A stretch of DNA of 64,000 bases, from the NCBI RefSeq assembly GCF_011734195.1, contig NZ_JAANTH010000001.1:62001-126000 (forward strand). Reading direction: 5' to 3'. The notes below the pieces were generated by a model. That model made no database searches. It was not told the DNA's origin and saw nothing but the letters and a program-made list of their open reading frames with translations. Positions 1-64,000 of the stretch are shown one piece after another; positions within the stretch are counted from its first letter, which is position 1; each line of letters opens with the position of its first letter. Source of the DNA: Halobacterium sp. R2-5. GTDB lineage: Archaea; Halobacteriota; Halobacteria; Halobacteriales; Halobacteriaceae. A program made the translations under genes and the position numbers.

Positions 1-449
1 GCGACGGCTTCGTCGGCGCGACCGTCGGCGCGGACGTCGCGTTCGGCCCGGAGAACCTCGGGCTGCCGCGCGCGGAAATCGACGAGCGCGTCGCGGAAGC
101 CCTCGACGCCGTCGAGCTCGCGGGCCGCCGCGACGAGCGCATCGACGAGCTCTCCGGCGGCGAGCAGGCGCGGGTCGCCATCGCGGGCGCGCTCGCGATG
201 GCTCCCGACCACCTCGTGCTCGACGAGCCGTTCGCGGGGCTGGACTGGCCCGCCCGCGAGTCCGTCCTCGACCGCTTACGCGCGCTCCACGACGCCGGGA
301 CGAGCCTCGTCGTCGTCACCCACGACCTCCGCGACGTCTGGACGTTCGCGGACCGCGTCGTCGCGCTCGCCGACGGCGAAATCGCGGTCGACGGCCCGCC
401 GGAGGAGGTCCGCGAGCGCCTCGCCGACCTCGGGGTGCGGCCGCCGTGA
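1..449 (+). CDS. ECF-type ABC transporter ATP-binding protein (5' end cut off)
   Basis: This is the C-terminal part of an energy-coupling-factor ATPase (CbiO/BioM/EcfA type), which hydrolyses ATP to drive vitamin or metal uptake. The open frame runs from the window edge in the frame of base 3. It shows the ECF-typical stretch VAFGPENLGLP, the ABC signature LSGGEQ (near base 150), the Walker B motif LVLDEP (near base 214) and the switch His in VVTHD. The Walker A region lies outside the window. The stop overlaps the GTG start of the next gene (GTGA), so the two are translationally coupled. The substrate is not shown; biotin or cobalt/nickel are the usual options. Confidence 0.9.
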   Translation, partial: DGFVGATVGADVAFGPENLGLPRAEIDERVAEALDAVELAGRRDERIDELSGGEQARVAIAGALAMAPDHLVLDEPFAGLDWPARESVLDRLRALHDAGTSLVVVTHDLRDVWTFADRVVALADGEIAVDGPPEEVRERLADLGVRPP

Positions 450-1153
450 CGCTCGCGTACCGGCCCGGCGACGGCGTCCTGCACGGCCTCGACCCGCGCG
501 CGAAGCTCGCGCTGCAGGCCGCGTTCGCGGCGGTCGCGTTCGCACACACCACGCCACTCGGCCTCGCGCTCCTGACCCCGGTCGCCATCGTCGCGCCGTA
601 CCTCGCCGACGCCTCGCCGCTGGCCGCGCTCCGGGAGTTCCGGGTCGCGCTCCCGTTCCTCGTCGCCGGGCCCGTCGTCGCCGCCGTCGCGCCCGGCTCG
701 CCGTGGATCCGCCCGGAAGCCGCCGTTTCGGCGGCGCTGGCGTCCTACCGCGTCGTGCTCGTGTTGCTCGTCGCGGCCGCGTACGTCTACAGCACGCCCA
801 CGCGGGACTCGCGGGCCGCGGTGCGGTGGCTGCTGCCCGGGCGCCTCGGCGCGGTGGCGGGCGTCGGCGTCGCGCTCGTCGTCCGGTTTCTGCCGGTGCT
901 GCAGTCAGACCTCGCGGGCCGCCGGGACGCCGTGAACGCGCGCCTCGGGAGCGAGCGCCCGCTCCGCGAGCGGATGCGACTCGTCGCCATCGGCGGCCTC
1001 GCTCGCGCGCTCGACCGCGCGAGCCGGCTCTCCGTCGCACTCCGCGCACGGTGTTTCTCCTGGAATCCCACGCCCCCGCCGCTGGCTTACGGCCGACGGG
1101 ACTGGCTGGCGACGGGCGTGGCAGTGGCGCTCGCCGGGGTCGCGCTCGTCTGA
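446..1153 (+). CDS. ECF transporter transmembrane component (EcfT/CbiQ/BioN family)
   Basis: A 235-residue integral membrane scaffold that links the ECF ATPase to a substrate-binding S component. The N-terminus YRPGDGVLHGLDPRAKLALQ is typical of CbiQ/BioN (short helix, then 'LDPRxKL'). Several hydrophobic segments follow, with coupling helices containing Ala-Arg-x motifs in the second half (around LARALDRASRLSVALRAR). The GTG start at 446 overlaps the upstream stop, indicating one operon. The S component (BioY or CbiM) is probably upstream, outside the window. Confidence 0.88.
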   Translation: MTLAYRPGDGVLHGLDPRAKLALQAAFAAVAFAHTTPLGLALLTPVAIVAPYLADASPLAALREFRVALPFLVAGPVVAAVAPGSPWIRPEAAVSAALASYRVVLVLLVAAAYVYSTPTRDSRAAVRWLLPGRLGAVAGVGVALVVRFLPVLQSDLAGRRDAVNARLGSERPLRERMRLVAIGGLARALDRASRLSVALRARCFSWNPTPPPLAYGRRDWLATGVAVALAGVALV

Positions 1154-1188
1154 AGAAACCGTTAGCGAGTGGTTTTCCGGGTGCCAAC

Positions 1189-1196
1189 CTTTAAGC
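1189..1196 (+). promoter_or_regulatory. TATA-like promoter element of the Fe-S reductase gene
   Basis: The sequence AACCTTTAAG ends about 25 bases before the ATG at 1220. That is the spacing of a haloarchaeal TATA box for a leaderless transcript, and it decides the start codon over the in-frame upstream GTG at 1169, which lies before the box. Confidence 0.6.
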
Positions 1197-1219
1197 GGGT
1201 CGTCGCCCGCGTTTCTGGT

Positions 1220-3355
1220 ATGTCTTCGTTCGTGCTGGCGCAAGCAGGGGTCGAGACGCGACCCACGTTCTGGCGCATCGGACACGTCGGCGAGGCGCTG
1301 TTCTACTACCTCGCCGCCGTCGCCGTCGCCATCTTCCTGTACGGCGTCTACCACCGGTTCGCGACGTACGCCCGCGGCGCTGACGACCCGATAGACCGGC
1401 TCACCGACCTGCCGTCCCGCGTGCTCTCGGCCGCGAAGATCGCGGCCTCGAACGAGAAGCAGTACGACCGCGACCTCTACGCGGGGCTGATGCACACGTT
1501 CATCATGTGGGGGTTCCTGACGCTGCTCATCGCGACGACCATCCTCGGCATCGACATGGACCTCTGGACGCTCGTGCTCGGCCAGCCCTCCTTCTTCGTC
1601 GGCGACTTCTACCTCGCGTACTCGTTCGTCGCCGACGCCATGGGGCTGCTGTTCGTGGTCGGCGTCGGCATGGCGCTGTACCGCCGCTACTGGGTGCGCC
1701 ACGACCGCCTCTGGGGGAAACACACCAGCGCCGAGGACGACCTCTTCGTCTGGACGCTGTTCCTGCTCGGCGTCGGCGGCTACGTCACCGAGGGCGTCCG
1801 CATCCTCGGCACGAGCGCCACCCGCGACGTCTCCTTCGAGACCGTGTCGTTCGTCGGCTGGTTCGTCAAGGACGTCCTCCAGATGGCGGGCGTCACCGCC
1901 GACGCCGCGGCCGCGGCGTACCCCGCGGTGTGGTGGAGTCACGCGCTGCTCGCGCTCGCGTTCGTCGCCGCCGTCCCGTACGCGAAGCCGTTCCACATGC
2001 TCTCCAGTTACGCGAACCTCGTCACCCGCGACGAGGACGCCGGCCGCCGGCTCCCCCGGGTGCCCGAGGACGCCAGCCCCGAGGAGATCGGCCCCTCCGA
2101 GATCGAGGACTTCTCGTGGAAGCAGCTGCTCGACCACGACGCCTGCACGAAGTGCGGGCGCTGCTCGTCGGTCTGCCCCGCGAAGGCCTCCGGCCGGCCG
2201 CTCGACCCCCGGGACGTCATCCTCGACCTGAAGAACTACCGCGAGGGCCTGGAAGCCGGCGAGCGCGAGGAAGTCGACATCGTCGCGGACGGCGGCACCT
2301 CCGTCATCGACGCCGAGACGATGGAGTCCTGCATGAGCTGTATGGCGTGCATGGACGCCTGCCCGGTCGACATCGAGCACGTCACGCAGTTCACGGAGAT
2401 GAACCGCCGGCTCACCGAGTCCGGCCAGATGAACAAGAACGTCGAGGAGGCCGTGATGAACGTCTTCCAGAAGGGCAACACGTTCGGCGACCCCGACCGC
2501 AAGCGCCCCGACTGGACCGAGGAGCTGGACTTCGAGGTGCCGGACGCCCGCGAGCAGTCCGTCGAGTACCTCTGGTACGTCGGCGACTACCCGAGCTACG
2601 ACGACCGCAACAAGCACGTCGCGCGCTCGCTCGCCAAGGTCTTCGAGGAGGCCGGCGTGGACTACGGCATCCTCTACGAGGACGAGCAGAACGACGGCAA
2701 CGACATCCGCCGCGTCGGCGAGGAGGGGCTCTTCGAGATGGTCGCCGAGGAGAACATCGAGGCATTCGAGGACTGCGACTACGAGAAGATCGTCTGCACG
2801 GACCCGCACTCGTACAACACGTTCAGCAACGAGTACGAGCAGTTCGGCTTCGAGGACGGCGACTCGGTCTACCACTACACGCAGGTCGTCGAGAACCTCG
2901 TGAACGCGGGCGCGCTCGGCCTCTCCGGTACCGAACTCGACGACACCGTGACGTACCACGACCCCTGCCACCTCGGCCGGTACAACGGCGAGTTCGAGGC
3001 GCCCCGCGAGGTCGTGCGCGCCACGGGCGTCACGCTCGACGAGATGCCACGCAACCGCTCGGACTCGTTCTGCTGCGGGGGCGGCGGCGGCGGCCTCTGG
3101 ATGGACTTCGACGAGGAGCCCAAGCCCAGCGAGGAGCGCATCCGGGAAGCGCTAGAAGACACGGACGCGGGCCCGGACGTCGACCGCTTCGTCGTCGCGT
3201 GCCCGATGTGCATGACGATGTACGAGGACGGCCGGAAGACCGGCGGCTACGAGGACGACATCGAGATCACGGACGTCACCGAACTGCTCGTCGAAGCCAT
3301 CGACGCGAAACACGAGGGGAACAGGGCGGGCGCGACCTCGGCGGCCGCGGACTAG
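1220..3355 (+). CDS. Membrane heterodisulfide reductase-like Fe-S protein (HdrED-type fusion)
   Basis: A 711-residue fusion. The N-terminal ~300 residues form a multi-helix membrane domain like nitrate reductase gamma/HdrE. Two [4Fe-4S] ferredoxin motifs follow: CTKCGRCSSVCP near residue 309 and CMSCMACMDACP near residue 371. The C-terminus holds two CCG-type cysteine-rich modules (HDPCH near 582, FCCGGG near 617, CPMCM near 660) as in HdrD/GlpC. It probably passes electrons between membrane quinones or haem and a thiol or flavoprotein partner; haloarchaea make no methane, so the substrate is unknown. The start at 1220 is chosen from the promoter position. It appears monocistronic. Confidence 0.85.
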   Translation: MSSFVLAQAGVETRPTFWRIGHVGEALFYYLAAVAVAIFLYGVYHRFATYARGADDPIDRLTDLPSRVLSAAKIAASNEKQYDRDLYAGLMHTFIMWGFLTLLIATTILGIDMDLWTLVLGQPSFFVGDFYLAYSFVADAMGLLFVVGVGMALYRRYWVRHDRLWGKHTSAEDDLFVWTLFLLGVGGYVTEGVRILGTSATRDVSFETVSFVGWFVKDVLQMAGVTADAAAAAYPAVWWSHALLALAFVAAVPYAKPFHMLSSYANLVTRDEDAGRRLPRVPEDASPEEIGPSEIEDFSWKQLLDHDACTKCGRCSSVCPAKASGRPLDPRDVILDLKNYREGLEAGEREEVDIVADGGTSVIDAETMESCMSCMACMDACPVDIEHVTQFTEMNRRLTESGQMNKNVEEAVMNVFQKGNTFGDPDRKRPDWTEELDFEVPDAREQSVEYLWYVGDYPSYDDRNKHVARSLAKVFEEAGVDYGILYEDEQNDGNDIRRVGEEGLFEMVAEENIEAFEDCDYEKIVCTDPHSYNTFSNEYEQFGFEDGDSVYHYTQVVENLVNAGALGLSGTELDDTVTYHDPCHLGRYNGEFEAPREVVRATGVTLDEMPRNRSDSFCCGGGGGGLWMDFDEEPKPSEERIREALEDTDAGPDVDRFVVACPMCMTMYEDGRKTGGYEDDIEITDVTELLVEAIDAKHEGNRAGATSAAAD

Positions 3356-3493
3356 TTCGGTTCACCACTCGGTGAGCGCTCGCGCACCGACGGCGTAGAG
3401 CGCCCACTCCACCCGGGCCGAGGCGCGAGCACGCCGCCGAGGACGGGCGCCGCTTCCGCGAACCCTTTTGGCGCGCGGCCCCGAGATTCGTCC

Positions 3494-4474
3494 ATGGACT
3501 TGACGGACCGACCGCGGCGGCTGCGGCGAGACGGCGTGCGCGGGCTAGTCTCGGAGACGAGCCTGGCGCCGACGGACTTCGTCGCTCCCGTGTTCGTGGA
3601 CGCGACGACCGACGAGCGCGTGCCCATCGAGTCGATGCCGGGCCGCGAGCGCGTGCCGGTCGACGAGGCAGTCGCACGCGTCGAGGAGGTGCTCGCGACG
3701 GGCGTGGAGGCGGTCATCGTGTTCGGCATCCCGGAGTCGAAGGACGAGCACGGGACGCGCGCGTACGCCGAGAACGGCGTCGTGCAGGAGGCCGTGCGGC
3801 GCATCACGAGCGAGACGGACGCGTACGTCATCACGGACGTCTGCCTCTGCGAGTACACGAGCCACGGCCACTGCGGGGTGCTCGAAGCCGACGCCGACGA
3901 CGACCCCGACCTCACGGTGGAGAACGACGAGACGCTCGACTTGCTCGCGAAGACGGCGGTCTCGCACGCGGAGGCGGGCGCGGAGATGATCGCGCCGTCG
4001 TCGATGACCGACGGGATGGTCGCGGCCATCCGTGAGGCGCTGGACGGCGCGGGCTTCGAGGACGTGCCGGTCATGAGCTACGCGGCGAAGTACGAGTCGG
4101 CGTTCTACGGGCCGTTCCGGGACGCCGCGGACGGCGCGCCCGCGTTCGGGGACCGCCGGCACTACCAGATGGACCCCGCGAACCGCCGCGAGGCCGCGCG
4201 GGAGGTCGCTCTCGACGTCGAGCAGGGCGCGGACGTGCTGATGGTCAAGCCCGCGCTCCCGTACCTCGACGTCGTCTCCGACGTCCGCGAGCAGTTCGAC
4301 CGGCCGGTCGCGGCGTACAACGTCTCCGGCGAGTACGCGATGCTGCACGCGGCCGGCGAGAACGGCTGGCTGGACGTCGAGGAGGCCGCCCGGGAGTCCC
4401 TGCTGTCCATCAAGCGCGCGGGCGCGGACCTCATCATCACGTACTTTGCAGAGGACGTCGCCGAGTCGCTGTAG
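3494..4474 (+). CDS. hemB: Delta-aminolevulinic acid dehydratase (porphobilinogen synthase)
   Basis: Condenses two 5-aminolevulinates into porphobilinogen, in cytoplasmic haem/sirohaem synthesis. The length (326 aa) is normal. The zinc-site cysteines appear in [14 protein letters not shown], and the two active-site lysines in [14 protein letters not shown] and [11 protein letters not shown]. The window also carries hemL, hemC, cobA and hemD downstream, so most of the C5 tetrapyrrole route is local. A T-rich stretch (CCCTTTTGG, near 3463) lies about 28 bases before the ATG and may be the TATA box. Confidence 0.96.
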
Positions 4475-4713
4475 ATAGTCGAACGTCTCCGCCGCGCGCA
4501 CACTGCGCGCCCGTTCGACCGACCGTGTCCGGCAATTCTCGCGTGAACGCGCGTCCACTCTCGACGGTCGAACGTCCAAGAGAGTGGACGGTTTACGTCC
4601 TTATATCGACTAAATCCACTTGTAATCCGGACGGACATCCACGACTCGCCCCAGAAATAGTGCTTTGTCAAGCAAACCTTTACGTATCATCCGGTCGTGG
4701 CAATGAACTGTAG
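4475..4713. other. Intergenic region after hemB with promoter-like sequences
   Basis: No convincing gene. A 62-codon open frame here (4525-4713) has no coding character. The stretch contains an 11-base-pair inverted repeat (listed separately) followed directly by AT-rich TTTACGTCCTTATATCGACT (4592-4611), and a second TATA-like CCTTTACGTA around 4677-4686. Both could start a transcript towards hemL. Confidence 0.5.
4552..4590. repeat. Perfect 11-bp inverted repeat upstream of a TATA-like box
   Basis: CGTCCACTCTC (4552-4562) and GAGAGTGGACG (4580-4590) are exact reverse complements separated by 17 bases. They sit immediately before an AT-rich promoter-like stretch. This could be a dimeric regulator site, or a hairpin ending the hemB transcript; there is no T-tract, so an operator is slightly favoured. 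Confidence 0.5.
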
Positions 4714-4929
4714 ATGCGCGAAACGAACGCCGCGGTTTCGAACCAGGTAGTGGACGTGCGTTCATCCACATCACCTGTGTCGACCGCTCCGGACGCGGGA
4801 GCCCCTCGCGGTAACTCGGACTGCGTGCTCGTAGCCTGTGCTCGGCGGCTCCCCCCGGCAGACGTACCCCTACCCGACGGCGAGACCGGCGGCATCCGTT
4901 CGCGCATGCTCACGGAGGTGATCCACTAA
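4714..4929 (+). CDS. Possible small hypothetical protein (71 aa)
   Basis: An ATG frame of 71 residues lying ~28-37 bases after a TATA-like CCTTTACGTA. The product has no recognisable domain, one pair of Cys residues (DCVLVACARR), and a composition (Ser/Pro/Arg) that is not typically haloarchaeal. It lies between hemB and hemL in a low-coding stretch. It could be a real short protein, a leader peptide or chance; I do not recognise it. Confidence 0.25.
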   Translation: MRETNAAVSNQVVDVRSSTSPVSTAPDAGAPRGNSDCVLVACARRLPPADVPLPDGETGGIRSRMLTEVIH

Positions 4930-4962
4930 GTGCGACGAACGACACTCTGTCAGTGACCACAG

Positions 4963-5015
4963 CGGACTGTGCTCACCGTGTGTACGCCGGCCCCATCGCT
5001 GTCGGACTGTGCTCA
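4963..5015. repeat. 13-bp direct repeat spaced 40 bp upstream of hemL
   Basis: CGGACTGTGCTCA occurs at 4963-4975 and again at 5003-5015, start to start exactly 40 bases (about four helical turns). It lies 166-218 bases before the hemL start. Such phased repeats can be tandem regulator sites; no function is shown. Confidence 0.4.
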
Positions 5016-5180
5016 ATCGGCCGGCACCTTTCGTCCACCCTTCGGCGGTTCTCCGATCGCTCAACTCCGTAGCGCCGCGTGACGCGGCCGCAGAGTGACT
5101 CGGCACCGTCGAAGTCCGGCCTCGACGACGCGAACGCGTAACCCACCAGCTATTTTCACGGACCCCTCCAAAGAGCGAGT

Positions 5181-6518
5181 ATGAACCGCGAGACGTCACG
5201 CGACCTCTACGACCGCTCGCTCGACGTGCTCGTCGGCGGCGTGAACTCCTCGGTGCGGGCCGCCCCGCAGCCGTACCCGACGTTCGTCTCCAAAGGCGAC
5301 GGCGGCCACGTCGTCGACGCCGACGGGAACCGGTACGTCGACTGGGTAATGGGCCTCGGCCCGCTGCTGCTCGGCCACGACCTCCCCGAGCCCGTCCAGG
5401 CGGCGATCCAGCAGCGCGCCAGCGAGGGCCCGATGTACGGGATGCCGACCGAACTCGAAGTCGAGCACGCGGAGTTCGTCGCGCGCCACGTCCCGAGCGT
5501 CGAGATGCTGCGGTTCGTCAACTCCGGCACCGAGGCGACCACGTCGGCGGTCCGGCTCGCTCGCGGGTACACCGGCCGCGACAAGATCGTCGTGATGCAG
5601 TCCGGCTACCACGGCGCCCAGGAGTCCACGCTCGTCGAGGGCGACAGCGAGGAGCGCGGGCCGTCCAGCGCGGGCATCCCCGCGGAGTTCGCCGAGCACA
5701 CGCTCCCGGTGCCGTTCAACGACGCGGACGCCGCCACCGAAGTCTTCGAGGAACACGGCGACGACATCGCCGCCGTGCTCGTCGAGCCGATGCTCGCGAA
5801 CAAGGGTATCGTCGCGCCCGTCGACGGCTTCCACGAGACGCTCCGAGACCTCACTCGCGAGCACGACTCCCTGCTCATCTGGGACGAAGTCATCACCGGC
5901 TTCCGCGTCGGCGGGCTCGGCTGCGCGCAGTCGAAGTACGGCATCACTCCCGACGTCACGACGTTCGGGAAGATCGTCGGCGGCGGCTTCCCCGTCGGCG
6001 CCATCGGCGGCCGCACGGACATCATGGAGGAGTTCACGCCCGTCGGCGACGTCTTCCAGGCCGGGACGTTCTCCGGCCACCCCGTGACGATGGCCGCGGG
6101 CCTGGAGACCCTGCAGTACGCTGCCGAAAACGACGTCTACGAGCACGTCAACTCCCTCGGCCGGACGCTCCGCGAGGGGCTCAGCGACATCGTCGCCGAA
6201 CAGGCGCCCCAGTACACCGTCGCCGGCACGGACAGCCTGTTCAAGGTGCTGTTCACGCGCGGCGGCGACGCCCAGTCCGGCGCGTGCGCGGACGGCTGCG
6301 AGCAGGACCCGAACTGCGACCGCTTCGACGCCTGCCCGAAGACCGGCGCCGACGTCGGCCGCGGCGCCGTCGACCGCTGGAACCGCGTGTTCCGCCCGCA
6401 GATGCTCGACGACGGCGTCCTGCTGTCCCAGAACCAGTACGAGTCCCAGTTCGTCTCCTACGCCCACACCGAGGAGGACGTCGAGCGCACCCTCGAAGCC
6501 TACAGCGACGCCCTCTAG
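5181..6518 (+). CDS. hemL: Glutamate-1-semialdehyde 2,1-aminomutase
   Basis: PLP enzyme that turns glutamate-1-semialdehyde into 5-aminolevulinate, the last step of the C5 route into tetrapyrroles. The length is 445 aa. The PLP lysine is K264 in [18 protein letters not shown]; the N-terminal [17 protein letters not shown] and [13 protein letters not shown] motifs are typical. Unusually, residues 369-385 carry four cysteines (C369, C373, C379, C385; C-x3-C-x5-C-x5-C) in a loop near the C-terminal domain that bacterial enzymes lack. A TATA-like TATTTT lies about 30 bases before the ATG. Confidence 0.96.
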
Positions 6519-6549
6519 ATTTTTGGCGACCGCCCGCTAACGCTCGCGT

Positions 6550-7020
6550 ATGGCAGAGTCGCCCTCCACGGACGCCGACTCGCGGACGGACGCCCGCGAC
6601 GCGCAGGACACGTCCGACTCCAGCTGGTGGTACTGGGTCGCGGCCATCCCCATCTACTACGTCGTCGGCACCGCGCTCGGGTTCGTCGTCGGCGTCGCCT
6701 CGTTCGCGTTCGCGCTCACCGGAATGGGCACAATGGACCCCGGCCCCGGGATGGGGATACCGATTGGCTGGGGACTCGGCTTCGCCAGCGTGTTCGTCGT
6801 CGTCGCGGTGCTCGCCGCCGCCGGCATCCTGCTGTCGCTGCTGTTCCCGCTGGCAATCTACCTCGACGCCGACGCCGTCGCCGCCACAGGTGGGGAGTGG
6901 GAGCCCGACGCCGTGCTGTACGGCCTCATCGGGCTCGTCGGCGTCTTCGCGCAGCCGGTCCAGGTCCCGGTCGGCGTCTACTACCTCTACCGCCGCCATC
7001 AGGCGACGGGCGTCCCGTGA
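6550..7020 (+). CDS. Hypothetical membrane protein, paralogue of the next gene
   Basis: A 156-residue protein with a short polar N-terminus, then SSWWYWVAAIP and about three to four hydrophobic helices, one of them with a Gly/Met/Pro-rich loop (GMGTMDPGPGMG). The next gene begins with the same W-W-Y-W-V-A-A motif and matches in layout, so the two arose by tandem duplication. They are embedded between hemL and hemC with gaps of about 30 bases. No enzymatic motif is visible; a role in haem metabolism is only suggested by position. Confidence 0.75.
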   Translation: MAESPSTDADSRTDARDAQDTSDSSWWYWVAAIPIYYVVGTALGFVVGVASFAFALTGMGTMDPGPGMGIPIGWGLGFASVFVVVAVLAAAGILLSLLFPLAIYLDADAVAATGGEWEPDAVLYGLIGLVGVFAQPVQVPVGVYYLYRRHQATGVP

Positions 7021-7052
7021 CGTACAAGCGACGCCGGCCCCAACCACGAGCC

Positions 7053-7547
7053 ATGAGTGAACTCCGCGTGGACTCGCGGTGGTGGTACTGGGTCGCCGCC
7101 GTCCCGGTCGTCACCGCGTTCTGGCTGGTGTGCTCGCTGTGGGTCGCCGCCGTCGTCGTCCTCGTCCCCGAAGCGGTCGTCTCCGACGCCGCAGCCGTCG
7201 TCTCGATTCCCGCCGTCGCGCTGGGCGTCCCCGCGCTCGTCGCGTTCCTCTTCCTCCCGCTGGCGCTCTGGATGGACGGGCGCGCCGTCAGCGCCGCCGG
7301 CGGCGACTGGCCCGACAGCGGCCCGAACGACGCCGGAATCGCGCTGCTCGCGGACCTACTCGTTCTCGCCGGCGCCGCCCTCTTCTTCCAGGGAGCGGCC
7401 GCCGCCGCGGTCGGCGTCCTCGGCGGCGCCGCTCTCGGCACCTGGGTCGCCGTCCGCTACCTCCGCCAGCGCAGCGACCACGTCGCGATGCCCGGGTCGC
7501 TGTGGGAGTGGCGCGAGGAACTGCGCGCGGACGAACCGGTGCGGTAA
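7053..7547 (+). CDS. Hypothetical membrane protein, paralogue of the previous gene
   Basis: A 164-residue membrane protein starting at the ATG at 7053 (MSELRVDSRWWYWVAAVPVV); the open frame extends further upstream only as an antisense-like shadow of the preceding gene. It has about four hydrophobic helices and the motif ALWMDGRAVSAAGGDWPDSG, matching AIYLDADAVAATGGEWEPDA in the upstream paralogue. Function unknown. A T5 run just downstream (7558-7562) may help end transcription. Confidence 0.75.
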   Translation: MSELRVDSRWWYWVAAVPVVTAFWLVCSLWVAAVVVLVPEAVVSDAAAVVSIPAVALGVPALVAFLFLPLALWMDGRAVSAAGGDWPDSGPNDAGIALLADLLVLAGAALFFQGAAAAAVGVLGGAALGTWVAVRYLRQRSDHVAMPGSLWEWREELRADEPVR

Positions 7548-7573
7548 GCGAGGACGCTTTTTCTGGCGGGCAC

Positions 7574-7640
7574 GCGGCTCGCGGCTCGCGGCTCACTTCG
7601 TTCGCCGCTCGCTCTTGCGTGGCGCTCCGCGGGAGCGCCA
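7574..7640. repeat. Triple GCGGCTC repeat and hairpin before hemC
   Basis: GCGGCTC occurs three times head to tail (7574-7594). Further on, TGGCGCTCC (7620-7628) and GGAGCGCCA (7632-7640) form a 9-bp hairpin with a 3-base loop. Together they fill the gap between the membrane paralogue and hemC and resemble the 'CTTCGCTC'-rich intergenic repeats elsewhere in the window. Confidence 0.5.
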
Positions 7641-7680
7641 CAACGCAGGGGGTTTCAACCCAGCGCGCCGAGAGAGACAC

Positions 7681-8853
7681 ATGACCGACGCGATACGCCT
7701 CGCCACCCGCGGCTCGGACCTCGCGCTCCGACAGGCGGGCGAGGTCAAGTCGACGCTCGAAGACCACCGCCACGACGTCGAAGTCGTGGAAGTCGAGACG
7801 ACCGGCGACCGCGTGACGGACGCGCTCATCCAGGACCTCGGGAAGACGGGCGCGTTCGTGCGCACGCTCGACGAGCGCGTGCTCGACGGGGACGTGGACG
7901 CGGCCGTTCACTCGATGAAGGACGTCCCGACCGACGTACCGGACGACCTCGTGGTGGCGGCGGTGCCGCACCGCTCGACGCCCGCGGACGCGCTCGTGAC
8001 GCCGAACGGCACGAGCCTCGAGAACCTCCCGGCGGGCAGCGTCGTGGGGACCGCGAGCCTGCGGCGCGGCGCGCAGGTGCGAGCGCACCGCCCCGACCTC
8101 GAAGTCGAGCCGATCCGCGGGAACGTAGACACGCGCGTCGAGAAGCTGCTCGCGCCCGAACTCCAGGACGAACACGAGCGCCGCACGGAGGCCGAGAAGG
8201 AGCGCATGGAGCAAGACGCCCGCCAGCAGGAGCGCGGCGATTACGAACCCGGTGAGGCCGTCGAGGAGGGCGTCGAGAACCTCGAGGACGACGGCGAGAG
8301 CGAACAAGACAACCGCCAGAACGCGGAGTTCGACCAGACCGTCGAGGAGTGGTTCGAGTCGCTGTCGGCGCTCGAACAGTCCGCGCTCGAACGCGAGGTC
8401 GAGACGGAGTACGACGCGGTCGTGCTCGCGCAGGTCGGCCTCGAACGCACCGGGCTCACCCACCACGTCCACGACGAGAAGCTGTCGACGGGCGCGCACG
8501 TGCCGGCGCCCGGCCAGGGCGCGCTCGCGGTGACCGCACGGAAGGGCAGCGACGTCGCGGACGCGCTCCGGGACGCTCTCGACCACGTGCGCTCGCGGGT
8601 GGAGACGACGACCGAGCGCGTCGTCCTCGAAGAGGTCGGCGGCGGCTGCATCGCGCCCATCGGCGTGTACGCGCTCGTGCAGGGGGACACCGTGCGGACG
8701 GATGTCCAGGTGTTCAGCCGAGACGGCACCGAGCAGGTCGGCGAGACCCGCGAACTCGACGTGGAGAACTACGCGAAGGAGGCCCGGGAGTTCGCCGCCG
8801 ACCTCCGCGAGCGCGGCGCGACCGACCTCATCGAAGAGGCCAAGCGGGAATGA
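7681..8853 (+). CDS. hemC: Hydroxymethylbilane synthase (porphobilinogen deaminase) with acidic insert
   Basis: Polymerises four porphobilinogens into hydroxymethylbilane. The start at 7681 begins MTDAIRLATRGSDLALRQA. The dipyrromethane-cofactor cysteine is C323 (GGGCIAPIGVY), with the conserved SLRRGAQ near residue 127. At 390 aa it is ~80 residues longer than usual. The extra part (about residues 157-241) is very acidic (many Glu, Asp and Gln) and sits between GNVDTRVEKL and EYDAVVLAQVGL, where bacterial enzymes have only a few residues. It overlaps cobA by ATGA. Confidence 0.95.
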   Translation: MTDAIRLATRGSDLALRQAGEVKSTLEDHRHDVEVVEVETTGDRVTDALIQDLGKTGAFVRTLDERVLDGDVDAAVHSMKDVPTDVPDDLVVAAVPHRSTPADALVTPNGTSLENLPAGSVVGTASLRRGAQVRAHRPDLEVEPIRGNVDTRVEKLLAPELQDEHERRTEAEKERMEQDARQQERGDYEPGEAVEEGVENLEDDGESEQDNRQNAEFDQTVEEWFESLSALEQSALEREVETEYDAVVLAQVGLERTGLTHHVHDEKLSTGAHVPAPGQGALAVTARKGSDVADALRDALDHVRSRVETTTERVVLEEVGGGCIAPIGVYALVQGDTVRTDVQVFSRDGTEQVGETRELDVENYAKEAREFAADLRERGATDLIEEAKRE

Positions 8854-9581
8854 CCGGGACCGTCTACCTCGTCGGGAGCGGCCCGGGCGACCCCGAGCTG
8901 TTGACCGTGAAGGCCGCGCGCTTGCTCGAGGACGCGGACGTAGTGCTCCACGACAAGCTCCCCGGCCCGGAGATTCTCTCCGAGATTCCCGACGAGAAGC
9001 GCGAGGACGTCGGGAAGCGCGCGGGCGGCGAGCGCACGCCCCAGTCGGAAATCAACGAGCGCATGGTCGAACTCGCCCGGGAAGGGAACGACGTCGTCCG
9101 GCTGAAGGGCGGCGACCCGTTCGTGTTCGGGCGCGGCGGCGAGGAGATGGTCTACCTCGCCGACCACGACGTGCCGTTCGAGGTCGTGCCCGGCATCTCG
9201 TCGGCGGTCGCCGCGCCCGCGGCCGCGGACATCCCGGTGACGCACCGCGACCACGCGTCGTCGGTGTCGTTCGTCACGGGCCACGAGGACCCGACGAAAG
9301 ACGAGTCCGCCGTCGACTGGCAGGCGCTCGCGGACACCGGCGGCACCATCGTCGTGCTGATGGGCGTCGGCAGGCTCCCCGACTACACGCGGGCGCTCCG
9401 CGACGCCGGGATGGACCCGGAGACGCCGGTCGCCCTGATAGAGAAGGGGACGCGGCCCAGCCAGCAGGTCGCCACGGGCACCCTCGATACCATCGTCGAG
9501 GCCCGCGACGAGGTCGGCATCGAGCCGCCCGCCGTCACCGTCATCGGCGGCGTCGCGGGCGTCCGGGAGGAGACGCGATGA
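8850..9581 (+). CDS. cobA: Uroporphyrinogen-III C-methyltransferase
   Basis: SAM-dependent methylase making precorrin-2, the branch to sirohaem and cobalamin. The 243-residue protein shows VGSGPGDPELLTVKAARLL at the N-terminus and RLKGGDPFVFGRGGEE, both diagnostic of the tetrapyrrole methylase fold. It overlaps hemC upstream (ATGA) and hemD downstream (ATGA), so hemC-cobA-hemD is one translationally coupled unit. Confidence 0.95.
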   Translation: MTGTVYLVGSGPGDPELLTVKAARLLEDADVVLHDKLPGPEILSEIPDEKREDVGKRAGGERTPQSEINERMVELAREGNDVVRLKGGDPFVFGRGGEEMVYLADHDVPFEVVPGISSAVAAPAAADIPVTHRDHASSVSFVTGHEDPTKDESAVDWQALADTGGTIVVLMGVGRLPDYTRALRDAGMDPETPVALIEKGTRPSQQVATGTLDTIVEARDEVGIEPPAVTVIGGVAGVREETR

Positions 9582-10303
9582 CCGGGCCGAACGTCGCGGT
9601 GTTCCGGCCGGACGACGACCGGCTCGCGGACGCGACCGAGCTGCTCGAATCGCTGGACGCCGACCCTGTCACGGACCCGATGCTCGCCGTGGAGCCGACC
9701 GGCGAGGTCCCGCGAGACGGCGCCGACTACGTGGTTCTCACGAGCAAGACCGGCGTCGAACTCGCCGCCGACGGCGGCTGGAAGCCCGGCGACGCGACGC
9801 TCTGCGCGATCGGCGAGGCGACCGCCGACGCCTGCCGGGACGCGAGCTGGACGGTCGACCTCGTGCCCGCGGAGTACACGAGCAGCGGGCTCGTCGCCGC
9901 ACTCGACGGCGAGATCGACGGCGCTCGCGTCGAGGTCGCGCGCTCGGATCACGGCTCCGCGGTGCTCACGGACGGTCTGAACGACGCCGGCGCGTACGTC
10001 CACGAGACGGTTCTCTACGAACTCGTCGTGCCCGCCGCGGCCGGCGACTCGGTCGAACTCGCCGCGGACGGCGACCTCGACGCCGCGCTGTTCTCGTCGT
10101 CGCTGACCGTCGAGCACTGGCTCGACGAGGCCGAAGCCCGCGGCGTCCGGGAGGCCGCTCTCGCCGGCCTGAACGACGCCGTCGTCGGCTGCATCGGGCC
10201 GCCGACGCGCGAGACTGCCGAATCTCGGGGTGTGGACGTGGACGTCGTCCCCGCGGACGCGGACTTCGAGCAGCTGGCGCGCGCGGTCCGCGACGAGCTC
10301 TGA
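9578..10303 (+). CDS. hemD: Uroporphyrinogen-III synthase
   Basis: Closes hydroxymethylbilane with ring-D inversion to uroporphyrinogen III. The 241-residue protein starts at the overlapping ATG at 9578 (MTGPNVAVFRPDDDRLADA). The family is poorly conserved in sequence. Support comes from the two-domain layout, the motifs VVLTSKTGVEL and ALFSSSLTVEHWL followed by GCIGPPTRETAESRG near the end, and its place right after hemC-cobA. Confidence 0.9.
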   Translation: MTGPNVAVFRPDDDRLADATELLESLDADPVTDPMLAVEPTGEVPRDGADYVVLTSKTGVELAADGGWKPGDATLCAIGEATADACRDASWTVDLVPAEYTSSGLVAALDGEIDGARVEVARSDHGSAVLTDGLNDAGAYVHETVLYELVVPAAAGDSVELAADGDLDAALFSSSLTVEHWLDEAEARGVREAALAGLNDAVVGCIGPPTRETAESRGVDVDVVPADADFEQLARAVRDEL

Positions 10304-10344
10304 GGACCGGCAGTTTATACCCGAAGGAGCGCTACCCTCTCCCG

Positions 10345-11748
10345 ATGGACGCTCCGGTCCCGGAACTCCAGTCGCGGGCGGCAGCGTGCGCTGACGCACT
10401 CGAAGACGCCGACTCCGTCCTCCTCGCGTCGCACATCGACGCCGACGGCCTGACGAGCGCGGGCATCGCCGCCACCGCGCTCGAACGCGCCGGCATCCCC
10501 CACGACGTCGTCTTCTCGAAGCAGCTCGACGACGAGGAGATCGCGGGCATCGCGGCCCGCGACCACGACACGGTGCTGTTCACGGACTTCGGGAGCGGAC
10601 AGCTGGACGCGATCACGGACCACGAGCGCGCTGGCGAGTTCACGCCCGTAATCGCCGACCACCACCAGCCCGCCGACGCGGACACCCAGTTCCACCTGAA
10701 TCCGCTGCTCGAGGGCGTAGACGGTGGAAAGGAGCTCTCTGGCGCGGGCGCGGCGTACGTGCTCGCGCGAGCCCTGCTCGGCGAGGACGCGACGGACCTC
10801 GCGGCGCTCGCGGTCGTCGGCGCGGTCGGTGACCGCCAGACCGTCGACGGCGAGCTCGTCGGCGCGAACACGCAGATTGCCGCAGAAGGCGTCGACGCGG
10901 GCGTGCTCGACACGGCGAAGGACCTCACGCTGTACGGCACGCAGACCCGGCCGCTCCCGAAGCTCCTGGAGTACGCCAGCGAGGTGTACGTTCCCGGCAT
11001 CACGAACGACGAGAACGGCGCCGTGCGCTTCCTCGACGGCCTCGACCTGGAACTCCACGACGGCGGCGACTGGCGGACGTGGGCGGACCTCTCCCACGAC
11101 GAGCGCCAGACCGTCGTGAGCGCGCTGCTGAAGCGCGCGGTCCGCCACGGCGTCTCCAGCGAGGACGTGACGAAGCTCGTCGGGAAGACGTACACGCTCA
11201 CGGCCGAAGAGCCCGGGACCGAGCTGCGGGACGCAAGCGAGTTCTCCACGCTGCTGAACGCGACGGCGCGCTACGAGCGCGCGGACGTCGGGCTCGCGGT
11301 CTGTCTCGGGGAGCGTGGCGAGCCACTGGAGGCGGCCCGTGGCCTCCTGCGCGAGCACCGCCGGAACCTCTCGGAGGGGCTGTCGTGGGTGAAACGCGAG
11401 GGCGTCACCGTCGAGGACGACCTCCAGTGGTTCCACGCCGAGGACCGCATCCGTGAGACCATCGTCGGCATCGTCGCGGGGATGGCGCTGGGCAGCGACG
11501 CCACGGAGAGCGACCGCCCGATCGTCGGGTTCGGGTACAAGAACGACGAGGAGACGAAGGTCTCGGCGCGCGGCACGTCCCGGCTCGTGGACCGGGGCCT
11601 CGACCTCTCCGAGGTGATGAGCGAGGCCTCGCAGGCGGTCGGCGGCGACGGCGGCGGGCACACGGTCGCCGCGGGCGCAACCGTCCCGCGCGGCCGCGAG
11701 CAGGAGTTCCTCGAAGCAGTGAGCGACGTGCTCGCCGACCAGCTATAG
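10345..11748 (+). CDS. RecJ-like DHH-family phosphoesterase/nuclease
   Basis: A 467-residue DHH/DHHA1 protein of the archaeal RecJ-like single-strand exonuclease group (related to GINS-associated nucleases). Metal-site motifs are SHIDADG (near residue 29), FTDFGSG, IADHHQ (the DHH motif) and a C-terminal DGGGHTVAAGA substrate-binding signature. It probably acts in replication or repair; nanoRNase or phosphodiesterase activity is an alternative within the superfamily. Its 3' end overlaps the convergent antiporter gene by six bases. Confidence 0.88.
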   Translation: MDAPVPELQSRAAACADALEDADSVLLASHIDADGLTSAGIAATALERAGIPHDVVFSKQLDDEEIAGIAARDHDTVLFTDFGSGQLDAITDHERAGEFTPVIADHHQPADADTQFHLNPLLEGVDGGKELSGAGAAYVLARALLGEDATDLAALAVVGAVGDRQTVDGELVGANTQIAAEGVDAGVLDTAKDLTLYGTQTRPLPKLLEYASEVYVPGITNDENGAVRFLDGLDLELHDGGDWRTWADLSHDERQTVVSALLKRAVRHGVSSEDVTKLVGKTYTLTAEEPGTELRDASEFSTLLNATARYERADVGLAVCLGERGEPLEAARGLLREHRRNLSEGLSWVKREGVTVEDDLQWFHAEDRIRETIVGIVAGMALGSDATESDRPIVGFGYKNDEETKVSARGTSRLVDRGLDLSEVMSEASQAVGGDGGGHTVAAGATVPRGREQEFLEAVSDVLADQL

Positions 11749-12951
11749 CGACTGTCGCTCGCCGACCCACGCGTCGAAAGCGGCCGAGAGCGCCGCGCCG
11801 TACTGGACCGCCAGCGACCCGACGAAGCTCATCGCGATGACGTAGCCGACCGCGAACGCCGGCACGACAGTTCGAATCGCCTCGTTCGCGCTCGTCGCGG
11901 CGAGCGTCGCGATGATGAGCGAGAATTCGCCGCGCGCCACCAGCCCGAGCCCGACGCGGGCCGAACGTCGGTCGTCCAGCCCGTAGACGCGGCCGCTGGC
12001 GTACCCGCTCGCGAGCTTCGCGGCGGTCGTCGCGAGCACGGCGACCGCGAGCAGCAGCCAGACGTCCGCGACCACGAGGAGATTCGTGCCGAGGCCGACC
12101 GAGAAGAAGAACACCGCCGCGAACACGTCCCGGAGCGGCACGACGAGGCTCTCGATGCGGTGGACGAGGTCGGTGCCGCTGAACGCGGTGCCGACGAAGA
12201 ACGCCGCGACCGCCTCGCTCGCGCCGACCGACAGCGCCACGCCGCCGACGAGGACGGTGACGCCGACCACGCGAAGCACGAACAGCTCGTCCGCGCTGAC
12301 GCCGAACGCCCGGTCGACGTACTGAGTGCCGTAGTGGGCGGCGCCCGCCAGCGCCGTGAGGAAGACGAACGACTGGACGACGGTCGCGAGCGCGCTCTCG
12401 ACGTCTCCGCCGCCGCCGACGATGGCCGCGGCGACGGCGAGGTAGACAGCGATGACGAGGTCCTCGACGACGAGCGTCCCGAGAATCACCTCGCTCTCGG
12501 GGTTCGCGAGCCAGCCCGCGTCCGTCAGCGCCTTCGTGACGATGGCGCTCGAGGAGATGTAGACGACGCCCGCGACGAGGAAGACGCCGACCGGTCCGAA
12601 CCCGAACGCCAGTCCGAGCGCGACGCCGACGGCGGCGTTCACCAGGAGGTCGATGCCGCCGACCGCCGAGAGCCGCCGGCGGTTCCGCACGAGCGTCCCG
12701 ACGTCGAACTCCAGCCCGAGGAAGAACAACAGGAGGACGATACCGACCTCGGCGAGGGTCTCGACAACCGCGCTCTCGGAGACCAGCTGGAGGGAGACTG
12801 TCGCGACGCTCGTCGGCGCGTACGGGCCGACGAGGACGCCGGCGGCGATATACGCGGGGATGACCGGCTGGTCGAACCGGCGTGCCACGGCGCCGAAGAC
12901 GGCGAGCACGGTGAGCGCGATGCCGAACTCGAGTAAGAGTTCCTCGGCCAT
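11743..12951 (-). CDS. CPA2-type cation/proton antiporter (KefB/KhtU-like)
   Basis: A 402-residue protein with about 12 hydrophobic segments. It shows LLLFFLGLEFD in the first half and GLVARGEFSLII in the second, both marks of the monovalent cation:proton antiporter-2 family. It has no C-terminal RCK domain. That domain is supplied by the gene just upstream on the same strand (gap 4 bases), the arrangement seen in KhtTU K+/H+ antiporters. Likely role: K+ efflux and pH or ion balance, relevant to a high-potassium cytoplasm. Confidence 0.88.
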   Translation of the reverse strand: MAEELLLEFGIALTVLAVFGAVARRFDQPVIPAYIAAGVLVGPYAPTSVATVSLQLVSESAVVETLAEVGIVLLLFFLGLEFDVGTLVRNRRRLSAVGGIDLLVNAAVGVALGLAFGFGPVGVFLVAGVVYISSSAIVTKALTDAGWLANPESEVILGTLVVEDLVIAVYLAVAAAIVGGGGDVESALATVVQSFVFLTALAGAAHYGTQYVDRAFGVSADELFVLRVVGVTVLVGGVALSVGASEAVAAFFVGTAFSGTDLVHRIESLVVPLRDVFAAVFFFSVGLGTNLLVVADVWLLLAVAVLATTAAKLASGYASGRVYGLDDRRSARVGLGLVARGEFSLIIATLAATSANEAIRTVVPAFAVGYVIAMSFVGSLAVQYGAALSAAFDAWVGERQSL

Positions 12952-12955
12952 CGCG

Positions 12956-13456
12956 TCAGTCGGACTCCTCGACCGTCCCCGTCTCCAAGAGTTCGTCTAG
13001 CGCGTCCTGCTCGGCCCGCGACCCGATGGAGACGAGGATGTCCCCGGCTTCGAGCGTGGTTTCGGCGCCCGGGTTCCCGAACGTCTCGTCGCCGCGCTGG
13101 ATGGCCGCGACGGTCACGCCGGCCAGCTTGCCGAGGTGCGCCTCGCCCATCGTCTCGCCCGCGACCGGCGAGCCCTCCGGGACTTCCGTCCACTCGATGA
13201 CGGCGCCGCCCAGCGGCACGCCGATGTCCTCGAGGTCCAGCGGCTGGAAGTCCGTTCCCTCCAGCGAGGTCGCGACCTGCCGGGCCTCCTCGGCGCCGAA
13301 CTCGAAGAGCTTCTCGGCGTCCGCGTCCGGGCTGCTCCGCCGGAACAGCTCGCGCTTCCCGTCGTGGTGGACGATGACGACGGCTCGCTCCCCGCCGCCC
13401 GTCTCGACCTCGTACCGCTTCCCGACCCCGGGAACGTCCGCCTCGTAGATGACCAT
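12956..13456 (-). CDS. TrkA-C (RCK_C) domain regulatory subunit, KhtT-like
   Basis: A 166-residue soluble protein starting MVIYEADVPGVGKRYEV. The N-terminal half resembles the KhtT N-terminal domain, and the C-terminal half (from about VPEGSPVAGETMGE to the end) is a TrkA-C ligand-binding domain (DILVSIGS). It should gate the antiporter encoded four bases downstream. The start at 13456 is preferred over an ATG nine codons upstream because a TATA-like ATTTATG lies 25-33 bases before it (13482-13488, minus strand). Confidence 0.85.
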   Translation of the reverse strand: MVIYEADVPGVGKRYEVETGGGERAVVIVHHDGKRELFRRSSPDADAEKLFEFGAEEARQVATSLEGTDFQPLDLEDIGVPLGGAVIEWTEVPEGSPVAGETMGEAHLGKLAGVTVAAIQRGDETFGNPGAETTLEAGDILVSIGSRAEQDALDELLETGTVEESD

Positions 13457-13483
13457 GCGTGGAATGGCGCGCGACGAACGCAT

Positions 13484-14233
13484 AAATCTCGGGTGGGAGC
13501 CAGCGGCGGGCAGGGAAACGAGGCGGCCTGCCCGATATTCAATATCGTAGTATGTAGTTTATCGACTCCCGGGGTAGGAGTGGGTACGACACGAGAGCCG
13601 GAGAAAGAACGCCTCGCGGCTGGACGCGCAGGATTCGAGTAGCGAGAGGCGGAGGTCTGGGCTTAGAGAGCGTAACGTGCTGCGGGCAAGGGTGCTGTCT
13701 AGTCAGTCGAATCTGCCGGCGTGTTCCACGCGAGTCAGTAAACGAAACAGCGGTGTACTGATACCACGGCAGAACCCGAGTGCGTTCGAGTGGAAACGGC
13801 GCCGGGGAAGATTGTGAGACCGGCGCGGAACGCACCCGAAGAGCACTCGATTCTGTCCGGAATGCGTAATCTGCAAGCCACCCGTCCTGCGTGATGAAGA
13901 GAGCACGAAATCCGGTTCGCTGTAGTACCGGCGATCCCCCTGATCGGCGGTCGCCGCCGCTGGGATAGACTGATGACTCGTCGCGTTCGTGCGCGTGCGA
14001 GTGAAAGGCGGACGGCGAGAGTTCGACTGCGAGCACTCGCGCTGGCTCGACAGCCCACGGCTTCCTGAAATCGTCCGCTGTGTACCCCCGAATCGGGAGC
14101 GGTGTCCCTAGCAGTAGAGAATAAATTGTATCTTGCGATATAGAATTATCCGAGTGGCGGCCAGATACAGACACGGTGCGATAGCTCGCGCTTACCGACG
14201 GGCACTTCAATCAGTCCCGGCAACGTGGAGGCA
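13484..14233. other. 750-bp gene-poor, lower-GC intergenic region
   Basis: No gene can be supported. GC content is visibly lower than the flanks, with AT-rich islands GATATTCAATATCGTAG (13533-13549) and around 14120-14155. A 223-codon minus-strand frame (13539-14210) has Ser/Arg-rich, acid-poor composition unlike a haloarchaeal protein. I looked for tRNA, RNase P and SRP RNA signatures and found none. It may be a decayed gene, an unrecognised RNA gene or the remains of an insertion. Confidence 0.5.
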
Positions 14234-14560
14234 ATGAGCGACCTGACGCCCGAGGAGTTCGAGGAGCAGAAGTACGTCGACTACTTCCCGAAGCTCCAGA
14301 CCGCGTACAAGAGCGCCTTCGAGACGATGAACGAGGCGTTCGACTCGGAGCTCGTCCACGGCATCGATCAGACGATTCTCGCCGAGAGCGAACCCCACTA
14401 CGAGGGCGACGGCGAGTTCACCGTCGAACTCCCCGACGACCCCCTGGACAAGCTGGAGGGCGTCGTCACGTCCGACGAGAAGGCCCAGCACGTCCTCGAC
14501 CGCTACCTCGAAGAACTCCGCGCGGAGCTGCGCTCGCAGTTCGGCGTCGACGACGAGTAA
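14234..14560 (+). CDS. DUF5783-like small haloarchaeal protein
   Basis: A 108-residue acidic cytoplasmic protein (MSDLTPEEFEEQKYVDYFPK...). I recognise the sequence type as the haloarchaeal DUF5783 family; its function is unknown. It is mostly helical with a charged C-terminus (SQFGVDDE). ATG 14234 is chosen; an in-frame GTG three codons upstream (14225) is an alternative. Confidence 0.8.
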   Translation: MSDLTPEEFEEQKYVDYFPKLQTAYKSAFETMNEAFDSELVHGIDQTILAESEPHYEGDGEFTVELPDDPLDKLEGVVTSDEKAQHVLDRYLEELRAELRSQFGVDDE

Positions 14561-14634
14561 TCCCAGGCGGCCGCCGGGGGACGCGAACATCTTGCACCAC
14601 AGGAGCTAAGCCACGCGAGCACTAATCGGAGTCC

Positions 14635-14985
14635 ATGAGCACCGAGAGTCAGAGCGGCGACGACCTGGAGGAGCGCGTCAACAACTTCCTCCGTCGGAAC
14701 TTCCCCCAGATTCAGATGCACGGCGGCACCGCAGCCATCCAGAACATCGACCGCGAGGAGGGTGTCGTCGACCTCCAGCTCGGCGGCGCGTGTTCGGGCT
14801 GTGGCATCTCCCCGATGACGATTCAGGCCATCAAGTCCCGGATGACCAAGGAGATCCCCGAGATCGACACCGTCCACGCCGACACCGGCATGGGCGGCGA
14901 CACGGGAATGAGCCCGTCGTTCCCCGGCGAGGACGCCGACGGCGAGGACGCCGAGGACGACGAAGGCCCGCAGGCGCCGTTCTAA
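14635..14985 (+). CDS. NifU C-terminal-domain Fe-S cluster scaffold protein
   Basis: A 116-residue protein with the NifU-C/Nfu core: NFLRRNFPQIQMHGGT, then the cluster-binding CSGCGISPMTIQ (C-x2-C). A dimer would hold one [4Fe-4S] cluster for delivery to apoproteins. An acidic tail of about 30 residues (DADGEDAEDDEG) is a halophilic addition. Confidence 0.9.
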   Translation: MSTESQSGDDLEERVNNFLRRNFPQIQMHGGTAAIQNIDREEGVVDLQLGGACSGCGISPMTIQAIKSRMTKEIPEIDTVHADTGMGGDTGMSPSFPGEDADGEDAEDDEGPQAPF

Positions 14986-15043
14986 GCGGCTTCGCTCTCC
15001 CAGTTTTTCCCGGCGACTAGCGATAGCTCTCGCGGGGGCGCGC

Positions 15044-15337
15044 TCAGTCCTCTATCCAGTAGTAGATGGCTTCCTTCTCGGCGCCGCAGCTCGGGCACTC
15101 CTCGGGGAACGACTCCCGGAGTTCGCCCATCTCGCCACACTCCGAGCACCGCCACATCAGTTCGCCCTCGCCGAATTCGTGGCCGGCGCGCTCGTGTTCG
15201 ACGGACAGCGACTCGATGCCCTCCGCGGTGGTGACGTAGAAGCCGCTGTCGTCGAACCCGCGGACGGTACCGAGCCGTTCGCCGTCCTCGCCGTACACGA
15301 CCGTCCCGAGACTGACGCTAGGTGTGTCCTGGCTCAT
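15044..15337 (-). CDS. Rubredoxin-like zinc-ribbon protein (DUF7130-like)
   Basis: A 97-residue protein. The N-terminal half is a PRC-barrel-like beta segment (LGTVVYGEDGERLGTVRGFD); the C-terminal half has paired cysteines (CSECGEMGEL...CPSCGAEKEAIYYWIED) that form a rubredoxin/zinc-ribbon knuckle. The start at 15337 is taken because TATA-like TTTTATC (15363-15369, minus strand) lies ~26-32 bases upstream and because upstream codons look non-coding. Metal binding is likely; the role is unknown. Confidence 0.8.
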   Translation of the reverse strand: MSQDTPSVSLGTVVYGEDGERLGTVRGFDDSGFYVTTAEGIESLSVEHERAGHEFGEGELMWRCSECGEMGELRESFPEECPSCGAEKEAIYYWIED

Positions 15338-15445
15338 GGAAGAAGGTTCGACGCGAATCGTGATAAAATCGATTGCCGAACGCGGTAGGACCCATAGCCA
15401 CGCACTCACGCTATTCGACGAGGAGTCGAGTCGACGGCCGGGTTG

Positions 15446-15892
15446 TCACGATGCACCCTGGCCGTAGTTGCAGTTTTTCCGATGTGACGCATCGACTTTC
15501 GCAGTGATGGTCGCATCGAAGCCGTCGCCGGTAACGTCGACGGTTACCGCGCTCGTATTGACGTACAACCGGTACGTCTCCCACTCGCCGGTCGCTATCG
15601 ACGTTTTCGAGGACGGGAGGTCACCGGTGCTCCCGCCACGAGTTGCGATTTCCTCGACGGTCACCTCGGTCGAGTGCCGGTTCATCACCGATACGTACAC
15701 CTTCGGCTCTCCGGTTCCGTTCGCGTTCGTCGGCGCACACGCAGCGACCCCGACGTACGCGTCTTCGTTGTCCACGACGTTCACGGAGACGCCGCGCTCG
15801 GCGCTGACGCTCGTGAACCCGAGCGTGCCGGTGGCGAGCATGCCCACCGCGGCGAGAGCGAGCACGATGCTGACGGCACGTGACGCGTTCAT
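15446..15892 (-). CDS. Small secreted protein with SipW-dependent-type signal, DUF1102-like
   Basis: A 148-residue protein with a hydrophobic signal segment (residues 5-26) ending in GFTSVSAERGVSVNVV. That is the same junction as GAFTSVSADRGVTVNVA in the tandem paralogues across the divergent region, so it belongs to the same exported family. The mature part is short, beta-rich and Thr/Val-rich, with two cysteines (CAP and NCNYG). Its ATG overlaps the stop of the upstream DUF7344-like gene by one base, so the two are co-expressed. Possibly a minor subunit of the surface structure. Confidence 0.75.
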   Translation of the reverse strand: MNASRAVSIVLALAAVGMLATGTLGFTSVSAERGVSVNVVDNEDAYVGVAACAPTNANGTGEPKVYVSVMNRHSTEVTVEEIATRGGSTGDLPSSKTSIATGEWETYRLYVNTSAVTVDVTGDGFDATITAKVDASHRKNCNYGQGAS

Positions 15893-16539
15893 CAGCCCTT
15901 GAGCTCCGGCGGTTCGTCAGTCTCCCCGATGCGTTGCCCGCGCGCGAAGTACGTGTGCGCGACCGCCGACACCGCGAACATCGCGGTGACGGCGACTCCC
16001 CACGCGACGTCCGATAGAACAGCGAACGGCCACGCGCCGACCCACACTCCAGCCATCAGCGACACCGCGACCCCGGACAGCCCGAGGTAGTAGACGCTCC
16101 ACGGGATCTCGCGGCCCTGCACGATGTCCATGTACACTTCGACGTCGTCCAGCGACGGCGTCGGCTCGACGGTGCCGCGGTTCTTGTCGAAGTCGACGAC
16201 GCCGGCCTCGTCCATCATCGGCAGGTGGGACTGCTGGAGCGCGGTGTACACGCGCTTGCGCTCCTCGTAGGACACCTGCTCGACGTCGACGCCGTACTCC
16301 CAGGCGGCGACCTGCTCGGCGACGTCTCCGAGGTCCATGGCGCCGTCCTCGCTCTTGAGCGCGTGGGCGGCGTACCGCCGCCGCCTGTTCGAGAGCACGT
16401 CGAACAGCTCGTCCTCGGTCGGCGCGTCGGTCGACTGGTCCGCCGCGGTCTGACTCTCCCCTGATAGTCCGTCCCCCGATTTCCCCTGGCTCGTGTCGGC
16501 GGGATCCCCCTTCCCCCGGTGTTGTGATACGGATGACAC
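15892..16539 (-). CDS. DUF7344-like winged-helix membrane-linked regulator
   Basis: A 215-residue protein. After a polar, disordered first 40 residues comes DELFDVLSNRRRRYAAHAL, the start of a haloarchaeal winged-helix domain (DUF7344 type), with ERKRVYTALQQSHLPMMDEAGVVDFD as recognition helix and wing. Two transmembrane helices follow near residues 145-190. It may be a membrane-tethered transcription factor controlling the divergent surface-protein cluster and its own downstream partner. A TATA-like CACTTATGG (around 16567-16575) fits a leaderless transcript. Confidence 0.75.
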   Translation of the reverse strand: MSSVSQHRGKGDPADTSQGKSGDGLSGESQTAADQSTDAPTEDELFDVLSNRRRRYAAHALKSEDGAMDLGDVAEQVAAWEYGVDVEQVSYEERKRVYTALQQSHLPMMDEAGVVDFDKNRGTVEPTPSLDDVEVYMDIVQGREIPWSVYYLGLSGVAVSLMAGVWVGAWPFAVLSDVAWGVAVTAMFAVSAVAHTYFARGQRIGETDEPPELKG

Positions 16540-16584
16540 GACTGAGTTTTGCTACACTCTCGTCCCCCATAAGTGTTAGCTATA

Positions 16585-16595
16585 GTTACAGTAAC
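16585..16595. promoter_or_regulatory. Palindrome GTTACaGTAAC upstream of the regulator gene
   Basis: An exact 5-1-5 inverted repeat, 46 bases upstream of the regulator start and just behind its presumed TATA box. This is where an activator or autoregulator would bind. A similar GTTAC...GTAAC dyad occurs at 48241-48259 upstream of another surface protein. Confidence 0.4.
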
Positions 16596-16624
16596 GTGAA
16601 TTTACCGTACGTTCCGAGAGGCGC

Positions 16625-16642
16625 GTTATACGGCCGTATAAC
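16625..16642. promoter_or_regulatory. Perfect 18-bp palindrome GTTATACGGCCGTATAAC
   Basis: An exact self-complementary 18-mer midway between the divergent genes. Its length and symmetry fit a dimeric DNA-binding protein, plausibly the adjacent winged-helix regulator. No T-tract follows, so a terminator is unlikely. Confidence 0.5.
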
Positions 16643-16808
16643 CGCCTGAATCCGCCATCCCAATCCCACCAGGAGGTTAAATACACATTTACGTAGGTGT
16701 CTTTTCGTGCGGTCAGGCGCCCCCTGAGCACGCTTCAGGACGAGGTTGTCACTTACACGAACCTCTCAAGCGGGGGCATCTCCTCGTGTGGCGCGTGACA
16801 GACCCGTA

Positions 16809-16840
16809 CTGAACTCGCTCAGTCGTGTCAATACTACTTA
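16809..16840 (+). promoter_or_regulatory. Conserved upstream element, copy 1
   Basis: A 32-base block ending TCAATACTACTTA. It is repeated at 18311-18342 with 26 of 32 bases identical, and in both cases it starts exactly 111 bases before an ATG. The last 13 bases are identical. It also contains a small dyad ACTGA/TCAGT (16808-16823). It probably holds the promoter or a regulator site. Confidence 0.6.
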
Positions 16841-16919
16841 CCAATGGGGTGATGGGTGAAGTGAGCGCTCTCGTGAACTGCGGTGTTCGCGGGAGTGCAC
16901 CAACGAGGTAACTCGAACA

Positions 16920-17519
16920 ATGCAACGTCGCAAGTTCATCGCTGGTCTGGGATCGCTCGCTGCCGCCGGGGCAGCTGGAATTGGTACGGGCGCGTTCACG
17001 AGTGTGAGCGCGGATCGTGGTGTTACTGTTAACGTCGCCAGTGACGCTAATGCTTTCCTGGCGCTCGAAGCGGAGGACACAGAAAATGGTGACGCATATG
17101 TCACCAGTAATGGGACGTCCGGTACCGTCTCCCTTAGCTTCGATGAAAACGCCAGTACCGAGGGTGGTGAAGGACTGAACCAGAATGCAGACACGATCAT
17201 CCGTGACCTCCTTCAGGTGACGAATAATGGGACGCAAGACGTCATCGTCGGTGTGACCGGACTGCCGGAGAGCATGAGTATCTACACGGACGATGGCGAA
17301 GTTGCGGCAAACGGCAACAGTACGTCGCTGAACCAAGACAATTACGACCCGTCCAGCGGGAATCTCGCGCTCGTCGGGTCTGGTGTGACGATGGATAACG
17401 TCGGTGTCACCTTCCGTGACCCGGCAAGCGACCTCGATCTTGACGACGCGAGCATCACGTTCAACGCGATCGCCGTTGACGAACTCGCCAATCCCCAAGA
17501 CGTCCGCGGCAAGTACTAA
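16920..17519 (+). CDS. Secreted DUF1102 / SipW-signal-type protein, paralogue A
   Basis: A 199-residue exported protein. The signal region MQRRKFIAGLGSLAAAGAAG carries a twin-arginine-like RRKF and then GTGAFTSVSADRGVTVNVA, resembling SipW-dependent signals (G-x-x-A-F) of TasA/camelysin. The mature part is beta-rich and Asn/Asp/Thr-rich with the family core LLQVTNNGTQDVIV. It is likely a surface-fibre or matrix subunit. Codon choice is noticeably less GC-rich than in the flanking housekeeping genes. The gene downstream (gap 61 bases) is a paralogue. Confidence 0.75.
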   Translation: MQRRKFIAGLGSLAAAGAAGIGTGAFTSVSADRGVTVNVASDANAFLALEAEDTENGDAYVTSNGTSGTVSLSFDENASTEGGEGLNQNADTIIRDLLQVTNNGTQDVIVGVTGLPESMSIYTDDGEVAANGNSTSLNQDNYDPSSGNLALVGSGVTMDNVGVTFRDPASDLDLDDASITFNAIAVDELANPQDVRGKY

Positions 17520-17580
17520 CGCGTAACGACCAGTAGTTCGGCTCTCACCTGGATTCCAACTGGGTGAGCCACAACCAATT

Positions 17581-18132
17581 ATGAAACGACGCAAATTCAT
17601 GGCCGGGCTGGGGACGACCGTCGCTACCGGAGCTACTATTCTGGGTAGCGGGGCGTTCACTAACGTGACCGCGGAACGCAATGTGTCTGTCAACGTCGCG
17701 CAAGACGACTTGGCATTCCTCCGACTCGACCCCTTGGTTGACAAGGGTCTCGATAATGACGATGATGGAGACCTCGAGATCACCGAGCGGTCGAGTGATC
17801 CCGGCCAAATGGTGAAGTTCGAACTTCCCGGCGGGGGAGACGGCGAGAACGCTGCAGCTGAAGGACTTGGTTCCGACTCAGTGTACGAGTTCCACGATCT
17901 CCTCGGAGTCCGGAACTGGGGGACTCAGCCCGTCCAAGTTCACAGCACGTACGATGGGACTAATCTCGCCGACATCGCCCTAGTGAGCGACGATGGAGTC
18001 CTTCGCGACGATCCGCCTGTCGTTGGGACGGGGGACATCCTTGAGGTAGGCCTCTACGTCGACACTCATGGATCAACCACCGGCGAGTTCGACGAGACGC
18101 TGACCATCGTCGCCGACCAGCCTGACGAATAG
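17581..18132 (+). CDS. Secreted DUF1102 / SipW-signal-type protein, paralogue B
   Basis: A 183-residue paralogue: MKRRKFMAGLGTTVATGATI, then GSGAFTNVTAERNVSVNVAQ at the processing junction, and the shared core FHDLLGVRNWGTQPVQVHS. The mature protein is acidic and beta-rich. It has no copy of the conserved upstream element, so it is probably transcribed with paralogue A. The gap contains a small imperfect hairpin (CTCACC/GGTGAG, 17544-17568). It is the most diverged member of the tandem set. Confidence 0.75.
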   Translation: MKRRKFMAGLGTTVATGATILGSGAFTNVTAERNVSVNVAQDDLAFLRLDPLVDKGLDNDDDGDLEITERSSDPGQMVKFELPGGGDGENAAAEGLGSDSVYEFHDLLGVRNWGTQPVQVHSTYDGTNLADIALVSDDGVLRDDPPVVGTGDILEVGLYVDTHGSTTGEFDETLTIVADQPDE

Positions 18133-18303
18133 TCGGGCACCCCTAAATTTGGTATTTTCGTACGAGAGTGCCCGTTAGATTCCCTGAGATACATCTAAGA
18201 AGAGTTCTGTCTCGGTTTAGGACGGCGTTGACGCTCATCTGGTTTAGTTCGATGCGTGTTAACTGGTATCAATGACTGCCAGAGGTGTATGCCAGATGAG
18301 CAA

Positions 18304-18320
18304 GTGAATTCTGAATTCAC
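18304..18320. promoter_or_regulatory. Palindrome GTGAATTCtGAATTCAC
   Basis: A perfect 8-1-8 inverted repeat that overlaps the beginning of conserved element copy 2 (18311-18342). The corresponding position in copy 1 has only a weaker dyad (ACTGA/TCAGT), so a regulator site may be stronger here. Confidence 0.5.
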
Positions 18321-18342
18321 GCTGCCGTATCAATACTACTTA
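18311..18342 (+). promoter_or_regulatory. Conserved upstream element, copy 2
   Basis: Second copy of the 32-base block described at 16809-16840, ending TCAATACTACTTA and starting 111 bases before the ATG of paralogue C. The exact conservation of spacing shows that a promoter-plus-gene unit was duplicated, or that the spacing matters. Confidence 0.6.
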
Positions 18343-18421
18343 CATAGGGGATGACTGGTTGAGTGGATGCTTCCGGGCGGTGTGGTACCGCGTGGGAGCG
18401 CGCGAACGAGGTAGTTCAACC

Positions 18422-18967
18422 ATGCAACGTCGCAAATTCGTCGCAGGACTCGGATCGCTCGCTGCCGCCGGGGCAGTCGGAATCGGCACGGGTGCGTTTA
18501 CGAGCGTGACTGCCGACCGCTCCGTCTCGGTCGAGGTAGCCGACGACAGTAGCGCGTTCCTCACGCTGAAACAACACGTCGGACAGTCGACACCGAACGA
18601 TGTGTTCTCCTCGCACGAGGACGGCGAGCTTGTTCTGGACTTCGACGAAACTGCGATTGGCGGCCAGGGCGTCAACCGTGACGCGGTCACGGCGTTCGAC
18701 AACGTCTTCAAACTCGAGAATCACGGTACGCAGCCGGTGAACGTCTGGTTCGAGCACGACCTTCCTGGTGTGACGTTCTACCGCTTCGACCCGAACTCGA
18801 ACAGCTTCGACGGCCCCGAGAACGCGAAGATCGGGCTCCACGTAGGTGCTCACATGGGTATCGGCGTCGAGATTGACACGACCGTCGGCGACTGGGACAG
18901 CGTGGATCAGCTCTCGGGGACTGTGACGATTCACGCGAGCGCCGAGGACCCGACTGGAGGGACCTAA
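18422..18967 (+). CDS. Secreted DUF1102 / SipW-signal-type protein, paralogue C
   Basis: A 181-residue exported protein starting at the ATG at 18422 (MQRRKFVAGLGSLAAAGAVG); upstream in-frame codons are part of the conserved leader, not coding. The junction GTGAFTSVTADRSVSVEVAD and the core GVNRDAVTAFDNVFKLENHG followed by QPVNVWFEHDLPGVTFY define the family and match the larger anchored paralogue downstream. The signal-coding DNA is nearly identical to paralogue A. The next paralogue starts three bases after its stop. Confidence 0.78.
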   Translation: MQRRKFVAGLGSLAAAGAVGIGTGAFTSVTADRSVSVEVADDSSAFLTLKQHVGQSTPNDVFSSHEDGELVLDFDETAIGGQGVNRDAVTAFDNVFKLENHGTQPVNVWFEHDLPGVTFYRFDPNSNSFDGPENAKIGLHVGAHMGIGVEIDTTVGDWDSVDQLSGTVTIHASAEDPTGGT

Positions 18968-18970
18968 CTC

Positions 18971-19651
18971 ATGCAGCGCCGCAAATTCGTCGCCGGCATC
19001 GGCTCGCTCGCTGCTGCGGGAGCGGCTGGCATCGGCACGGGCGCGTTCACCAGCGTCGAGGCTGACCGGGACTTCACGGTGGACGTCGCAGACGACGCGA
19101 ACGCGTTCCTCCGGATGGTCGCCGTCCCCGGGAGCGGGAACAGCGACTACGTCAAGGTCAGGGACGGCCAGCTGTCGGGCGACCTCTCCGGGGGGAACGA
19201 CAGTCTCCTCGGTGACGGTGTGAATTCCGGTGCCGTCACGACCGTCGACGACCTGTTCCGCATCGAGAACCACGGAACTCAGCCCGTGTACGTCTGGATT
19301 CTGGAGGACGGCGGCCGGAACGGGAGCAAGAACCATGCGTTCTACGTTGGGTCCTGGAGCGACGACGCGACGGCGATCAGCCTCGCGGACTTCAACGGCG
19401 ACCTCGACGCTCTGAAAGGGGACGGCCGTCAGCGCCAGCCCCAGTACGATGCTGGGGTCGACACCGCTGCTGTCAAACTGGGCGTCGGCGACTACGTCGA
19501 CGTCGGCCTCGTCGTCGATACGCCGCAGGGAAGCTCCGGGAGTCGAGTACTCAAGGACGGACAGGGGCCAGTAATCCACGCGACCGCCGAGCACTCGTCG
19601 CTCGCCGACGTCCTCACGCCAGTACACACTCCGAATGGCCCGCCACCGTGA
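18971..19651 (+). CDS. Secreted DUF1102 / SipW-signal-type protein, paralogue D
   Basis: A 226-residue paralogue (MQRRKFVAGIGSLAAAGAAG, then GTGAFTSVEADRDFTVDVAD). The core is GVNSGAVTTVDDLFRIENHG followed by TQPVYVWILEDG. The C-terminal third is longer than in the others, with a basic KGDGRQRQPQYDAG loop. It sits three bases after paralogue C and is certainly in the same transcript. No membrane anchor is present, so it is predicted to be released or polymerised outside the cell. Confidence 0.78.
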   Translation: MQRRKFVAGIGSLAAAGAAGIGTGAFTSVEADRDFTVDVADDANAFLRMVAVPGSGNSDYVKVRDGQLSGDLSGGNDSLLGDGVNSGAVTTVDDLFRIENHGTQPVYVWILEDGGRNGSKNHAFYVGSWSDDATAISLADFNGDLDALKGDGRQRQPQYDAGVDTAAVKLGVGDYVDVGLVVDTPQGSSGSRVLKDGQGPVIHATAEHSSLADVLTPVHTPNGPPP

Positions 19652-19758
19652 AATTGACTCCGGCTCCTGGTTTCGCGAGACGGAGGCGATATCCCTGAGG
19701 TGGTACGTGTGACGTGGTACAGCGTCGTGGCAGGGGTCGCTTGAGACCGTTCAAACGT

Positions 19759-19779
19759 GCCAATACTACGACCCGGTAG
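19759..19779 (+). promoter_or_regulatory. CAATACTAC element upstream of the anchored paralogue
   Basis: GCCAATACTACGACCCGGTAG repeats the CAATACTAC core of the two conserved upstream elements, here 75 bases (core end to start codon) before the gene instead of 83. It contains the small dyad ACTAC/GTAGT. It is probably the same regulator or promoter element in a diverged copy. Confidence 0.45.
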
Positions 19780-19843
19780 TGGTAACGAGCGATAACCGAA
19801 TGGCGCGTGGAACGAGCATCAGGCCACGGGAGCTGATTGAGTC

Positions 19844-21286
19844 GTGATAGAACGCCGACGCACCGTCGCACTCGCTGCCGCGCTCGCGCTCGCGGGAACC
19901 CTCGCGTTCCCGTCGGGAGCCGCGCCGCTGTTCTCCGGGCCGACCGACGACCTCGGCAACGACGTGGAGCTCGCGCCGAGCAGCGACTACGCCTACCTCC
20001 AAGAGGGCGAGCTCGTCGTCGACCTGTCGGCGGCGAACCCCGACGCGGAGGGCGTGAACGACGACGCCGTGACGGGCGTCGAGGACGTGTTCCGGGTGCG
20101 GTACAACGGCTCGCAGTACGCACACGTCTGGTTCACGCACGAGTCCGACGCGGTGACGTTCTACGCGAATGGCCAGCCCGTGCAGTCCGAGGCGGCGAAC
20201 GTGACGCTCGCGCCGAACGCGACCGTCTCGGTGGGAGTTCGTGTGGACACGACCGGTGAGACTGCCGACGGCCTCCTCAACGAGATTACCGTGCACGCGC
20301 GGGCGGCCGACCCCGAGGACGTCGCCAGCAGTGAGGATGGGGACGCAGCCGCACTCTCGTCCGGCGGATCGACAGTACAGACGCGGGCGCCGACCGCGAC
20401 CTCGCGGCGGTTCGTCGCGCTCGGCGTGAGCGCGGGGGAGGCGACCGCCTTCGACGCGTCCAGCCTCGCCATCGACGGCACGGACGGCGAGCTCACGCTC
20501 GACGAGGTCGACGTCGCGAGCACGGGCGGGTCGCTGTCGCTGGGCGTCGACGCGAACGGGACCGAGGACTCGCGGTCGCGAGTCGCCGAGCGGGGCGCGG
20601 AGCCGCTCGGCGCGGTCGCCGTGACGGATCGGCTGAAGAGCGCCGGACGCGCGACGCTACGGTTCAGCGTCCCCGTGGGATACTTCGAGGAGCGGGACGT
20701 CGCGCCGGAGAATCTCGCGGTCTACCGTGACGACGGCGGCGACGTCTCGAAGCTCCCCGTGGAGATGACCGGTGAGCGCGGCGGGCGCGTGCGCTTCGAG
20801 GCGGAGACGCCCGGATTCTCGACGTTCGTATTGGCTGCCGACCGGGCGCGTCTCCGAGTCACAGACGCGACGCTCGAGCGCGCGAGCGCTGCACCCGGGG
20901 AGGACGTCGTAGTGACGGCGAACGTCTCGAACGCTGGCAGCATCACCGGTGAGCGGACCGTCGCAGTGTCCGTCGACGGGAGCGTCGTCGCGGAGCGGAC
21001 GGTCGAGGTGGAAGCCGGCGAAACCGCGACCGTGACGGCGTCGGTCGCGCACAACGAGACCGGCGAGTACGCCGTCGCCGTAGACGGTGTCGACGCCGGG
21101 ACGCTCGTCGTGCAATCCAGTAATTCGAGCGGCGCGACGGCAGACCAACCGCCGGCCGGGGAGCCCGCCGACGAGCCAGTCAGGGAGCCGGCGGGGTTCG
21201 GGCTGACTGACCTGCTCGGGCTGGGAGCACTGCTCGTCGTCGTCGCGGCGTCGCTCGTGCTCGCGCGGCGGACGCCGTGGCGATGA
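19844..21286 (+). CDS. Membrane-anchored surface protein with DUF1102-like, PGF-pre-PGF-like and CARDB-like domains
   Basis: A 480-residue GTG-start protein. It has an N-terminal signal segment (residues 6-28) and a domain (about 38-155) clearly homologous to the secreted paralogues (GVNDDAVTGVEDVFRVRYNG, then HVWFTHESDAVTFY). A PGF-pre-PGF-like domain follows (about 185-333; FSVPVGYFEERDVAPENLAVY, ETPGFSTFVLA), then a CARDB/Ig-like domain (about 336-415) and one C-terminal transmembrane helix (about 455-475) ending RRTPWR. It is probably the anchor or base of the surface structure, analogous to TapA by role only. Confidence 0.75.
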   Translation: MIERRRTVALAAALALAGTLAFPSGAAPLFSGPTDDLGNDVELAPSSDYAYLQEGELVVDLSAANPDAEGVNDDAVTGVEDVFRVRYNGSQYAHVWFTHESDAVTFYANGQPVQSEAANVTLAPNATVSVGVRVDTTGETADGLLNEITVHARAADPEDVASSEDGDAAALSSGGSTVQTRAPTATSRRFVALGVSAGEATAFDASSLAIDGTDGELTLDEVDVASTGGSLSLGVDANGTEDSRSRVAERGAEPLGAVAVTDRLKSAGRATLRFSVPVGYFEERDVAPENLAVYRDDGGDVSKLPVEMTGERGGRVRFEAETPGFSTFVLAADRARLRVTDATLERASAAPGEDVVVTANVSNAGSITGERTVAVSVDGSVVAERTVEVEAGETATVTASVAHNETGEYAVAVDGVDAGTLVVQSSNSSGATADQPPAGEPADEPVREPAGFGLTDLLGLGALLVVVAASLVLARRTPWR

Positions 21287-21308
21287 CCGCCACAGTAGCG
21301 CCGGTGCG

Positions 21309-21331
21309 GCAGCCGGCCGTTCGCCGGCTGC
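21309..21331. terminator. 9-bp GC hairpin between the anchored protein and rhomboid genes
   Basis: GCAGCCGGC (21309-21317) and GCCGGCTGC (21323-21331) form a perfect stem with a 5-base loop, directly after the stop of the anchored protein. No T-run follows, so it could be a processing, stabilising or attenuating structure rather than a full terminator. Confidence 0.4.
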
Positions 21332-21347
21332 GCGAACAGGTCGACGT

Positions 21348-22196
21348 ATGAGCCGGGGAGATTGCCCGCAGTCGTTCCGGGAGGGGCTCCGTGACGGCGT
21401 CCACCTGCGGGACTGCCTCGCGCTCGCAGTCGTTCCCGCGGTCGTCCTCGGTGTCTTCGCACTGCCTACCGCGACGCGCGAGTCGCTGGTGTTCGCGTAC
21501 CGCGACCCGACGCTGGTGACCGCGTACGCGGCCCACTTCGTCCACTTCGAGCTCGAACACCTCGCGGCGAACCTCCTCGGGTACGCGCTACTCGCGGGGT
21601 TCGGATACGTGCTCGCGGCGCTGGCGGGCTGCCGGCGGCTGTTCGGCGCCGCGGCTGCGACGTACGTGCTCGCGTTCCCCCTCGTGCTGTCGGGACTGAA
21701 TCTCGCGGTTCCCAGGGACGCCGTCGGGTACGGGCTCTCGGGCGTGAACATGGCGTTCGCGGGCTTACTCGGGCTGGTACTGGTAGCGTACGTCGGTCGC
21801 CGAATCGACGAGCGGATCCGGGTACGATACGCGCCCGGGTTGTTCTTCGCGGCGGTCGCGGTGGTCTCGCTGGTCGCACTTCCCAGCCGGCAGGTGTCGC
21901 TCGTGCTCGCAGCGGCGAGCACGGCTGTCGTGGTTGGGTACGCGTTCTCCGTGCGCAGCGCGCGGCTGGCGTCACCCGACCCGGACTTGTGGGAGGGCAC
22001 ACAGGCCGACTGGGTCGACACCGGCGTGCTCGGCACCGTGGCGTTCCTCGGCTACCCGTTTGTCGGCTTTCCAGCGCCCACGCCCGCCGACGGCAGCGTG
22101 GTGAACGTCTACGTGCACTTGCTGGGGTTCTGTCTCGGGTTCATCGTCCCGTACGTCGCGCTCGCGGTGGGCGCGTTCGACGCGGCGACGAGTTAG
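21348..22196 (+). CDS. Rhomboid-family intramembrane serine protease
   Basis: A 282-residue polytopic membrane protein with the rhomboid signatures. HFELEHLAANLLGY (H71, N75) gives the TM2 H-x-x-x-N oxyanion motif, GYGLSG carries the nucleophile S131 in G-x-S-G, and VHLLGFCLGF carries the catalytic H257 in the last core helix. All catalytic residues are present. It cuts single-pass membrane proteins within the bilayer. Its place between an anchored surface protein and a signal peptidase suggests that it releases or matures components of the same surface system. Confidence 0.8.
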   Translation: MSRGDCPQSFREGLRDGVHLRDCLALAVVPAVVLGVFALPTATRESLVFAYRDPTLVTAYAAHFVHFELEHLAANLLGYALLAGFGYVLAALAGCRRLFGAAAATYVLAFPLVLSGLNLAVPRDAVGYGLSGVNMAFAGLLGLVLVAYVGRRIDERIRVRYAPGLFFAAVAVVSLVALPSRQVSLVLAAASTAVVVGYAFSVRSARLASPDPDLWEGTQADWVDTGVLGTVAFLGYPFVGFPAPTPADGSVVNVYVHLLGFCLGFIVPYVALAVGAFDAATS

Positions 22197-22247
22197 TGGA
22201 ACGAGCGTCCGAGGATTTTTGACGTATTGACACGTCGGGGCGAGTGA

Positions 22248-23411
22248 ATGTCTGTCCGCCGCGCACTCACGCTCGGCGCCGAAGCGTTCGTCGTCCTCGT
22301 CGTCGTCGCCCTGCTCGTCGGCCAGGTGCTCGGGACACCCGTCCTGTTGGGCTACGTCGAGACCGGGAGCATGGAACCGACGATGGAGCCCGGGGACGGC
22401 TTCGTCGCGATCCCGACGGCCATCGACGGCGACGTCGAGGAGGGCGACGTCATCGTCTTCCGCGCGGAGGAACTCCAAGGCGGCGGGCTGACCACGCACC
22501 GCGTCGTCGGCGAGACCGAACGCGGGTACATCACGAGGGGTGACGCGAACCCCTTCACCGACCAAGATGGCGGCGAACCACCCGTGAAGGACGCCCAGGT
22601 CGTCGCGAAAGCGCTCCAGGTCGGCGGCTCGGTCGTCGTCGTGCCGAACCTCGGCACGCTCGTCACCGGCCTCCAGAGCGCGTTCGCCGACGTCCAACGC
22701 CAGCTTGCGGCGACGACCGGGACGCGGGCCCTGCTGGGCACGCAAGGCATCGCGTACCTCCTCTTGGGGCTGTCGGCGCTGCTGTACGTCTTCGACCTGT
22801 TCTTCGCCAGCGACGGCCGCGACCGGAACCGCGACCGGGACCGCGACCGCGACCAGGGCGTCTCGCCGGGCGTCGTCGTCGCCGCGCTCGCCGCGGTGCT
22901 CGTGATCGCGGCGACCGCCGCCATGGTGGTGCCCGCGGGCACGCAGGAGTTCGGCGTGGTGAGCGCGGAGTTCGCGTCCGAGAACCCCACAGTCATCGAG
23001 CGCGGAGAGTCGGCGACGCTACCGTACACCGTGCCGAACGCCGGGCTCGTCCCGGTCGTCGCGTACGTTCAGCCGGCCAGCGACGGCGTGTCCGTGACGC
23101 CCGAGCGCGTCCACGTCGCCGGGCGCGGCGAAGCGACCGTCGACGTCACGCTGTCCGCGCCCGACGAGACCGGCTACTACCGGCGGTTCGTCACCGAAAA
23201 CCGCTACCTCGCCGTGCTCCCGACCTCGGTCGTTGGCTCGCTGCACGGGGTCCATCCGTGGCTACCGATTCTCGTCATCGACGCCGCGCTCGCGGGCGGG
23301 ATGGCGGCACTCGGGCTAGTCGTGCTCGGTGGACGCCGGGTGCGCGTGCGCAAGCGCGAGTCGCGCCACGACCGGTCGCTGTGGCGGCGCGCGCTCCGAT
23401 ACTTGCGGTGA
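22248..23411 (+). CDS. S26 signal peptidase (SipW/ER type) with extra ectodomain
   Basis: A 387-residue membrane protease. The catalytic serine is S41 (ETGSMEPTMEPGD) and the general base is H84 (TTHRVVGE), the Ser/His dyad of archaeal, eukaryotic and SipW-type enzymes; box E is TRGDANPF. After the catalytic part come a TM (about 167-187), a basic/acidic loop (RDRNRDRDRDRD), another TM (207-228), a beta-rich Ig-like ectodomain (about 232-325) and a final TM (340-361). The cluster supplies its likely substrates, the four secreted paralogues with SipW-type signals. Confidence 0.85.
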   Translation: MSVRRALTLGAEAFVVLVVVALLVGQVLGTPVLLGYVETGSMEPTMEPGDGFVAIPTAIDGDVEEGDVIVFRAEELQGGGLTTHRVVGETERGYITRGDANPFTDQDGGEPPVKDAQVVAKALQVGGSVVVVPNLGTLVTGLQSAFADVQRQLAATTGTRALLGTQGIAYLLLGLSALLYVFDLFFASDGRDRNRDRDRDRDQGVSPGVVVAALAAVLVIAATAAMVVPAGTQEFGVVSAEFASENPTVIERGESATLPYTVPNAGLVPVVAYVQPASDGVSVTPERVHVAGRGEATVDVTLSAPDETGYYRRFVTENRYLAVLPTSVVGSLHGVHPWLPILVIDAALAGGMAALGLVVLGGRRVRVRKRESRHDRSLWRRALRYLR

Positions 23412-23468
23412 CGGGGATACGGTTGGTTCACCGACAGTTCTATACAACCGCGTTACACAGGGGGAGCC

Positions 23469-24707
23469 ATGGGGGAGGGCACACGCTGGCTCAGGGCGCG
23501 AGCGATCGTATCGTCGTGGCTCCCCGTGCTGGTCGCAGCACTAGCAGTGCTCGCGGTCGCGGGCGGGTGGGCGATGTACACGGCCCACGCCGTTCCCGGA
23601 ACCACCCAGGAGCAATCCGAACGGGTGCACTGGACGGTCTCAGGGGAGTTCCAGCACGGCGCCGACGTCACCCGCGAGAACCCGGTTTTCGACGTCGGGA
23701 CGACGCTCGCGAACCGCTCGACGTACTTCACGGGCGCATCGCCGGAGCTCGACGGTCGGTACGTCGCGACGTACTCCGGCGTCGGCGCTCCCGCCGCGTC
23801 CATCGCTCTCAACGCCACGCTCGTCGTGCGCGCGGTCGGCGAAAACACCGTCTACTGGACCGACCGCACGCCGCTGGACGAGACGAGCGCCGACGCCGTG
23901 CAGTCCGGCGAATCAGCCAGCGTCGCCTTCTCGCTGAACGCCACGCGAATCGCGCAGCGGCAGTCCGAGATTCAGGACTCACTGGGGCAGACTCCCGGCG
24001 ACGTTGAGGCGTTCGTCGCGGTCGATACGGCCGTCGATGGCACCGCCGACGGACAGCCTGCATCGCTGTCGCTCACGCACCGCCTCCCGGTCTCGGTCGA
24101 CGGTGACACGTACACTGTCGGGCCCGCGGAGACCGGTAGCGAGCCCATGACGACGACCGAGACCGTGACTGTCACCAACGACTACGGGCCGCTGTGGACG
24201 ATTGGCGGCCCGCTCCTCTTCCTCGGTGGCGTCGGCGGCCTCGCGGTACTCGGCGCCGGGCGGTCCCGGGACGCGTTCGCGCTGTCCCCCGAGGAGCGAG
24301 ATCTGTTGGCGTTCCGCGACGACCGCGCGGAGTTCGACGAGTGGGTCGTCCGCGCCCGCCTCCCAGAAGCGGTCCGCGACCGCCCGCACGCAACTGCCGA
24401 ATCCCTCTCGGACGTCGTGGACTTCGCCATCGACTCGGACACCGCGGTCGTCGAAGACTCCGAATCGGGGACGTTCTACGTCGTCGCCGACCAACTGCTG
24501 GTCGTGTACGAACCGCCCGTGCTGGCTCGCGGGCACGAGACGAGCGGCGGCGTCGCCGGGCTCGGACTCCTCGAGAGTACCGACGAACAGACTGACCTCG
24601 TCGAAACCAGCCAGGACGCCGACGGTTCGGTGGCCGAGAGCGAGGAGACTACCGATAACTCCGACGACGACGCCGACCGCGAGGAGTCACCACGACCACA
24701 GGACTAG
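23469..24707 (+). CDS. DUF5305-like membrane protein next to the signal peptidase
   Basis: A 412-residue protein with one N-terminal TM (about 18-38), an extracellular beta-rich domain of ~195 residues (HWTVSGEFQHGADVTRENPVF...), a second TM near 238-258 and a cytoplasmic acidic tail. I assign it to the haloarchaeal DUF5305 type, commonly found beside S26 signal peptidases. TATA-like TCTATACAACC lies ~25 bases upstream, so it may have its own promoter besides read-through. It may be an assembly or accessory factor; the function is unknown. Confidence 0.72.
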   Translation: MGEGTRWLRARAIVSSWLPVLVAALAVLAVAGGWAMYTAHAVPGTTQEQSERVHWTVSGEFQHGADVTRENPVFDVGTTLANRSTYFTGASPELDGRYVATYSGVGAPAASIALNATLVVRAVGENTVYWTDRTPLDETSADAVQSGESASVAFSLNATRIAQRQSEIQDSLGQTPGDVEAFVAVDTAVDGTADGQPASLSLTHRLPVSVDGDTYTVGPAETGSEPMTTTETVTVTNDYGPLWTIGGPLLFLGGVGGLAVLGAGRSRDAFALSPEERDLLAFRDDRAEFDEWVVRARLPEAVRDRPHATAESLSDVVDFAIDSDTAVVEDSESGTFYVVADQLLVVYEPPVLARGHETSGGVAGLGLLESTDEQTDLVETSQDADGSVAESEETTDNSDDDADREESPRPQD

Positions 24708-24770
24708 TGGCTCGCGTTAGTGCGGACAGCGAGCCCAGCTGCGGACGTTCCGTCAGCGAGCCCGCCGCGG

Positions 24771-27700
24771 TTACATGAAGTCCGCGATGCCCGACTGTTT
24801 GTTTTTGTCGTTTTCGAAAATCGACTCGAGGCTGTTCTGGAGGACTTCCAGCCGCTGTTTCGTGTACTCGCGGCAGTCGTACTCCTCGGCGACCGTGATG
24901 GCGGTGTCCATGTACTTGTTCACGGAGCCCTCGTGGACGGTGAGGTTCACGCGCCCGCCGCACTCCCGGCAGTCCCCGGTGAGCGGCATCCGGCGGTACT
25001 TCTCCCCGCAGTCCAGGCAGCGCGTCTCCTGGCGGCTGAACGCGCGGAGGTTCCCGATGAGGTCGGGGAGGAAGTGGTACTCGATGACGCGCTCGGCGAC
25101 GTCCGTCTCGTCAACCGACCGGAGCTTCCGCGCGAGCTCCAGCTGGGCGTCCATCTTCTCCATCATCGATCCGAGCGTCTTGTACGCCGACAGGCTCGGC
25201 CCGAGGTGGATGTCGGAGGTGTCGTGCGTGTGCTCGAAGCCCGCGTACTCGGTGTCGGTTCCGAGGCTCTCCTCGGCGATCTCCACGAGGTCCTCGACCT
25301 CGCCCGGGTCGGCCATCTCCCGGGTCGCCTCGTAGAACTCCCGCGGGTACCGGCTGACGACGTCCATGTTGTGCGCCTCGTCGTCGATCTCGCTCGGGTC
25401 GATGCGCGAGGACATCACCAGCGGCGCGTCCATCCGGCCGCCGCGCTGGTCCGGCAGATACGACTTCGAGAAGTTGATAAGTCCGTCCATCAGGAGCATC
25501 ACGCAATCCTCGTCACCGTCGCAATTGCGTCTTTTCGCGGCGTGAAAGTACGGATGCGCGTAGCCGACCGAAGCCGACGTGAATCCGATAACTCTGCCGA
25601 CGACGGCGGCGGAGGTGTGGGGCGCCATCCCGAAGACGAGCTCGCCGACGAGGTCGTCGCGTTCGTCCAGCTCGTAGAAGGCGTCGAGGCCGTAGTACTG
25701 CGTGAGGAGGTCGTCGACGAAGTCCGCGGTCTGGAGCATGTGCTCGGCGGCGCCGTCAGAGAGCACGACGTCCTGCACGCGGAGTTCGACGAGCTGGTCG
25801 TCGTGTTCGAGGGGGTCGCCGTGGATGTCCTCCTCGTAGCCGAGTTCGCGGAAGTGGTCGACGGTGACGTCGAGTTCGCTGGGTTTGACCGACGTGACCG
25901 GGAGGTCGGTCATGTCGTAGCGGACGGTGCCGTCCTTGAACGTGGAGACGTCGTGTTTCGCGCGGAGCACGCCCTTCTCCATCGGCTCGGGGACTTTCTC
26001 CGCGGAGGAGAGCCCCTTGACGCCCTTGAGCTGGTCGAAGGCGTTCTCGCGCTCGCCGACCGCCTGGAGGGCGTCCCGGTACTCGGCGCCGACGTCGACG
26101 GTCTGGACGGAGACGTTGTCGAGTTCGCGCTCGCAGCGCGGGCACTCGACGCGGCCGGACTCGTCGGGTTCGGCGCTGATTCCGCAGTCGGGGCACTCGT
26201 AGTGGGGGTCGGTCCACTCGCCGCAGTCCTCGCAGCGCGGCTCGAACGTGTGGTCGCCGCAAGACGGGCACTCGCGGACGCCCAACTGGACGTCGAGTTC
26301 GCCGGGCGTGTCGCTCATGTCCGGGGCGTAGCGGGCGGCCTCGCTGACGTCGCGCTGGCTGCCGCCGGCCTCACCGATGGGGAAGAGGGTGTGAACGGCG
26401 GGCGAGAGGTCGCGGGACTCGGACTTCTCCGGGCGGCCCATACGGTTCCCGATGCGCGTGGGCGCGCGCTCGCGGACCTCGAACGGCGCGACCTCGTTGA
26501 CGGCGGCGAGCGCGTTCGGCCACTCGCGGGCGTCCGCGGAGAGGTCGTCCCACTCCCGCGCGAGGTCCTCCGTAATACCCAGAGAGCGCGCGAACGGCAG
26601 CCAGTCCGGAAGCCGAATCACGTCGTCGTCCTGGCGGTGCTCGACGAGCAGCGCTTCCAGTGGCTCGCGGATCGCGTCCTCGTTGGGGACGACGAGGTCG
26701 CCGTCCTCGGTGCGGGCGTCCGCGACGGCGTCGGCGAGCGCCTCGAAGTCCGCGACCTCGATGTCGTGCCAGAGGTAGGTGTACGCCGGGTGCAGGGGTG
26801 CATCGTACTCTACCGCCCACTCCAGCGCTTGGTCGGCGTCGGGGGCTTCGAGGTCGACGTACGGCGAATCTTCGAGGGCTTGAATGTCAGCACCGGCGGC
26901 CTCGAAGTCCTGAATCCACCACTCGGGCGCGTAGGAGGCGGGCGCGAGGTCGTGGTTGTTCTCGACGAACTCCCCGTAGTTCACGAGGTACTCGCCGACG
27001 TCCAGGATCTCCACGACGCCGTTCCGGACTTCGAGCGCTTCCTCCGGGTCGTCGATGCGGCGGACGTCGCCGTTCGCGAGTTTGACTGTGGGCCCCTCGA
27101 TGGAGTCGACGGGCACGATGCCCGCCGCCTTCCCGGGGCGCTCGGTCTTGATCTGGGTGCCGGTCGCGAGGAAGTCGTCCACGAGGTGCATCGTCGCCGG
27201 GTGGATGCCAGCAGTAGCGAACCCGTGGTTCCGCGAGCGGCCGTAGCGCAGGCGGAACCCGCCCTCGTTGGAGGGGTGGCCGAAGACCGGGCGGCCCGCG
27301 ATGAGGTCCCGCAGGAACTTGTTCGACGGGTCGACGCGGGACGGTCCGTCGGGCTCCTCGCCGCCGTCGTCGGCGTCGCTTTCGGCGTCCGCACCGCTCG
27401 CGGCTTCGCCGCTCGCGTCCTCCGAGGCCTCCCCCTGGTCGGCCTCGCTCTCCCCGATGGTACCGTCGATGAGGTCCTGCAGCCACGGCCACTCGACCTC
27501 CTCGAGGTTCCGGGTGTACCGCTGAATCTTGGGGGCTTTCAGCGCGATTCCCTCTGCGAGCACGAGACACATTCCGCCGCGCGCGGAGTTCGTCGCGATG
27601 CGTTCGAGGTCGCGGAAGCCGTCGACCTCCTCGTCGCCGGTCGCCTCCCCGTCGAGCATGACGGGGCAGTGCTCGGTGATGAACTTCGTCTCCTTGTCCT

Positions 27701-28292
27701 TCGGCGAGTACTGGAGGCCGGTCTCGGAGTCGTACAGGTCGACCTCCTCGGCGTAGCGCTCGATCTCGTCGTCCCGTGGCTTGAAGCGGTCGATGTCGAG
27801 GAGCGCGCGGGCGTAGTCGGCGACCAGCACGGACAGCGCCTGCGCGGTACCGCCGGCAGAGCGAATGGGGCCGGCGTAGTAGACCGCGACGTACTCGGTG
27901 CCGTCGTCGTTCTCGTTGACCTCGACGCGGTCGATGCCCTCGATGGGCGCCGCGACCACGCCCTCCGTGAGCAGCGCGACCGCAGTGCGGACCGCGCCCT
28001 CGACCTTGCCGGCGTTCGTCTCGTAGTCGCCGACGCGGCCGTCGACGAAGTCCTCGACGAGTTCGAGCGCGGCCTCCTCGCGGCTCATCTCGCCCTCGAG
28101 GTCGCGGACACGCTCGGCGACCCCGTCGATGCCGAGGATGTTCTCGACGCGGTCGGCCATGTCCTTGGCGACCGGAATCTCGACCTCGGGCTCGGGGTCC
28201 TCCCCGCGCTGCTTGGCCGCCTCGGCGACGTCGAACGCCTCGTCGAGGCCGGCCTCCAGGGACGCGAAGTAGTCCTCGTCTTCGGGCCGCAT
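24771..28292 (-). CDS. polC: DNA polymerase D (Pol II) large catalytic subunit DP2
   Basis: A 1173-residue archaeal replicative polymerase subunit. The N-terminus (EDEDYFASLEAGLDEAF), YYAGPIRSAGGTAQALSVLV and the cysteine clusters CPSCGDHTFEPRCEDCG...CPDCG...CPRC and CLDCG...CRECGGR near the end are diagnostic. The catalytic block includes NCDGDEDCVMLLMDGLINFSKSYLP. No intein interrupts this copy, unlike several haloarchaeal polC genes. An acidic low-complexity insert (EASEDASGEAASGADAESDADDGG) lies around residues 290-315. Its ATG overlaps the stop of the upstream PPC-domain gene (TAATG). Confidence 0.97.
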   Translation of the reverse strand: MRPEDEDYFASLEAGLDEAFDVAEAAKQRGEDPEPEVEIPVAKDMADRVENILGIDGVAERVRDLEGEMSREEAALELVEDFVDGRVGDYETNAGKVEGAVRTAVALLTEGVVAAPIEGIDRVEVNENDDGTEYVAVYYAGPIRSAGGTAQALSVLVADYARALLDIDRFKPRDDEIERYAEEVDLYDSETGLQYSPKDKETKFITEHCPVMLDGEATGDEEVDGFRDLERIATNSARGGMCLVLAEGIALKAPKIQRYTRNLEEVEWPWLQDLIDGTIGESEADQGEASEDASGEAASGADAESDADDGGEEPDGPSRVDPSNKFLRDLIAGRPVFGHPSNEGGFRLRYGRSRNHGFATAGIHPATMHLVDDFLATGTQIKTERPGKAAGIVPVDSIEGPTVKLANGDVRRIDDPEEALEVRNGVVEILDVGEYLVNYGEFVENNHDLAPASYAPEWWIQDFEAAGADIQALEDSPYVDLEAPDADQALEWAVEYDAPLHPAYTYLWHDIEVADFEALADAVADARTEDGDLVVPNEDAIREPLEALLVEHRQDDDVIRLPDWLPFARSLGITEDLAREWDDLSADAREWPNALAAVNEVAPFEVRERAPTRIGNRMGRPEKSESRDLSPAVHTLFPIGEAGGSQRDVSEAARYAPDMSDTPGELDVQLGVRECPSCGDHTFEPRCEDCGEWTDPHYECPDCGISAEPDESGRVECPRCERELDNVSVQTVDVGAEYRDALQAVGERENAFDQLKGVKGLSSAEKVPEPMEKGVLRAKHDVSTFKDGTVRYDMTDLPVTSVKPSELDVTVDHFRELGYEEDIHGDPLEHDDQLVELRVQDVVLSDGAAEHMLQTADFVDDLLTQYYGLDAFYELDERDDLVGELVFGMAPHTSAAVVGRVIGFTSASVGYAHPYFHAAKRRNCDGDEDCVMLLMDGLINFSKSYLPDQRGGRMDAPLVMSSRIDPSEIDDEAHNMDVVSRYPREFYEATREMADPGEVEDLVEIAEESLGTDTEYAGFEHTHDTSDIHLGPSLSAYKTLGSMMEKMDAQLELARKLRSVDETDVAERVIEYHFLPDLIGNLRAFSRQETRCLDCGEKYRRMPLTGDCRECGGRVNLTVHEGSVNKYMDTAITVAEEYDCREYTKQRLEVLQNSLESIFENDKNKQSGIADFM

Positions 28293-28711
28293 TACAGCCA
28301 GAGGTCGAGGTCTGTGGCGTCGTCGTGCTCGCGGACGAGTTCGGTGTCGAGCTCGCGGACGTACAGCTCGCCCGCGAACACGGTCGCGCGGTCGAGGTGG
28401 CCGGCCAGCGCCTGTCCGGACCGTCGGGATAGTGACACGTGCGTGTGCGCGAACGGTTCACCGTCGAGTTCGGAGATGTTCCCGACGCAGGAGGCGACCT
28501 CCAGGGGCTCCTCGAAGCGCGCGGGCTTGTACTCGAAGTCGTCCTGGTCGTAGTACCAGAGCTCGGCGTCCTGGACCGCGCCCATGCCGACGAACCAGGC
28601 GGCGTTGATGAGTTCGTTTTCGGCCAGCGACTCGATCTCCTCGCGCCAGTCGGCGCCGTGGTCGAGGCGCACGACGTACTCGCGGCCGCCGGTGACTTCG
28701 CGGACGTTCAT
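28292..28711 (-). CDS. PPC-domain (DUF296) DNA-binding-type protein
   Basis: A 139-residue protein with the PPC/DUF296 fold seen in plant AT-hook proteins and archaeal homologues: REYVVRLDHGADWREEIESL, GMGAVQDAELWYYD, AHTHVSL and HLDRATVFAGELYV. The archaeal role is unclear; trimeric, possibly metal-binding. The start at 28711 is chosen over an in-frame ATG nine codons upstream, matching the family N-terminus (MNVREVTGGREYVV). Its stop overlaps the polC start by one base, so polC is likely translated by coupling from it. Confidence 0.85.
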   Translation of the reverse strand: MNVREVTGGREYVVRLDHGADWREEIESLAENELINAAWFVGMGAVQDAELWYYDQDDFEYKPARFEEPLEVASCVGNISELDGEPFAHTHVSLSRRSGQALAGHLDRATVFAGELYVRELDTELVREHDDATDLDLWL

Positions 28712-28796
28712 GGCAGCCCCAACGTGGGGGGCGAGCAAAAGTCCTGCCGTCTCGGTGGTTCGCTACCGCGGGAGAACGAGCGCCGTCGGAGCCGGC

Positions 28797-28964
28797 CTAC
28801 CGCCAGGCCGACAGTGGCGTGGCGTGGTCCGCTGTCATCGACATCCAGGCCTCGTCGCAGGAGATGTCCGCGATGACGAGTCGGGACTCGGGGCCCTCGT
28901 CGTCGAGGGAGGCCATCACGTCGGTGTCGGACGCGGTCACCGGCTGCGCGGCGTCAGTCGTCAT
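28797..28964 (-). CDS. 55-residue haloarchaeal small protein (DUF7556-like)
   Basis: Read on the minus strand from the ATG at 28964: MTTDAAQPVTASDTDVMASL, then DDEGPESRLVIADISCDEAW and MSMTADHATPLSAWR before TAG. I recognise this short form (VIADIS-x-D-x-AWxSM...LPxWR) as a conserved haloarchaeal family of unknown function. TATA-like GCTTAAGTACC (28991-29001 on the minus strand) ends ~27 bases upstream, so the transcript should be leaderless. It precedes the PPC-polC operon by about 85 bases on the same strand. Confidence 0.7.
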   Translation of the reverse strand: MTTDAAQPVTASDTDVMASLDDEGPESRLVIADISCDEAWMSMTADHATPLSAWR

Positions 28965-29108
28965 GACGTGTGATACAATGTGACAACCGGTACTTAAGCC
29001 CGTCGGACTGACAGAAACCCCCGGAGACAGAACTCCAGTAATGGAGTCGTTCCCGAGTAAACGCGCGTTCCATGCCGAGAGTTTATTAGTGTCGAGTCAT
29101 TGAAGCGG

Positions 29109-29120
29109 TAATTTTATCAA
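29109..29120 (+). promoter_or_regulatory. TATA-like promoter element of the peptide transporter operon
   Basis: TAATTTTATCAA lies 25-36 bases before the ATG at 29145, giving a leaderless transcript. A second AT-rich box (GTTTATTAG, 29080-29088) upstream could be an alternative promoter or regulator site. Confidence 0.6.
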
Positions 29121-29144
29121 GGTCGGTTAGTAATCGGGGTTTGG

Positions 29145-30989
29145 ATGACAGACACTGACAACCTCTCCCGTCGGCGGTTCCTGCAGGGAACCGGCGCCGC
29201 AGCGACAGCGGCCGCCCTGGCTGGCTGTGCAGGTGGCGACGGCGACTCCAGCGAGACGACTTCCGGTACGGACGAGAACGGTGGCAGTCAGAACGACGAG
29301 GACCGCTATCGCGGTCGACAGATCGGGACGGCCGACTCGCTGGACCCGGTGTACGCGACGGACACGACGTCCGGGACGCACATCCAGGAGATCTTCGACG
29401 GCCTGACCAACTACGTCAACGGCACGGTCAACGTCGAGACCCTCCTCGCCGAGGACTACACGGTCTCCGAAGACGGCACCACGATCACCTTCCAGCTGAA
29501 GGAGGGCGCGACGTACAACAACGGCGACGAGGTCACCGCCAGCGACGTCGTCTACGCGTGGGAGCGGCTGGCAGCCTCCGACAACTCCAACCGCGTCGGC
29601 TTCCTCCTCGACACGCTCGGCGTCGAGCACGAGACCGAGACCGACGACGAGGGCAACGAGCAGTACGTCCCCGAGAGCAAGGCCGTCGAGGCGACCGGCG
29701 AGTACGAGGTCGAAATCACCCTCCAAGAGCCGTTCTACGCGGCCCTCGAACTCATCGCGTACACGGCGTTCGTCCCGATTCCCGAGGGGCTCCTCGGCGA
29801 CATCGACGGGTACGAGGGCGAGATGGACTACGACACGTTCGCCGCCGAGGAACCGGTCGGTGCGGGCCCGTACGTCCTCACCGAGTGGAGCGAGGCGACC
29901 CGCATCAGCCTCGACGCCCGCGACGACTACCACGGCGAGGAGATCCTCAACGAGGGCCTCGACTACTCCGTGTTCACGGAGTCCAACGCCGCGTACACGT
30001 ACGCGACGTCGAACGTCAACGCCGACAGCCCGTACATCCCGTCCGCGCGGTTCGACCCCGAACTGCGTAACTTCGAGGGCACCGACGACCGGGGCCGCCA
30101 GTACGGCACCTACGGGCCGTTCGAGCCGAACGGCATGACGGCCCAGTACTACGAGGTCGCCTCCCTGTCGACGTTCTACTACGGGTTCGACACCCAGAAC
30201 GTCCCCAAGCCGGTCCGTCAGGCCGTCGCGTACGCGATGAACCAGGAGACCATCAACAACGACATCATCTCCACGCCGACCCAGGAGGGCTACCACTTCA
30301 CCCCGCCGGCCCTGTTCCCCGGCGGCGCGGAGAACTACAACAGCCGCGCGGAGGAGTACCCGTACGGCGTCGGCGAAGCCCGCATCGACCAGGCCCGCCA
30401 GGTCATGGAGGACGCCGGCTACGGCCCGAACAACCAGTACGAGCTCGGATTCGACATGTCGTCCGGGACCGCGTCGGCGTGGGGCGAGGACGCGTTCAAC
30501 CTGCTGCGCGACAAGCTCCAGCAGGCCCACATCGAGATGGAGCTCCGTACCGCCGACGGGAGCACGTTCATCAACCGGGGCCGCAACGGCAAGTTCGGCC
30601 TCTACTTCCTCGGCTGGATCGCCGACTACCCGGGCGCCGACAACTTCCTCACGCTCCTCAACCCGCCGAACACGTTCTTCCAGGAAGGCGGTGCCTCGTA
30701 CTTCCGCTGGTCCGAGGAGACCGGCGACCACGCGAGCGACGCCGAGGCGGCGTGGGAGACCGTCCAGAACAACCTCGGTCTCGGTGAGGACGCCGCGGAA
30801 GCCCGCGAAGAGGCTTACGTCCAGATCGAGCAGGCGAACTGGGACGACGCCGTGCTCCTGCCGGTGATGCACAACATCGAGCAGAGCTACAGCTACGAGT
30901 GGCTCGACACGCCGCGCTTCGGCGCGATGGGGCCGTCCCGGAAGAAGAGCCACCGCACGGAGATCGGCGATCGCGGCGAGTACCAGTAA
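29145..30989 (+). CDS. Peptide/oligopeptide ABC transporter substrate-binding lipoprotein
   Basis: A 614-residue extracellular solute-binding protein of family 5 (DppA/OppA). The N-terminus LSRRRFLQGTGAAATAAALA ends in a lipobox with C28 (LAGC), so it is a Tat-exported lipoprotein. A Ser/Thr/Asp-rich linker follows. The core has IFDGLTNYVNGTVNVETLLA, FQLKEGATYNNGDEVTASDV and LGWIADYPGADNFL, all typical of the family. First gene of a five-gene importer. Confidence 0.93.
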   Translation: MTDTDNLSRRRFLQGTGAAATAAALAGCAGGDGDSSETTSGTDENGGSQNDEDRYRGRQIGTADSLDPVYATDTTSGTHIQEIFDGLTNYVNGTVNVETLLAEDYTVSEDGTTITFQLKEGATYNNGDEVTASDVVYAWERLAASDNSNRVGFLLDTLGVEHETETDDEGNEQYVPESKAVEATGEYEVEITLQEPFYAALELIAYTAFVPIPEGLLGDIDGYEGEMDYDTFAAEEPVGAGPYVLTEWSEATRISLDARDDYHGEEILNEGLDYSVFTESNAAYTYATSNVNADSPYIPSARFDPELRNFEGTDDRGRQYGTYGPFEPNGMTAQYYEVASLSTFYYGFDTQNVPKPVRQAVAYAMNQETINNDIISTPTQEGYHFTPPALFPGGAENYNSRAEEYPYGVGEARIDQARQVMEDAGYGPNNQYELGFDMSSGTASAWGEDAFNLLRDKLQQAHIEMELRTADGSTFINRGRNGKFGLYFLGWIADYPGADNFLTLLNPPNTFFQEGGASYFRWSEETGDHASDAEAAWETVQNNLGLGEDAAEAREEAYVQIEQANWDDAVLLPVMHNIEQSYSYEWLDTPRFGAMGPSRKKSHRTEIGDRGEYQ

Positions 30990-31146
30990 CGCCCCGGCAC
31001 CTCTCGCCCTCCGCTTTCGGCTACGCGCGCGTTTTCGTACTGCAGAGAGCGTAGCTCGGGCACACAGAGTATCAAAACGCAAGACCTAAACACGCAAATT
31101 CGTATAGAAAAATGCGAACGAGTCACACAACTCGTCGATTACGCCC

Positions 31147-32163
31147 ATGAGCCGGTGGACATACTTCGCGAAACGCCTGGTGCTCGCTATCCCCGTCATA
31201 CTCTTCGGGACGTCGCTGACGTTCTTCATCATCTACGCGGGGCCGGTCGACCCCGCGACCGCGATTCTCGGACAGAAGGCGACACCGGAGCGCATCCGGC
31301 AGGTACACGAACAGCTCGGTCTCAACCAACCGCTGTGGGAGCAGTACGCCGAATTCCTCGTCGACATGTTCACGTTCAACCTGGGCAACTCCTGGGTCGT
31401 CCAGCCGAACACGCCCGCCTACGAGGTCATCATGAACTTCGCGCCCCGCACAATCCTGATGGGCGCGTGGGCCGTGCTGCTGCCGCTGTTCATCGGTATC
31501 CCGCTGGGGTTCTACGCCGGCCTCAATCCGAACACGCTCGGCGACTACTCGGCCTCGTTCGGCGGTATCGTCTGGCGTGCGATGCCGAACTTCTGGCTGG
31601 CGGTGATGTTGATGATGGTGCTCTCCCAGTCCGAGAAGTTCCTCTTCGGATTCAACTGGGAGAACTTCGTCGTCTCCACGAACGTCGCCGGCTCACCCAG
31701 AATGTCCAACCTCTGGAACTTCGAGAACTTCCTGCGGGCGTCGAAGCTCGTGCTGCCGGCCTCGCTCGTCCTCGGGTCGGCGTCGATGGGCAACGAGATG
31801 CGCATCGGCCGGACCGCGTTCCTCGAAGTGAAGAACTCCAACTACGTCGAGATGGCGCGAGCGAAGGGACTGCCCGGCCGCACCATCGTCTGGAAGCACA
31901 TCTTCCGGAACGCGCTCATCCCCCTGATTCCCGTCATCACCGCGGAAGCCGGCGTCCTCGTCGGCGGCTCCGTGCTCGTGGAGACGGTGTTCGGCATCAA
32001 CGGCATCGGGTGGCTGTTCTACACCGCGGTCATGAGCGGCGACCTGCCGCTGTCGGGCGCGTTGATGTTCCTGTTCATCCTGTTGCTCGTAGGCCTGAAC
32101 ATCCTCCAGGACTTCCTGTACACGGTCGTCGACCCCCGTGTCGGGTTCGAGAGCGAGGGCTAA
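31147..32163 (+). CDS. Dipeptide/oligopeptide ABC transporter permease (DppB-like)
   Basis: A 338-residue permease with six predicted helices. The N-terminus RWTYFAKRLVLAIPVILFGT and the EAA loop EMARAKGLPGRTIVWKHIFRNAL are typical of DppB/OppB. It follows the binding protein after a 157-bp AT-rich gap, a usual place for partial termination that keeps the binding protein in excess. It is separated from the next permease by three bases. Confidence 0.93.
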   Translation: MSRWTYFAKRLVLAIPVILFGTSLTFFIIYAGPVDPATAILGQKATPERIRQVHEQLGLNQPLWEQYAEFLVDMFTFNLGNSWVVQPNTPAYEVIMNFAPRTILMGAWAVLLPLFIGIPLGFYAGLNPNTLGDYSASFGGIVWRAMPNFWLAVMLMMVLSQSEKFLFGFNWENFVVSTNVAGSPRMSNLWNFENFLRASKLVLPASLVLGSASMGNEMRIGRTAFLEVKNSNYVEMARAKGLPGRTIVWKHIFRNALIPLIPVITAEAGVLVGGSVLVETVFGINGIGWLFYTAVMSGDLPLSGALMFLFILLLVGLNILQDFLYTVVDPRVGFESEG

Positions 32164-32166
32164 CAC

Positions 32167-33660
32167 ATGCAAGGCGAAACCGAACGAGAGACCGACGTCG
32201 ACTCCACGCTCGCACAGCGAATCAAACAGAAACCCTCGCCCGCCGTCCGCTGGGGCGTCGTGATGGCCGCCCTCCTCCTCGTCGAACTCGGCGCGCTCGC
32301 GGGCGCGGTGATGTCGGTTCCGTGGGACGTCCCGGTCAACGCCGTCGCGAACACCGTCCCGGTACTCGGCGACATCTTCGCGTCGGTCGCGTCCGTGTTC
32401 GCGGCCGCCGGCGACGCCGTCGCGAACCTGCCGACGCTGCTCAGCCGCGAGCTGATCCCGAACCAGGGGTACTTCCACCCCGAGAACGGCTGGCAGAACA
32501 CGTTCCTCGGGCTGGAGCCGAAGCACGCGTGGCTGCTCCGCGTCGTGCTCGTCTACGCGTACGCGGCGCTGTTCCTCTACTGGGTGTGGCGGGGCTACCT
32601 GGTCTTCCGGCGCCACTACCGGTACGCCGACTGGACGCCCGCCGACGACATCATCGACCGATTCCGCGGGCACACGTGGGGCCAGTTCGGCCTCGTGCTC
32701 GTCGTGTTCTTCCTCGTGCTGGCGGTGTTCGCGCCGACGGTCAGCCCCGTCACGCAGGAGGAGAACATCATGCAGCCGTACGGCCACAACGTCACGTACT
32801 ACGACGCCGACGCCGGCGGAGTGACGACGATAACCGCGGGCGCGGCGAACCTGGACTCCCGGTCCACGGGCCAGCAGAGCAACGTCGCGCCGTGGACGTA
32901 CGACAGCTTCGACAGGTTCCACCCGGCGGGGACGTTACCGTCCGGGAAGGACCTGTTCGCGTTCATGGCGTACGGCGCGCGCATCTCGCTGTTCATCGGC
33001 ATCGTCGCGTCCGGCATCGCGGGCGGCATCGCGCTCGCGCTCGCGCTGCTGACGTCGTACTACAAGGGGCTCGCGGACATGACCGCGGTCGTGATGAGCG
33101 ACGCGTTCTCCGCGATGCCGCGGCTGCTCGTGCTCATCATGCTCCTCTTCGTCCTCCAGGACCACTGGATAATGGAGGTGTACAGCGGGGCGTTCCTGTT
33201 GGCCCTCCTCTTCGGCATCTGGGGGTGGATGGGACTGTGGCGCTCGGTCCGCGGCCCGTCGCTGCAGATCGTGGAGAACGAGTGGATCAAGGCCGCGGAG
33301 GGCTTCGGCGAGAAGCCGCGGCGCATCGTCACCAAGCACGTCGCGCCGTACGTGTTCAGCTACCTGCTCATCTACCTCTCGATGTCCCTGGGCGGGTACA
33401 TCATCAGCGCGGCGGGACTGGCGTTCCTCGGGCTGGGCGTGACCTCGCCGACGCCGGAGTGGGGACGCGCCATCTCCATCGGGCAGAACCTCATCAGCAC
33501 GCAGTCCTGGCACATCTCCGTGCTGCCGGGCGTCGCCATCACGCTGCTCGTGCTCGGGTTCAACGCGTTCGGCGACGGCGTCCGTGACGCGCTCGACCCG
33601 CAGTCGGGCGGCGACGGCGACGCGTCCGGCGAGGCCGCGGCCGCAGGGGGTGGTGCGTGA
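32167..33660 (+). CDS. Dipeptide/oligopeptide ABC transporter permease (DppC-like, long form)
   Basis: A 497-residue permease, about 200 residues longer than bacterial DppC. The core is at the C-terminus (ARISLFIGIVASGIAGGIAL, EAA loop AAEGFGEKPRRIVTKHVAPY, FLGLGVTSPTPEWGRAI). The N-terminal extension carries two extra hydrophobic helices and a soluble segment before the standard SPVTQEENIMQPYG region. Its stop overlaps the ATG of the ATPase gene. Confidence 0.92.
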   Translation: MQGETERETDVDSTLAQRIKQKPSPAVRWGVVMAALLLVELGALAGAVMSVPWDVPVNAVANTVPVLGDIFASVASVFAAAGDAVANLPTLLSRELIPNQGYFHPENGWQNTFLGLEPKHAWLLRVVLVYAYAALFLYWVWRGYLVFRRHYRYADWTPADDIIDRFRGHTWGQFGLVLVVFFLVLAVFAPTVSPVTQEENIMQPYGHNVTYYDADAGGVTTITAGAANLDSRSTGQQSNVAPWTYDSFDRFHPAGTLPSGKDLFAFMAYGARISLFIGIVASGIAGGIALALALLTSYYKGLADMTAVVMSDAFSAMPRLLVLIMLLFVLQDHWIMEVYSGAFLLALLFGIWGWMGLWRSVRGPSLQIVENEWIKAAEGFGEKPRRIVTKHVAPYVFSYLLIYLSMSLGGYIISAAGLAFLGLGVTSPTPEWGRAISIGQNLISTQSWHISVLPGVAITLLVLGFNAFGDGVRDALDPQSGGDGDASGEAAAAGGGA

Positions 33661-34745
33661 TGAGCGCCCCGCAGTACGCCGACGGCGACCGGACCGACCA
33701 GGAGCCGCTGCTGCAGGTCGAGAACCTGCAGACGGCGTTCTTCACGGACAAGGAGACGATCCGCGCCGTCGACGGCGTGAGTTTCGACATCAGCCGCGGC
33801 GAGTCCGTCGGCGTCGTCGGCGAGTCCGGCTCCGGGAAGTCCGTGACCGCCCGCTCCATCATGGGGCTGGTCGACAGCCCCGGCCGCATCGTCGGCGGCT
33901 CCATCGAGTACAAGGGCGAGGAGCTGACGGACAACACGGAAACGGAGTGGCAGAACATCCGCGGCGGCGAGATCGCGATGGTGTTCCAGGACCCGCTGAC
34001 GTCGCTGAACCCCGTCTACACCGTCGGCAACCAGATCAAGGAGTCGCTGCGCCTCCACCAGGGGCTGCGCGGCCGGGAGGCCACGGAGGAGGCGATCAAC
34101 CTCCTCGAAGACGTCGGCATCCCCGACGCGCCGCGCCGCGTGAACGAGTACCCCCACGAGTTCTCCGGGGGGATGCGCCAGCGCGCAGTCATCGCGGTGG
34201 CGCTGGCCTGCGACCCGGACCTGCTCATCTGCGACGAGCCGACGACCGCCCTGGACGTGACGATTCAGGCCCAGATTCTGGACCTGCTGGAGAACCTGAA
34301 AGTCGAGCACGACCTCGGCATCATGTTCATCACGCACGACCTCGGCGTCATCGCCGAGATCACCGACCGCGTGAACGTGATGTACGCGGGCGAGATGGTC
34401 GAGTCCGCGCCCGTCGACGAGCTGTTCGACAACCCCAAGCACCCGTACACGGAGGGGATGCTGGAGAGCATCCCGGGCCGCAACGAGCGCGGCGAGCCGC
34501 TGCGCACCATCGAGGGCGAGGTGCCGACGCCGAACGAGCCGGCGACGTACTGCCGGTTCGCGCCGCGGTGTCCGAAGGCGTTCGACGACTGCGAGCAGGT
34601 CCACCCCGTGCAGGTGGACGTCGCCGACGGCGACGAAGCGCACCGCGCGGCGTGCCTGCTCTACCCGGAGGACGTCTCGCAGAACGAGGCGGTCCAGATA
34701 CACGAGTCGCGCGACGACCGCACGGAGACGGAGGTGGACAGATGA
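33660..34745 (+). CDS. Peptide ABC transporter ATP-binding protein (DppD-like)
   Basis: A 361-residue ATPase: Walker A GESGSGKS, signature FSGGMRQR, Walker B LLICDEPTTALD, and the C-terminal oligopeptide/dipeptide domain with the cysteine motif CRFAPRCPKAFDDC (likely a [4Fe-4S] site as in DppD). ATG 33660 overlaps the previous stop (TGATG), and its own stop overlaps the next ATG. Confidence 0.94.
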   Translation: MSAPQYADGDRTDQEPLLQVENLQTAFFTDKETIRAVDGVSFDISRGESVGVVGESGSGKSVTARSIMGLVDSPGRIVGGSIEYKGEELTDNTETEWQNIRGGEIAMVFQDPLTSLNPVYTVGNQIKESLRLHQGLRGREATEEAINLLEDVGIPDAPRRVNEYPHEFSGGMRQRAVIAVALACDPDLLICDEPTTALDVTIQAQILDLLENLKVEHDLGIMFITHDLGVIAEITDRVNVMYAGEMVESAPVDELFDNPKHPYTEGMLESIPGRNERGEPLRTIEGEVPTPNEPATYCRFAPRCPKAFDDCEQVHPVQVDVADGDEAHRAACLLYPEDVSQNEAVQIHESRDDRTETEVDR

Positions 34746-36088
34746 CGTCACTCTACCAGCAGGAACGGGAGGCAGCGATGGGCGCGGAGACCGGCGAGAC
34801 GCTCGTCGAGGTCCGCGACCTGAAGACGTACTACGGCGGCCAGGGGCTGTTCGCCGGGAAGCCGGTGAAGGCCGTCGACGGCGTGAGCTTCGAGATCGAG
34901 CGCGGGGAGACCCTCGGGCTGGTCGGGGAGTCCGGCTGCGGGAAGTCGACGCTGGGTCGGACGCTGATGCAACTGGAGACCGCGACCAGCGGCGAGGTCC
35001 GCTACGACGGCACGGACGTCACGACGCTGTCCGGGTCGGACCTCAAGGAGTGGCGCCAGAACGTCCAGATGGTGTTCCAGGACCCCGACTCCAGCCTGAA
35101 CGACCGGATGACCGTCGGGGAGATCGTCATGGAGCCGCTGAACGTCCACAACTGGAAGACCCCGCAGGACCGGCGGCGCCGCGTCCGCGAGCTGCTGGAG
35201 ACCGTGGGGCTCAGCGAGGAGCACTACTTCCGGTACCCGTTCCAGTTCTCCGGCGGGCAGCGCCAGCGCATCGGCATCGCCCGCGCGCTCGCGCTCGAAC
35301 CGGACTTCCTCGTGCTCGACGAGCCGGTGAGCGCACTGGACGTCTCCGTGCAGGCGAAGATCCTGAACCTCCTGAACGACCTCCAGGAGGAGTTCGGGCT
35401 GACGTACCTCATCATCGCCCACGACCTCTCCGTCGTCGAGCACGTCTGCGACCGGGTGGCGGTGATGTACCTCGGGAACATCATGGAGCTCGGGCCGGCC
35501 GAGAACCTCTTCGAGGACCCCGCGAACCCGTACACGAACGCGCTGCTGTCCGCGATTCCGGAGGCCGACCCGTCCGTCGAGAAGGACCGCATGACGCTGC
35601 GCGGGACGCCACCGAGCCCGCGGGACCCGCCCACGGGCTGCGTGTTCAGCACGCGCTGCCCGACGAAGATCCGCCCCGAGGCCTACGAGGACCTCGACGA
35701 CGACGTCTGGGAGGCCGTGGAGGTGTTCCGGGAAGTCGTCCGCGAGCGCGCGGGCGTAACGAAGTCCACGACCGACCGCGTGAAGGAGCTCGTGGGCCTG
35801 GGCAGCGACGGCCCCGACATCGAGGAGGCAGCCGACGACGTGTTCGACGACCTCGACGTGCCCAGCGACGTGAGCCAGCACGTCGACACCGCCGTCGAGT
35901 ACGTGAACCACGACGACCCGCAGAGCGCCCGCGAGCACCTCCGCGAGGCGTTCGGGAGCGTCTGCGAGCGCGAGGTCCCGGAGAACCACGTGGTCGACGA
36001 CTCGGGGCGGTTCAGCCACTGCCACCGCCACCGCGAGGACTACGAGGACACCGGGGAGTTCCTCGAATCGCGCGGGTACAACCGGTAG
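34742..36088 (+). CDS. Peptide ABC transporter ATP-binding protein (DppF-like, long form)
   Basis: A 448-residue ATPase: Walker A GESGCGKS, signature [10 protein letters not shown], Walker [13 protein letters not shown], and cysteine motif [12 protein letters not shown]. About 100 extra acidic residues follow the usual end, including a late cysteine ([12 protein letters not shown]) and a His-rich stretch (HCHRHRED), so the usual C-terminal cysteine motif is split by an acidic insert. Overlaps the previous gene by ATGA; last of the operon. Confidence 0.93.
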
Positions 36089-36094
36089 TCACCG

Positions 36095-36532
36095 ATGTCC
36101 GAGTCTCCGTCCGGCGTCACCGGCGGGCCGCCCGACCACGTCGGCCAGCTGCTGGACGCGGTGTCGTACGCGGTGTGGCTGACCGTGCTGTTCTCCGCGC
36201 TGTCGGCCGTGCTCGCTGTGCTGGCGGGCTGGCGGCCGGCACCGGGCGTGAAGTACGGGCTGTTCGTGTTCGGGTGGCTGGCGTTCGGCTTCGGGACGTT
36301 CAAGCTGCTGCCGTCGCGGCCGTGGAAGGACGACGAGGGGAGCGTCGACGCCCTCGGTGCGGACGCCGACCAGACGAAGTTCCAGGCGCTCGTCCAGCGG
36401 CTGCCGCCGGCGCGGTTCCGACCCGTCCCCGTCGCGGACCGCCTGCCGACCGGCGCCCGCGTGTTCGTCGGATCGCTGGCGATGCTCGGAACGTCTATCG
36501 TCCTCGAGCAAGTCTTCGGAATCGGGCCGTAG
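36095..36532 (+). CDS. Hypothetical membrane protein (145 aa)
   Basis: Three hydrophobic helices (around residues 22-45, 50-70 and 122-140) with a Pro/Arg-rich cytoplasmic loop (QRLPPARFRPVPVADRLPTG). It begins six bases after the transporter operon, so it may be co-transcribed. A haloarchaeal conserved family of unknown function; I do not assign it further. Confidence 0.7.
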   Translation: MSESPSGVTGGPPDHVGQLLDAVSYAVWLTVLFSALSAVLAVLAGWRPAPGVKYGLFVFGWLAFGFGTFKLLPSRPWKDDEGSVDALGADADQTKFQALVQRLPPARFRPVPVADRLPTGARVFVGSLAMLGTSIVLEQVFGIGP

Positions 36533-36593
36533 CGCGCCTGAAACGCCGCCTCTCCGCGGAACTTTCTTACGTGTGAGCGCACAACCCGCAGCC

Positions 36594-37193
36594 ATGCCCG
36601 AGAAGCCCCGCAACGACAGCGGCCTCCCCGACGAACAGGAACAACAGGAGGAGCGACAGCGGCGAGTGGAGCGCGTCTCGCAGAACGCCGACGAGTACAA
36701 GCAGTCCTGGAAGGCGACCATCGAGGACATGCACGCGCTCGCCGAGCAGCGCGAGGACGAGGGGTGGGACGTGCTCGAACTGATCGCCGGGGACACCGCG
36801 CCGATGGGACGGGGCACGGGCGAGGACGAGGGCGAGTTCGGCCTCTCGTACGTCGTCGGCGCCGACGACGCGGAGGCATTTCGGGAAGTGTTCGAGGCCG
36901 GGGAGTTCCCGGTCTACGACGTCTACCGGCAGACCCAGATGGGGCACGTGTTCGTCGTGACCGAGCTCCGGGACCCGGACATCGAGCAGGTCGTGTTCAT
37001 CGCCGGCGCGTACGTCCAGCGCGACGAGAAGATGTGCGCGTACACCGCCCGCGAGGAGGGCGAGATGTACACGCACGTCCGCAAGCTCGACGGGACGAAG
37101 CTGGGCGTGTTCCGCCACGAGGGCTACGAGAAGTTCTTCCCGCACGCCGACCGGATGCCCGACCTCGACGAGGGCTGGGTCAGCGACGCGTAG
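36594..37193 (+). CDS. Conserved haloarchaeal protein (DUF7529-like, 199 aa)
   Basis: A soluble acidic protein starting at the ATG at 36594 (MPEKPRNDSGLPDEQEQQEE). A helical, Glu/Gln/Arg-rich N-terminus is followed by a compact domain (WKATIEDMHALAEQREDEGW... FGLSYVV... QTQMGHVFVVTEL... MYTHVRKLDGTKLGVFRH). TATA-like ACTTTCTTA lies ~25-33 bases upstream. No catalytic motif recognised. Confidence 0.75.
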   Translation: MPEKPRNDSGLPDEQEQQEERQRRVERVSQNADEYKQSWKATIEDMHALAEQREDEGWDVLELIAGDTAPMGRGTGEDEGEFGLSYVVGADDAEAFREVFEAGEFPVYDVYRQTQMGHVFVVTELRDPDIEQVVFIAGAYVQRDEKMCAYTAREEGEMYTHVRKLDGTKLGVFRHEGYEKFFPHADRMPDLDEGWVSDA

Positions 37194-37278
37194 GACGCGA
37201 GGACGGCCGGAGTCGGCGGCGAGACGCGCTGAACGGGTGTCGTAGCCTACAAATGGGTGGGGACAGTACGACGGCTAC

Positions 37279-38136
37279 ATGAACGTCGCTGACGCGATGA
37301 CCCCCCGGGACGACGTGGTTACCGTCGAGCTTCCGGGGACGCGGGACGACATCCTCGAGTACATCCAGGAGCGGAAGTTCTCCTCCGTACCCGTAGTGAA
37401 GCCGAGCGAGGGCGGCGAGCAGTACCGGGGGCTGGTCTCCCGGGACGACCTCATCGAGCGCCCCGAGGAGGACCAGCTCGCGATGCTGATGCGGGACGTG
37501 CCGACGACGACAACCGACGCGACCATCAAGGAAGTCGCGGCGCTGATGCGGCGCGAGGGAGCGCGCCGCGTGCCGGTCGTCGAGGACGGCCGCCTCGAGG
37601 GCATCATCACCGTCACCGACGTGGTGCGGGCCATCGCGGACGGCGAGGAGGACGGCGACACGCCGGCCGGCGAGCTCGCGCGCGAGGACGTGAACACGAC
37701 GTACGTGGAGACGCCGCTGACGGTCGCGGAGCGCGAAATCTCGTACGCGAACGTGCCGTACACCATCGTCCTCGGCGACGAGGCGGAGATGGCGGGCGTG
37801 CTCACGGAGGTCGACATCATCGACGTCGCCCGCGTCGTGGAGGGCGAGGACGACACCGGCGACTCCATCGCGGACGACGACGACGACTGGAAGTGGGAGT
37901 CCATCAAGGCGGTCGGCGCGCGCTACCTGCCGACGCGGAACGTCGAGATTCCCGCGGCGCCGACCCGCGAGTTCATGACCGGGGACGTGGTGACGGTGAC
38001 GAAGCGCCGGACCGCCCGCGAGGTCGCCCAGACGATGCTGACGAACGACATCGAACAGGTGCCGCTGGTCTCGGGAGACAGCCTCGCCGGCGTCGTGCGG
38101 GACGTCGACCTGCTGCGAGGGTTGGCCGATGAGTGA
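37279..38136 (+). CDS. Four-CBS-domain protein
   Basis: A 285-residue protein built of four CBS motifs (e.g. VADAMTPRDDVVTVELPG, EGARRVPVVEDGRLEGIITV, TREFMTGDVVTVTKRRTARE and IEQVPLVSGDSLAGVVRDVD). CBS pairs bind adenine nucleotides or SAM and sense energy state. Its last eight bases overlap the glycyl-tRNA synthetase gene, implying co-expression and perhaps a regulatory tie. Confidence 0.9.
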   Translation: MNVADAMTPRDDVVTVELPGTRDDILEYIQERKFSSVPVVKPSEGGEQYRGLVSRDDLIERPEEDQLAMLMRDVPTTTTDATIKEVAALMRREGARRVPVVEDGRLEGIITVTDVVRAIADGEEDGDTPAGELAREDVNTTYVETPLTVAEREISYANVPYTIVLGDEAEMAGVLTEVDIIDVARVVEGEDDTGDSIADDDDDWKWESIKAVGARYLPTRNVEIPAAPTREFMTGDVVTVTKRRTAREVAQTMLTNDIEQVPLVSGDSLAGVVRDVDLLRGLADE

Positions 38137-39856
38137 CCTCGACGAGCTCGCGCGCCGCCGCGGGTTCTTCTTCCAGGCGAACGAAGCCTACGGCGGTGTC
38201 TCCGGGTTCTACACGTACGGTCCGGAGGGCGCGGCGCTCAAGCGCAACGTCGAGGAGACGTGGCGGGACCGCTTCGTGACCCGCGAGGGGAACATGGAGA
38301 TCGACGCGCCGACCGTCACTCCGGAGCCGGTGTTCGTGGCGTCGGGCCACCTCGACGGCTTCGACGACATGCTCGTGGAGTGCGCGGAGTGCGGGGAGAG
38401 CCACCGCGCGGACCACGTCGTCGAGGACAACACGGACATCGAGGACGCCGAGACGTACCCGACCGAGAAGGTCGAGGACATCATCGCCGAGCACGACCTC
38501 GTGTGCCCGACCTGTGGCGCGCCGCTGGCCGGCCAGTCGGTCGTGGAGTTCAACCTGATGTTCGACACGACCATCGGCCCGGGCGAGGGCCAGCCGGGCT
38601 ACCTGCGCCCGGAGACCGCCCAGGGGATGTTCACGGAGTTCCCGCGGCTGAAGGAGTACGCGCGCAACCAGCTGCCGTTCGGCGCGGCCCAGATCGGCGC
38701 GGGCTACCGGAACGAGATCAGCCCGCGGAACGCGCTCGTGCGCGCCCGGGAGTTCACGATGGCGGAACTGGAGTTCTTCGTCGACCCCGAGGGCGAGGGG
38801 CCGGACCTCGACCGCGTGGCGGACGTCGAACTGCCGCTGTACCCGGCCAACGCCCAGCAGGCCGACGGCGAGGAGTACCTCCACCTGACGCCCCAGGAAG
38901 CCTTAGAGGAGGGCGTCGTGGGCGGCGAGTGGGTGGCGTACTTCCTCGCGCGCTCGAAGCAGTGGTTCGAGCGCGTCGGCGTGGACATGGAGCGCTTCCG
39001 GTTCCGCCAGCACCTCCCCGGCGAGCTCGCTCACTACGCCGCCGACTGCTGGGACGCGGAGGGTGAGGTCGACGGCGACTGGATCGAACTGGAGGGCGTC
39101 GCCTCTCGTACCGACTACGACCTCTCGAAGCACAGCGAGCACGCCGACGACTCCTTCACCGTCTTCCAGCAGTTCGACGAGCCGAAGACGGTCGAGCGCG
39201 CGACCGTCGACCCCGACATGTCCTACCTCGGGCCGGAGTTCGGCGGCGACGCCGCGGCCGTCGCGGACGCCCTCGAAGCGCTCGCGGAGCGCGACCGGTC
39301 GGCGTTCGACGGCGAGGAAGTGACCGTCGAGGTGGACGGCGAGGAGCACACGGTTCCCACCGAGAAGACCGGGTTCAGCGTCGAGGAAGTCACCGAGTCC
39401 GGCCGACACATCGTCCCGCACGTCGTCGAACCGGCGTTCGGCGTCGGGCGCGCCGTCTACACGGTGCTCGCGCACAACTACGACGAGGACGAGGTCGAGG
39501 GCGAGACCCGGGACGTGCTCCGCCTGCCGGCGGAAGTGGCGCCGACGACGGTCGGCGTGTTCCCGCTGATGGACAAGGACGGCCTCGGCGAGACCGCTCG
39601 CGACCTCGCGGCGGACCTCCGCGAGGCCGGTCTCTCGGTGACGTACGACGACTCCGGGAACATCGGCCGCCGGTACCGCCGGCAGGACGAGGTCGGGACG
39701 CCGTACTGCGTGACCGTCGACTACGACACCTTCGAGGACGACACGGTGACGCTGCGGGACCGCGACACGACCGACCAGGTGCGCGTCGCCGTCGACGACC
39801 TCGTGGACGTGCTGCCCGCGCTCCGGGACGGCGACATCGCGTTCGAGGAGCTGTAA
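38129..39856 (+). CDS. glyS: Glycyl-tRNA synthetase
   Basis: A 575-residue class II synthetase of the archaeal/eukaryotic type, charging tRNA-Gly. It starts LDELARRRGFFFQANEAYGG; motif 2 and the Gly-specific PETAQGMFTEFPRLKEYARN are clear. A zinc-ribbon-like insert (VECAECGE ... VCPTCGAP) lies near residues 85-130, and the C-terminal anticodon-binding domain begins around RLPAEVAPTTVGVFPL. Confidence 0.96.
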   Translation: MSDLDELARRRGFFFQANEAYGGVSGFYTYGPEGAALKRNVEETWRDRFVTREGNMEIDAPTVTPEPVFVASGHLDGFDDMLVECAECGESHRADHVVEDNTDIEDAETYPTEKVEDIIAEHDLVCPTCGAPLAGQSVVEFNLMFDTTIGPGEGQPGYLRPETAQGMFTEFPRLKEYARNQLPFGAAQIGAGYRNEISPRNALVRAREFTMAELEFFVDPEGEGPDLDRVADVELPLYPANAQQADGEEYLHLTPQEALEEGVVGGEWVAYFLARSKQWFERVGVDMERFRFRQHLPGELAHYAADCWDAEGEVDGDWIELEGVASRTDYDLSKHSEHADDSFTVFQQFDEPKTVERATVDPDMSYLGPEFGGDAAAVADALEALAERDRSAFDGEEVTVEVDGEEHTVPTEKTGFSVEEVTESGRHIVPHVVEPAFGVGRAVYTVLAHNYDEDEVEGETRDVLRLPAEVAPTTVGVFPLMDKDGLGETARDLAADLREAGLSVTYDDSGNIGRRYRRQDEVGTPYCVTVDYDTFEDDTVTLRDRDTTDQVRVAVDDLVDVLPALRDGDIAFEEL

Positions 39857-39858
39857 CG

Positions 39859-40422
39859 GTGAGCGAGCTCGGCCGCCGGCTGGTGCACGCGAGCGGCACG
39901 CTCCTCCCGGGAGCGTTCCTCGCGGGCGTACTGAGTTGGCCGGCGGTCCAGTGGCTACTGGTCGTCGGGTCAGCAGGCGCCGCGGTCCTCGAAGTGCTGC
40001 GCCTGTCGGGGTACGTCTCGTGGCGCATCTTCGACCGCCTCACCCGCGAGTACGAGCAGGACAACGTCGCGGGGTACGCGCTGTACATGTTCTCGTGGAC
40101 GGCGACCGCGTGGCTGTTCGACCCGCCGATCGCGGTGCCCGCCATGCTGATGCTCGCGCTCGCGGATCCCGCCAGCGGCCTGCTCTCGCGGGACGCCGGC
40201 CTCGAGATGAAAGAGGGGTGGGTGCTGCTCGCGACGTTCGGCATCTGCATGGCCATCGCCACGCTGCTCGACGTGCCGGTCGTCCCCGCGATCGCCGGCG
40301 CGCTCGTCGCGACGCTCGCTGACGGCACGACGCCCGTGATTCGCGGCTACGTCATCGACGATAACGCCACGATTCCCCTCGGTGCTGCCGTGGCGATGTG
40401 GGCCGTCTGGCTCGTCGTTTGA
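39859..40422 (+). CDS. Dolichol kinase-like / CTP-dependent polyprenol kinase family membrane protein
   Basis: A 187-residue protein with a GTG start two bases after glyS. It has about six hydrophobic helices and the family pattern ELGRRLVHASGTLLPG, EVLRLSG, ALADPASGLLSR and ATLADGTTPVIRG (the Asp-x-x-(T/S) and AD motifs of dolichol kinase/CDP-diglyceride synthetase relatives). It probably phosphorylates a polyprenol or lipid; the precise substrate is uncertain. Confidence 0.75.
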   Translation: MSELGRRLVHASGTLLPGAFLAGVLSWPAVQWLLVVGSAGAAVLEVLRLSGYVSWRIFDRLTREYEQDNVAGYALYMFSWTATAWLFDPPIAVPAMLMLALADPASGLLSRDAGLEMKEGWVLLATFGICMAIATLLDVPVVPAIAGALVATLADGTTPVIRGYVIDDNATIPLGAAVAMWAVWLVV

Positions 40423-40466
40423 GTCCGGGTCCGTTTCCACTGCACACTTCGTCGTTCACGAATCCA

Positions 40467-40709
40467 GAAAGCCCCGAGGCTGTAGACTCGGGGGCTCGTT
40501 GCGCTCCTCGGTCGCTTCGCTCCCTACGGTGCTTACGTCGCCTGCCTTCGTCTACAGCCTCGCCCCTTTCAGTCCGCCCACGGCGGCTAACCAACCGGTA
40601 GCGGGAGGGATTGAAAGGGGCGGCGGGCTCGCTAGCCGAGGCGACGCAAGCACGCGACCGCAGGGAGCGCGCGCACCGAGCCGCAGGCAGCGAGCCCGCC
40701 GGGGCTTTC
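40467..40709. mobile_element. 243-bp MITE-like element with nested inverted repeats
   Basis: This fills the gap before hef and contains no gene. Exact 10-bp terminal inverted repeats GAAAGCCCCG (40467-40476) and CGGGGCTTTC (40700-40709) enclose further pairs: CGGCGGGCTCGCT (40621-40633)/AGCGAGCCCGCCG (40689-40701, exact) and GCCCCTTTCAGTCC (40562-40575)/GGATTGAAAGGGGC (40608-40621, one mismatch). The left end also folds on itself (GCCCCGAGGC.. CTCGGGGGC). A non-autonomous insertion element is likely; the parent transposon is not in the window. Confidence 0.55.
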
Positions 40710-40795
40710 GAGGTGTCGAAAACCACCACGTCTCTGTCCCAGTACGACTACTTTCACCGCGGTACGCGAACCCTTAACCACGTGAGCGACGTACG

Positions 40796-43222
40796 ATGGC
40801 GCGAATGCCGGAGTCCGCGCACGTGGAGCACCCGATGCTGGCCGAGGGCGCCATCGAGGCGCGCCAGTACCAGCTGAAACTCGCTGCGGCCGCCCGCGAG
40901 GACCACACGCTCGTCTGCCTCCCCACCGGCCTGGGGAAGACGGCGGTAAGCCTGCTGGTGACCGCGTACCGCCTGGCCGACGACGCGGGCGGGAAGTCCC
41001 TCCTGCTGGCGCCGACGAAGCCGCTTGTCGAACAGCACGCCGCGTTCTACCGGGAGGCGCTCACCGTCCCGGACGACGAGGTGGTCGTGTTCACGGGGGA
41101 GACGCGGCCCGACGACCGCGCCGAGATGTGGACGGACGCCCGGGTCGTGGTGGCGACGCCGCAGGTCGTGGAGAACGACCTCGTGGGCGGCCGCGTGTCG
41201 CTGCGGGACGTCGTGCACTGCACGTTCGACGAGTGCCACCGCGCGACGGGAGACTACGCGTACACGTACATCGCGGAGCGCTACCACAGCGACGCCGCGG
41301 ACCCGCTGGTGACCGCGATGTCCGCCTCGCCCGGCGGCAACGAGGAGGACATCCGCACGGTCTGCGAGAACCTCGGCGTGTCGAACGTCGAGGTGATGAC
41401 CGAGGACGACGCGGACGTCGACGACCACACGTACGAGACTGACGTGCAGTGGGAGCGCATCGAACTCCCGGACGAAGTGCTGGCGGTCCGGGACGCGCTC
41501 AACGACGTCATTAAAGACCGGCTGGAGAAGCTCCGCGAGCTCGGCGTGACGCGGGCGTCGAGCCCGGACGTTTCCCAGAAGGACCTGAACAAGATTCGCG
41601 CGAAGCTCCAGGAGCTCATCGACAACGACCAGAGCGAGGGCTACCAGGGGATGAGCGTCCACGCGGAGGTGATGAAGCTCCGGCGCGCTGTCGAACTCGT
41701 GGAGACCCAGAGCGTGGAGTCGGTCCGGCGGTACTTCGAGCGGCAGCGAAACGCCGCGAACTCCTCGGGGGCGTCGAAGGCCAGCCAGCGGCTCGTCTCC
41801 GAACCCAAGGTGAAAGAGGCGATGCGGCGGGCCGACGACTTCGACGGCCTCCACCCGAAGTTCCGGCGCGCCAGAATGCTGCTCGCCGAAACCCTCGGCA
41901 TCGAAGAAGGCGAGCGCGTCATCGTGTTCACCGAGTCCAGAGACACCGCCGAGGCGCTCACGGAGTTCCTCGGCCAGCACTTCGACACGCGGCGGTTCGT
42001 CGGGCAGGGCGACGCGGACGGCAGCGACGGGATGACCCAGACGGAGCAACGGGAGACCTTAGACGAGTTCCGGGCGGGGGAGTTCGACGTGCTCGTCTCC
42101 ACGAGCGTCGCCGAAGAGGGACTGGACGTCCCCGAGGTCGACCTCGTGCTGTTCTTCGAGCCGGTGCCGACGGCGATTCGCTCCGTCCAGCGGAAGGGCC
42201 GGACGGGCCGCCAGACGGAGGGGAAGGTCGTCGTGCTGATGGCCGAGGACACCCGCGACGAGGCGTACTTCTGGATCTCGCGGCGCCGCGAACAGGAGAT
42301 GGAAGACGAGCTCCGCGAGCTGAAGGACCTCGCGGACGACATCGAGGGCGACCTGAGCGAGGACCAGCGCGCGCTCGACGAGTACGGCGGCGCCGACGCC
42401 GCGAGCGAAACCCGCGACTCCCAGCCCGCCGAGGCGGACGGGGGCGGCGGCGAGACGCAAGCCGGGCTCACCGACTTCGACGCGCCGGACCCCGAGGACG
42501 TCGAGGGTAGCAGCGACGACGAGGACGCGGTGGCGGCGCGCGCGGACAGCGGCGACGGCGAAACCATCGAGGTCGTCGTCGACCAGCGCGAACTCGACTC
42601 GAACATCGCGCGCGAGCTCTCGAAGCGCGACGAGGTCGAGACGCGCCTGGAGACGCTCTCCGTGGGCGACTACGTGCTCTCGGACCGCGTCGCCATCGAG
42701 CGGAAGACCCACGGCGACTTCCTGGACACGCTGCTGGGCGGCGACCGCTCCATCTTCGAGCAGGCCAAAGACCTCACGCGGCACTACACGCGGCCCGTGC
42801 TCGTCCTGGAGGGCGACGGCGACCTCTACGCGGAGCGCAACGTCCACCCGAACGCGATTCGCGCGGCGCTGGCGTCGCTGGCCGTCGACTGGGGCATCAG
42901 CGTGGTGCACACGCGCGGCGAGGACGACACCGCGGAGATGGTCGAGACCATCGCCGAACGCGAGCAGACGGACAACGACCGCGAGGTGAGCGCGCACGGC
43001 GAGAAGGCCGCGAAGACCCTCGGCGAGCAACAGGAGTACGTCGTCTCCTCGATCGCGGACGTCGGCCCGGTGACCGCGCGGTCGCTGCTCGAGGAGTTCG
43101 GCACCGTCGAGGCCGTGATGACCGCCCGCGAGGACGACCTCACGGAGGCGGACGGCGTCGGCCAGGTGACGGCCGAGCGCATCCGCGAGGTCGTCGGCAG
43201 CGACTACCGGCCGGACGCGTAG
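40796..43222 (+). CDS. hef: Hef helicase/nuclease (fork and junction repair)
   Basis: An 808-residue archaeal XPF/FANCM-type protein. The N-terminal SF2 helicase has Walker A LPTGLGKTA (K48), the DECH box near residue 145 and motif VI SVQRKGRTGRQ. A long acidic, low-complexity linker (about residues 520-590) leads to an ERCC4-type nuclease with ERKTHGDF near residue 635, followed by two helix-hairpin-helix motifs. It unwinds and cuts stalled forks and flap structures. An in-frame ATG three codons later is an alternative start. Confidence 0.96.
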   Translation: MARMPESAHVEHPMLAEGAIEARQYQLKLAAAAREDHTLVCLPTGLGKTAVSLLVTAYRLADDAGGKSLLLAPTKPLVEQHAAFYREALTVPDDEVVVFTGETRPDDRAEMWTDARVVVATPQVVENDLVGGRVSLRDVVHCTFDECHRATGDYAYTYIAERYHSDAADPLVTAMSASPGGNEEDIRTVCENLGVSNVEVMTEDDADVDDHTYETDVQWERIELPDEVLAVRDALNDVIKDRLEKLRELGVTRASSPDVSQKDLNKIRAKLQELIDNDQSEGYQGMSVHAEVMKLRRAVELVETQSVESVRRYFERQRNAANSSGASKASQRLVSEPKVKEAMRRADDFDGLHPKFRRARMLLAETLGIEEGERVIVFTESRDTAEALTEFLGQHFDTRRFVGQGDADGSDGMTQTEQRETLDEFRAGEFDVLVSTSVAEEGLDVPEVDLVLFFEPVPTAIRSVQRKGRTGRQTEGKVVVLMAEDTRDEAYFWISRRREQEMEDELRELKDLADDIEGDLSEDQRALDEYGGADAASETRDSQPAEADGGGGETQAGLTDFDAPDPEDVEGSSDDEDAVAARADSGDGETIEVVVDQRELDSNIARELSKRDEVETRLETLSVGDYVLSDRVAIERKTHGDFLDTLLGGDRSIFEQAKDLTRHYTRPVLVLEGDGDLYAERNVHPNAIRAALASLAVDWGISVVHTRGEDDTAEMVETIAEREQTDNDREVSAHGEKAAKTLGEQQEYVVSSIADVGPVTARSLLEEFGTVEAVMTAREDDLTEADGVGQVTAERIREVVGSDYRPDA

Positions 43223-43225
43223 CCG

Positions 43226-45199
43226 TCAGCCGCGGTCGGCGCGGTGCTCGCTGATGATGGAGTCGACCATGCTCTCCTTGCGCTCGCGCTCGCGCTCGGC
43301 CTTCCGGTCGTGCCAGTCCGCAATCACGGCCTCGACGTCGCTCTCGGTGGCGACGGCGAGCTCGTCGACCTCGCGGATGGTGACGTCGTCGGCGGGCCCG
43401 ACGGGGATCTCGTGCTCGAACAGCACCTCGTCGGCGGCGTCCGACAGCCCGCCCGAGCGCAGCACGACCCGGGGCTCGAGCTCCGAGAGCAGCTCCGCGG
43501 TCGAGCGCCCCGCGCCGGAGGCGTCCCGGAGGTAGACGACGTCGCCCGCGGCGATGCCGTACTCCTCGTCGGCGGCCTCGATGGCGCCGACGGTGAACTG
43601 GTCGACGGGCTTCACCGCGACGAGGTCGCCGTCCGCGTCGACGTCGCCGAGGTTCGAGTGGTCGAGCTTCCAGAGGTCCTTGAGCCGTTCGAGCTTCCCC
43701 TCCAGTTCGTCGGCGCGTTCGCGTTCCGCCTCCAGTTCGGTTTCGAGGCGGTCGTTCTCCCACTGGAGCTGCGTGAGCTCGCGGCGCTCGCGGGCCTCCT
43801 GGCGCTCCTCGCGGCGGGCCTCCGAGAGCTCCTCCTCGTACTCCTCGAGTTGCTCGTCTTTCTCGTCGAGTTCGGCTTCGAGGTCGTCGACGTGGTCCTG
43901 GAGGCGCGCGACCTGCGCTTCGAGGTCCCGAATCCGGCGCTCCTCGTCGGTGAGCTCGCGGGGTTCGTGCTCGACGGACTCCTCTTCGGGCTCGTCGGTC
44001 TCCGTGAGGTCGTCGACGACCGCCGCGAGCGGCTCGCCGTCGCCGACCACGCGCGAGACGACTTCGCCGCGGTCGAGTTCGCGGGGCGTCTCCTCGGTGG
44101 CGCGCCGGATCTGGTCGGCGTGGTCGTCCCGCGCGAACAGCGCCGCGGCCATCGCGTCGCGCTGGTGGTCGTCGTCGTAGCCCTCCTCGCGCGTGCGGTG
44201 TTGCTTCTCGTCGATTGGGAGGTCCGAGTCGGGCGTCCAGCCGGCGGCGTCGAAGCTCGCGCGGATCTTCTCGACGGTCGCCGGCATCGGCGTCACGTCC
44301 GCCGCCACCACGACGGGCCGGCCGCGCTCGATGATCCACTCGATGACTTCGGCGGTGTCGGCGGTGCGCGTGCTCGTGACGTCGAGCAGCCGGCCGTCGA
44401 GCGCGACGAGCGCGACCGCGGTGGTCGTCCCGGGGTCGACGCCGACGAACACGCGGTCGCGGCGCCGCGCCAGCGGCTTGAACTCGATGCCGTCCCGGCG
44501 CACCGGCTCGACCTCGACGCGCGTGTCCCCCGAGCGACGACTGCTCACGGGGATGTCCTCGGGGCGGGCCTGCACCGTGAACACGGCGTTGGCGTACCCG
44601 CCGTACTTCTCGGTGACCTCGCGCTCGTAGTCGAGGCCGGCGTCGTCGAGGTCGGACTCGACCTCGCGGGCGACCCGCTTCACGGAGCCGTGGATGCGCC
44701 GCGTGAAGCGGTCCTCGCTCCACCCGCCACCGCCGCCCGTCGAGCGCCCGCGGGATACCTTCACGGTGGTCTCGTCGGTGAACGCCGACACCTCGTAGCC
44801 GACGTTGCGCGCGGCGAGCCGGGCGGACGCCTCGGCCTCCTGCATCGCGGGCTTGCCGTACGGGACGCCGTGGCGTTTCGCGACCCGGGAGAGGGGCTCC
44901 GGGCGCTCGTCGCCGGTGACCTGCACGAGCTTCGTCTCCTCGGGGAGCCCGCGGAGGAAGTGCACGAGCTGGTCCTTGTCGGCGGCCAGCTCGTACATGT
45001 TGTCGGTCGCGAGAATCGCGGGCGCCTCGTCGTCGAGGCGCCGCAGGAGCTTCCGGCGGCTCACCACGTCGCGTTCGACGACCTCGCCGTCGAAGACGAC
45101 CAGCGCGTACGAGGGGGCGTCCCCGCGCACGTCGCCGCTCTGGACGTCGACGCCGAACACGCGGGCGTCGAGCGCGCTCGTCCGGGTACTCACGTTCAC
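43226..45199 (-). CDS. DUF460 protein: RNase H-like fold plus coiled coil
   Basis: A 657-residue archaeal protein. The middle part (VFVGVDPGTTTAVALVALDG..., then VVVAADVTPMPATVEKIRASF and HQRDAMAAALFA) looks like an RNase H/RuvC-like domain with possible catalytic acids. A long Glu/Arg coiled coil follows (about residues 415-510), and the C-terminus ends in a small beta domain (VVLRSGGLSDAADEVLFEHE). Suspected nuclease or nucleic-acid binding; no function is established that I can cite. Adjacent, convergent to hef. Confidence 0.85.
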   Translation of the reverse strand: MNVSTRTSALDARVFGVDVQSGDVRGDAPSYALVVFDGEVVERDVVSRRKLLRRLDDEAPAILATDNMYELAADKDQLVHFLRGLPEETKLVQVTGDERPEPLSRVAKRHGVPYGKPAMQEAEASARLAARNVGYEVSAFTDETTVKVSRGRSTGGGGGWSEDRFTRRIHGSVKRVAREVESDLDDAGLDYEREVTEKYGGYANAVFTVQARPEDIPVSSRRSGDTRVEVEPVRRDGIEFKPLARRRDRVFVGVDPGTTTAVALVALDGRLLDVTSTRTADTAEVIEWIIERGRPVVVAADVTPMPATVEKIRASFDAAGWTPDSDLPIDEKQHRTREEGYDDDHQRDAMAAALFARDDHADQIRRATEETPRELDRGEVVSRVVGDGEPLAAVVDDLTETDEPEEESVEHEPRELTDEERRIRDLEAQVARLQDHVDDLEAELDEKDEQLEEYEEELSEARREERQEARERRELTQLQWENDRLETELEAERERADELEGKLERLKDLWKLDHSNLGDVDADGDLVAVKPVDQFTVGAIEAADEEYGIAAGDVVYLRDASGAGRSTAELLSELEPRVVLRSGGLSDAADEVLFEHEIPVGPADDVTIREVDELAVATESDVEAVIADWHDRKAERERERKESMVDSIISEHRADRG

Positions 45200-45263
45200 G
45201 GACGTAGGGCGTGACGGCTAATAAGTGCACGGCGGGAGCGGAGTCGGCGCCCGGCCCGGCCGA

Positions 45264-45977
45264 TCACTCCGACTCCTTCCAGTCGCTGGCGTCGCCCTCG
45301 CGGAACTCGCCTTTGGCGTGGCGCTCCCGCGGCCAGAACGCGACGACCACCAGCGCGACGTAGAACACGCCGACGACGGCGACGACCGCGACCCCGGGGA
45401 TGCGTGCGATTGCGGCGGTCGACAGCCAGTCCTCGCGGGGGGCGAACACGGTGATTCGGAACACCCACGCGGCGAGCAGGACGGAGAACAGCGCGAGGTA
45501 GACGCGCTGGAGGCGGTTCGCGAGCGCCTCGCCGAGGGAGACTTTGACCGTCGGCCGGCGGTAGTCGTCGCTCAGCTGTACGCGCCAGTCCTCGCTCTCG
45601 ACGCCCCGTGTGGGGTCGAGGGCGTTCGCGAACAGGTTCTCCTGGAGCAGGCGCACCCGCGAGCGGAACACGTCGTAGTCGCGGTAGCGCCGCGCCTCCA
45701 CGCCGAGGAAGACGGCGACGACGACGACGCCGACCAGCAGCACGTAGTGGGGGTTGTCGGGGCTGGAGAACGCCCACGTCAGAATCGCCGCCATCAGCGT
45801 CACCGCCCACGTCGTGGTCTGGTCGAGGCGCTGGCGCCACGTCCCCACGCGGTCGACTTCCCCGCGGTAGGCGTGGGCCATCACGGACCCCAGTTCCCCG
45901 CCGTCGTCGCCGACGTCGCGGCCCACCTCGCGCTGGTCGGCGGTCGTCGGGTCGAAGTCGTCGCTGCTCGAATCCAT
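45264..45977 (-). CDS. DUF2270 membrane protein
   Basis: A 237-residue protein with an acidic N-terminus, then MAHAYRGEVDRVGTWRQRLD, two helices around 57-92 (TTTWAVTLMAAILTWAFSS), a charged region (RYRDYDVFRSRVRLLQENLF, typical of DUF2270) and two more helices near 160-220. Function unknown. It lies 12 bases downstream of the small DUF5789-like gene on the same strand. Confidence 0.85.
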   Translation of the reverse strand: MDSSSDDFDPTTADQREVGRDVGDDGGELGSVMAHAYRGEVDRVGTWRQRLDQTTTWAVTLMAAILTWAFSSPDNPHYVLLVGVVVVAVFLGVEARRYRDYDVFRSRVRLLQENLFANALDPTRGVESEDWRVQLSDDYRRPTVKVSLGEALANRLQRVYLALFSVLLAAWVFRITVFAPREDWLSTAAIARIPGVAVVAVVGVFYVALVVVAFWPRERHAKGEFREGDASDWKESE

Positions 45978-45989
45978 GGGGCGCGGTCG

Positions 45990-46322
45990 TCAGCGGCGGA
46001 GCAGACCGAGAATCCGCGAGCGGGCGTCGTCCGCGGATTCGTAGGTCCGGTCCTCGGACTCGTCGAGGACGTCTTCGAGCGATTCGGACCCGTCGCGGGT
46101 CTCGACCTCGTAGTCGCCGTACGTCTCCACGAGCTCCTCGGTGTCCGCGGGGTAGTCGTGGGACTCGAGGGCGTCGTCGAGCTCGCCGAGGTGGTCGTCG
46201 GGCTCCTCGTGGACCGGTTCCGGCTCGTCCGCGCGGGTCTGAGCCTCCTCCTGCATGCGCTTCCGCTGTCGCTTCTCCTCGTTGTCGGCCTGCTCCTCGC
46301 GGCCCTGTTTGTCGTCTGCCAT
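45990..46322 (-). CDS. DUF5789-like small acidic protein
   Basis: A 110-residue soluble protein, beginning MADDKQGREEQADNEEKRQR and very rich in Glu/Asp/Arg. The N-terminal signature MADDKQGR and the later DYPADTEELVETYGDYEVET match the haloarchaeal DUF5789 type. Probably an intrinsically flexible cytoplasmic protein; function unknown. Co-directional with the DUF2270 gene. Confidence 0.75.
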   Translation of the reverse strand: MADDKQGREEQADNEEKRQRKRMQEEAQTRADEPEPVHEEPDDHLGELDDALESHDYPADTEELVETYGDYEVETRDGSESLEDVLDESEDRTYESADDARSRILGLLRR

Positions 46323-46473
46323 CTAGTCGAATACGACGCTGGTCCGGATAACTCGACGGCCGGTACTCGCAAGCACCACGCTCCACGAGCGACAAAATAG
46401 GTAAGTGTCGGTCGTCCTAACAGACTCGCGGCAGCGGCACACGCGACAGTTCTCCGCCGCTGGACTCACCAAG

Positions 46474-47193
46474 ATGCCACTCGCCGACGTACTCGACGCG
46501 GCCCGAGCGCGACAGAAGACCCTCGTCGTCCACGGCGCGAGCGCCGACGACTTCGCGGCGTACTTCGAGAGCCGGAACGTGGACGTCGTCGAGGGCGAAC
46601 CATACGACGAGTCGGCGCCGTTCGCCACGGTGCGGGAGGACGACCAGTTCCGCGCCGCGGTCTCGCTGACGGACCTGCGGGCGTACTTCGAGCCGCCGGT
46701 CGAGGAGCCCGACGACTACCCCGCGGCGACCCACGCGCTGCACGAACTGCTCGACGACTCCGTGTTCCGGTCGCTCTCGCACCGGCAGCTGCTCGCGACC
46801 GCGCGGGAGATCGAGGACCGCGCGTGGCGCACCGGGACGGGGACGCTGCACGCGGGCTTCCAGACGCGGGCGGCGTTCGAGCGGGAGCTCCCCCACTACC
46901 GGCGGCTCGTCGAGGAGACGGCCCTCGACGTGCACGCGTACTTCGTGCCGTCACCCGGCGGGGTGTCGCTCGCCGACGAGCCGGTCACGGTCCACGAGAC
47001 GCCGCATCCGGACGTGGGGAAGTTCTGGTTCGTGGTGTTCGACGGCGGTCGCACCGACCAGCAGTGCGCGCTCGTCGCCGAGCAACACGAGAGCGACGCG
47101 TTCCGCGGCGTCTGGACGTACGACAGCGACCTGGTGGCGATCGCGCTGGACGCCGTCTCCGAGGTGGCGGCGCGTCAGTCGGCGTCGGGGTAA
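46474..47193 (+). CDS. DICT sensory-domain protein
   Basis: A 239-residue protein starting at the ATG at 46474 (MPLADVLDAARARQKTLVVHG), the usual N-terminus of haloarchaeal DICT-domain proteins. The end (GKFWFVVFDGGRTDQQCALV, then ESDAFRGVWTYDSDLVAI) is the DICT core, associated with light or signal sensing. An upstream GTG (46405) lies only ~12 bases after TATA-like ACAAAATAGG and would not be on the transcript. The 3' end overlaps RNase Z convergently by 19 bases. Confidence 0.82.
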   Translation: MPLADVLDAARARQKTLVVHGASADDFAAYFESRNVDVVEGEPYDESAPFATVREDDQFRAAVSLTDLRAYFEPPVEEPDDYPAATHALHELLDDSVFRSLSHRQLLATAREIEDRAWRTGTGTLHAGFQTRAAFERELPHYRRLVEETALDVHAYFVPSPGGVSLADEPVTVHETPHPDVGKFWFVVFDGGRTDQQCALVAEQHESDAFRGVWTYDSDLVAIALDAVSEVAARQSASG

Positions 47194-48107
47194 GGGACGT
47201 CGTAGGTGAGGCCGTCGTGGGCGACGAACACCTCGCCGTCGAAGTCGACGGCCTCGGCGTCCTCGCGCAGCTCGCGGGCGTCGCCGGCGTACCGCGAGGA
47301 GACGTGCGTGAGCGCGAGCGCTCTGGCGTCGGCACGAGCGGCGATTTCGGCGGCCTGCCCGGCCGTCGAGTGGCCGGTCTCGGCGGCGCGGTCGGCGGCG
47401 TCGTCGGCGAACGTCGCGTCGTGGACGAGGAGGTCGGCGCCCTCCGCGGCGGCGGCGACGGCGTCGTGGGGGCTGGTGTCGCCGGTGTAGACGAACTTGC
47501 GGCCGGGCCGGGGGTCGCCGACGACCTGTTCGGGGCGGACGACGGTGCCGTCGTCGAGTTCGACGGGCTGGCCGTCGTGGAGCTGCGAGAACTTCGGGCC
47601 GACGGGGACGCCGAGCTCCTCGGCGCGCTCGCGGTCGAAGCGGCCCTTCCGGTCGTCCTCGACGAGCGCGTACCCCACGGAGGTCGTCCGGTGAGCGGTG
47701 TCGAACGCGCGGACCTCGTACTCGGGGCGGTCGAGGACCGTCTCGCCGGCGGACACCTCGCTGACGCGGACGGGGAAGCCGACGTCGCCGCCGACGGCGA
47801 ACACGAGCGCCTCGATTCGGTCGCCGAGGCCCCGCGGGACGTGAATCGTGAGGGGGTCGGCGCGGTCGTTGAAGTCCCACGTCTGGACGAGGCCGGGGAG
47901 CCCGAAGACGTGGTCGCCGTGGGCGTGCGTGACGAACACGTCGGAGACGTCGAACCCCGTGCCGTACTGCATCATCTGGCGCTGGGTGGCCTCGCCGGCG
48001 TCGAAGAGGAAGGCGTCGCCCTCCCGCCGCACGAACACCGAACTGGGGTTCCGTTCGGTGGTCGGGACGGCCCCACTCGTCCCGAGAAACGTCACCTGCA
48101 GAGTCAT
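47175..48107 (-). CDS. rnz: Ribonuclease Z (tRNA 3'-processing)
   Basis: A 310-residue metallo-beta-lactamase-fold endonuclease that cuts pre-tRNA 3' of the discriminator base. It starts MTLQVTFLGTSGAVPTTERN and carries THAHGDHVFGLPG (the HxHxDH zinc motif), the PxKxG-like GVPVGPKFSQLHDG and HSTAGQAAEIA near the end. The start at 48107 is chosen over an ATG nine codons upstream because MTLQVTFLGT is the family N-terminus. Confidence 0.94.
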   Translation of the reverse strand: MTLQVTFLGTSGAVPTTERNPSSVFVRREGDAFLFDAGEATQRQMMQYGTGFDVSDVFVTHAHGDHVFGLPGLVQTWDFNDRADPLTIHVPRGLGDRIEALVFAVGGDVGFPVRVSEVSAGETVLDRPEYEVRAFDTAHRTTSVGYALVEDDRKGRFDRERAEELGVPVGPKFSQLHDGQPVELDDGTVVRPEQVVGDPRPGRKFVYTGDTSPHDAVAAAAEGADLLVHDATFADDAADRAAETGHSTAGQAAEIAARADARALALTHVSSRYAGDARELREDAEAVDFDGEVFVAHDGLTYDVPYPDAD

Positions 48108-48239
48108 ACCACGACGTGGGGGTGGCGCGCGCAAAACCCCACCGAAAGGCGAACGCCTCCGAGAGAGCTACGCGTCGCCGGCCGACACGGCCGGTAAGCC
48201 GATCTTGTCGAGAGTACGTCGGCCCTGTTATCAGGTAGC

Positions 48240-48260
48240 AGTTACTTTCAAAAAGTAACT
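48240..48260. promoter_or_regulatory. 8-bp dyad AGTTACTT-tcaaa-AAGTAACT
   Basis: A perfect inverted repeat with a 5-base centre, 106 bases before the surface-protein start and upstream of TATA-like boxes (CCCTATAAG at 48282-48290; GTTTATGG at 48320-48327). Best read as an operator. Its GTTAC/GTAAC half-sites recall 16585-16595. Confidence 0.45.
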
Positions 48261-48365
48261 TCGTCTTTCTGGCAGTAGAAGCCCTATAAGATGTGAAATC
48301 GTCGTGAACTATCGTCTCTGTTTATGGATACTTCTGCCGTTTGCGACAGACGGGTAACACCACAT

Positions 48366-50369
48366 ATGCACGGAAAAGAACTCGCAGTGCTCGCTGTCGT
48401 CGGCACGCTCGTCCTCTGGGGCGGCGCCGCGACAGCAGTGCAGGCACCAGCGAATCAGGCGACAGCGGACGCGACAGACGGAGTGACAGCGCTACAGGAG
48501 GGCGACGCGGACGTATCCTTCTCGGACCAGACGGCCGACGATAACACGGTGACCGTCGACAGCGTCACTGTCCCCGAGGGCGGCTACGTGACCATCCACG
48601 ACAGCAGCCTCCTGGACGGTGACGCCATCGGCAGTGTCGTCGGCACCTCCGAGTACCTCGAACCGGGCACGCACGAGAACGTCACCGTGACCCTCGACGA
48701 GGCGGACGACACCGCGATGAACGGTACGCAGGACCTCATCGCGATGCCGCACATGGAGACGACCGACGACGAGAGCTACGACTTCGTCTCCTCCGAGGGC
48801 GAGGACGACGGCCCGTACACGACTGACGGCGAGGCTGTCGTCGACGACGCCGAAGTGACCTTCGAGACGGACGGCGCTGACCAGATGGCCGACAACGAGA
48901 CGGCCGACAACGAGACGGCCGACACGGACGGCGCTCAGGTCGGCGACGAGGACGCGGACGCGAACGAGACCGCAGCAGAGGACGACGCGATGAACGAGAC
49001 CGCCGAGATGAGCGAGAGCGGTCTCGCCATCTCGGACGTCGAAGCGCCCGCGTACATCCCGTCGAACGAGTCGTTCGAAGTGAGCGCGAACATCACGAAC
49101 ACCGGCGACGAGGAACACTCTGAGGAGATCGCGTACCGCCTCGAAGGCGGTGGTGTCGACGTCGTGGTGCACCAGAACGTCACGCTCGACGCGGGAGAGA
49201 CCGAGAACATCACCCTCGAAGTGGACGAGAACCTCTCCGAGGACGACTACATCCACGGCATCACGACGTACAACTCCAGCGAGTTCAACGAGCTCACCGT
49301 CACTGACGACGCGCTCGTGAACTTCGAGGACCAGGAGGCCGACGGGAACAACGTCACCGTCGAGTATGCCTACGTCCCCGAGGGCGGCTACGTGACCGTC
49401 CACGACAGCAGCCTCCAGGACGGTGAGGTCGTCGGCAGCGTCGTCGGCGTCTCCGAGTACCTGGAGCCCGGCTGGCACAACGACGTCAACGTGACGCTGT
49501 ACGAGGGCGTCGAGGGCGCGGAGTTCGACGACGAGGAACTCTCCGGCAACGAGACGCTCATCGCGATGCCGCACATGGAGACGACCGACGACGAGACGTA
49601 CGACTTCGTCGCCTCCGAAGGTGAGGACGACGGCGCGTACGTGACTGACGGCGTGCCGGTCACGGACGCCGCGAACGTCACCGGCGCCGCGGACGAGGAG
49701 GCCGCGCCGGTCGACGAGGAGGAGAACGAGACGACCGAGGCGCCGACCGACGACGAGACGGCTGAGGACGACGAGGCCGACGTCGGTCCGACGCCGATCA
49801 CTGACGGCGAGGACAACGAGACCGACGACGAGACGACCGGCGAGCCCGCCGCGCCGGCCAACGAGACTGACGAGAACGAGACCGACGACGGCATGGCCGA
49901 CAACGCCACCGACGGCGAGCCTGCCGCGCCCGGTAACGACACGGGAGCGGACAACGCCACTGACGGCGAACCCGCCGCACCAGCTGACGACGACGCCACT
50001 GACGGCGAGACCGACGACAGCGACGACGGCGGCGGAGTTGCCCCCGGCCTGATCGGTTCACCCAGCGACGACGGTGAGGCCGGCGCCGGTAACGAGACCG
50101 GCAGTGACGACACGACTGAGGACAACGCCACTGACACTGGCGCTGAAGACAACACGACCGACACTGGCACGGAAGACAACACGACCGACACCGGTACCGA
50201 GGATAACACCACGGACACCGGTACCGAGGACAACGCTACCGACGACGGAACGACCGACGACGGGATGACGACGACCGCCGGCGGCGAGATGACGACGGAA
50301 GCCGACGGCAACGAGACGACCGGCAACGAGACGACCGGCAACGAGACCACCACGGAAGCGGGCGCGTAA
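48366..50369 (+). CDS. Large acidic secreted surface protein with two DUF7282-like domains
   Basis: A 667-residue exported protein. A signal peptide (residues 1-27, MHGKELAVLAVVGTLVLWGG) precedes a DUF7282-like domain (about 48-165: VTVPEGGYVTIHDSSLLDG, IAMPHMETTDDESYDF). An acidic linker, a CARDB/Ig-like domain (about 218-300) and a second DUF7282-like copy (about 305-435) follow. The last ~230 residues are Asp/Glu/Thr/Asn/Gly repeats with many N-glycosylation sequons. No C-terminal helix or PGF-CTERM is visible, so anchoring is unclear. The ATG at 48366 is preferred over the upstream one by the position of the signal peptide. Confidence 0.82.
   Translation: MHGKELAVLAVVGTLVLWGGAATAVQAPANQATADATDGVTALQEGDADVSFSDQTADDNTVTVDSVTVPEGGYVTIHDSSLLDGDAIGSVVGTSEYLEPGTHENVTVTLDEADDTAMNGTQDLIAMPHMETTDDESYDFVSSEGEDDGPYTTDGEAVVDDAEVTFETDGADQMADNETADNETADTDGAQVGDEDADANETAAEDDAMNETAEMSESGLAISDVEAPAYIPSNESFEVSANITNTGDEEHSEEIAYRLEGGGVDVVVHQNVTLDAGETENITLEVDENLSEDDYIHGITTYNSSEFNELTVTDDALVNFEDQEADGNNVTVEYAYVPEGGYVTVHDSSLQDGEVVGSVVGVSEYLEPGWHNDVNVTLYEGVEGAEFDDEELSGNETLIAMPHMETTDDETYDFVASEGEDDGAYVTDGVPVTDAANVTGAADEEAAPVDEEENETTEAPTDDETAEDDEADVGPTPITDGEDNETDDETTGEPAAPANETDENETDDGMADNATDGEPAAPGNDTGADNATDGEPAAPADDDATDGETDDSDDGGGVAPGLIGSPSDDGEAGAGNETGSDDTTEDNATDTGAEDNTTDTGTEDNTTDTGTEDNTTDTGTEDNATDDGTTDDGMTTTAGGEMTTEADGNETTGNETTGNETTTEAGA
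50133..50240 (+). repeat. Four 27-bp tandem coding repeats (DTGTEDNTT)
   Basis: Inside the surface-protein gene, four imperfect 27-base units begin at 50133, 50160, 50187 and 50214, each coding D-T-G-(T/A)-E-D-N-(T/A)-T or a close variant. Synonymous differences show they are not fresh copies. Length variation by slippage or recombination is possible. Confidence 0.8.
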
Positions 50370-50425
50370 GCCGATAGCGCCCCGGACCGACTCTTTCTTT
50401 GTGCCGCGCCGGCTACCGCCGGGTA

Positions 50426-51439
50426 ATGGACGAGCCGCTGTGGATAGACGAGCACGCGCCGTCGCTGGCCGACCTGCCGCAGGCGGAGCTGCGTGACCGC
50501 CTCCGCGACGCCACCGACGAGCCCGTGAACCTCGTCGTCTACGGGCCCGAGGGCGCGGGGAAGACGGCGGCGGTGCGCGCGCTCGCCGAGCACGCTCACG
50601 AGGACCCCGACAACGACCTCGTTGAGCTGAACGTGCGGGACTTCTTCGGGATGACGAAGAAGGAGGTCAGCGAGGACCCGCGGTTCTCGCAGTTCATCTC
50701 CTCGAAGCGCCGCCGGAACTCCTCGAAGGCGGACCTCATCAACCACGTGCTCAAGGAGTCCGCGAGCTACCCGCCGGTCTCCGGCGACTACAACACGATC
50801 CTGCTGGACAACGCCGAGGCCATCCGGGAGGACTTCCAGCAGGCGCTGCGGCGCGTGATGGAGCGCCACCACGAGGCGACGCAGTTCATTATCGCGACGC
50901 GGCAGCCGTCGAAGCTGATTCCGCCGATTCGCTCGCGCTGCTTCCCGGTGTCCGTGCGCTCGCCGACGCCCGACGAGATCACCGACGTGCTCCGGGACAT
51001 CGTCGAAGCGGAGGGCGTGAAGTACGACGGGGACGGCGTCGAGTTCGTCGCGGGGTACGCCGACGGCGACCTCCGGAAGGCGGTGCTGGGCGCGCAGACG
51101 ACCGCCGAGCAGGAGGGCGAAGTGACGATGAACGCGGCCTACGAGACGCTCCAGGAGGTCGGCGCCGACGACGAGATCGAGTCGATGCTCGACGACGCCG
51201 AAGCGGGCGAGTTCACGGACGCGCGCTCGACGCTCGACGACCTGCTCGTCGACGAGGGGATGAGCGGCGAAGAGGTCCTCGAGGAGGTTCTTCGCGTGGG
51301 GCGCTCGCGGTACGACGGCGACGAGCTCGCGGAGCTCCACCGGCTCGCTGGCGACGTGGAGTTCGACCTGAACGCGGGGAACAGCGACCGCATCCAGGTC
51401 GGGCGGCTGCTCGCGGAGCTCGGCCGGGACGCCCAGTAA
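50426..51439 (+). CDS. rfcC: Replication factor C small-subunit paralogue (clamp loader)
   Basis: A 337-residue AAA+ ATPase of the clamp-loader family: Walker A YGPEGAGKTAAVRALA, the arginine-finger SRC motif IRSRCFPVSV, and the sensor 2/lid and collar regions after YADGDLRKAVLGAQ. The Walker B segment reads ILLDNAEA instead of the usual D-E-x-D/H box, an unusual substitution. Haloarchaea carry extra RFC small subunits, and this matches the diverged one (RfcC). Start at 50426. Confidence 0.88.
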   Translation: MDEPLWIDEHAPSLADLPQAELRDRLRDATDEPVNLVVYGPEGAGKTAAVRALAEHAHEDPDNDLVELNVRDFFGMTKKEVSEDPRFSQFISSKRRRNSSKADLINHVLKESASYPPVSGDYNTILLDNAEAIREDFQQALRRVMERHHEATQFIIATRQPSKLIPPIRSRCFPVSVRSPTPDEITDVLRDIVEAEGVKYDGDGVEFVAGYADGDLRKAVLGAQTTAEQEGEVTMNAAYETLQEVGADDEIESMLDDAEAGEFTDARSTLDDLLVDEGMSGEEVLEEVLRVGRSRYDGDELAELHRLAGDVEFDLNAGNSDRIQVGRLLAELGRDAQ

Positions 51440-51476
51440 GGGTGGGACTTTTCTACGGCGGCCACGGAGGACGAGT

Positions 51477-51824
51477 GTGTCTCTCGCCGACCAGTTCGAG
51501 CACGCGGGCATCGTCGTCGGCGCCGTGCTGTTGGTGGCGCTGCCGCTGTCGCTGGCCGTGGATGCGCTCTTCGGCCCGGAGCCGCCGTGGTGGCGGCTGC
51601 TGGTCGTGCTCGGTCCGGGGTTCGTCGTCGGGTGGGCGGCGGCCGCCGACGACCTCCCGGTGGCGTACGGGAGCGTCTGGTTCGTCTGCTTCGCCGGCTA
51701 CGTGCTCTCCGTGGCGACCGTCAGGCTGTTCGGGCTGATGCCGGTCAGCGACCACACGGTGAGCGTGCTCGTAGTGCTCGCGGCGTCGTTCGCGGTCGCG
51801 GTCGCCGCCGACCTCTACCGGTAG
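51477..51824 (+). CDS. Hypothetical membrane protein (115 aa)
   Basis: GTG-start protein with four predicted helices filling most of its length (e.g. IVVGAVLLVALPLSLAVDAL, VLGPGFVVGWAAAA). No motif recognised. It follows rfcC by 37 bases and overlaps the convergent membrane-protein gene by 10 bases at its end. Confidence 0.65.
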   Translation: MSLADQFEHAGIVVGAVLLVALPLSLAVDALFGPEPPWWRLLVVLGPGFVVGWAAAADDLPVAYGSVWFVCFAGYVLSVATVRLFGLMPVSDHTVSVLVVLAASFAVAVAADLYR

Positions 51825-52426
51825 CGGGGCAGCGCGTAGACGAGCGCTGGCAAGCCCAGCGGGAGCGCGAGCACGCCGAACGCGGCGGCGAGGCGGCGGC
51901 CGTGCTCCCCGTTCGAGCGCGTGGCGAGGAACGCCACGACGCCGAGCGCGGCGACGGCGTACGCGAGGTTGCTCCACGCTGGAACGTACGACGAACAGTA
52001 CCCCCAGCAGACGAGTGTGTACGACGGGGCGTTCCACGTCGGCGGGTGGAGCTTCGGCCAGAAGAACCGACAGTAAGTGGTGAGTGCGACCATCAGGCAG
52101 GCAGGGAGGGCGACCAGCCACGCGTTCGGGCCGAGGGGAGTGCGGGATGCGTAGCGGCGGTACACCGCGAGCAGGGCGAACGGGAGCGCGAACACCCACG
52201 TCCAGATGGCGACCGTGTACGTCACCGGCCAGTGCTCGATGCGGGGCTGGGTGACCGGGAGACGCAGCGACGCGGGCAGCGTCGCCCACGGGAACGACGG
52301 GTCGGGGACGGGGTTCGTGAGGAACGCGACGAGCCCGAGGAGTGTGCCGACCGCGAGTGCGGTGACGCCGAGGTCGGCGGCGGCGTCGAGGCGGGCGGGC
52401 AGTGAGTCTGTAGCACGCTCGACCAT
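51815..52426 (-). CDS. Hypothetical membrane protein (203 aa)
   Basis: Five to six hydrophobic helices with a central loop containing YCRFFWPKLHPPTWNAPSYT and two close cysteines (VCWGYCSSY). No known family identified. Convergent to the preceding gene. Confidence 0.65.
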   Translation of the reverse strand: MVERATDSLPARLDAAADLGVTALAVGTLLGLVAFLTNPVPDPSFPWATLPASLRLPVTQPRIEHWPVTYTVAIWTWVFALPFALLAVYRRYASRTPLGPNAWLVALPACLMVALTTYCRFFWPKLHPPTWNAPSYTLVCWGYCSSYVPAWSNLAYAVAALGVVAFLATRSNGEHGRRLAAAFGVLALPLGLPALVYALPRYR

Positions 52427-52543
52427 ACGTCTCCCGTACGCGACGGGGGTTGATTGCAGTTGCCGCTTGGAATCCGAACTCCCGGTCGGCGCTGGCCCGA
52501 GGTTTCCGGTGCTCGAACGCCCCTCGAAACCGTGAGTCGAAAG

Positions 52544-52819
52544 TTAGGCTGGGGGTCCGCGAGCGTTCCGGGCGGCGATGGCGCCGAGGAACGCCAGCGA
52601 GGCGAGCGCGCGCTGCGGGCTGATCTGCAGCGCGAGCGGCGGGACGACGCCCGCGAGGCGGGACTGCTCGGCGACGGAGTCTCCGCTCGCCGCGGAGCCG
52701 TCGCCCGCGATACCGGATTGAACGCCGGCACCGACCAGCAGACAGACGGCGACGACCGCGACGCAGAGACGCGCAGCGACTTCGGCGTTGATACAGTAAC
52801 GGAGCGGATACGCGGCCAA
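52544..52819 (-). CDS. Hypothetical exported or membrane protein (91 aa)
   Basis: A short protein with one strong hydrophobic segment (LCVAVVAVCLLVGAGVQSG, about residues 18-36), a Ser/Gly-rich loop and a weaker second helix (ALASLAFLGAIAA). TATA-like GGTATACC (52848-52855 plus strand, read on minus) lies ~30 bases upstream. Unrecognised; coding is plausible. Confidence 0.45.
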   Translation of the reverse strand: MAAYPLRYCINAEVAARLCVAVVAVCLLVGAGVQSGIAGDGSAASGDSVAEQSRLAGVVPPLALQISPQRALASLAFLGAIAARNARGPPA

Positions 52820-52941
52820 AAGTGTTATCCGTGGCTCTTCGTCCCAAGGTATACCAGCGAACGCCAGAGGGGTCGAACTTCGGCGCGTCAGTCTCTCACT
52901 AGCGGGAGCGTTCGTTCAGGCCCACCGACACGCCCGTCGTG

Positions 52942-53904
52942 TCAGTCGAGAACGAGGACGTACCGCGTGAGCGAGCGGTGGACGCGGCGCTCGAAGCGCT
53001 CGGCGACGGTCCAGCCGGCGGCGTCGGCCTCGTCGCGCCAGTCGCGGTCCGCGACGAGCACGCAGCGGTCGCCGACGCGGCGGGCTTCCGCGAGCGCGTC
53101 GCCGACGAGGTCGACGAGCTCGTGGGTCTCGATTTTCGACTGGCGGCCGTACGGCGCGTCGAAGACGACAGCGTCCACAGCGCCGTCGCGGAGCGGGAGG
53201 CGGGCGGCGTCGGCGCGCGCGAGGTCGAACTCGGGGACGTACGCGGCGAGGTTCTGGCGGGCGCCCTCGACCATCTTGCGCTGGGCGTCGGTGCCGAGCG
53301 GGCGCGCGCCGAGCAGCCCGGCTTCGATGAGGACGCCGCCGGTGCCGCACATCGGGTCGAGAACGGCGTCCCCGGGCCGGACGCGGGCGAGGTTGCAGAG
53401 CGCGCGAGCCAGAAGGGGGTCCATGCTGCCCGGCTGGAAGAACGGGCGGTCCGTGGGCTTGCGGTCGCCGTAGTCGCGGACGGACTCGACGGCGAGCCAC
53501 GCGAGGAAGCAGCGGTCACGGGAGAAGAGTGCGCGCAGTTCGTGGTCGGGACCCTCCAGGTCCACCTCGAATCCTTCGTCGACGAGGACGCCGCCGAGTT
53601 CGCGCTCGGCCCGCTGAGTGTCGACGTTCGCCGCGCTCCGGACGTCGCGGGCGCGGACGGCGACCGTTCCCTCGCGGGAGACGGCTGCCTCGCGGAGCGC
53701 GTCGACGGCGGAATCGACGGATGCCGTGGTTTCGGCGACGAGTTCGCCGGCGCGGTGGGCGTAGGCGAGCCCGGTGAAGCGCTCGCGGTCGACGGTCTCG
53801 GCGAGCGCGACGCCGGGAGCGACCACGTCGACGTCGCGGGCGGCGGCACGCGCTTCGGCGGCCGCGAACGCGTCGGCCTCCCCGGCGAGTTCGAGGACGT
53901 ACAC
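52942..53904 (-). CDS. trmG10: tRNA (guanine(10)-N2)-methyltransferase, THUMP type
   Basis: SAM-dependent enzyme of the archaeal TrmG10 family, methylating G10 of tRNA. The N-terminal THUMP region (about residues 40-140) leads to FFQPGSMDPLLARALCNLAR, motif I VLDPMCGTGGVL and motif IV FDAPYG (variant of D/N-P-P-Y). The GTG at 53904 (reading (V)YVLELAGEADAF) is preferred as it matches the family N-terminus; the longer frame to 53982 needs a TTG inside the tbp promoter area. Length here 320 aa. Confidence 0.85.
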   Translation of the reverse strand: MYVLELAGEADAFAAAEARAAARDVDVVAPGVALAETVDRERFTGLAYAHRAGELVAETTASVDSAVDALREAAVSREGTVAVRARDVRSAANVDTQRAERELGGVLVDEGFEVDLEGPDHELRALFSRDRCFLAWLAVESVRDYGDRKPTDRPFFQPGSMDPLLARALCNLARVRPGDAVLDPMCGTGGVLIEAGLLGARPLGTDAQRKMVEGARQNLAAYVPEFDLARADAARLPLRDGAVDAVVFDAPYGRQSKIETHELVDLVGDALAEARRVGDRCVLVADRDWRDEADAAGWTVAERFERRVHRSLTRYVLVLD

Positions 53905-53984
53905 GCCCCGAGGTGGACGCCCGCGGGCAATCAGCCTGCCGGCATCGCGGGGTACTTGAGGCGTTACTGCCCGGACTACCAACC

Positions 53985-53992
53985 TTTATAAA
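53985..53992 (+). promoter_or_regulatory. TATA box of the TBP gene
   Basis: TTTATAAA, a near-ideal archaeal TATA box, ends 27 bases before the tbp ATG and implies a very short leader. A second AT-rich box (CTTAAATACG, 53994-54003) lies just downstream of it and could bind TBP too, allowing self-regulation. Confidence 0.75.
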
Positions 53993-54019
53993 CCTTAAAT
54001 ACGTCGTTTAAGGCGAACG

Positions 54020-54580
54020 ATGACTGACCCAAAGGAAACCATCAACATTGAAAACGTGGTCGCCTCGACCGGCATCGGTCAGGAACTCGACCTGCAGAGC
54101 GTCGCGATGGACCTGGAGGGGGCCGACTACGACCCCGAGCAGTTCCCCGGCCTCGTCTACCGCACCCAGGACCCGAAGAGCGCCGCGCTCATCTTCCGCT
54201 CCGGCAAGATCGTCTGCACCGGCGCGAAGTCCACCGACGACGTCCACGAGAGCCTGCGCATCGTCTTCGACAAGCTCCGCGAGCTCTCCATCGAAGTCGA
54301 GGACGAGCCCGAGATCGTCGTCCAGAACATCGTCACGTCGGCGGACCTCGGACGGCAGCTCAACCTGAACGCCATCGCCATCGGCCTCGGCCTCGAGAAC
54401 ATCGAGTACGAGCCCGAGCAGTTCCCCGGTCTCGTCTACCGCCTCGACGAGCCCGAGGTCGTCGCGCTGCTGTTCGGCTCCGGGAAGCTCGTCATCACCG
54501 GCGGGAAGAAGCCCGAGGACGCCGAACACGCCGTCGACAAGATCGTCTCCCGGCTCGAAGAGCTCGGCCTCCTCGAATAG
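54020..54580 (+). CDS. tbp: TATA-box-binding protein
   Basis: A 186-residue general transcription factor with the two pseudo-symmetric repeats: INIENVVASTGIGQELDLQS...YDPEQFPGLVYR and IVVQNIVTSADLGRQLNLNA...YEPEQFPGLVYRL, each ending in the FxSGKxVxTGxK strand. The acidic surface is halophilic. It recruits TFB and RNA polymerase. Confidence 0.98.
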   Translation: MTDPKETINIENVVASTGIGQELDLQSVAMDLEGADYDPEQFPGLVYRTQDPKSAALIFRSGKIVCTGAKSTDDVHESLRIVFDKLRELSIEVEDEPEIVVQNIVTSADLGRQLNLNAIAIGLGLENIEYEPEQFPGLVYRLDEPEVVALLFGSGKLVITGGKKPEDAEHAVDKIVSRLEELGLLE

Positions 54581-54583
54581 GCG

Positions 54584-54952
54584 GTGTCCGTCGCAGCCGT
54601 CCAGCCCGCGCCCGGGACGCTCGGCCAGTACGTCGGCACGCTCGTCGGCGGCTGGCTGCTGTTCGCGTTCACCGCGCACGTCGCCGCGACGTACGTACTC
54701 GGTGACGTCCCGCTGAAGCGCGCCGCGGTCGTCGGCATCGCGCCCGCCGTCGTCACCGTCGCGCTCGTCCGGTACAACCCGGCCGTCATCGTCGCGGTCA
54801 GCCTCGCCGCCGACCTCGCGGCCGTCCACGCCGTCTACCGCGTGAAGTACCGGACCGCCGCGCTCGTCGTCGTGATGCACTACGTCGTGACCCTGGCGCT
54901 CGTGTTGCTCGCCGCGAACCTGCTCGCGCTGCTCGGCACCGCGCCCGGGTAG
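54584..54952 (+). CDS. Hypothetical membrane protein downstream of tbp
   Basis: A 122-residue GTG-start protein with four predicted helices (e.g. TLVGGWLLFAFTAHVAATYV, ALVVVMHYVVTLALVLLAAN). It starts three bases after tbp and is presumably in the same transcript. It resembles haloarchaeal DUF7473-type proteins, without certainty; function unknown. Confidence 0.7.
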   Translation: MSVAAVQPAPGTLGQYVGTLVGGWLLFAFTAHVAATYVLGDVPLKRAAVVGIAPAVVTVALVRYNPAVIVAVSLAADLAAVHAVYRVKYRTAALVVVMHYVVTLALVLLAANLLALLGTAPG

Positions 54953-55015
54953 CAGAGTTGCACGCGCGGAGAACGCCCGCCCTCGTTTTAGGCCCCGTTT
55001 CGCGTACACGTTCGC

Positions 55016-55369
55016 ATGAACGACTACGAGCGGCGCGCGCTCCACGCGAGCGTGCTCGCGGTCGCCGCCGCCGCGCTCGCGTACGCCGCGTCCTACGTCC
55101 ACGAGCCCGGCCCGGACGTCGCCGCCGTCCTCGGCATCGGTGCGGTCCTCCTCGTCGCGTACCGCATCCTCGTCGAGCCCGAGACGGGCACCAGCGCGTG
55201 GACGTCACCCACGGGCGCGGCCGCCCTCGCACTCGTCGCTAGTTCCGCCCAGGAGCTCCGCCTCGCGGCGCTCGCGCTCGCGGGACTCAGCGTGCTCGGG
55301 TTCGTGCTCTACCCCGTGACCGCGTCCGCCGCGGAACTGCTCGGCGAACCCGGCGACCTCCTGCGGTAG
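55016..55369 (+). CDS. Hypothetical membrane protein (117 aa)
   Basis: Begins MNDYERRALHASVLAVAAAA with about four hydrophobic helices and no charged catalytic motif. It ends directly against hisG on the other strand (stop codons adjacent at 55369/55370). Function unknown. Confidence 0.68.
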   Translation: MNDYERRALHASVLAVAAAALAYAASYVHEPGPDVAAVLGIGAVLLVAYRILVEPETGTSAWTSPTGAAALALVASSAQELRLAALALAGLSVLGFVLYPVTASAAELLGEPGDLLR

Positions 55370-56218
55370 CTACTCGACGAGGCGCTCGATCTCGGTCACC
55401 AGAATCCCCGACGCGCCCTCGCTCTTGAGGTCGTTGACCGCCTCGAAGACGTCCCGCTCCTCCACGACGGCGTGCACCGCGACCATCCCGGGCTCGTCGA
55501 CGTCCAGCACCGTCGGCCCGCCGAGCCCCGGAATCACGTCCTCGATGGCGTCGAGGTTGTCCTCGGGCGCGTTCAGCATCAGATAGCGCTTCCCGTCCGC
55601 CGACAGCACCGACTGCAGCGCCGTCGAGACCTGCTCGACCTTCTGGTCGTCGGTGACGTCCTCGCGAGCGAACAGCCGCACCGAGCTCTGGAGCACCTCG
55701 TCGACGATTTTCAGGCGGTTCACTCGTAGTGTGGTCCCCGTCGACGTGATGTCCACGATGGCGTCCGCCATCTCCACGTGCGGCGTGAGCTCCGTCGCCC
55801 CCGTCACCTCCACGATGTCCGGGTCGACGTCCTTCCCGTCGAAGTACGCGCGCGTGATCGTCGGGAACTCGGTCGCGACGGTCTTCCCCGCCAGATCGGC
55901 CGCTTCGTCGATGTCGCCGTCCTCCGGCGCGGCGAGGACGAGTCGGCACTTCCCGTAGTCGAGGTCCAAGAGGTCCTCGACGTTGTCCGCGCCGGACTCC
56001 CGGACCTGGTCGAGGCCCGTGATGCCGAGGTCCGCCGCGCCGTCAGCCACGTACTCCGGGATGTCCGCCGCCCGCGCGTACAGGACCGTAATCTCGGGGT
56101 CGACGGTGTCCGCGTACAGCTGCCGGTCCGCCCCGTTCTCCACGCCGATTCCAGCCCTGTCCAGGAGGTCCAGCGTCGGGTCGTGCAGGCGCCCCTTGTT
56201 GGGCACGGCAATGCGCAT
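55370..56218 (-). CDS. hisG: ATP phosphoribosyltransferase (long form)
   Basis: First enzyme of histidine synthesis, joining ATP and PRPP. The start at 56218 ([20 protein letters not shown]) is the family N-terminus; upstream frame is non-coding. At 282 aa it is the long form with a C-terminal ACT-like regulatory domain (about residues 205-282, ending [15 protein letters not shown]), so histidine feedback is expected. [12 protein letters not shown] and [14 protein letters not shown] are conserved HisG segments. Confidence 0.96.
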
Positions 56219-56641
56219 ACATCCGGTATAGACGTGGCAGGGGGAACTAGGTTTTCCTTGTGACGGACCTTTTTCCGCCTCGGGTGTCCTCGCTCCCGTT
56301 GGTCGCTGCGGGCACCCCTCGGCGCAAAACGCTACGCTAAAAAGACCCGCCTCCGCGGGGCTTCGCCCCGCTCCGGCGGTGAACCGCTCGCTTCGCTCAC
56401 GGATGCTCGCAACCCAAGGACGGGGTTGGAATGGGCCAGCCGCTCGCGTAGTCGTCTCGCGATGCAAGCACCGCAGGCCGGAGGCCGAGGAGCGCAGCAA
56501 GCGAGCGACCGCGAGCGGCCGGGGGCTTCCGAGAAGGAGTCAACGGAGTTGTCGCCCGCAGTAGAACCCACAGAGACGAGTCCAGCAAGTCACGAACGCG
56601 AAACCCACAGACACACAAGCGAGTCAGTCGAAGCCCAGGCC
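56219..56641. repeat. Intergenic region with dispersed palindromic repeat (copy 1)
   Basis: 423 bases without a gene. GCCTCGGGTGTCC...GGCACCCCTCGGCG forms an imperfect stem flanked by TTTT and AAAA, followed by GCTACGCTAAAA (56331-56342), then a hairpin GGGGC-TTC-GCCCC (near 56357-56369) and CTTCGCTCACGGATGCTCGC. The same 12-mer and trailing motifs recur at 60709-60830. It resembles a REP-like dispersed element. Confidence 0.55.
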
Positions 56642-57931
56642 ATGACTACACTGCGAATCGCAGGCGGCCGGGTGCTCCACCCGGACATGAGCGTGTCGGA
56701 GGGCGACGTGCTCGTCGACCGAGACGAGGGCGAGATTCTCGACGTCGGAGACGTCGAGGCGGGCGACGAGCGGTTGGACGCCGAGGGAGGCCTCGTGATG
56801 CCGGGGCTGGTGAACGCGCACTGTCACGCGGCGATGACGCTGCTGCGGGGGTACGCCGACGACAAGCCGCTGGACGCGTGGCTGCAGGAGGACATCTGGC
56901 CGGCGGAGGGCGAACTGACCGAAGAGGACGTGCGGGCGGGCGCGGACCTCGCGCTCGTGGAGATGATTCGCGCGGGGACGACGGCGTTCGCGGACATGTA
57001 CTTCCACGTGCCCGAAATCGCCGACGCCGTCGAGGAGGCGGGCGTGCGGGCGCGGCTCGGGCACGGCGTCGTCACCGTCGGGAAGGACGAGGGCGAGGCG
57101 TACCGGGACAACGAGGAGAGCGTCGAGGTGGCGCGCGAACTCGACGGCGCCGCGGGCGGACGAATCAAGACCGCGTACATGCCGCACAGCCTGACGACCG
57201 TGGGCGAGGAGTACCTCCGGGAGTTCGTGGCGGAGGCCCGCGAGCACGGCGTGCCGCTGCACTTCCACGCGAACGAGACGACCGACGAGGTCGACCCGAT
57301 CGTCGACGAGCGGGGCGAGCGCCCGATCGAGTACGCGGACGACCTCGGGATGGTTACGGGCGAGGACTTCCTCGCGCACGGCGTGCACACGGACGCGGCC
57401 GAGCACGAGGTGCTCGCGGAGCGCGGCGCGAGCGTCGTGCACTGCCCGGCGTCGAACATGAAGCTCGCGTCCGGGATGGCGCCCGTGCAGGCGATGCGCG
57501 AGGCGGGCGTGAACGTCGCGCTCGGGACGGACGGCGCGGCGTCGAACAACGACCTCGACCTCTTCGACGAGCTGCGGGACGCGGCGATGCTCGGGAAACT
57601 CGCGGCGGCGGACGCCGCGGCGGTGCCCGCCGAAGCCGCCGTCGAAATGGCGACCGCCGGCGGCGCGGACGCGCTCGGGTTCGACGGCGGACGCATCGAG
57701 GCGGGCGCCAACGCCGACATCGCGGTCGTGGACTTCTCGGCGCCGCACCTCGCGCCCGTCCACGACTACGTCTCCCACCTCGCGTACGCCGCGACGGGCG
57801 GCGACGTCCGGCACACGGTCTGCGACGGCGAGGTGTTGATGCGGGACCGGGAGCTCCAGACGCTCGACGAGGCGGCGGTCTGCGAGCGCGCCGAGTCCCG
57901 GGCTGCGGCGCTCGCCGAGCGCGCCGAGTGA
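56642..57931 (+). CDS. Amidohydrolase: SAH / MTA / 5'-deoxyadenosine deaminase
   Basis: A 429-residue metal-dependent deaminase (TRZ/ATZ-type amidohydrolase). Metal ligands are NAHCHAAMT (H-x-H), HFHANET and HGVH, with the catalytic Asp in LGTDGAASNNDLDLFDEL. Archaeal members deaminate S-adenosylhomocysteine, methylthioadenosine or 5'-deoxyadenosine. With adenosylhomocysteinase nearby on the same strand it fits SAH clearance. The start at 56642 (MTTLRIAGGRVLHPDM) is chosen; the long upstream frame is the repeat region. Confidence 0.88.
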   Translation: MTTLRIAGGRVLHPDMSVSEGDVLVDRDEGEILDVGDVEAGDERLDAEGGLVMPGLVNAHCHAAMTLLRGYADDKPLDAWLQEDIWPAEGELTEEDVRAGADLALVEMIRAGTTAFADMYFHVPEIADAVEEAGVRARLGHGVVTVGKDEGEAYRDNEESVEVARELDGAAGGRIKTAYMPHSLTTVGEEYLREFVAEAREHGVPLHFHANETTDEVDPIVDERGERPIEYADDLGMVTGEDFLAHGVHTDAAEHEVLAERGASVVHCPASNMKLASGMAPVQAMREAGVNVALGTDGAASNNDLDLFDELRDAAMLGKLAAADAAAVPAEAAVEMATAGGADALGFDGGRIEAGANADIAVVDFSAPHLAPVHDYVSHLAYAATGGDVRHTVCDGEVLMRDRELQTLDEAAVCERAESRAAALAERAE

Positions 57932-58056
57932 GCCTCGCCAACGAATCACAGTAAGGCGGGCTTACCGACAGTCGAGCGCGTACAACGTCGGAAACGGATA
58001 GGAAACTGACGTTTGGCAGTGGCATTTATCCGTACATCGCTTGAAAAGGGGGACGC

Positions 58057-59085
58057 ATGCGGCACCAGAGGCACACACTACTGGTCGCCGCGCTCGTCGT
58101 TGCAGTCATCGCAGCGGTTCCGGGTGGAGCGGTGGCTGCCGACGGCCTGAGCGTGAGCGGCGACCAAGCGGAGGATGGCACCGTCACGGTGACGGTGACC
58201 GAGAACGACACCGCGGTGGCGAACGCGTCCGTCACCGTCGAAGCACTGAACAACTCCTCGTACGTCGACGAGGGCGACTACTCGACCGGCGAGAACGGCA
58301 CGGTCGAACTGGCGGCGCCCGAGGAGAACGTCTCCGTGGCGGTGACGGCGGAAGCCAACAACACCACGGCCGAGACGACCCTCGACCTCGTCGCGCCGAC
58401 CGACGACGCCGCGGAGCTGTCCGTCGGCGTCTCACAGGCCGACGACGGCTCCGCGACGGTCAGCGTGACGAACGCGACCGGCGCGGGCGTCGCGAACGCG
58501 TCGGTCGGCGTGACCGAAGCGGACAACGTGACGTACGCCGGCGCGGGCGACTACACGACCGACGACAGCGGGACGGTCGGCCTGCCCGCGCCCGAGGAGA
58601 ACGTCACCGTCGACGTGGTCGCGGAAGCGAACAACCTGACCGCGGAGACGACGGCGACGCTCACCGTGAGCAACGGCTCCGAGGCGCCCGAGACGTTCGG
58701 CCAGCGCGTCGCCTCGTTCGTCGAGCAGCTGAAGACGAACGGCAACATGAGCGGGCAGGCGGTCTCGGCGTTCGTCGTGGACAACAACCCGGGCGCGGAC
58801 AACCGCCCGGACCACGTCGACCCCGGCCCGAAAGACGATGACGACGAGGGCGAGAAGGGCGCCAACGGCAACGGCCACGGCGCTGACGGCAACAACGGGA
58901 ACGGCAACGGCGCCGGCGCTAACGGGAACGGCAACGGAGATGGTGCCGGGAACGGAAACAGCGGCGGTAACGGTAACAGCGGGAACGACGCCGGGTCGAA
59001 CGGCGGCGGTCCCGGAAACGGTAACGGGAACAACGGCAACGGGAACGGCGGACCGGGGAACGGCAACCCCGGGAACGGTAACTGA
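58057..59085 (+). CDS. Secreted protein with two Ig-like repeats and a Gly/Asn-rich tail
   Basis: A 342-residue exported protein. A signal peptide (residues 7-28, LLVAALVVAVIAAVPGGAVA) leads to two similar beta-rich repeats of ~90 residues (VTVTVTENDTAVANASVTVE... and ATVSVTNATGAGVANASVGV...). A short helix follows (FGQRVASFVEQLKTNGNMSG), then ~75 residues of NGNG/GNGN low complexity. No anchor. TATA-like GGCATTTATCC (58021-58031) lies ~27-36 bases upstream. Function unknown; possibly a matrix or glycan-associated surface protein. Confidence 0.75.
   Translation: MRHQRHTLLVAALVVAVIAAVPGGAVAADGLSVSGDQAEDGTVTVTVTENDTAVANASVTVEALNNSSYVDEGDYSTGENGTVELAAPEENVSVAVTAEANNTTAETTLDLVAPTDDAAELSVGVSQADDGSATVSVTNATGAGVANASVGVTEADNVTYAGAGDYTTDDSGTVGLPAPEENVTVDVVAEANNLTAETTATLTVSNGSEAPETFGQRVASFVEQLKTNGNMSGQAVSAFVVDNNPGADNRPDHVDPGPKDDDDEGEKGANGNGHGADGNNGNGNGAGANGNGNGDGAGNGNSGGNGNSGNDAGSNGGGPGNGNGNNGNGNGGPGNGNPGNGN
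58861..59085 (+). repeat. Gly/Asn-rich coding low-complexity tract
   Basis: About 225 bases made of short AACGGxAAC/GGxAACGG units coding the NGNGNG tail of the secreted protein. Such simple coding repeats are prone to length change and may stay unfolded. Confidence 0.8.
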
Positions 59086-59376
59086 CGGCTCGAACCCTCC
59101 AGAATCGAATAAGTCAGTTCCCGGCCAGCGAGTTTTTTTGCGTGCCGCCCGAGGCACCTAGTGCAGGCCGGACGGGCCTGCGAGCACCCACTGTCGACGG
59201 CGTCAGCGCCTCGCCGGCGCCCACCGGACACACGTCTGAGGCACCCTCGGGCGCCGGCGACTCCCGCCGGGCGCGACGGACCCCACCATCACCATCGGAC
59301 ACCTGCGCCGCCGTCGCGCCCGCTCCCCTTCCGCGGCTTCGGTAGGGTTTTGAATCCAGTCGCCCTCGCAGTCCGT
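59086..59376. other. Intergenic region before ahcY
   Basis: 291 bases with no supported gene. An AG/T-rich spot GAGTTTTTTTGCGTG (59130-59144, T7 run) could be a terminator for the secreted-protein gene, and GGGTTTTGAA (59345-59354) lies in the TATA position for ahcY. Confidence 0.5.
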
Positions 59377-60660
59377 ATGACCACCGCGTCGCCGATCAGC
59401 GAGCGACTCGACGACCTCGAGTCGGCTCGCGACTCCGGCCGGAAGAAGATCGATTGGGCGTTCGAACACATGCCGATTCTCTCCTCGCTGCGCGCGGACT
59501 TTCAGGAGAACGAGCCGCTCGCGGGGGAGACCGTCGGGATGGCGCTGCACGTCGAGGCGAAGACCGCGGCGCTCGTCGAGACGATGGCCGACGCCGGCGC
59601 CGAGGTCGCCATCACGGGCTGCAACCCGCTGTCGACCCACGACGACGTCTCCGCGGCGCTCGACGACCACGACTCGATCACGAGCTACGCCGAGCACGGC
59701 GTCGACGACACCGAGTACTACGAGGCCATCGACGCCGTCCTCGACCACGAGCCCACCGTGACGGTCGACGACGGCGGCGACCTCGTGTTCCGCGTCCACG
59801 AGGAACACCCCGAGCTCATCGACACCATCGTCGGCGGCACCGAGGAGACTACGACGGGCGTCCACCGCCTCCGCGCGATGGACGACGACGGCGCACTGGA
59901 GTACCCCGTCATCGCGGTCAACGACACGCCGATGAAGCGGCTGTTCGACAACGTCCACGGCACCGGCGAGTCCTCGCTGGCGTCCATCGCGATGACCACG
60001 AACCTCTCGTGGGCGAGCAAGGACGTCGTCGTCGCGGGCTACGGCCAGTGCGGCCGCGGCGTCGCGAAGAAGGCCAGCGGCCAGAACGCGGACGTCATCG
60101 TCACCGAGGTCGACCCGCGGCGCGCGCTCGAAGCCCACATGGAGGGCTACGACGTGATGTCGATGAGCGAGGCCGCCGAGGTCGGCGACGTCTTCCTCAC
60201 CACCACGGGCAACCGCGACGTCATCGTCGAGGAGCACTTCGAGAAGATGCAGGACGGCGCCGTGCTCGCGAACGCCGGCCACTTCGACATCGAGATCGAC
60301 CTCGAAGCGCTCCGCGAGCTCGCGGACAGCGAACAGGAAGTCCGGGACGGCGTCCGGGAGTACGAACTCCCCTCCGGGAAGCGCATCAACGTGCTCGCCG
60401 AGGGCCGCCTCGTCAACCTCGCGACCCCGGTCAGCCTCGGCCACCCGGTCGAGGTCATGGACCAGTCGTTCGGCGTGCAGGCCGTCTCCATCCGCGAACT
60501 CGTCCAGAACGCCGACGACTACGACGCCGGCGTCCACGAGGTACCGGACCACCTCGACCGCAAGCTCGCGGAGATCAAACTCGACGCCGAGGGCATCGAA
60601 CTCGACACCCTCAGCGAAGAACAGGAGGAGTACATGTCCTCCTGGCAGCACGGCACGTAA
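59377..60660 (+). CDS. ahcY: Adenosylhomocysteinase
   Basis: Hydrolyses S-adenosylhomocysteine to adenosine and homocysteine, relieving product inhibition of methyltransferases. 427 aa, starting [23 protein letters not shown]-binding [18 protein letters not shown], the substrate region [14 protein letters not shown] and NLSLGHP-like [20 protein letters not shown] are all present. A strong hairpin follows the stop. Confidence 0.96.
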
Positions 60661-60664
60661 GTAC

Positions 60665-60850
60665 CTTTTACGCTGCGCGAGCGGCCTGCGGCCGCTCGCT
60701 CGGTAAAAGCTACGCTAAAAGCACTCCTCCTTCACTCCGCTTCGCTCCGTTCAGTCGTCGGCCTCGCGGCAAAGCCGCGAGTGAACCGCTTCGCTCGGGT
60801 TCTTCGAACCGCTCACTCGCGGATGCTCGCTGCCGGCTGTGACTATCCAC
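60665..60850. repeat. Dispersed palindromic repeat (copy 2) and hairpin after ahcY
   Basis: CTTTTAC (60665-60671) and GTAAAAG (60703-60709) enclose a 10-bp stem GCGAGCGGCC/GGCCGCTCGC with a TGC loop (60677-60699), followed at once by GCTACGCTAAAA (60709-60720), the same 12-mer as at 56331-56342. Further on, GTGAACCGCT and CGGATGCTCGC also match copy 1. It may double as the ahcY terminator. Confidence 0.6.
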
Positions 60851-60936
60851 CAGAATCGAGAGTCAGCCACGTGGCGTAACCCTCCTATCCCCCGACCGCG
60901 TAGCCGTGTGTATGACAGCGGCCACGGGTGCGGAGC

Positions 60937-61431
60937 ATGTCTAACTCGAACGCGAAGGGCAACAGGCGCGAGCGGGAGCTCGTGAACGCGTTCGACGAGC
61001 GCGGGTTCGCGGTGATGCGCGCGCCCGCCAGCGGCGCGGCGACCGAGCGCGAGCTCCCGGACGTGCTCGCGGGCGACGGCGACGTCTTCTACGCCGTCGA
61101 GGCGAAGTCCAGCGCCGGCGACCCAATCTACCTCACGGGCGAGGAGGTCGAGGCGCTCGTCTACTTCAGCCAGAGCTTCGGCGCGAAACCCAAAATCGGC
61201 GTGCGCTTCGACCGCGAGGACTGGTACTTCTTCCACCCCGCGGACGTCTACCAGACCGACGGCGGGAACTACCGCGTGAAGAAGGAGACCGCCATCGAGG
61301 ACGGCGAGACGTTCGACGACCTGCAGGGCGACGGCGAGCGCGACGCCGAGGGCAGCGACGTCGAGGACGTCCTGCACGCCGTCGAGCAGGGCGTGCTCAC
61401 GCCCGAAGAAGCGGCGTCGATGCTCGACTAA
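60937..61431 (+). CDS. hjc: Holliday junction resolvase
   Basis: A 164-residue archaeal Hjc. The nuclease core shows [20 protein letters not shown] (catalytic Glu), RAPASGA, LPDVLA (Asp) and YAVEAKSS (E-x-K), the PD-(D/E)xK set. It resolves four-way junctions. A C-terminal tail of ~45 acidic residues extends it beyond the ~130 usual. The start at 60937 ([14 protein letters not shown]) is chosen. The 3' end overlaps the convergent SWIM gene by four bases. Confidence 0.95.
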
Positions 61432-62075
61432 CGGGAGCGTTCGAGGCGGCCGCGCGGGAACGCGTACCGGCGGAGGTCACGCGGCGAGATGTCGTCGGGG
61501 GAGACGCCGCGGTCGAGCGGGTAGAGCACGTCGACGACGCGGTCGTCGCGGTCGTAGTCGCGGTTCGAGTAGTGGTCGGCGACCGACCAGCCGCGGCCCG
61601 CGATGCGGACGTCGCTCGCGCGGTCGTCGGTCGACTCCACGACGACGACGAGCTTCCCGGTCTCGCGGTCGACGACGGTCTCGCCAGTCTCGAGCGTGCA
61701 GTCCTCGCAGTAGACGGGGTCGACGGTGTCGGCGTCGCCGGGCTGCGTCCGGCTGCCAGAGGCGCGTTGCGCCTCCCGGTCGACGAACAGGTCGTCGCCG
61801 CAGGCCGCGCAGGCGGCGTCGCGCTCGCCGGGTGCGGGGACCTCGCCGAGGGTGATTTCGATGGCGACCCGGCGCAGGTGCTTGCAGCGCGTGTGCCGGT
61901 ACTGGTGGTCGGGGCACGAACACTCGCCGTCGTCGAGGTCGACGTCGTAGACGCTGCCGGACGGCGACTCCACCTCGTAGGTGCCGTCGCCGCGGGCGCG
62001 CACCACCATCTCCTCGTGGCGGGCGCGGCGGCTCCGCTCGTCCGGCGGCTGGCGGCGCTTCGTGGAGGGACTCAT
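61428..62075 (-). CDS. SWIM zinc-finger protein
   Basis: A 215-residue protein with the SWIM motif [19 protein letters not shown] (C-x-C...C-x-H) near residues 53-72. A second four-cysteine knuckle (CAACGDDLF...CEDC, about 92-128) and a basic C-terminus follow. SWIM domains bind DNA or proteins. Convergent to hjc; a recombination or repair link is only suggested by position. Confidence 0.85.
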
Positions 62076-62252
62076 ACTGCAGTGTTGGCGCCGCAGACGC
62101 CTAAACCCCGCAAAAACGCGGTGGCTTTACGGCTTCGCGACCGCCTAGTTCGGACGCGGAGCGCCGCTGCAGGGCGCACAGAGACCGCGGTGACTCCCGC
62201 CGTCCGCGGCGGCTTCGAAGCGCTTTTGCCGGGGCCGACGAAAGCCCGGGGT

Positions 62253-62456
62253 ATGTCTGAAGGGCCCGACGCCCGCGTCGAAGCGGGTATCGCCATCCTG
62301 TCTACTCTCGTCTTCATCGCCATCCTCGTGGCCGCCGGCACGACGAGCGAGGGGTTCGGGGAGACGGGCGCCTACGGCGTCATCACCGCGGTCGTCGTCT
62401 TCATTCTCGTGATGGCGGGCGTCGGCTACTGGCTGTCCGGCAAGCAGGGCGAGTGA
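62253..62456 (+). CDS. Small two-helix membrane protein (67 aa)
   Basis: MSEGPDARVEAGIAILSTLV... with two hydrophobic helices (about residues 12-31 and 43-60) and a polar end LSGKQGE. A conserved-looking haloarchaeal small membrane protein of unknown function (DUF7472-like, uncertain). Start at 62253. Confidence 0.65.
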   Translation: MSEGPDARVEAGIAILSTLVFIAILVAAGTTSEGFGETGAYGVITAVVVFILVMAGVGYWLSGKQGE

Positions 62457-62502
62457 CGCCAGCCCGCGGCGGGTTCCTCGCTCACCGATACTGAACGACC
62501 GG

Positions 62503-62661
62503 TCACTCGCTACGTCTGGAGACGCGGGCCGCGTGTCCCGTCTTCGCTCCGTGTTCTCGGACGACGTCGGCGGGCGACTCGTCGTCTCCCTCGCGCACCG
62601 TCCTGGAGAACGGGCACTGCGGACACTCCACTACAATCGGGGTCGATTCCTCGGTAGTCAC
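62503..62661 (-). CDS. Small C2H2-type zinc-finger protein
   Basis: A 52-residue protein (from GTG 62661: (V)TTEESTPIVVECPQCPFS) with C-x2-C and a later H-x5-H (REHGAKTGHAARV), a one-finger protein of the kind common in haloarchaea. TATA-like TTCTTATGCG (62685-62694, minus strand) lies ~25-33 bases upstream of this GTG and overlaps the alternative ATG at 62688, so the shorter, leaderless start is preferred. Confidence 0.65.
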   Translation of the reverse strand: MTTEESTPIVVECPQCPFSRTVREGDDESPADVVREHGAKTGHAARVSRRSE

Positions 62662-62739
62662 GTCAGCGTGTTGCGGCCGAATACGCATAAGAACTCAGGA
62701 GAGTCCGAGTCGAGAGTTCCACCCACCGACGCCCCGCAG

Positions 62740-63837
62740 TCAGGCTTCCGCGTCCGCCTCGCGGTCCTCGTCCTCGCGCTCGCGCCAGTCGTCCAGGTCG
62801 TCGTCCTCCTCGTCGTCGAGTTTCGCCTCGTAGTACGACAGCGGGTGGTTGATGGCGTCGCAGAGGTCGTCGGGGTTCACGCAGTCCCCGTAGGCTTTCA
62901 TCGTCGCACACGACGGCGCCGTGTACTCCGTGGGGCTGGACTCCCCGCGGATGTGGTCGGTCTGGTACCGGGTCATCTCCTCGCCGAACCCCGGGTTCAC
63001 CTTGTAGATGTCGACGATCTCGTCGGTCGTCAGCCCGATGTTCGCGAGGAACGTGGTGATGGCGAAGCGGCTGTGGTGCGGGAGGTGTTCGCCGCGCTGC
63101 ACCTGGTCGAGGAGGTGTTTCATGCACGGCGGGAACAGCTCCGGGACGACGGTGTCGATCTCCCGCGTCAGGTCCATCTCGGAGAGCACGTCCCGGACCG
63201 CCGCCACGGGGCCTTCGAGGGCGTCGGCGACCGCCTCGGGGACGTTCAGCGGGAGGCCCTCCGCGACCCGCTCGCGGACCGCCTCGCGCAGGAGCGTGTC
63301 GAGTTCGGCCTCGCTGACGGGGACGCGGCCGTCGTCGAGCGCGCGGTTGACCAGCCGCCACTTCTCCGGGCGCAGCGACGACGACAGCAGCAGGTACGTC
63401 GCGACGTTCACGTCGTAGCCGTCCGTCGTCGCGTGGACGTTGCTCGCGAGGTCGAATTCCCGCAGGAGGTCCTCCCGGGAGAGGCTGCCGTCGTCGCCGA
63501 CGCTCTTGAACTCCGAGTCGTCGGTCTCGTCGGCCGTGAATCGCTCGTAGGCGGCCTCGGCCTCGGCCTCCGCGTACTTCCGGACGAGGACGTGCTCGTC
63601 GACGACGGAGACGAGCACGCGCGCCACGGGGTACGAGAGCAGTTCCACGCGGTCCGAGCGCGCGCGTTCGCCGACCTCGCCGCTGGTGAGCGCGCCGGCG
63701 ACGCGCTCGCGGGCGCGCTCGACGACCGCGTCGTCCTCGGCGACGACGGCCCCGAGGTCGACGCCCGCCTCCTCGACTGCCTGCCGGGATTCGCCGAGGA
63801 ACGGGTAGCGAGCGTGACGCGCGTTCATCGCCTCCAT
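62740..63837 (-). CDS. priL: DNA primase large subunit
   Basis: A 365-residue regulatory subunit of the archaeal/eukaryotic primase. The four Fe-S cysteines are visible in FPPCMKHLLD and APSCATMKAYGDCVNPDDLC. The N-terminus MEAMNARHARYPFLGESRQA is typical, and an acidic tail ends the protein. TATA-like GTTTATCGG (about 63853-63861, minus strand) supports the ATG at 63837 and a near-leaderless message. Confidence 0.95.
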   Translation of the reverse strand: MEAMNARHARYPFLGESRQAVEEAGVDLGAVVAEDDAVVERARERVAGALTSGEVGERARSDRVELLSYPVARVLVSVVDEHVLVRKYAEAEAEAAYERFTADETDDSEFKSVGDDGSLSREDLLREFDLASNVHATTDGYDVNVATYLLLSSSLRPEKWRLVNRALDDGRVPVSEAELDTLLREAVRERVAEGLPLNVPEAVADALEGPVAAVRDVLSEMDLTREIDTVVPELFPPCMKHLLDQVQRGEHLPHHSRFAITTFLANIGLTTDEIVDIYKVNPGFGEEMTRYQTDHIRGESSPTEYTAPSCATMKAYGDCVNPDDLCDAINHPLSYYEAKLDDEEDDDLDDWREREDEDREADAEA

Positions 63838-63920
63838 GCTTGCGAGCGGACGCCGATAAACACCCCGGTCGGGAGCGCCCGGACCGAAGGGCTATCGGTC
63901 CGGCCGTCCACAGTGGGTGT

Positions 63921-64000
63921 ATGTTCGCGCGTGGCCCCTGGAAGTGGATGTACGCGCTCCCGTCGGCCGTCGTCGGCGCGGCGCTGCTGGCGCTGTCGTC
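63921..64000 (+). CDS. Truncated membrane-protein start (cut by window end)
   Basis: Only ~27 codons are present: MFARGPWKWMYALPSAVVGA then ALLALSS. This is a short basic/aromatic N-terminus and a hydrophobic helix, as seen at the start of haloarchaeal archaetidylserine decarboxylases among others. The identity cannot be fixed from this fragment. Confidence 0.45.
   Translation, partial: MFARGPWKWMYALPSAVVGAALLALS

Follow-up and report, generated by a model that had tools for sequence, protein, structure and literature searches.

A Tafi-type fimbria locus with a candidate rhombosortase-like anchoring module in Halobacterium sp. R2-5

Related systems and gene content of the locus

The Tafi pili (NCBIfam TafA, TafC, TafE and TafF) include the pilus of Natrinema sp. 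J7-2, the structure of which has been solved (PDB 9p0a, released 2025-07-23). A dedicated Ser/His signal peptidase is found in the Pyrobaculum AbpA pili and in the Bacillus TasA-TapA-SipW system; to our knowledge, neither has a rhomboid, a DUF5305 protein, or a DUF7344 protein. The Sulfolobus threads (7pnb) are a donor-strand complemented filament, and we know of no operon of the present kind associated with them. In TasA, a Phe follows the cut site (PMC10269814). The bacterial rhombosortase/GlyGly-CTERM system uses a tripartite tail composed of a small-residue or Gly motif, a transmembrane (TM) helix, and a basic end (PMC3237569, PMC6219818).

The window analyzed here is a 64,000-nucleotide stretch of the Halobacterium sp. 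R2-5 genome. It contains a gene cluster at positions 15446 to 24707, where an ORF check located every gene named in the original prediction. The cluster is composed of four subunit genes with Tat-type signals (P0003 to P0006), the exported paralogue P0001, the anchored paralogue P0007, a DUF7344 regulator, a rhomboid, an S26 peptidase, and a DUF5305 gene. The fimbria belongs, as a divergent member, to the already known Tafi pili, an assignment based on the fold match to 9p0a and on the co-conserved core. It shares with the Natrinema Tafi system the Tat-type RR signal, the AFxSVxADRxVxVxV junction, the predicted fold, and the S26/DUF5305/DUF7344 neighborhood, which is the same in related clusters. 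It differs in having four paralogous subunits that all score below the Taf cut-offs, in carrying P0007 in the usual place of TafF, and in the addition of a rhomboid. The novelty of the locus lies in the rhomboid; as a relative of a pilus with a solved structure, the fimbria is divergent but otherwise ordinary.

The fimbrial subunits and the conserved core

The four subunit genes are all on the plus strand. P0003 (16920-17519) has an MQRRKF signal and a GTG-AFTSVSADR junction, and matches TafE (E = 2e-17) and the 9p0a pilin (9e-16). P0004 (17581-18132) has an MKRRKF signal and a GSG-AFTNVTAER junction, and matches TafE (3e-14), TafA (5e-12), and 9p0a (8e-7). P0005 (18422-18967), the subunit whose structure was modelled, has an MQRRKF signal and a GTG-AFTSVTADR junction, and matches DUF1102 (2.4e-4) and 9p0a (2e-14). 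P0006 (18971-19651) has an MQRRKF signal and a GTG-AFTSVEADR junction, and matches TafE (8e-14). The twin Arg of these signals was read from the alignment; a regular expression on six-frame ORFs was not used because wrong start codons make it unreliable. The signals are Tat-like (RRKF), unlike the Sec signal of Bacillus TasA.

The strict motif G-x-G-A-F-T-x-V-x-A-(D/E)-R had been ascribed to five short exported proteins. It is present in P0003 to P0006, but the fifth, P0001, has the relaxed form GTLGFTSVSAER at its junction. Among the 7137 ORFs of 100 related loci, 41 contain the strict motif, and all 41 are subunit-profile matches, so the motif is not a product of chance. A TafE profile search of the whole genome returned four places, each of them a subunit gene of the window.

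The predicted mature subunit fold has 9p0a as its first Foldseek match (E = 5e-7, probability 1.0), with a moderate TM-score of 0.56. The second PDB match is the Pyrobaculum bundling pilus 7ueg (3e-4), and the third is the Sulfolobus threads 7pnb, which gave no sequence match to the subunits at the level tested. The proposed comparison with both TasA and AbpA thus held for the AbpA-type pilus, but no TasA entry was among the 50 best matches; the link to TasA therefore runs through the AbpA-type pili and SipW.

A reading in which P0003 to P0006 form no fibre, and are instead individual surface proteins with a beta-sandwich fold, secreted and processed to maturity by the S26 peptidase, is the least probable of those weighed. 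It would fit the divergence of the four paralogues (37-42% identity between P0003 and the other three), the moderate TM-score, and the profile scores, all of which fall below the NCBIfam cut-offs (at best 63.7 bits against 155 for TafE and 46.2 against 190 for TafA). Against it, the homology to the solved pilin spans the donor-strand region, that same pilin is the best fold match, and the neighborhood is common to a sister cluster in which the scores of TafA, TafE, and TafF exceed the cut-offs and the same S26, DUF5305, and DUF7344 genes lie alongside.

The remainder of the core agrees with what had been predicted. P0009 (22248-23411, plus strand) is an archaeal-type S26 signal peptidase (TIGR02228, 7.5e-17) with a Ser/His pair in GSMEPT and TTHRV. 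Its match to the SipW model NF046067 (1.8e-8, 34 bits) is below the cut-off of 190. Fused to the S26 domain are three additional membrane helices, together with an extracytoplasmic region of about 110 amino acids. P0010 (23469-24707, plus strand) is a DUF5305 membrane protein (1e-51) with two TM helices, an ectodomain, and an acidic cytoplasmic tail. The regulator, P0002 (15892-16539, minus strand), belongs to DUF7344 (PF24035, 2.2e-31), has one or more C-terminal membrane helices, and is transcribed divergently from the subunits. It is adjoined by P0001 (15446-15892, minus strand, 148 amino acids) in a conserved arrangement. P0001 matches the TafC N-terminus (9e-7), and its signal is Sec-like and without twin Arg.

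In 72 haloarchaeal loci centered on DUF5305, an S26 gene is close by in 68, subunits are present in 66, and DUF7344 in 59, which bears out the expected co-conservation of peptidase and paralogues. Together, these data support the view that the locus encodes a fimbria of the donor-strand type and a Ser/His signal peptidase dedicated to it.

The anchored paralogue and the neighboring rhomboid

P0007 (19844-21286, plus strand) contains a DUF1102 pilin-like domain, a PGF-pre-PGF domain, a CARDB domain, and a C-terminal tail. It is a genuine paralogue of the subunits, as had been proposed, with a profile-profile (hhalign) probability of 99.5 and E of 3e-23, and its predicted fold also matches 9p0a. 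The strict junction motif, which includes the donor strand, was not found in P0007. Because this motif is missing, P0007 fits the base of the fibre better than it fits the alternative subunits among which it had been counted. The TafF model does not match P0007, which may nonetheless fill a role equivalent to TafF.

The tail (21185-21283; residues 448-480) consists of EPAGF, GLTD, a TM helix, and RRTPWR, and is a candidate rhomboid recognition and cleavage signal. The E-P-A-G-F/TM/RR pattern is conserved downstream of a linker that cannot be aligned. The gene preceding the rhomboid in related loci encodes a fimbrial anchor of 280-560 amino acids that ends in E-x-x-G-[FILV]-TM-RR, also after unalignable linkers, and the Glu and the RR are conserved at 90% or more across these anchors. 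Large surface proteins unrelated to the anchors, adjoining other rhomboids, end in EPGGF, EPAGI, or EPFGF tails. A profile search for further tail proteins in the same genome returned P0007 only, the next match being partial (E = 0.008). No NCBIfam sorting-signal model matches the P0007 tail. The tail of one relative is weakly similar to CoaP_CTERM, a model with matches in 4 of 38 genomes and none above its cut-off, and assignment of the tail to a known NCBIfam CTERM was rejected.

The tail could be a variant archaeosortase signal of the PGF-CTERM kind, cut by ArtA, with the rhomboid acting elsewhere. The tripartite layout is identical, the PGF-pre-PGF domain, which usually precedes PGF-CTERM, is present in many of the tail proteins, and the genome separately encodes ArtA (5e-97) and PGF-CTERM proteins, so the two systems coexist. 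TIGR04126, however, matches ten other places in the genome and misses the P0007 tail, and P0007 was rejected as an archaeosortase substrate on that basis. According to a title cited in PMC7157517, permuting PGF blocks ArtA processing. Strong tail-profile matches are confined to genomes with this rhomboid, and one rhomboid-free cluster (L090) has a fimbrial anchor with a true PGF-CTERM. This variant-signal reading is quite improbable, and the window system is distinguished from archaeosortase A by both its enzyme and its motif.

P0008 (21348-22196, plus strand) is the predicted rhomboid protease, with the Ser131 and His257 dyad and the conserved His66, His71, and Asn75 of the rhomboid fold. The GLSG Ser and the TM6 His are invariant in 55 relatives; G129, S131, and H257 are present in 55/55, G132 in 54/55, and H66, H71, and N75 in 52-53/55. 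The closest NCBIfam model is rhombosortase TIGR03902 (E = 0.0025), for which P0008 scores 17.8 bits and its best-scoring relative 31 bits, both below the cut-off of 84. The original prediction treated the rhomboid as a component not known from TasA systems. It is indeed the unusual part of the locus, but an optional module, present in 7 of the 72 DUF5305-centered loci. The same type is also found beside non-fimbrial surface proteins, and fimbrial and surface-protein rhomboids are interleaved in the rhomboid tree.

The rhomboid module is tied to the C-terminal tail of the neighboring protein. The tail signature was identified in 31 of 3600 ORFs, and for 26 of these a rhomboid is no more than 116 bp away. 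Three signature matches within DUF7344 membrane helices were judged to be false positives. The first regular expression demanded a basic pair and overlooked tails with just one Arg at the end. Tail-profile matches occur in 41 of 194 genomes, and all 41 have this rhomboid type, against a background of 55/194 (p = 2e-30); by genus, 12 of 12 tail genera have it, against 19/65 (p = 1e-8). The regular expression was derived after the loci had been seen, and for this reason 197 fresh genomes were searched with the tail profile. All 39 tail genomes contained the rhomboid (background 66/197, p = 9e-24), and the tail gene was adjacent to it in 37. Most tails belong to one fimbrial-anchor family in a conserved operon from a few well-sampled genera, so this adjacency is partly operon inheritance. 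Rhomboid genomes without a strong tail number 14/55 in the first set and 27/66 in the fresh set, and the tail is clearly next door in only 5 of 20 further rhomboid loci. Several fimbrial clusters (L084, L087, and L088) have the rhomboid, but with TafF-type anchors bearing long cytoplasmic tails.

It is possible, though unlikely, that the locus is a plain Tafi-type fimbria in which the rhomboid is a general protease for membrane-protein quality control or regulation, located in the operon by chance, and the EPxGF tail is a stop-transfer anchor only. Most fimbrial clusters are without a rhomboid. In H. volcanii, rhomboid phenotypes are broad and mild, and no natural substrate of these proteases is known (PMC11985538). 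A mere anchor, however, leaves the conservation of the pre-TM Glu and the Gly-hydrophobic pair amid unalignable linkers unexplained, as well as the recurrence of this tail on unrelated surface proteins that adjoin rhomboids and the 39/39 co-occurrence in the fresh genomes. The consistent pairing of the EPxGF tail with the rhomboid points to an archaeal anchoring or release system.

Proposed processing and its significance

A Tafi/Taf-type fimbria locus with a rhombosortase-like anchoring module, in which the rhomboid cleaves the anchor subunit, is the reading we consider probable. Based on their RRKF signals, the four subunits would be exported via the Tat pore, probably folded. The adjacent S26 peptidase would cut them at the conserved AF junction. 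The G-A bond is the probable site, and a cut there would place the Phe at P2' as in TasA/SipW. This cut would free the N-terminal strand F-T-x-V-x-A-D-R-x-V-x-V-x-V. As the fold and homology suggest, that strand would fill the groove of the next subunit in donor-strand polymerization. P0007, which has the same pilin-like domain and a C-terminal helix predicted to keep it in the membrane, may form the base of the fibre. Having lost the donor-strand motif and being membrane-held, it would receive a strand but have none to donate. The neighboring rhomboid may recognize the signal E-P-[AGS]-G-[FILV]-TM-RR and cleave at the small residues A450/G451. The fibre would then be released, or its base passed to a lipid, as VesB is by rhombosortase. 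DUF5305 probably serves in assembly or holding, as does the S26 ectodomain; DUF7344 and P0001 are likely a regulatory pair.

The cleavage of P0007 by P0008 that we infer from sequence resembles the rhombosortase/GlyGly-CTERM system in the pairing of a tripartite tail with a rhomboid subfamily, in their co-distribution across genomes, and in the adjacency of enzyme and target when dedicated. It differs in being archaeal, in the E-P-x-G-[FILV] motif, in scoring far below the TIGR03902 cut-off, and in that a genome often holds just one target or a few; both the cleavage and the lipid transfer are predictions here. The broader proposal is that haloarchaea use a rhomboid, in parallel with archaeosortase, for C-terminal sorting of proteins that carry the signal E-P-x-G-[FILV]-TM-RR, and that in this locus the system acts on the fimbrial base by lipid transfer or fibre release. 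It has about an even chance of being correct.

No description of a rhomboid-tail anchoring or release system in archaea was found in the literature searched outside the Taf/Tafi publications. In a model haloarchaeon the natural rhomboid substrates are unknown, and their identification has been left to future work (PMC11985538). The present data name a specific candidate substrate, motif, and cut region for rhomboids of the P0008 type, and the question of archaeal rhomboid substrates is therefore directly testable. If the proposal is true, an archaeal rhomboid would have a natural substrate class, an enzymatic step would anchor or shed haloarchaeal fimbriae, and archaea would have a second C-terminal surface-sorting route besides archaeosortase, one that uses the enzyme class of bacterial rhombosortase.

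The fimbria locus and its subunits

Ten genes were verified by translation within positions 15446–24707 of the window (contig 1, 62001–126000 of haloarchaeal genome G000). The processing-junction motif that the original prediction assigned to five short proteins is present in its strict form in four (P0003–P0006), while P0001 has GTLGFTSVSAER. The four strict-motif proteins begin with MQRRKF or MKRRKF. Across 60 aligned relatives, the two arginines of the signal are at least 90% conserved, and the junction alanine, the junction phenylalanine, and the arginine after them are invariant.

For the subunits, Pfam gave a weak DUF1102 match and nothing else, and NCBIfam gave TafE (2e-17 to 8e-14) and TafA (best 5e-12), with every score below cut-off. 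The single clear relative in a PDB sequence search was the 9p0a ‘Pilin’ (P0003, 9e-16; P0005, 2e-14). Mature P0005 was modelled with AlphaFold2 (pLDDT 82, pTM 0.75) and compared by Foldseek. The top match was 9p0a_C of the Natrinema sp. J7-2 Tafi pilus (E 5e-7, prob 1.0, TM 0.56), followed by the Pyrobaculum bundling pilus (7ueg, 3e-4) and a Sulfolobus thread (7pnb, 1e-3). No TasA entry appears among the best 50 matches.

DUF5305 is present in 158 of 194 haloarchaeal genomes. From this genome list, 72 DUF5305-centred loci were drawn for diversity, the rhomboid not being a criterion. Within 9 kb of DUF5305, the S26 signal peptidase fusion is found in 68 loci, a subunit in 66, the DUF7344 regulator in 59, and a P0008-type rhomboid in seven; the predicted co-occurrence of peptidase and subunits across haloarchaea is borne out. 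In sister cluster L104, over-cut-off TafA, TafE, and TafF adjoin the same S26, DUF5305, and DUF7344 genes. This places the window cluster among the Taf-type fimbria loci as a divergent member, with the rhomboid as an optional extra.

The subunit cassette varies, with four genes in the window (16920–19651) and at least six in L130. No subunit gene is detectable between regulator and anchor in close clusters L067, L068, and L069. GC content is 0.60–0.64 across 14–20 kb, including the subunit genes, versus about 0.69 in the surroundings. The variable subunit number and the GC dip suggest that the cassette is subject to exchange.

P0001 (15446–15892), a conserved paralogue of the subunits, has a signal of the Sec-like type instead of a Tat-like one. 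Its gene lies directly after the DUF7344 gene on the same strand, apart from the fimbria genes, and it is possibly a sensor of fimbrial assembly. An additional extracytoplasmic domain, flanked by membrane helices, is present in the peptidase P0009 (residues 232–335, approximately; window 22941–23253). It matches only Cep192_D3 (Ig-like), and weakly, and perhaps holds subunits.

The anchored paralogue and its tail

Profile comparison shows the N-terminal domain of P0007 to be a homologue of the subunits (hhalign 99.5%, 3e-23), and the first fold match of its model (pLDDT 86) is 9p0a (E 1.4e-4, prob 1.0). The F-T-x-V-x-A-D-R-x-V-x-V-x-V strand is missing from P0007, whose C-terminal part contains a TM helix. 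Because of this subunit-like domain, missing donor strand, and helix, P0007 would be a membrane-bound base, a donor-strand acceptor but not a donor. In certain relatives (L074, L082, L083, and L085) the anchor is short, only about 280–300 aa; it keeps the N-domain and a tail of this kind and lacks the PGF-pre-PGF or CARDB stalk. A TafF-like fimbrial anchor at L090:10919–12049 ends in a true PGF-CTERM, and its cluster has no rhomboid; here the anchoring system was apparently exchanged on the same kind of protein.

The P0007 tail (residues 448–480) follows the consensus E-P-[AGS]-G-[FILV]-...-TM-RR. Among 26 aligned tails, neither the glutamate nor the first arginine past the TM varies; the second arginine is at least 90% conserved. 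A regular expression, composed after the sequences had been inspected, was run on 3600 ORFs from 100 loci and matched 31, of which 26 lie 0–116 bp from a rhomboid. Three of the remaining five fall within membrane helices of DUF7344 proteins, a fourth is unaccounted for, and the fifth, in L089, belongs to the anchor of a fimbria in a genome that carries its rhomboid at another place.

Twenty further rhomboid loci from other contexts were compared afterwards, and five have a neighbour with EPFGF, EPGGF (three), or EPAGI before a TM. Four of these neighbours are large surface-protein ORFs of 1060–1762 codons with EPGGF or EPAGI tails, directly adjoining P0008-type rhomboids (L166:206–5377, L169:6208–11103, L171:6239–9421, and L172:30–5318). 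They do not align with P0007 past short common regions, mostly PGF-pre-PGF or CARDB stalk. The bodies of the scanned tail-bearing neighbours differ, comprising choice-of-anchor D repeats, VWD plus trypsin, and CARDB.

Pairing of the tail with the rhomboid

P0008 did not reach a match to the Pfam Rhomboid model. Its nearest NCBIfam model is rhombosortase (0.0025; relatives up to 2e-7). At Ser131, His257, and the His/His/Asn before them, conservation is 52–55 of 55 relatives. Fimbria-linked and surface-protein-linked members interleave in the rhomboid tree, which fits a single putative enzyme type with changing partners. At L092:7468–9603 and L164, P0008-type rhomboids adjoin DUF7344 regulator genes with no fimbrial gene there; both genomes (G023 and G126) have an EPAGF-tailed fimbrial anchor elsewhere.

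A profile was built from 24 tails (tail match <1e-6; P0008-type rhomboid E<1e-30). In a first set of 194 genomes, the tail is present in 41, all 41 with the rhomboid, versus 55 of 194 overall (Fisher 2e-30). In a fresh set of 197 unused genomes, the values are 39 of 39 versus 66 of 197 (p 9e-24), and in 37 of the 39 a tail gene stops no more than 700 bp from a rhomboid (median 140 bp). These genome p-values take no account of relatedness; counting by genus gives a fairer comparison (first set, 12 of 12 tail genera with rhomboid versus 19 of 65, p 1e-8). Of 11 unlinked tails examined in the first set, two (L226 and L228) sit on other surface proteins; most are found on anchors from additional fimbrial clusters whose genomes also bear the rhomboid.

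Proposed processing and relation to known systems

Homology, predicted folds, neighbourhood, and pairing statistics are the level established here. In the proposed mechanism, subunits would exit by Tat export, and S26 would cut at G-AF, leaving Phe at P2’, a residue that helps set TasA as a substrate of SipW, not LepB (PMC10269814). Subunits would then assemble by donor strand on P0007, and the rhomboid would cleave at the small residues of EPAGF. Cleavage may lead to release or to lipid transfer, since V. cholerae VesB bears glycerophosphoethanolamine on its Gly end after rhombosortase cleavage (PMC6219818) and lipid partners also take part in ArtA-dependent anchoring in Haloferax (PMC7157517).

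Tafi pili, AbpA pili, rhombosortase, and archaeosortase are already known, and the fimbria is a further member of the Tafi/Taf kind. The window-type tails tested were recognised by no NCBIfam CTERM model (June 2026), and TIGR04126 did not match the P0007 tail; the window’s genome holds ArtA and seven over-cut-off PGF-CTERM sites. Archaea enter the rhombosortase paper solely for PGF-CTERM (PMC3237569). No description of an archaeal rhomboid-paired C-terminal signal was found in the literature searched, which lay outside preprints and most subscription journals.

P0007 has the sole clear tail in the window’s genome (5e-16; runner-up 0.008), and P0007 and the rhomboid form a dedicated pair, like the single-target rhombosortases found by Haft and Varghese (PMC3237569). 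Comparative genomics strongly supports the rhomboid/EPxGF pairing, a proposed new archaeal variant of the rhombosortase principle.
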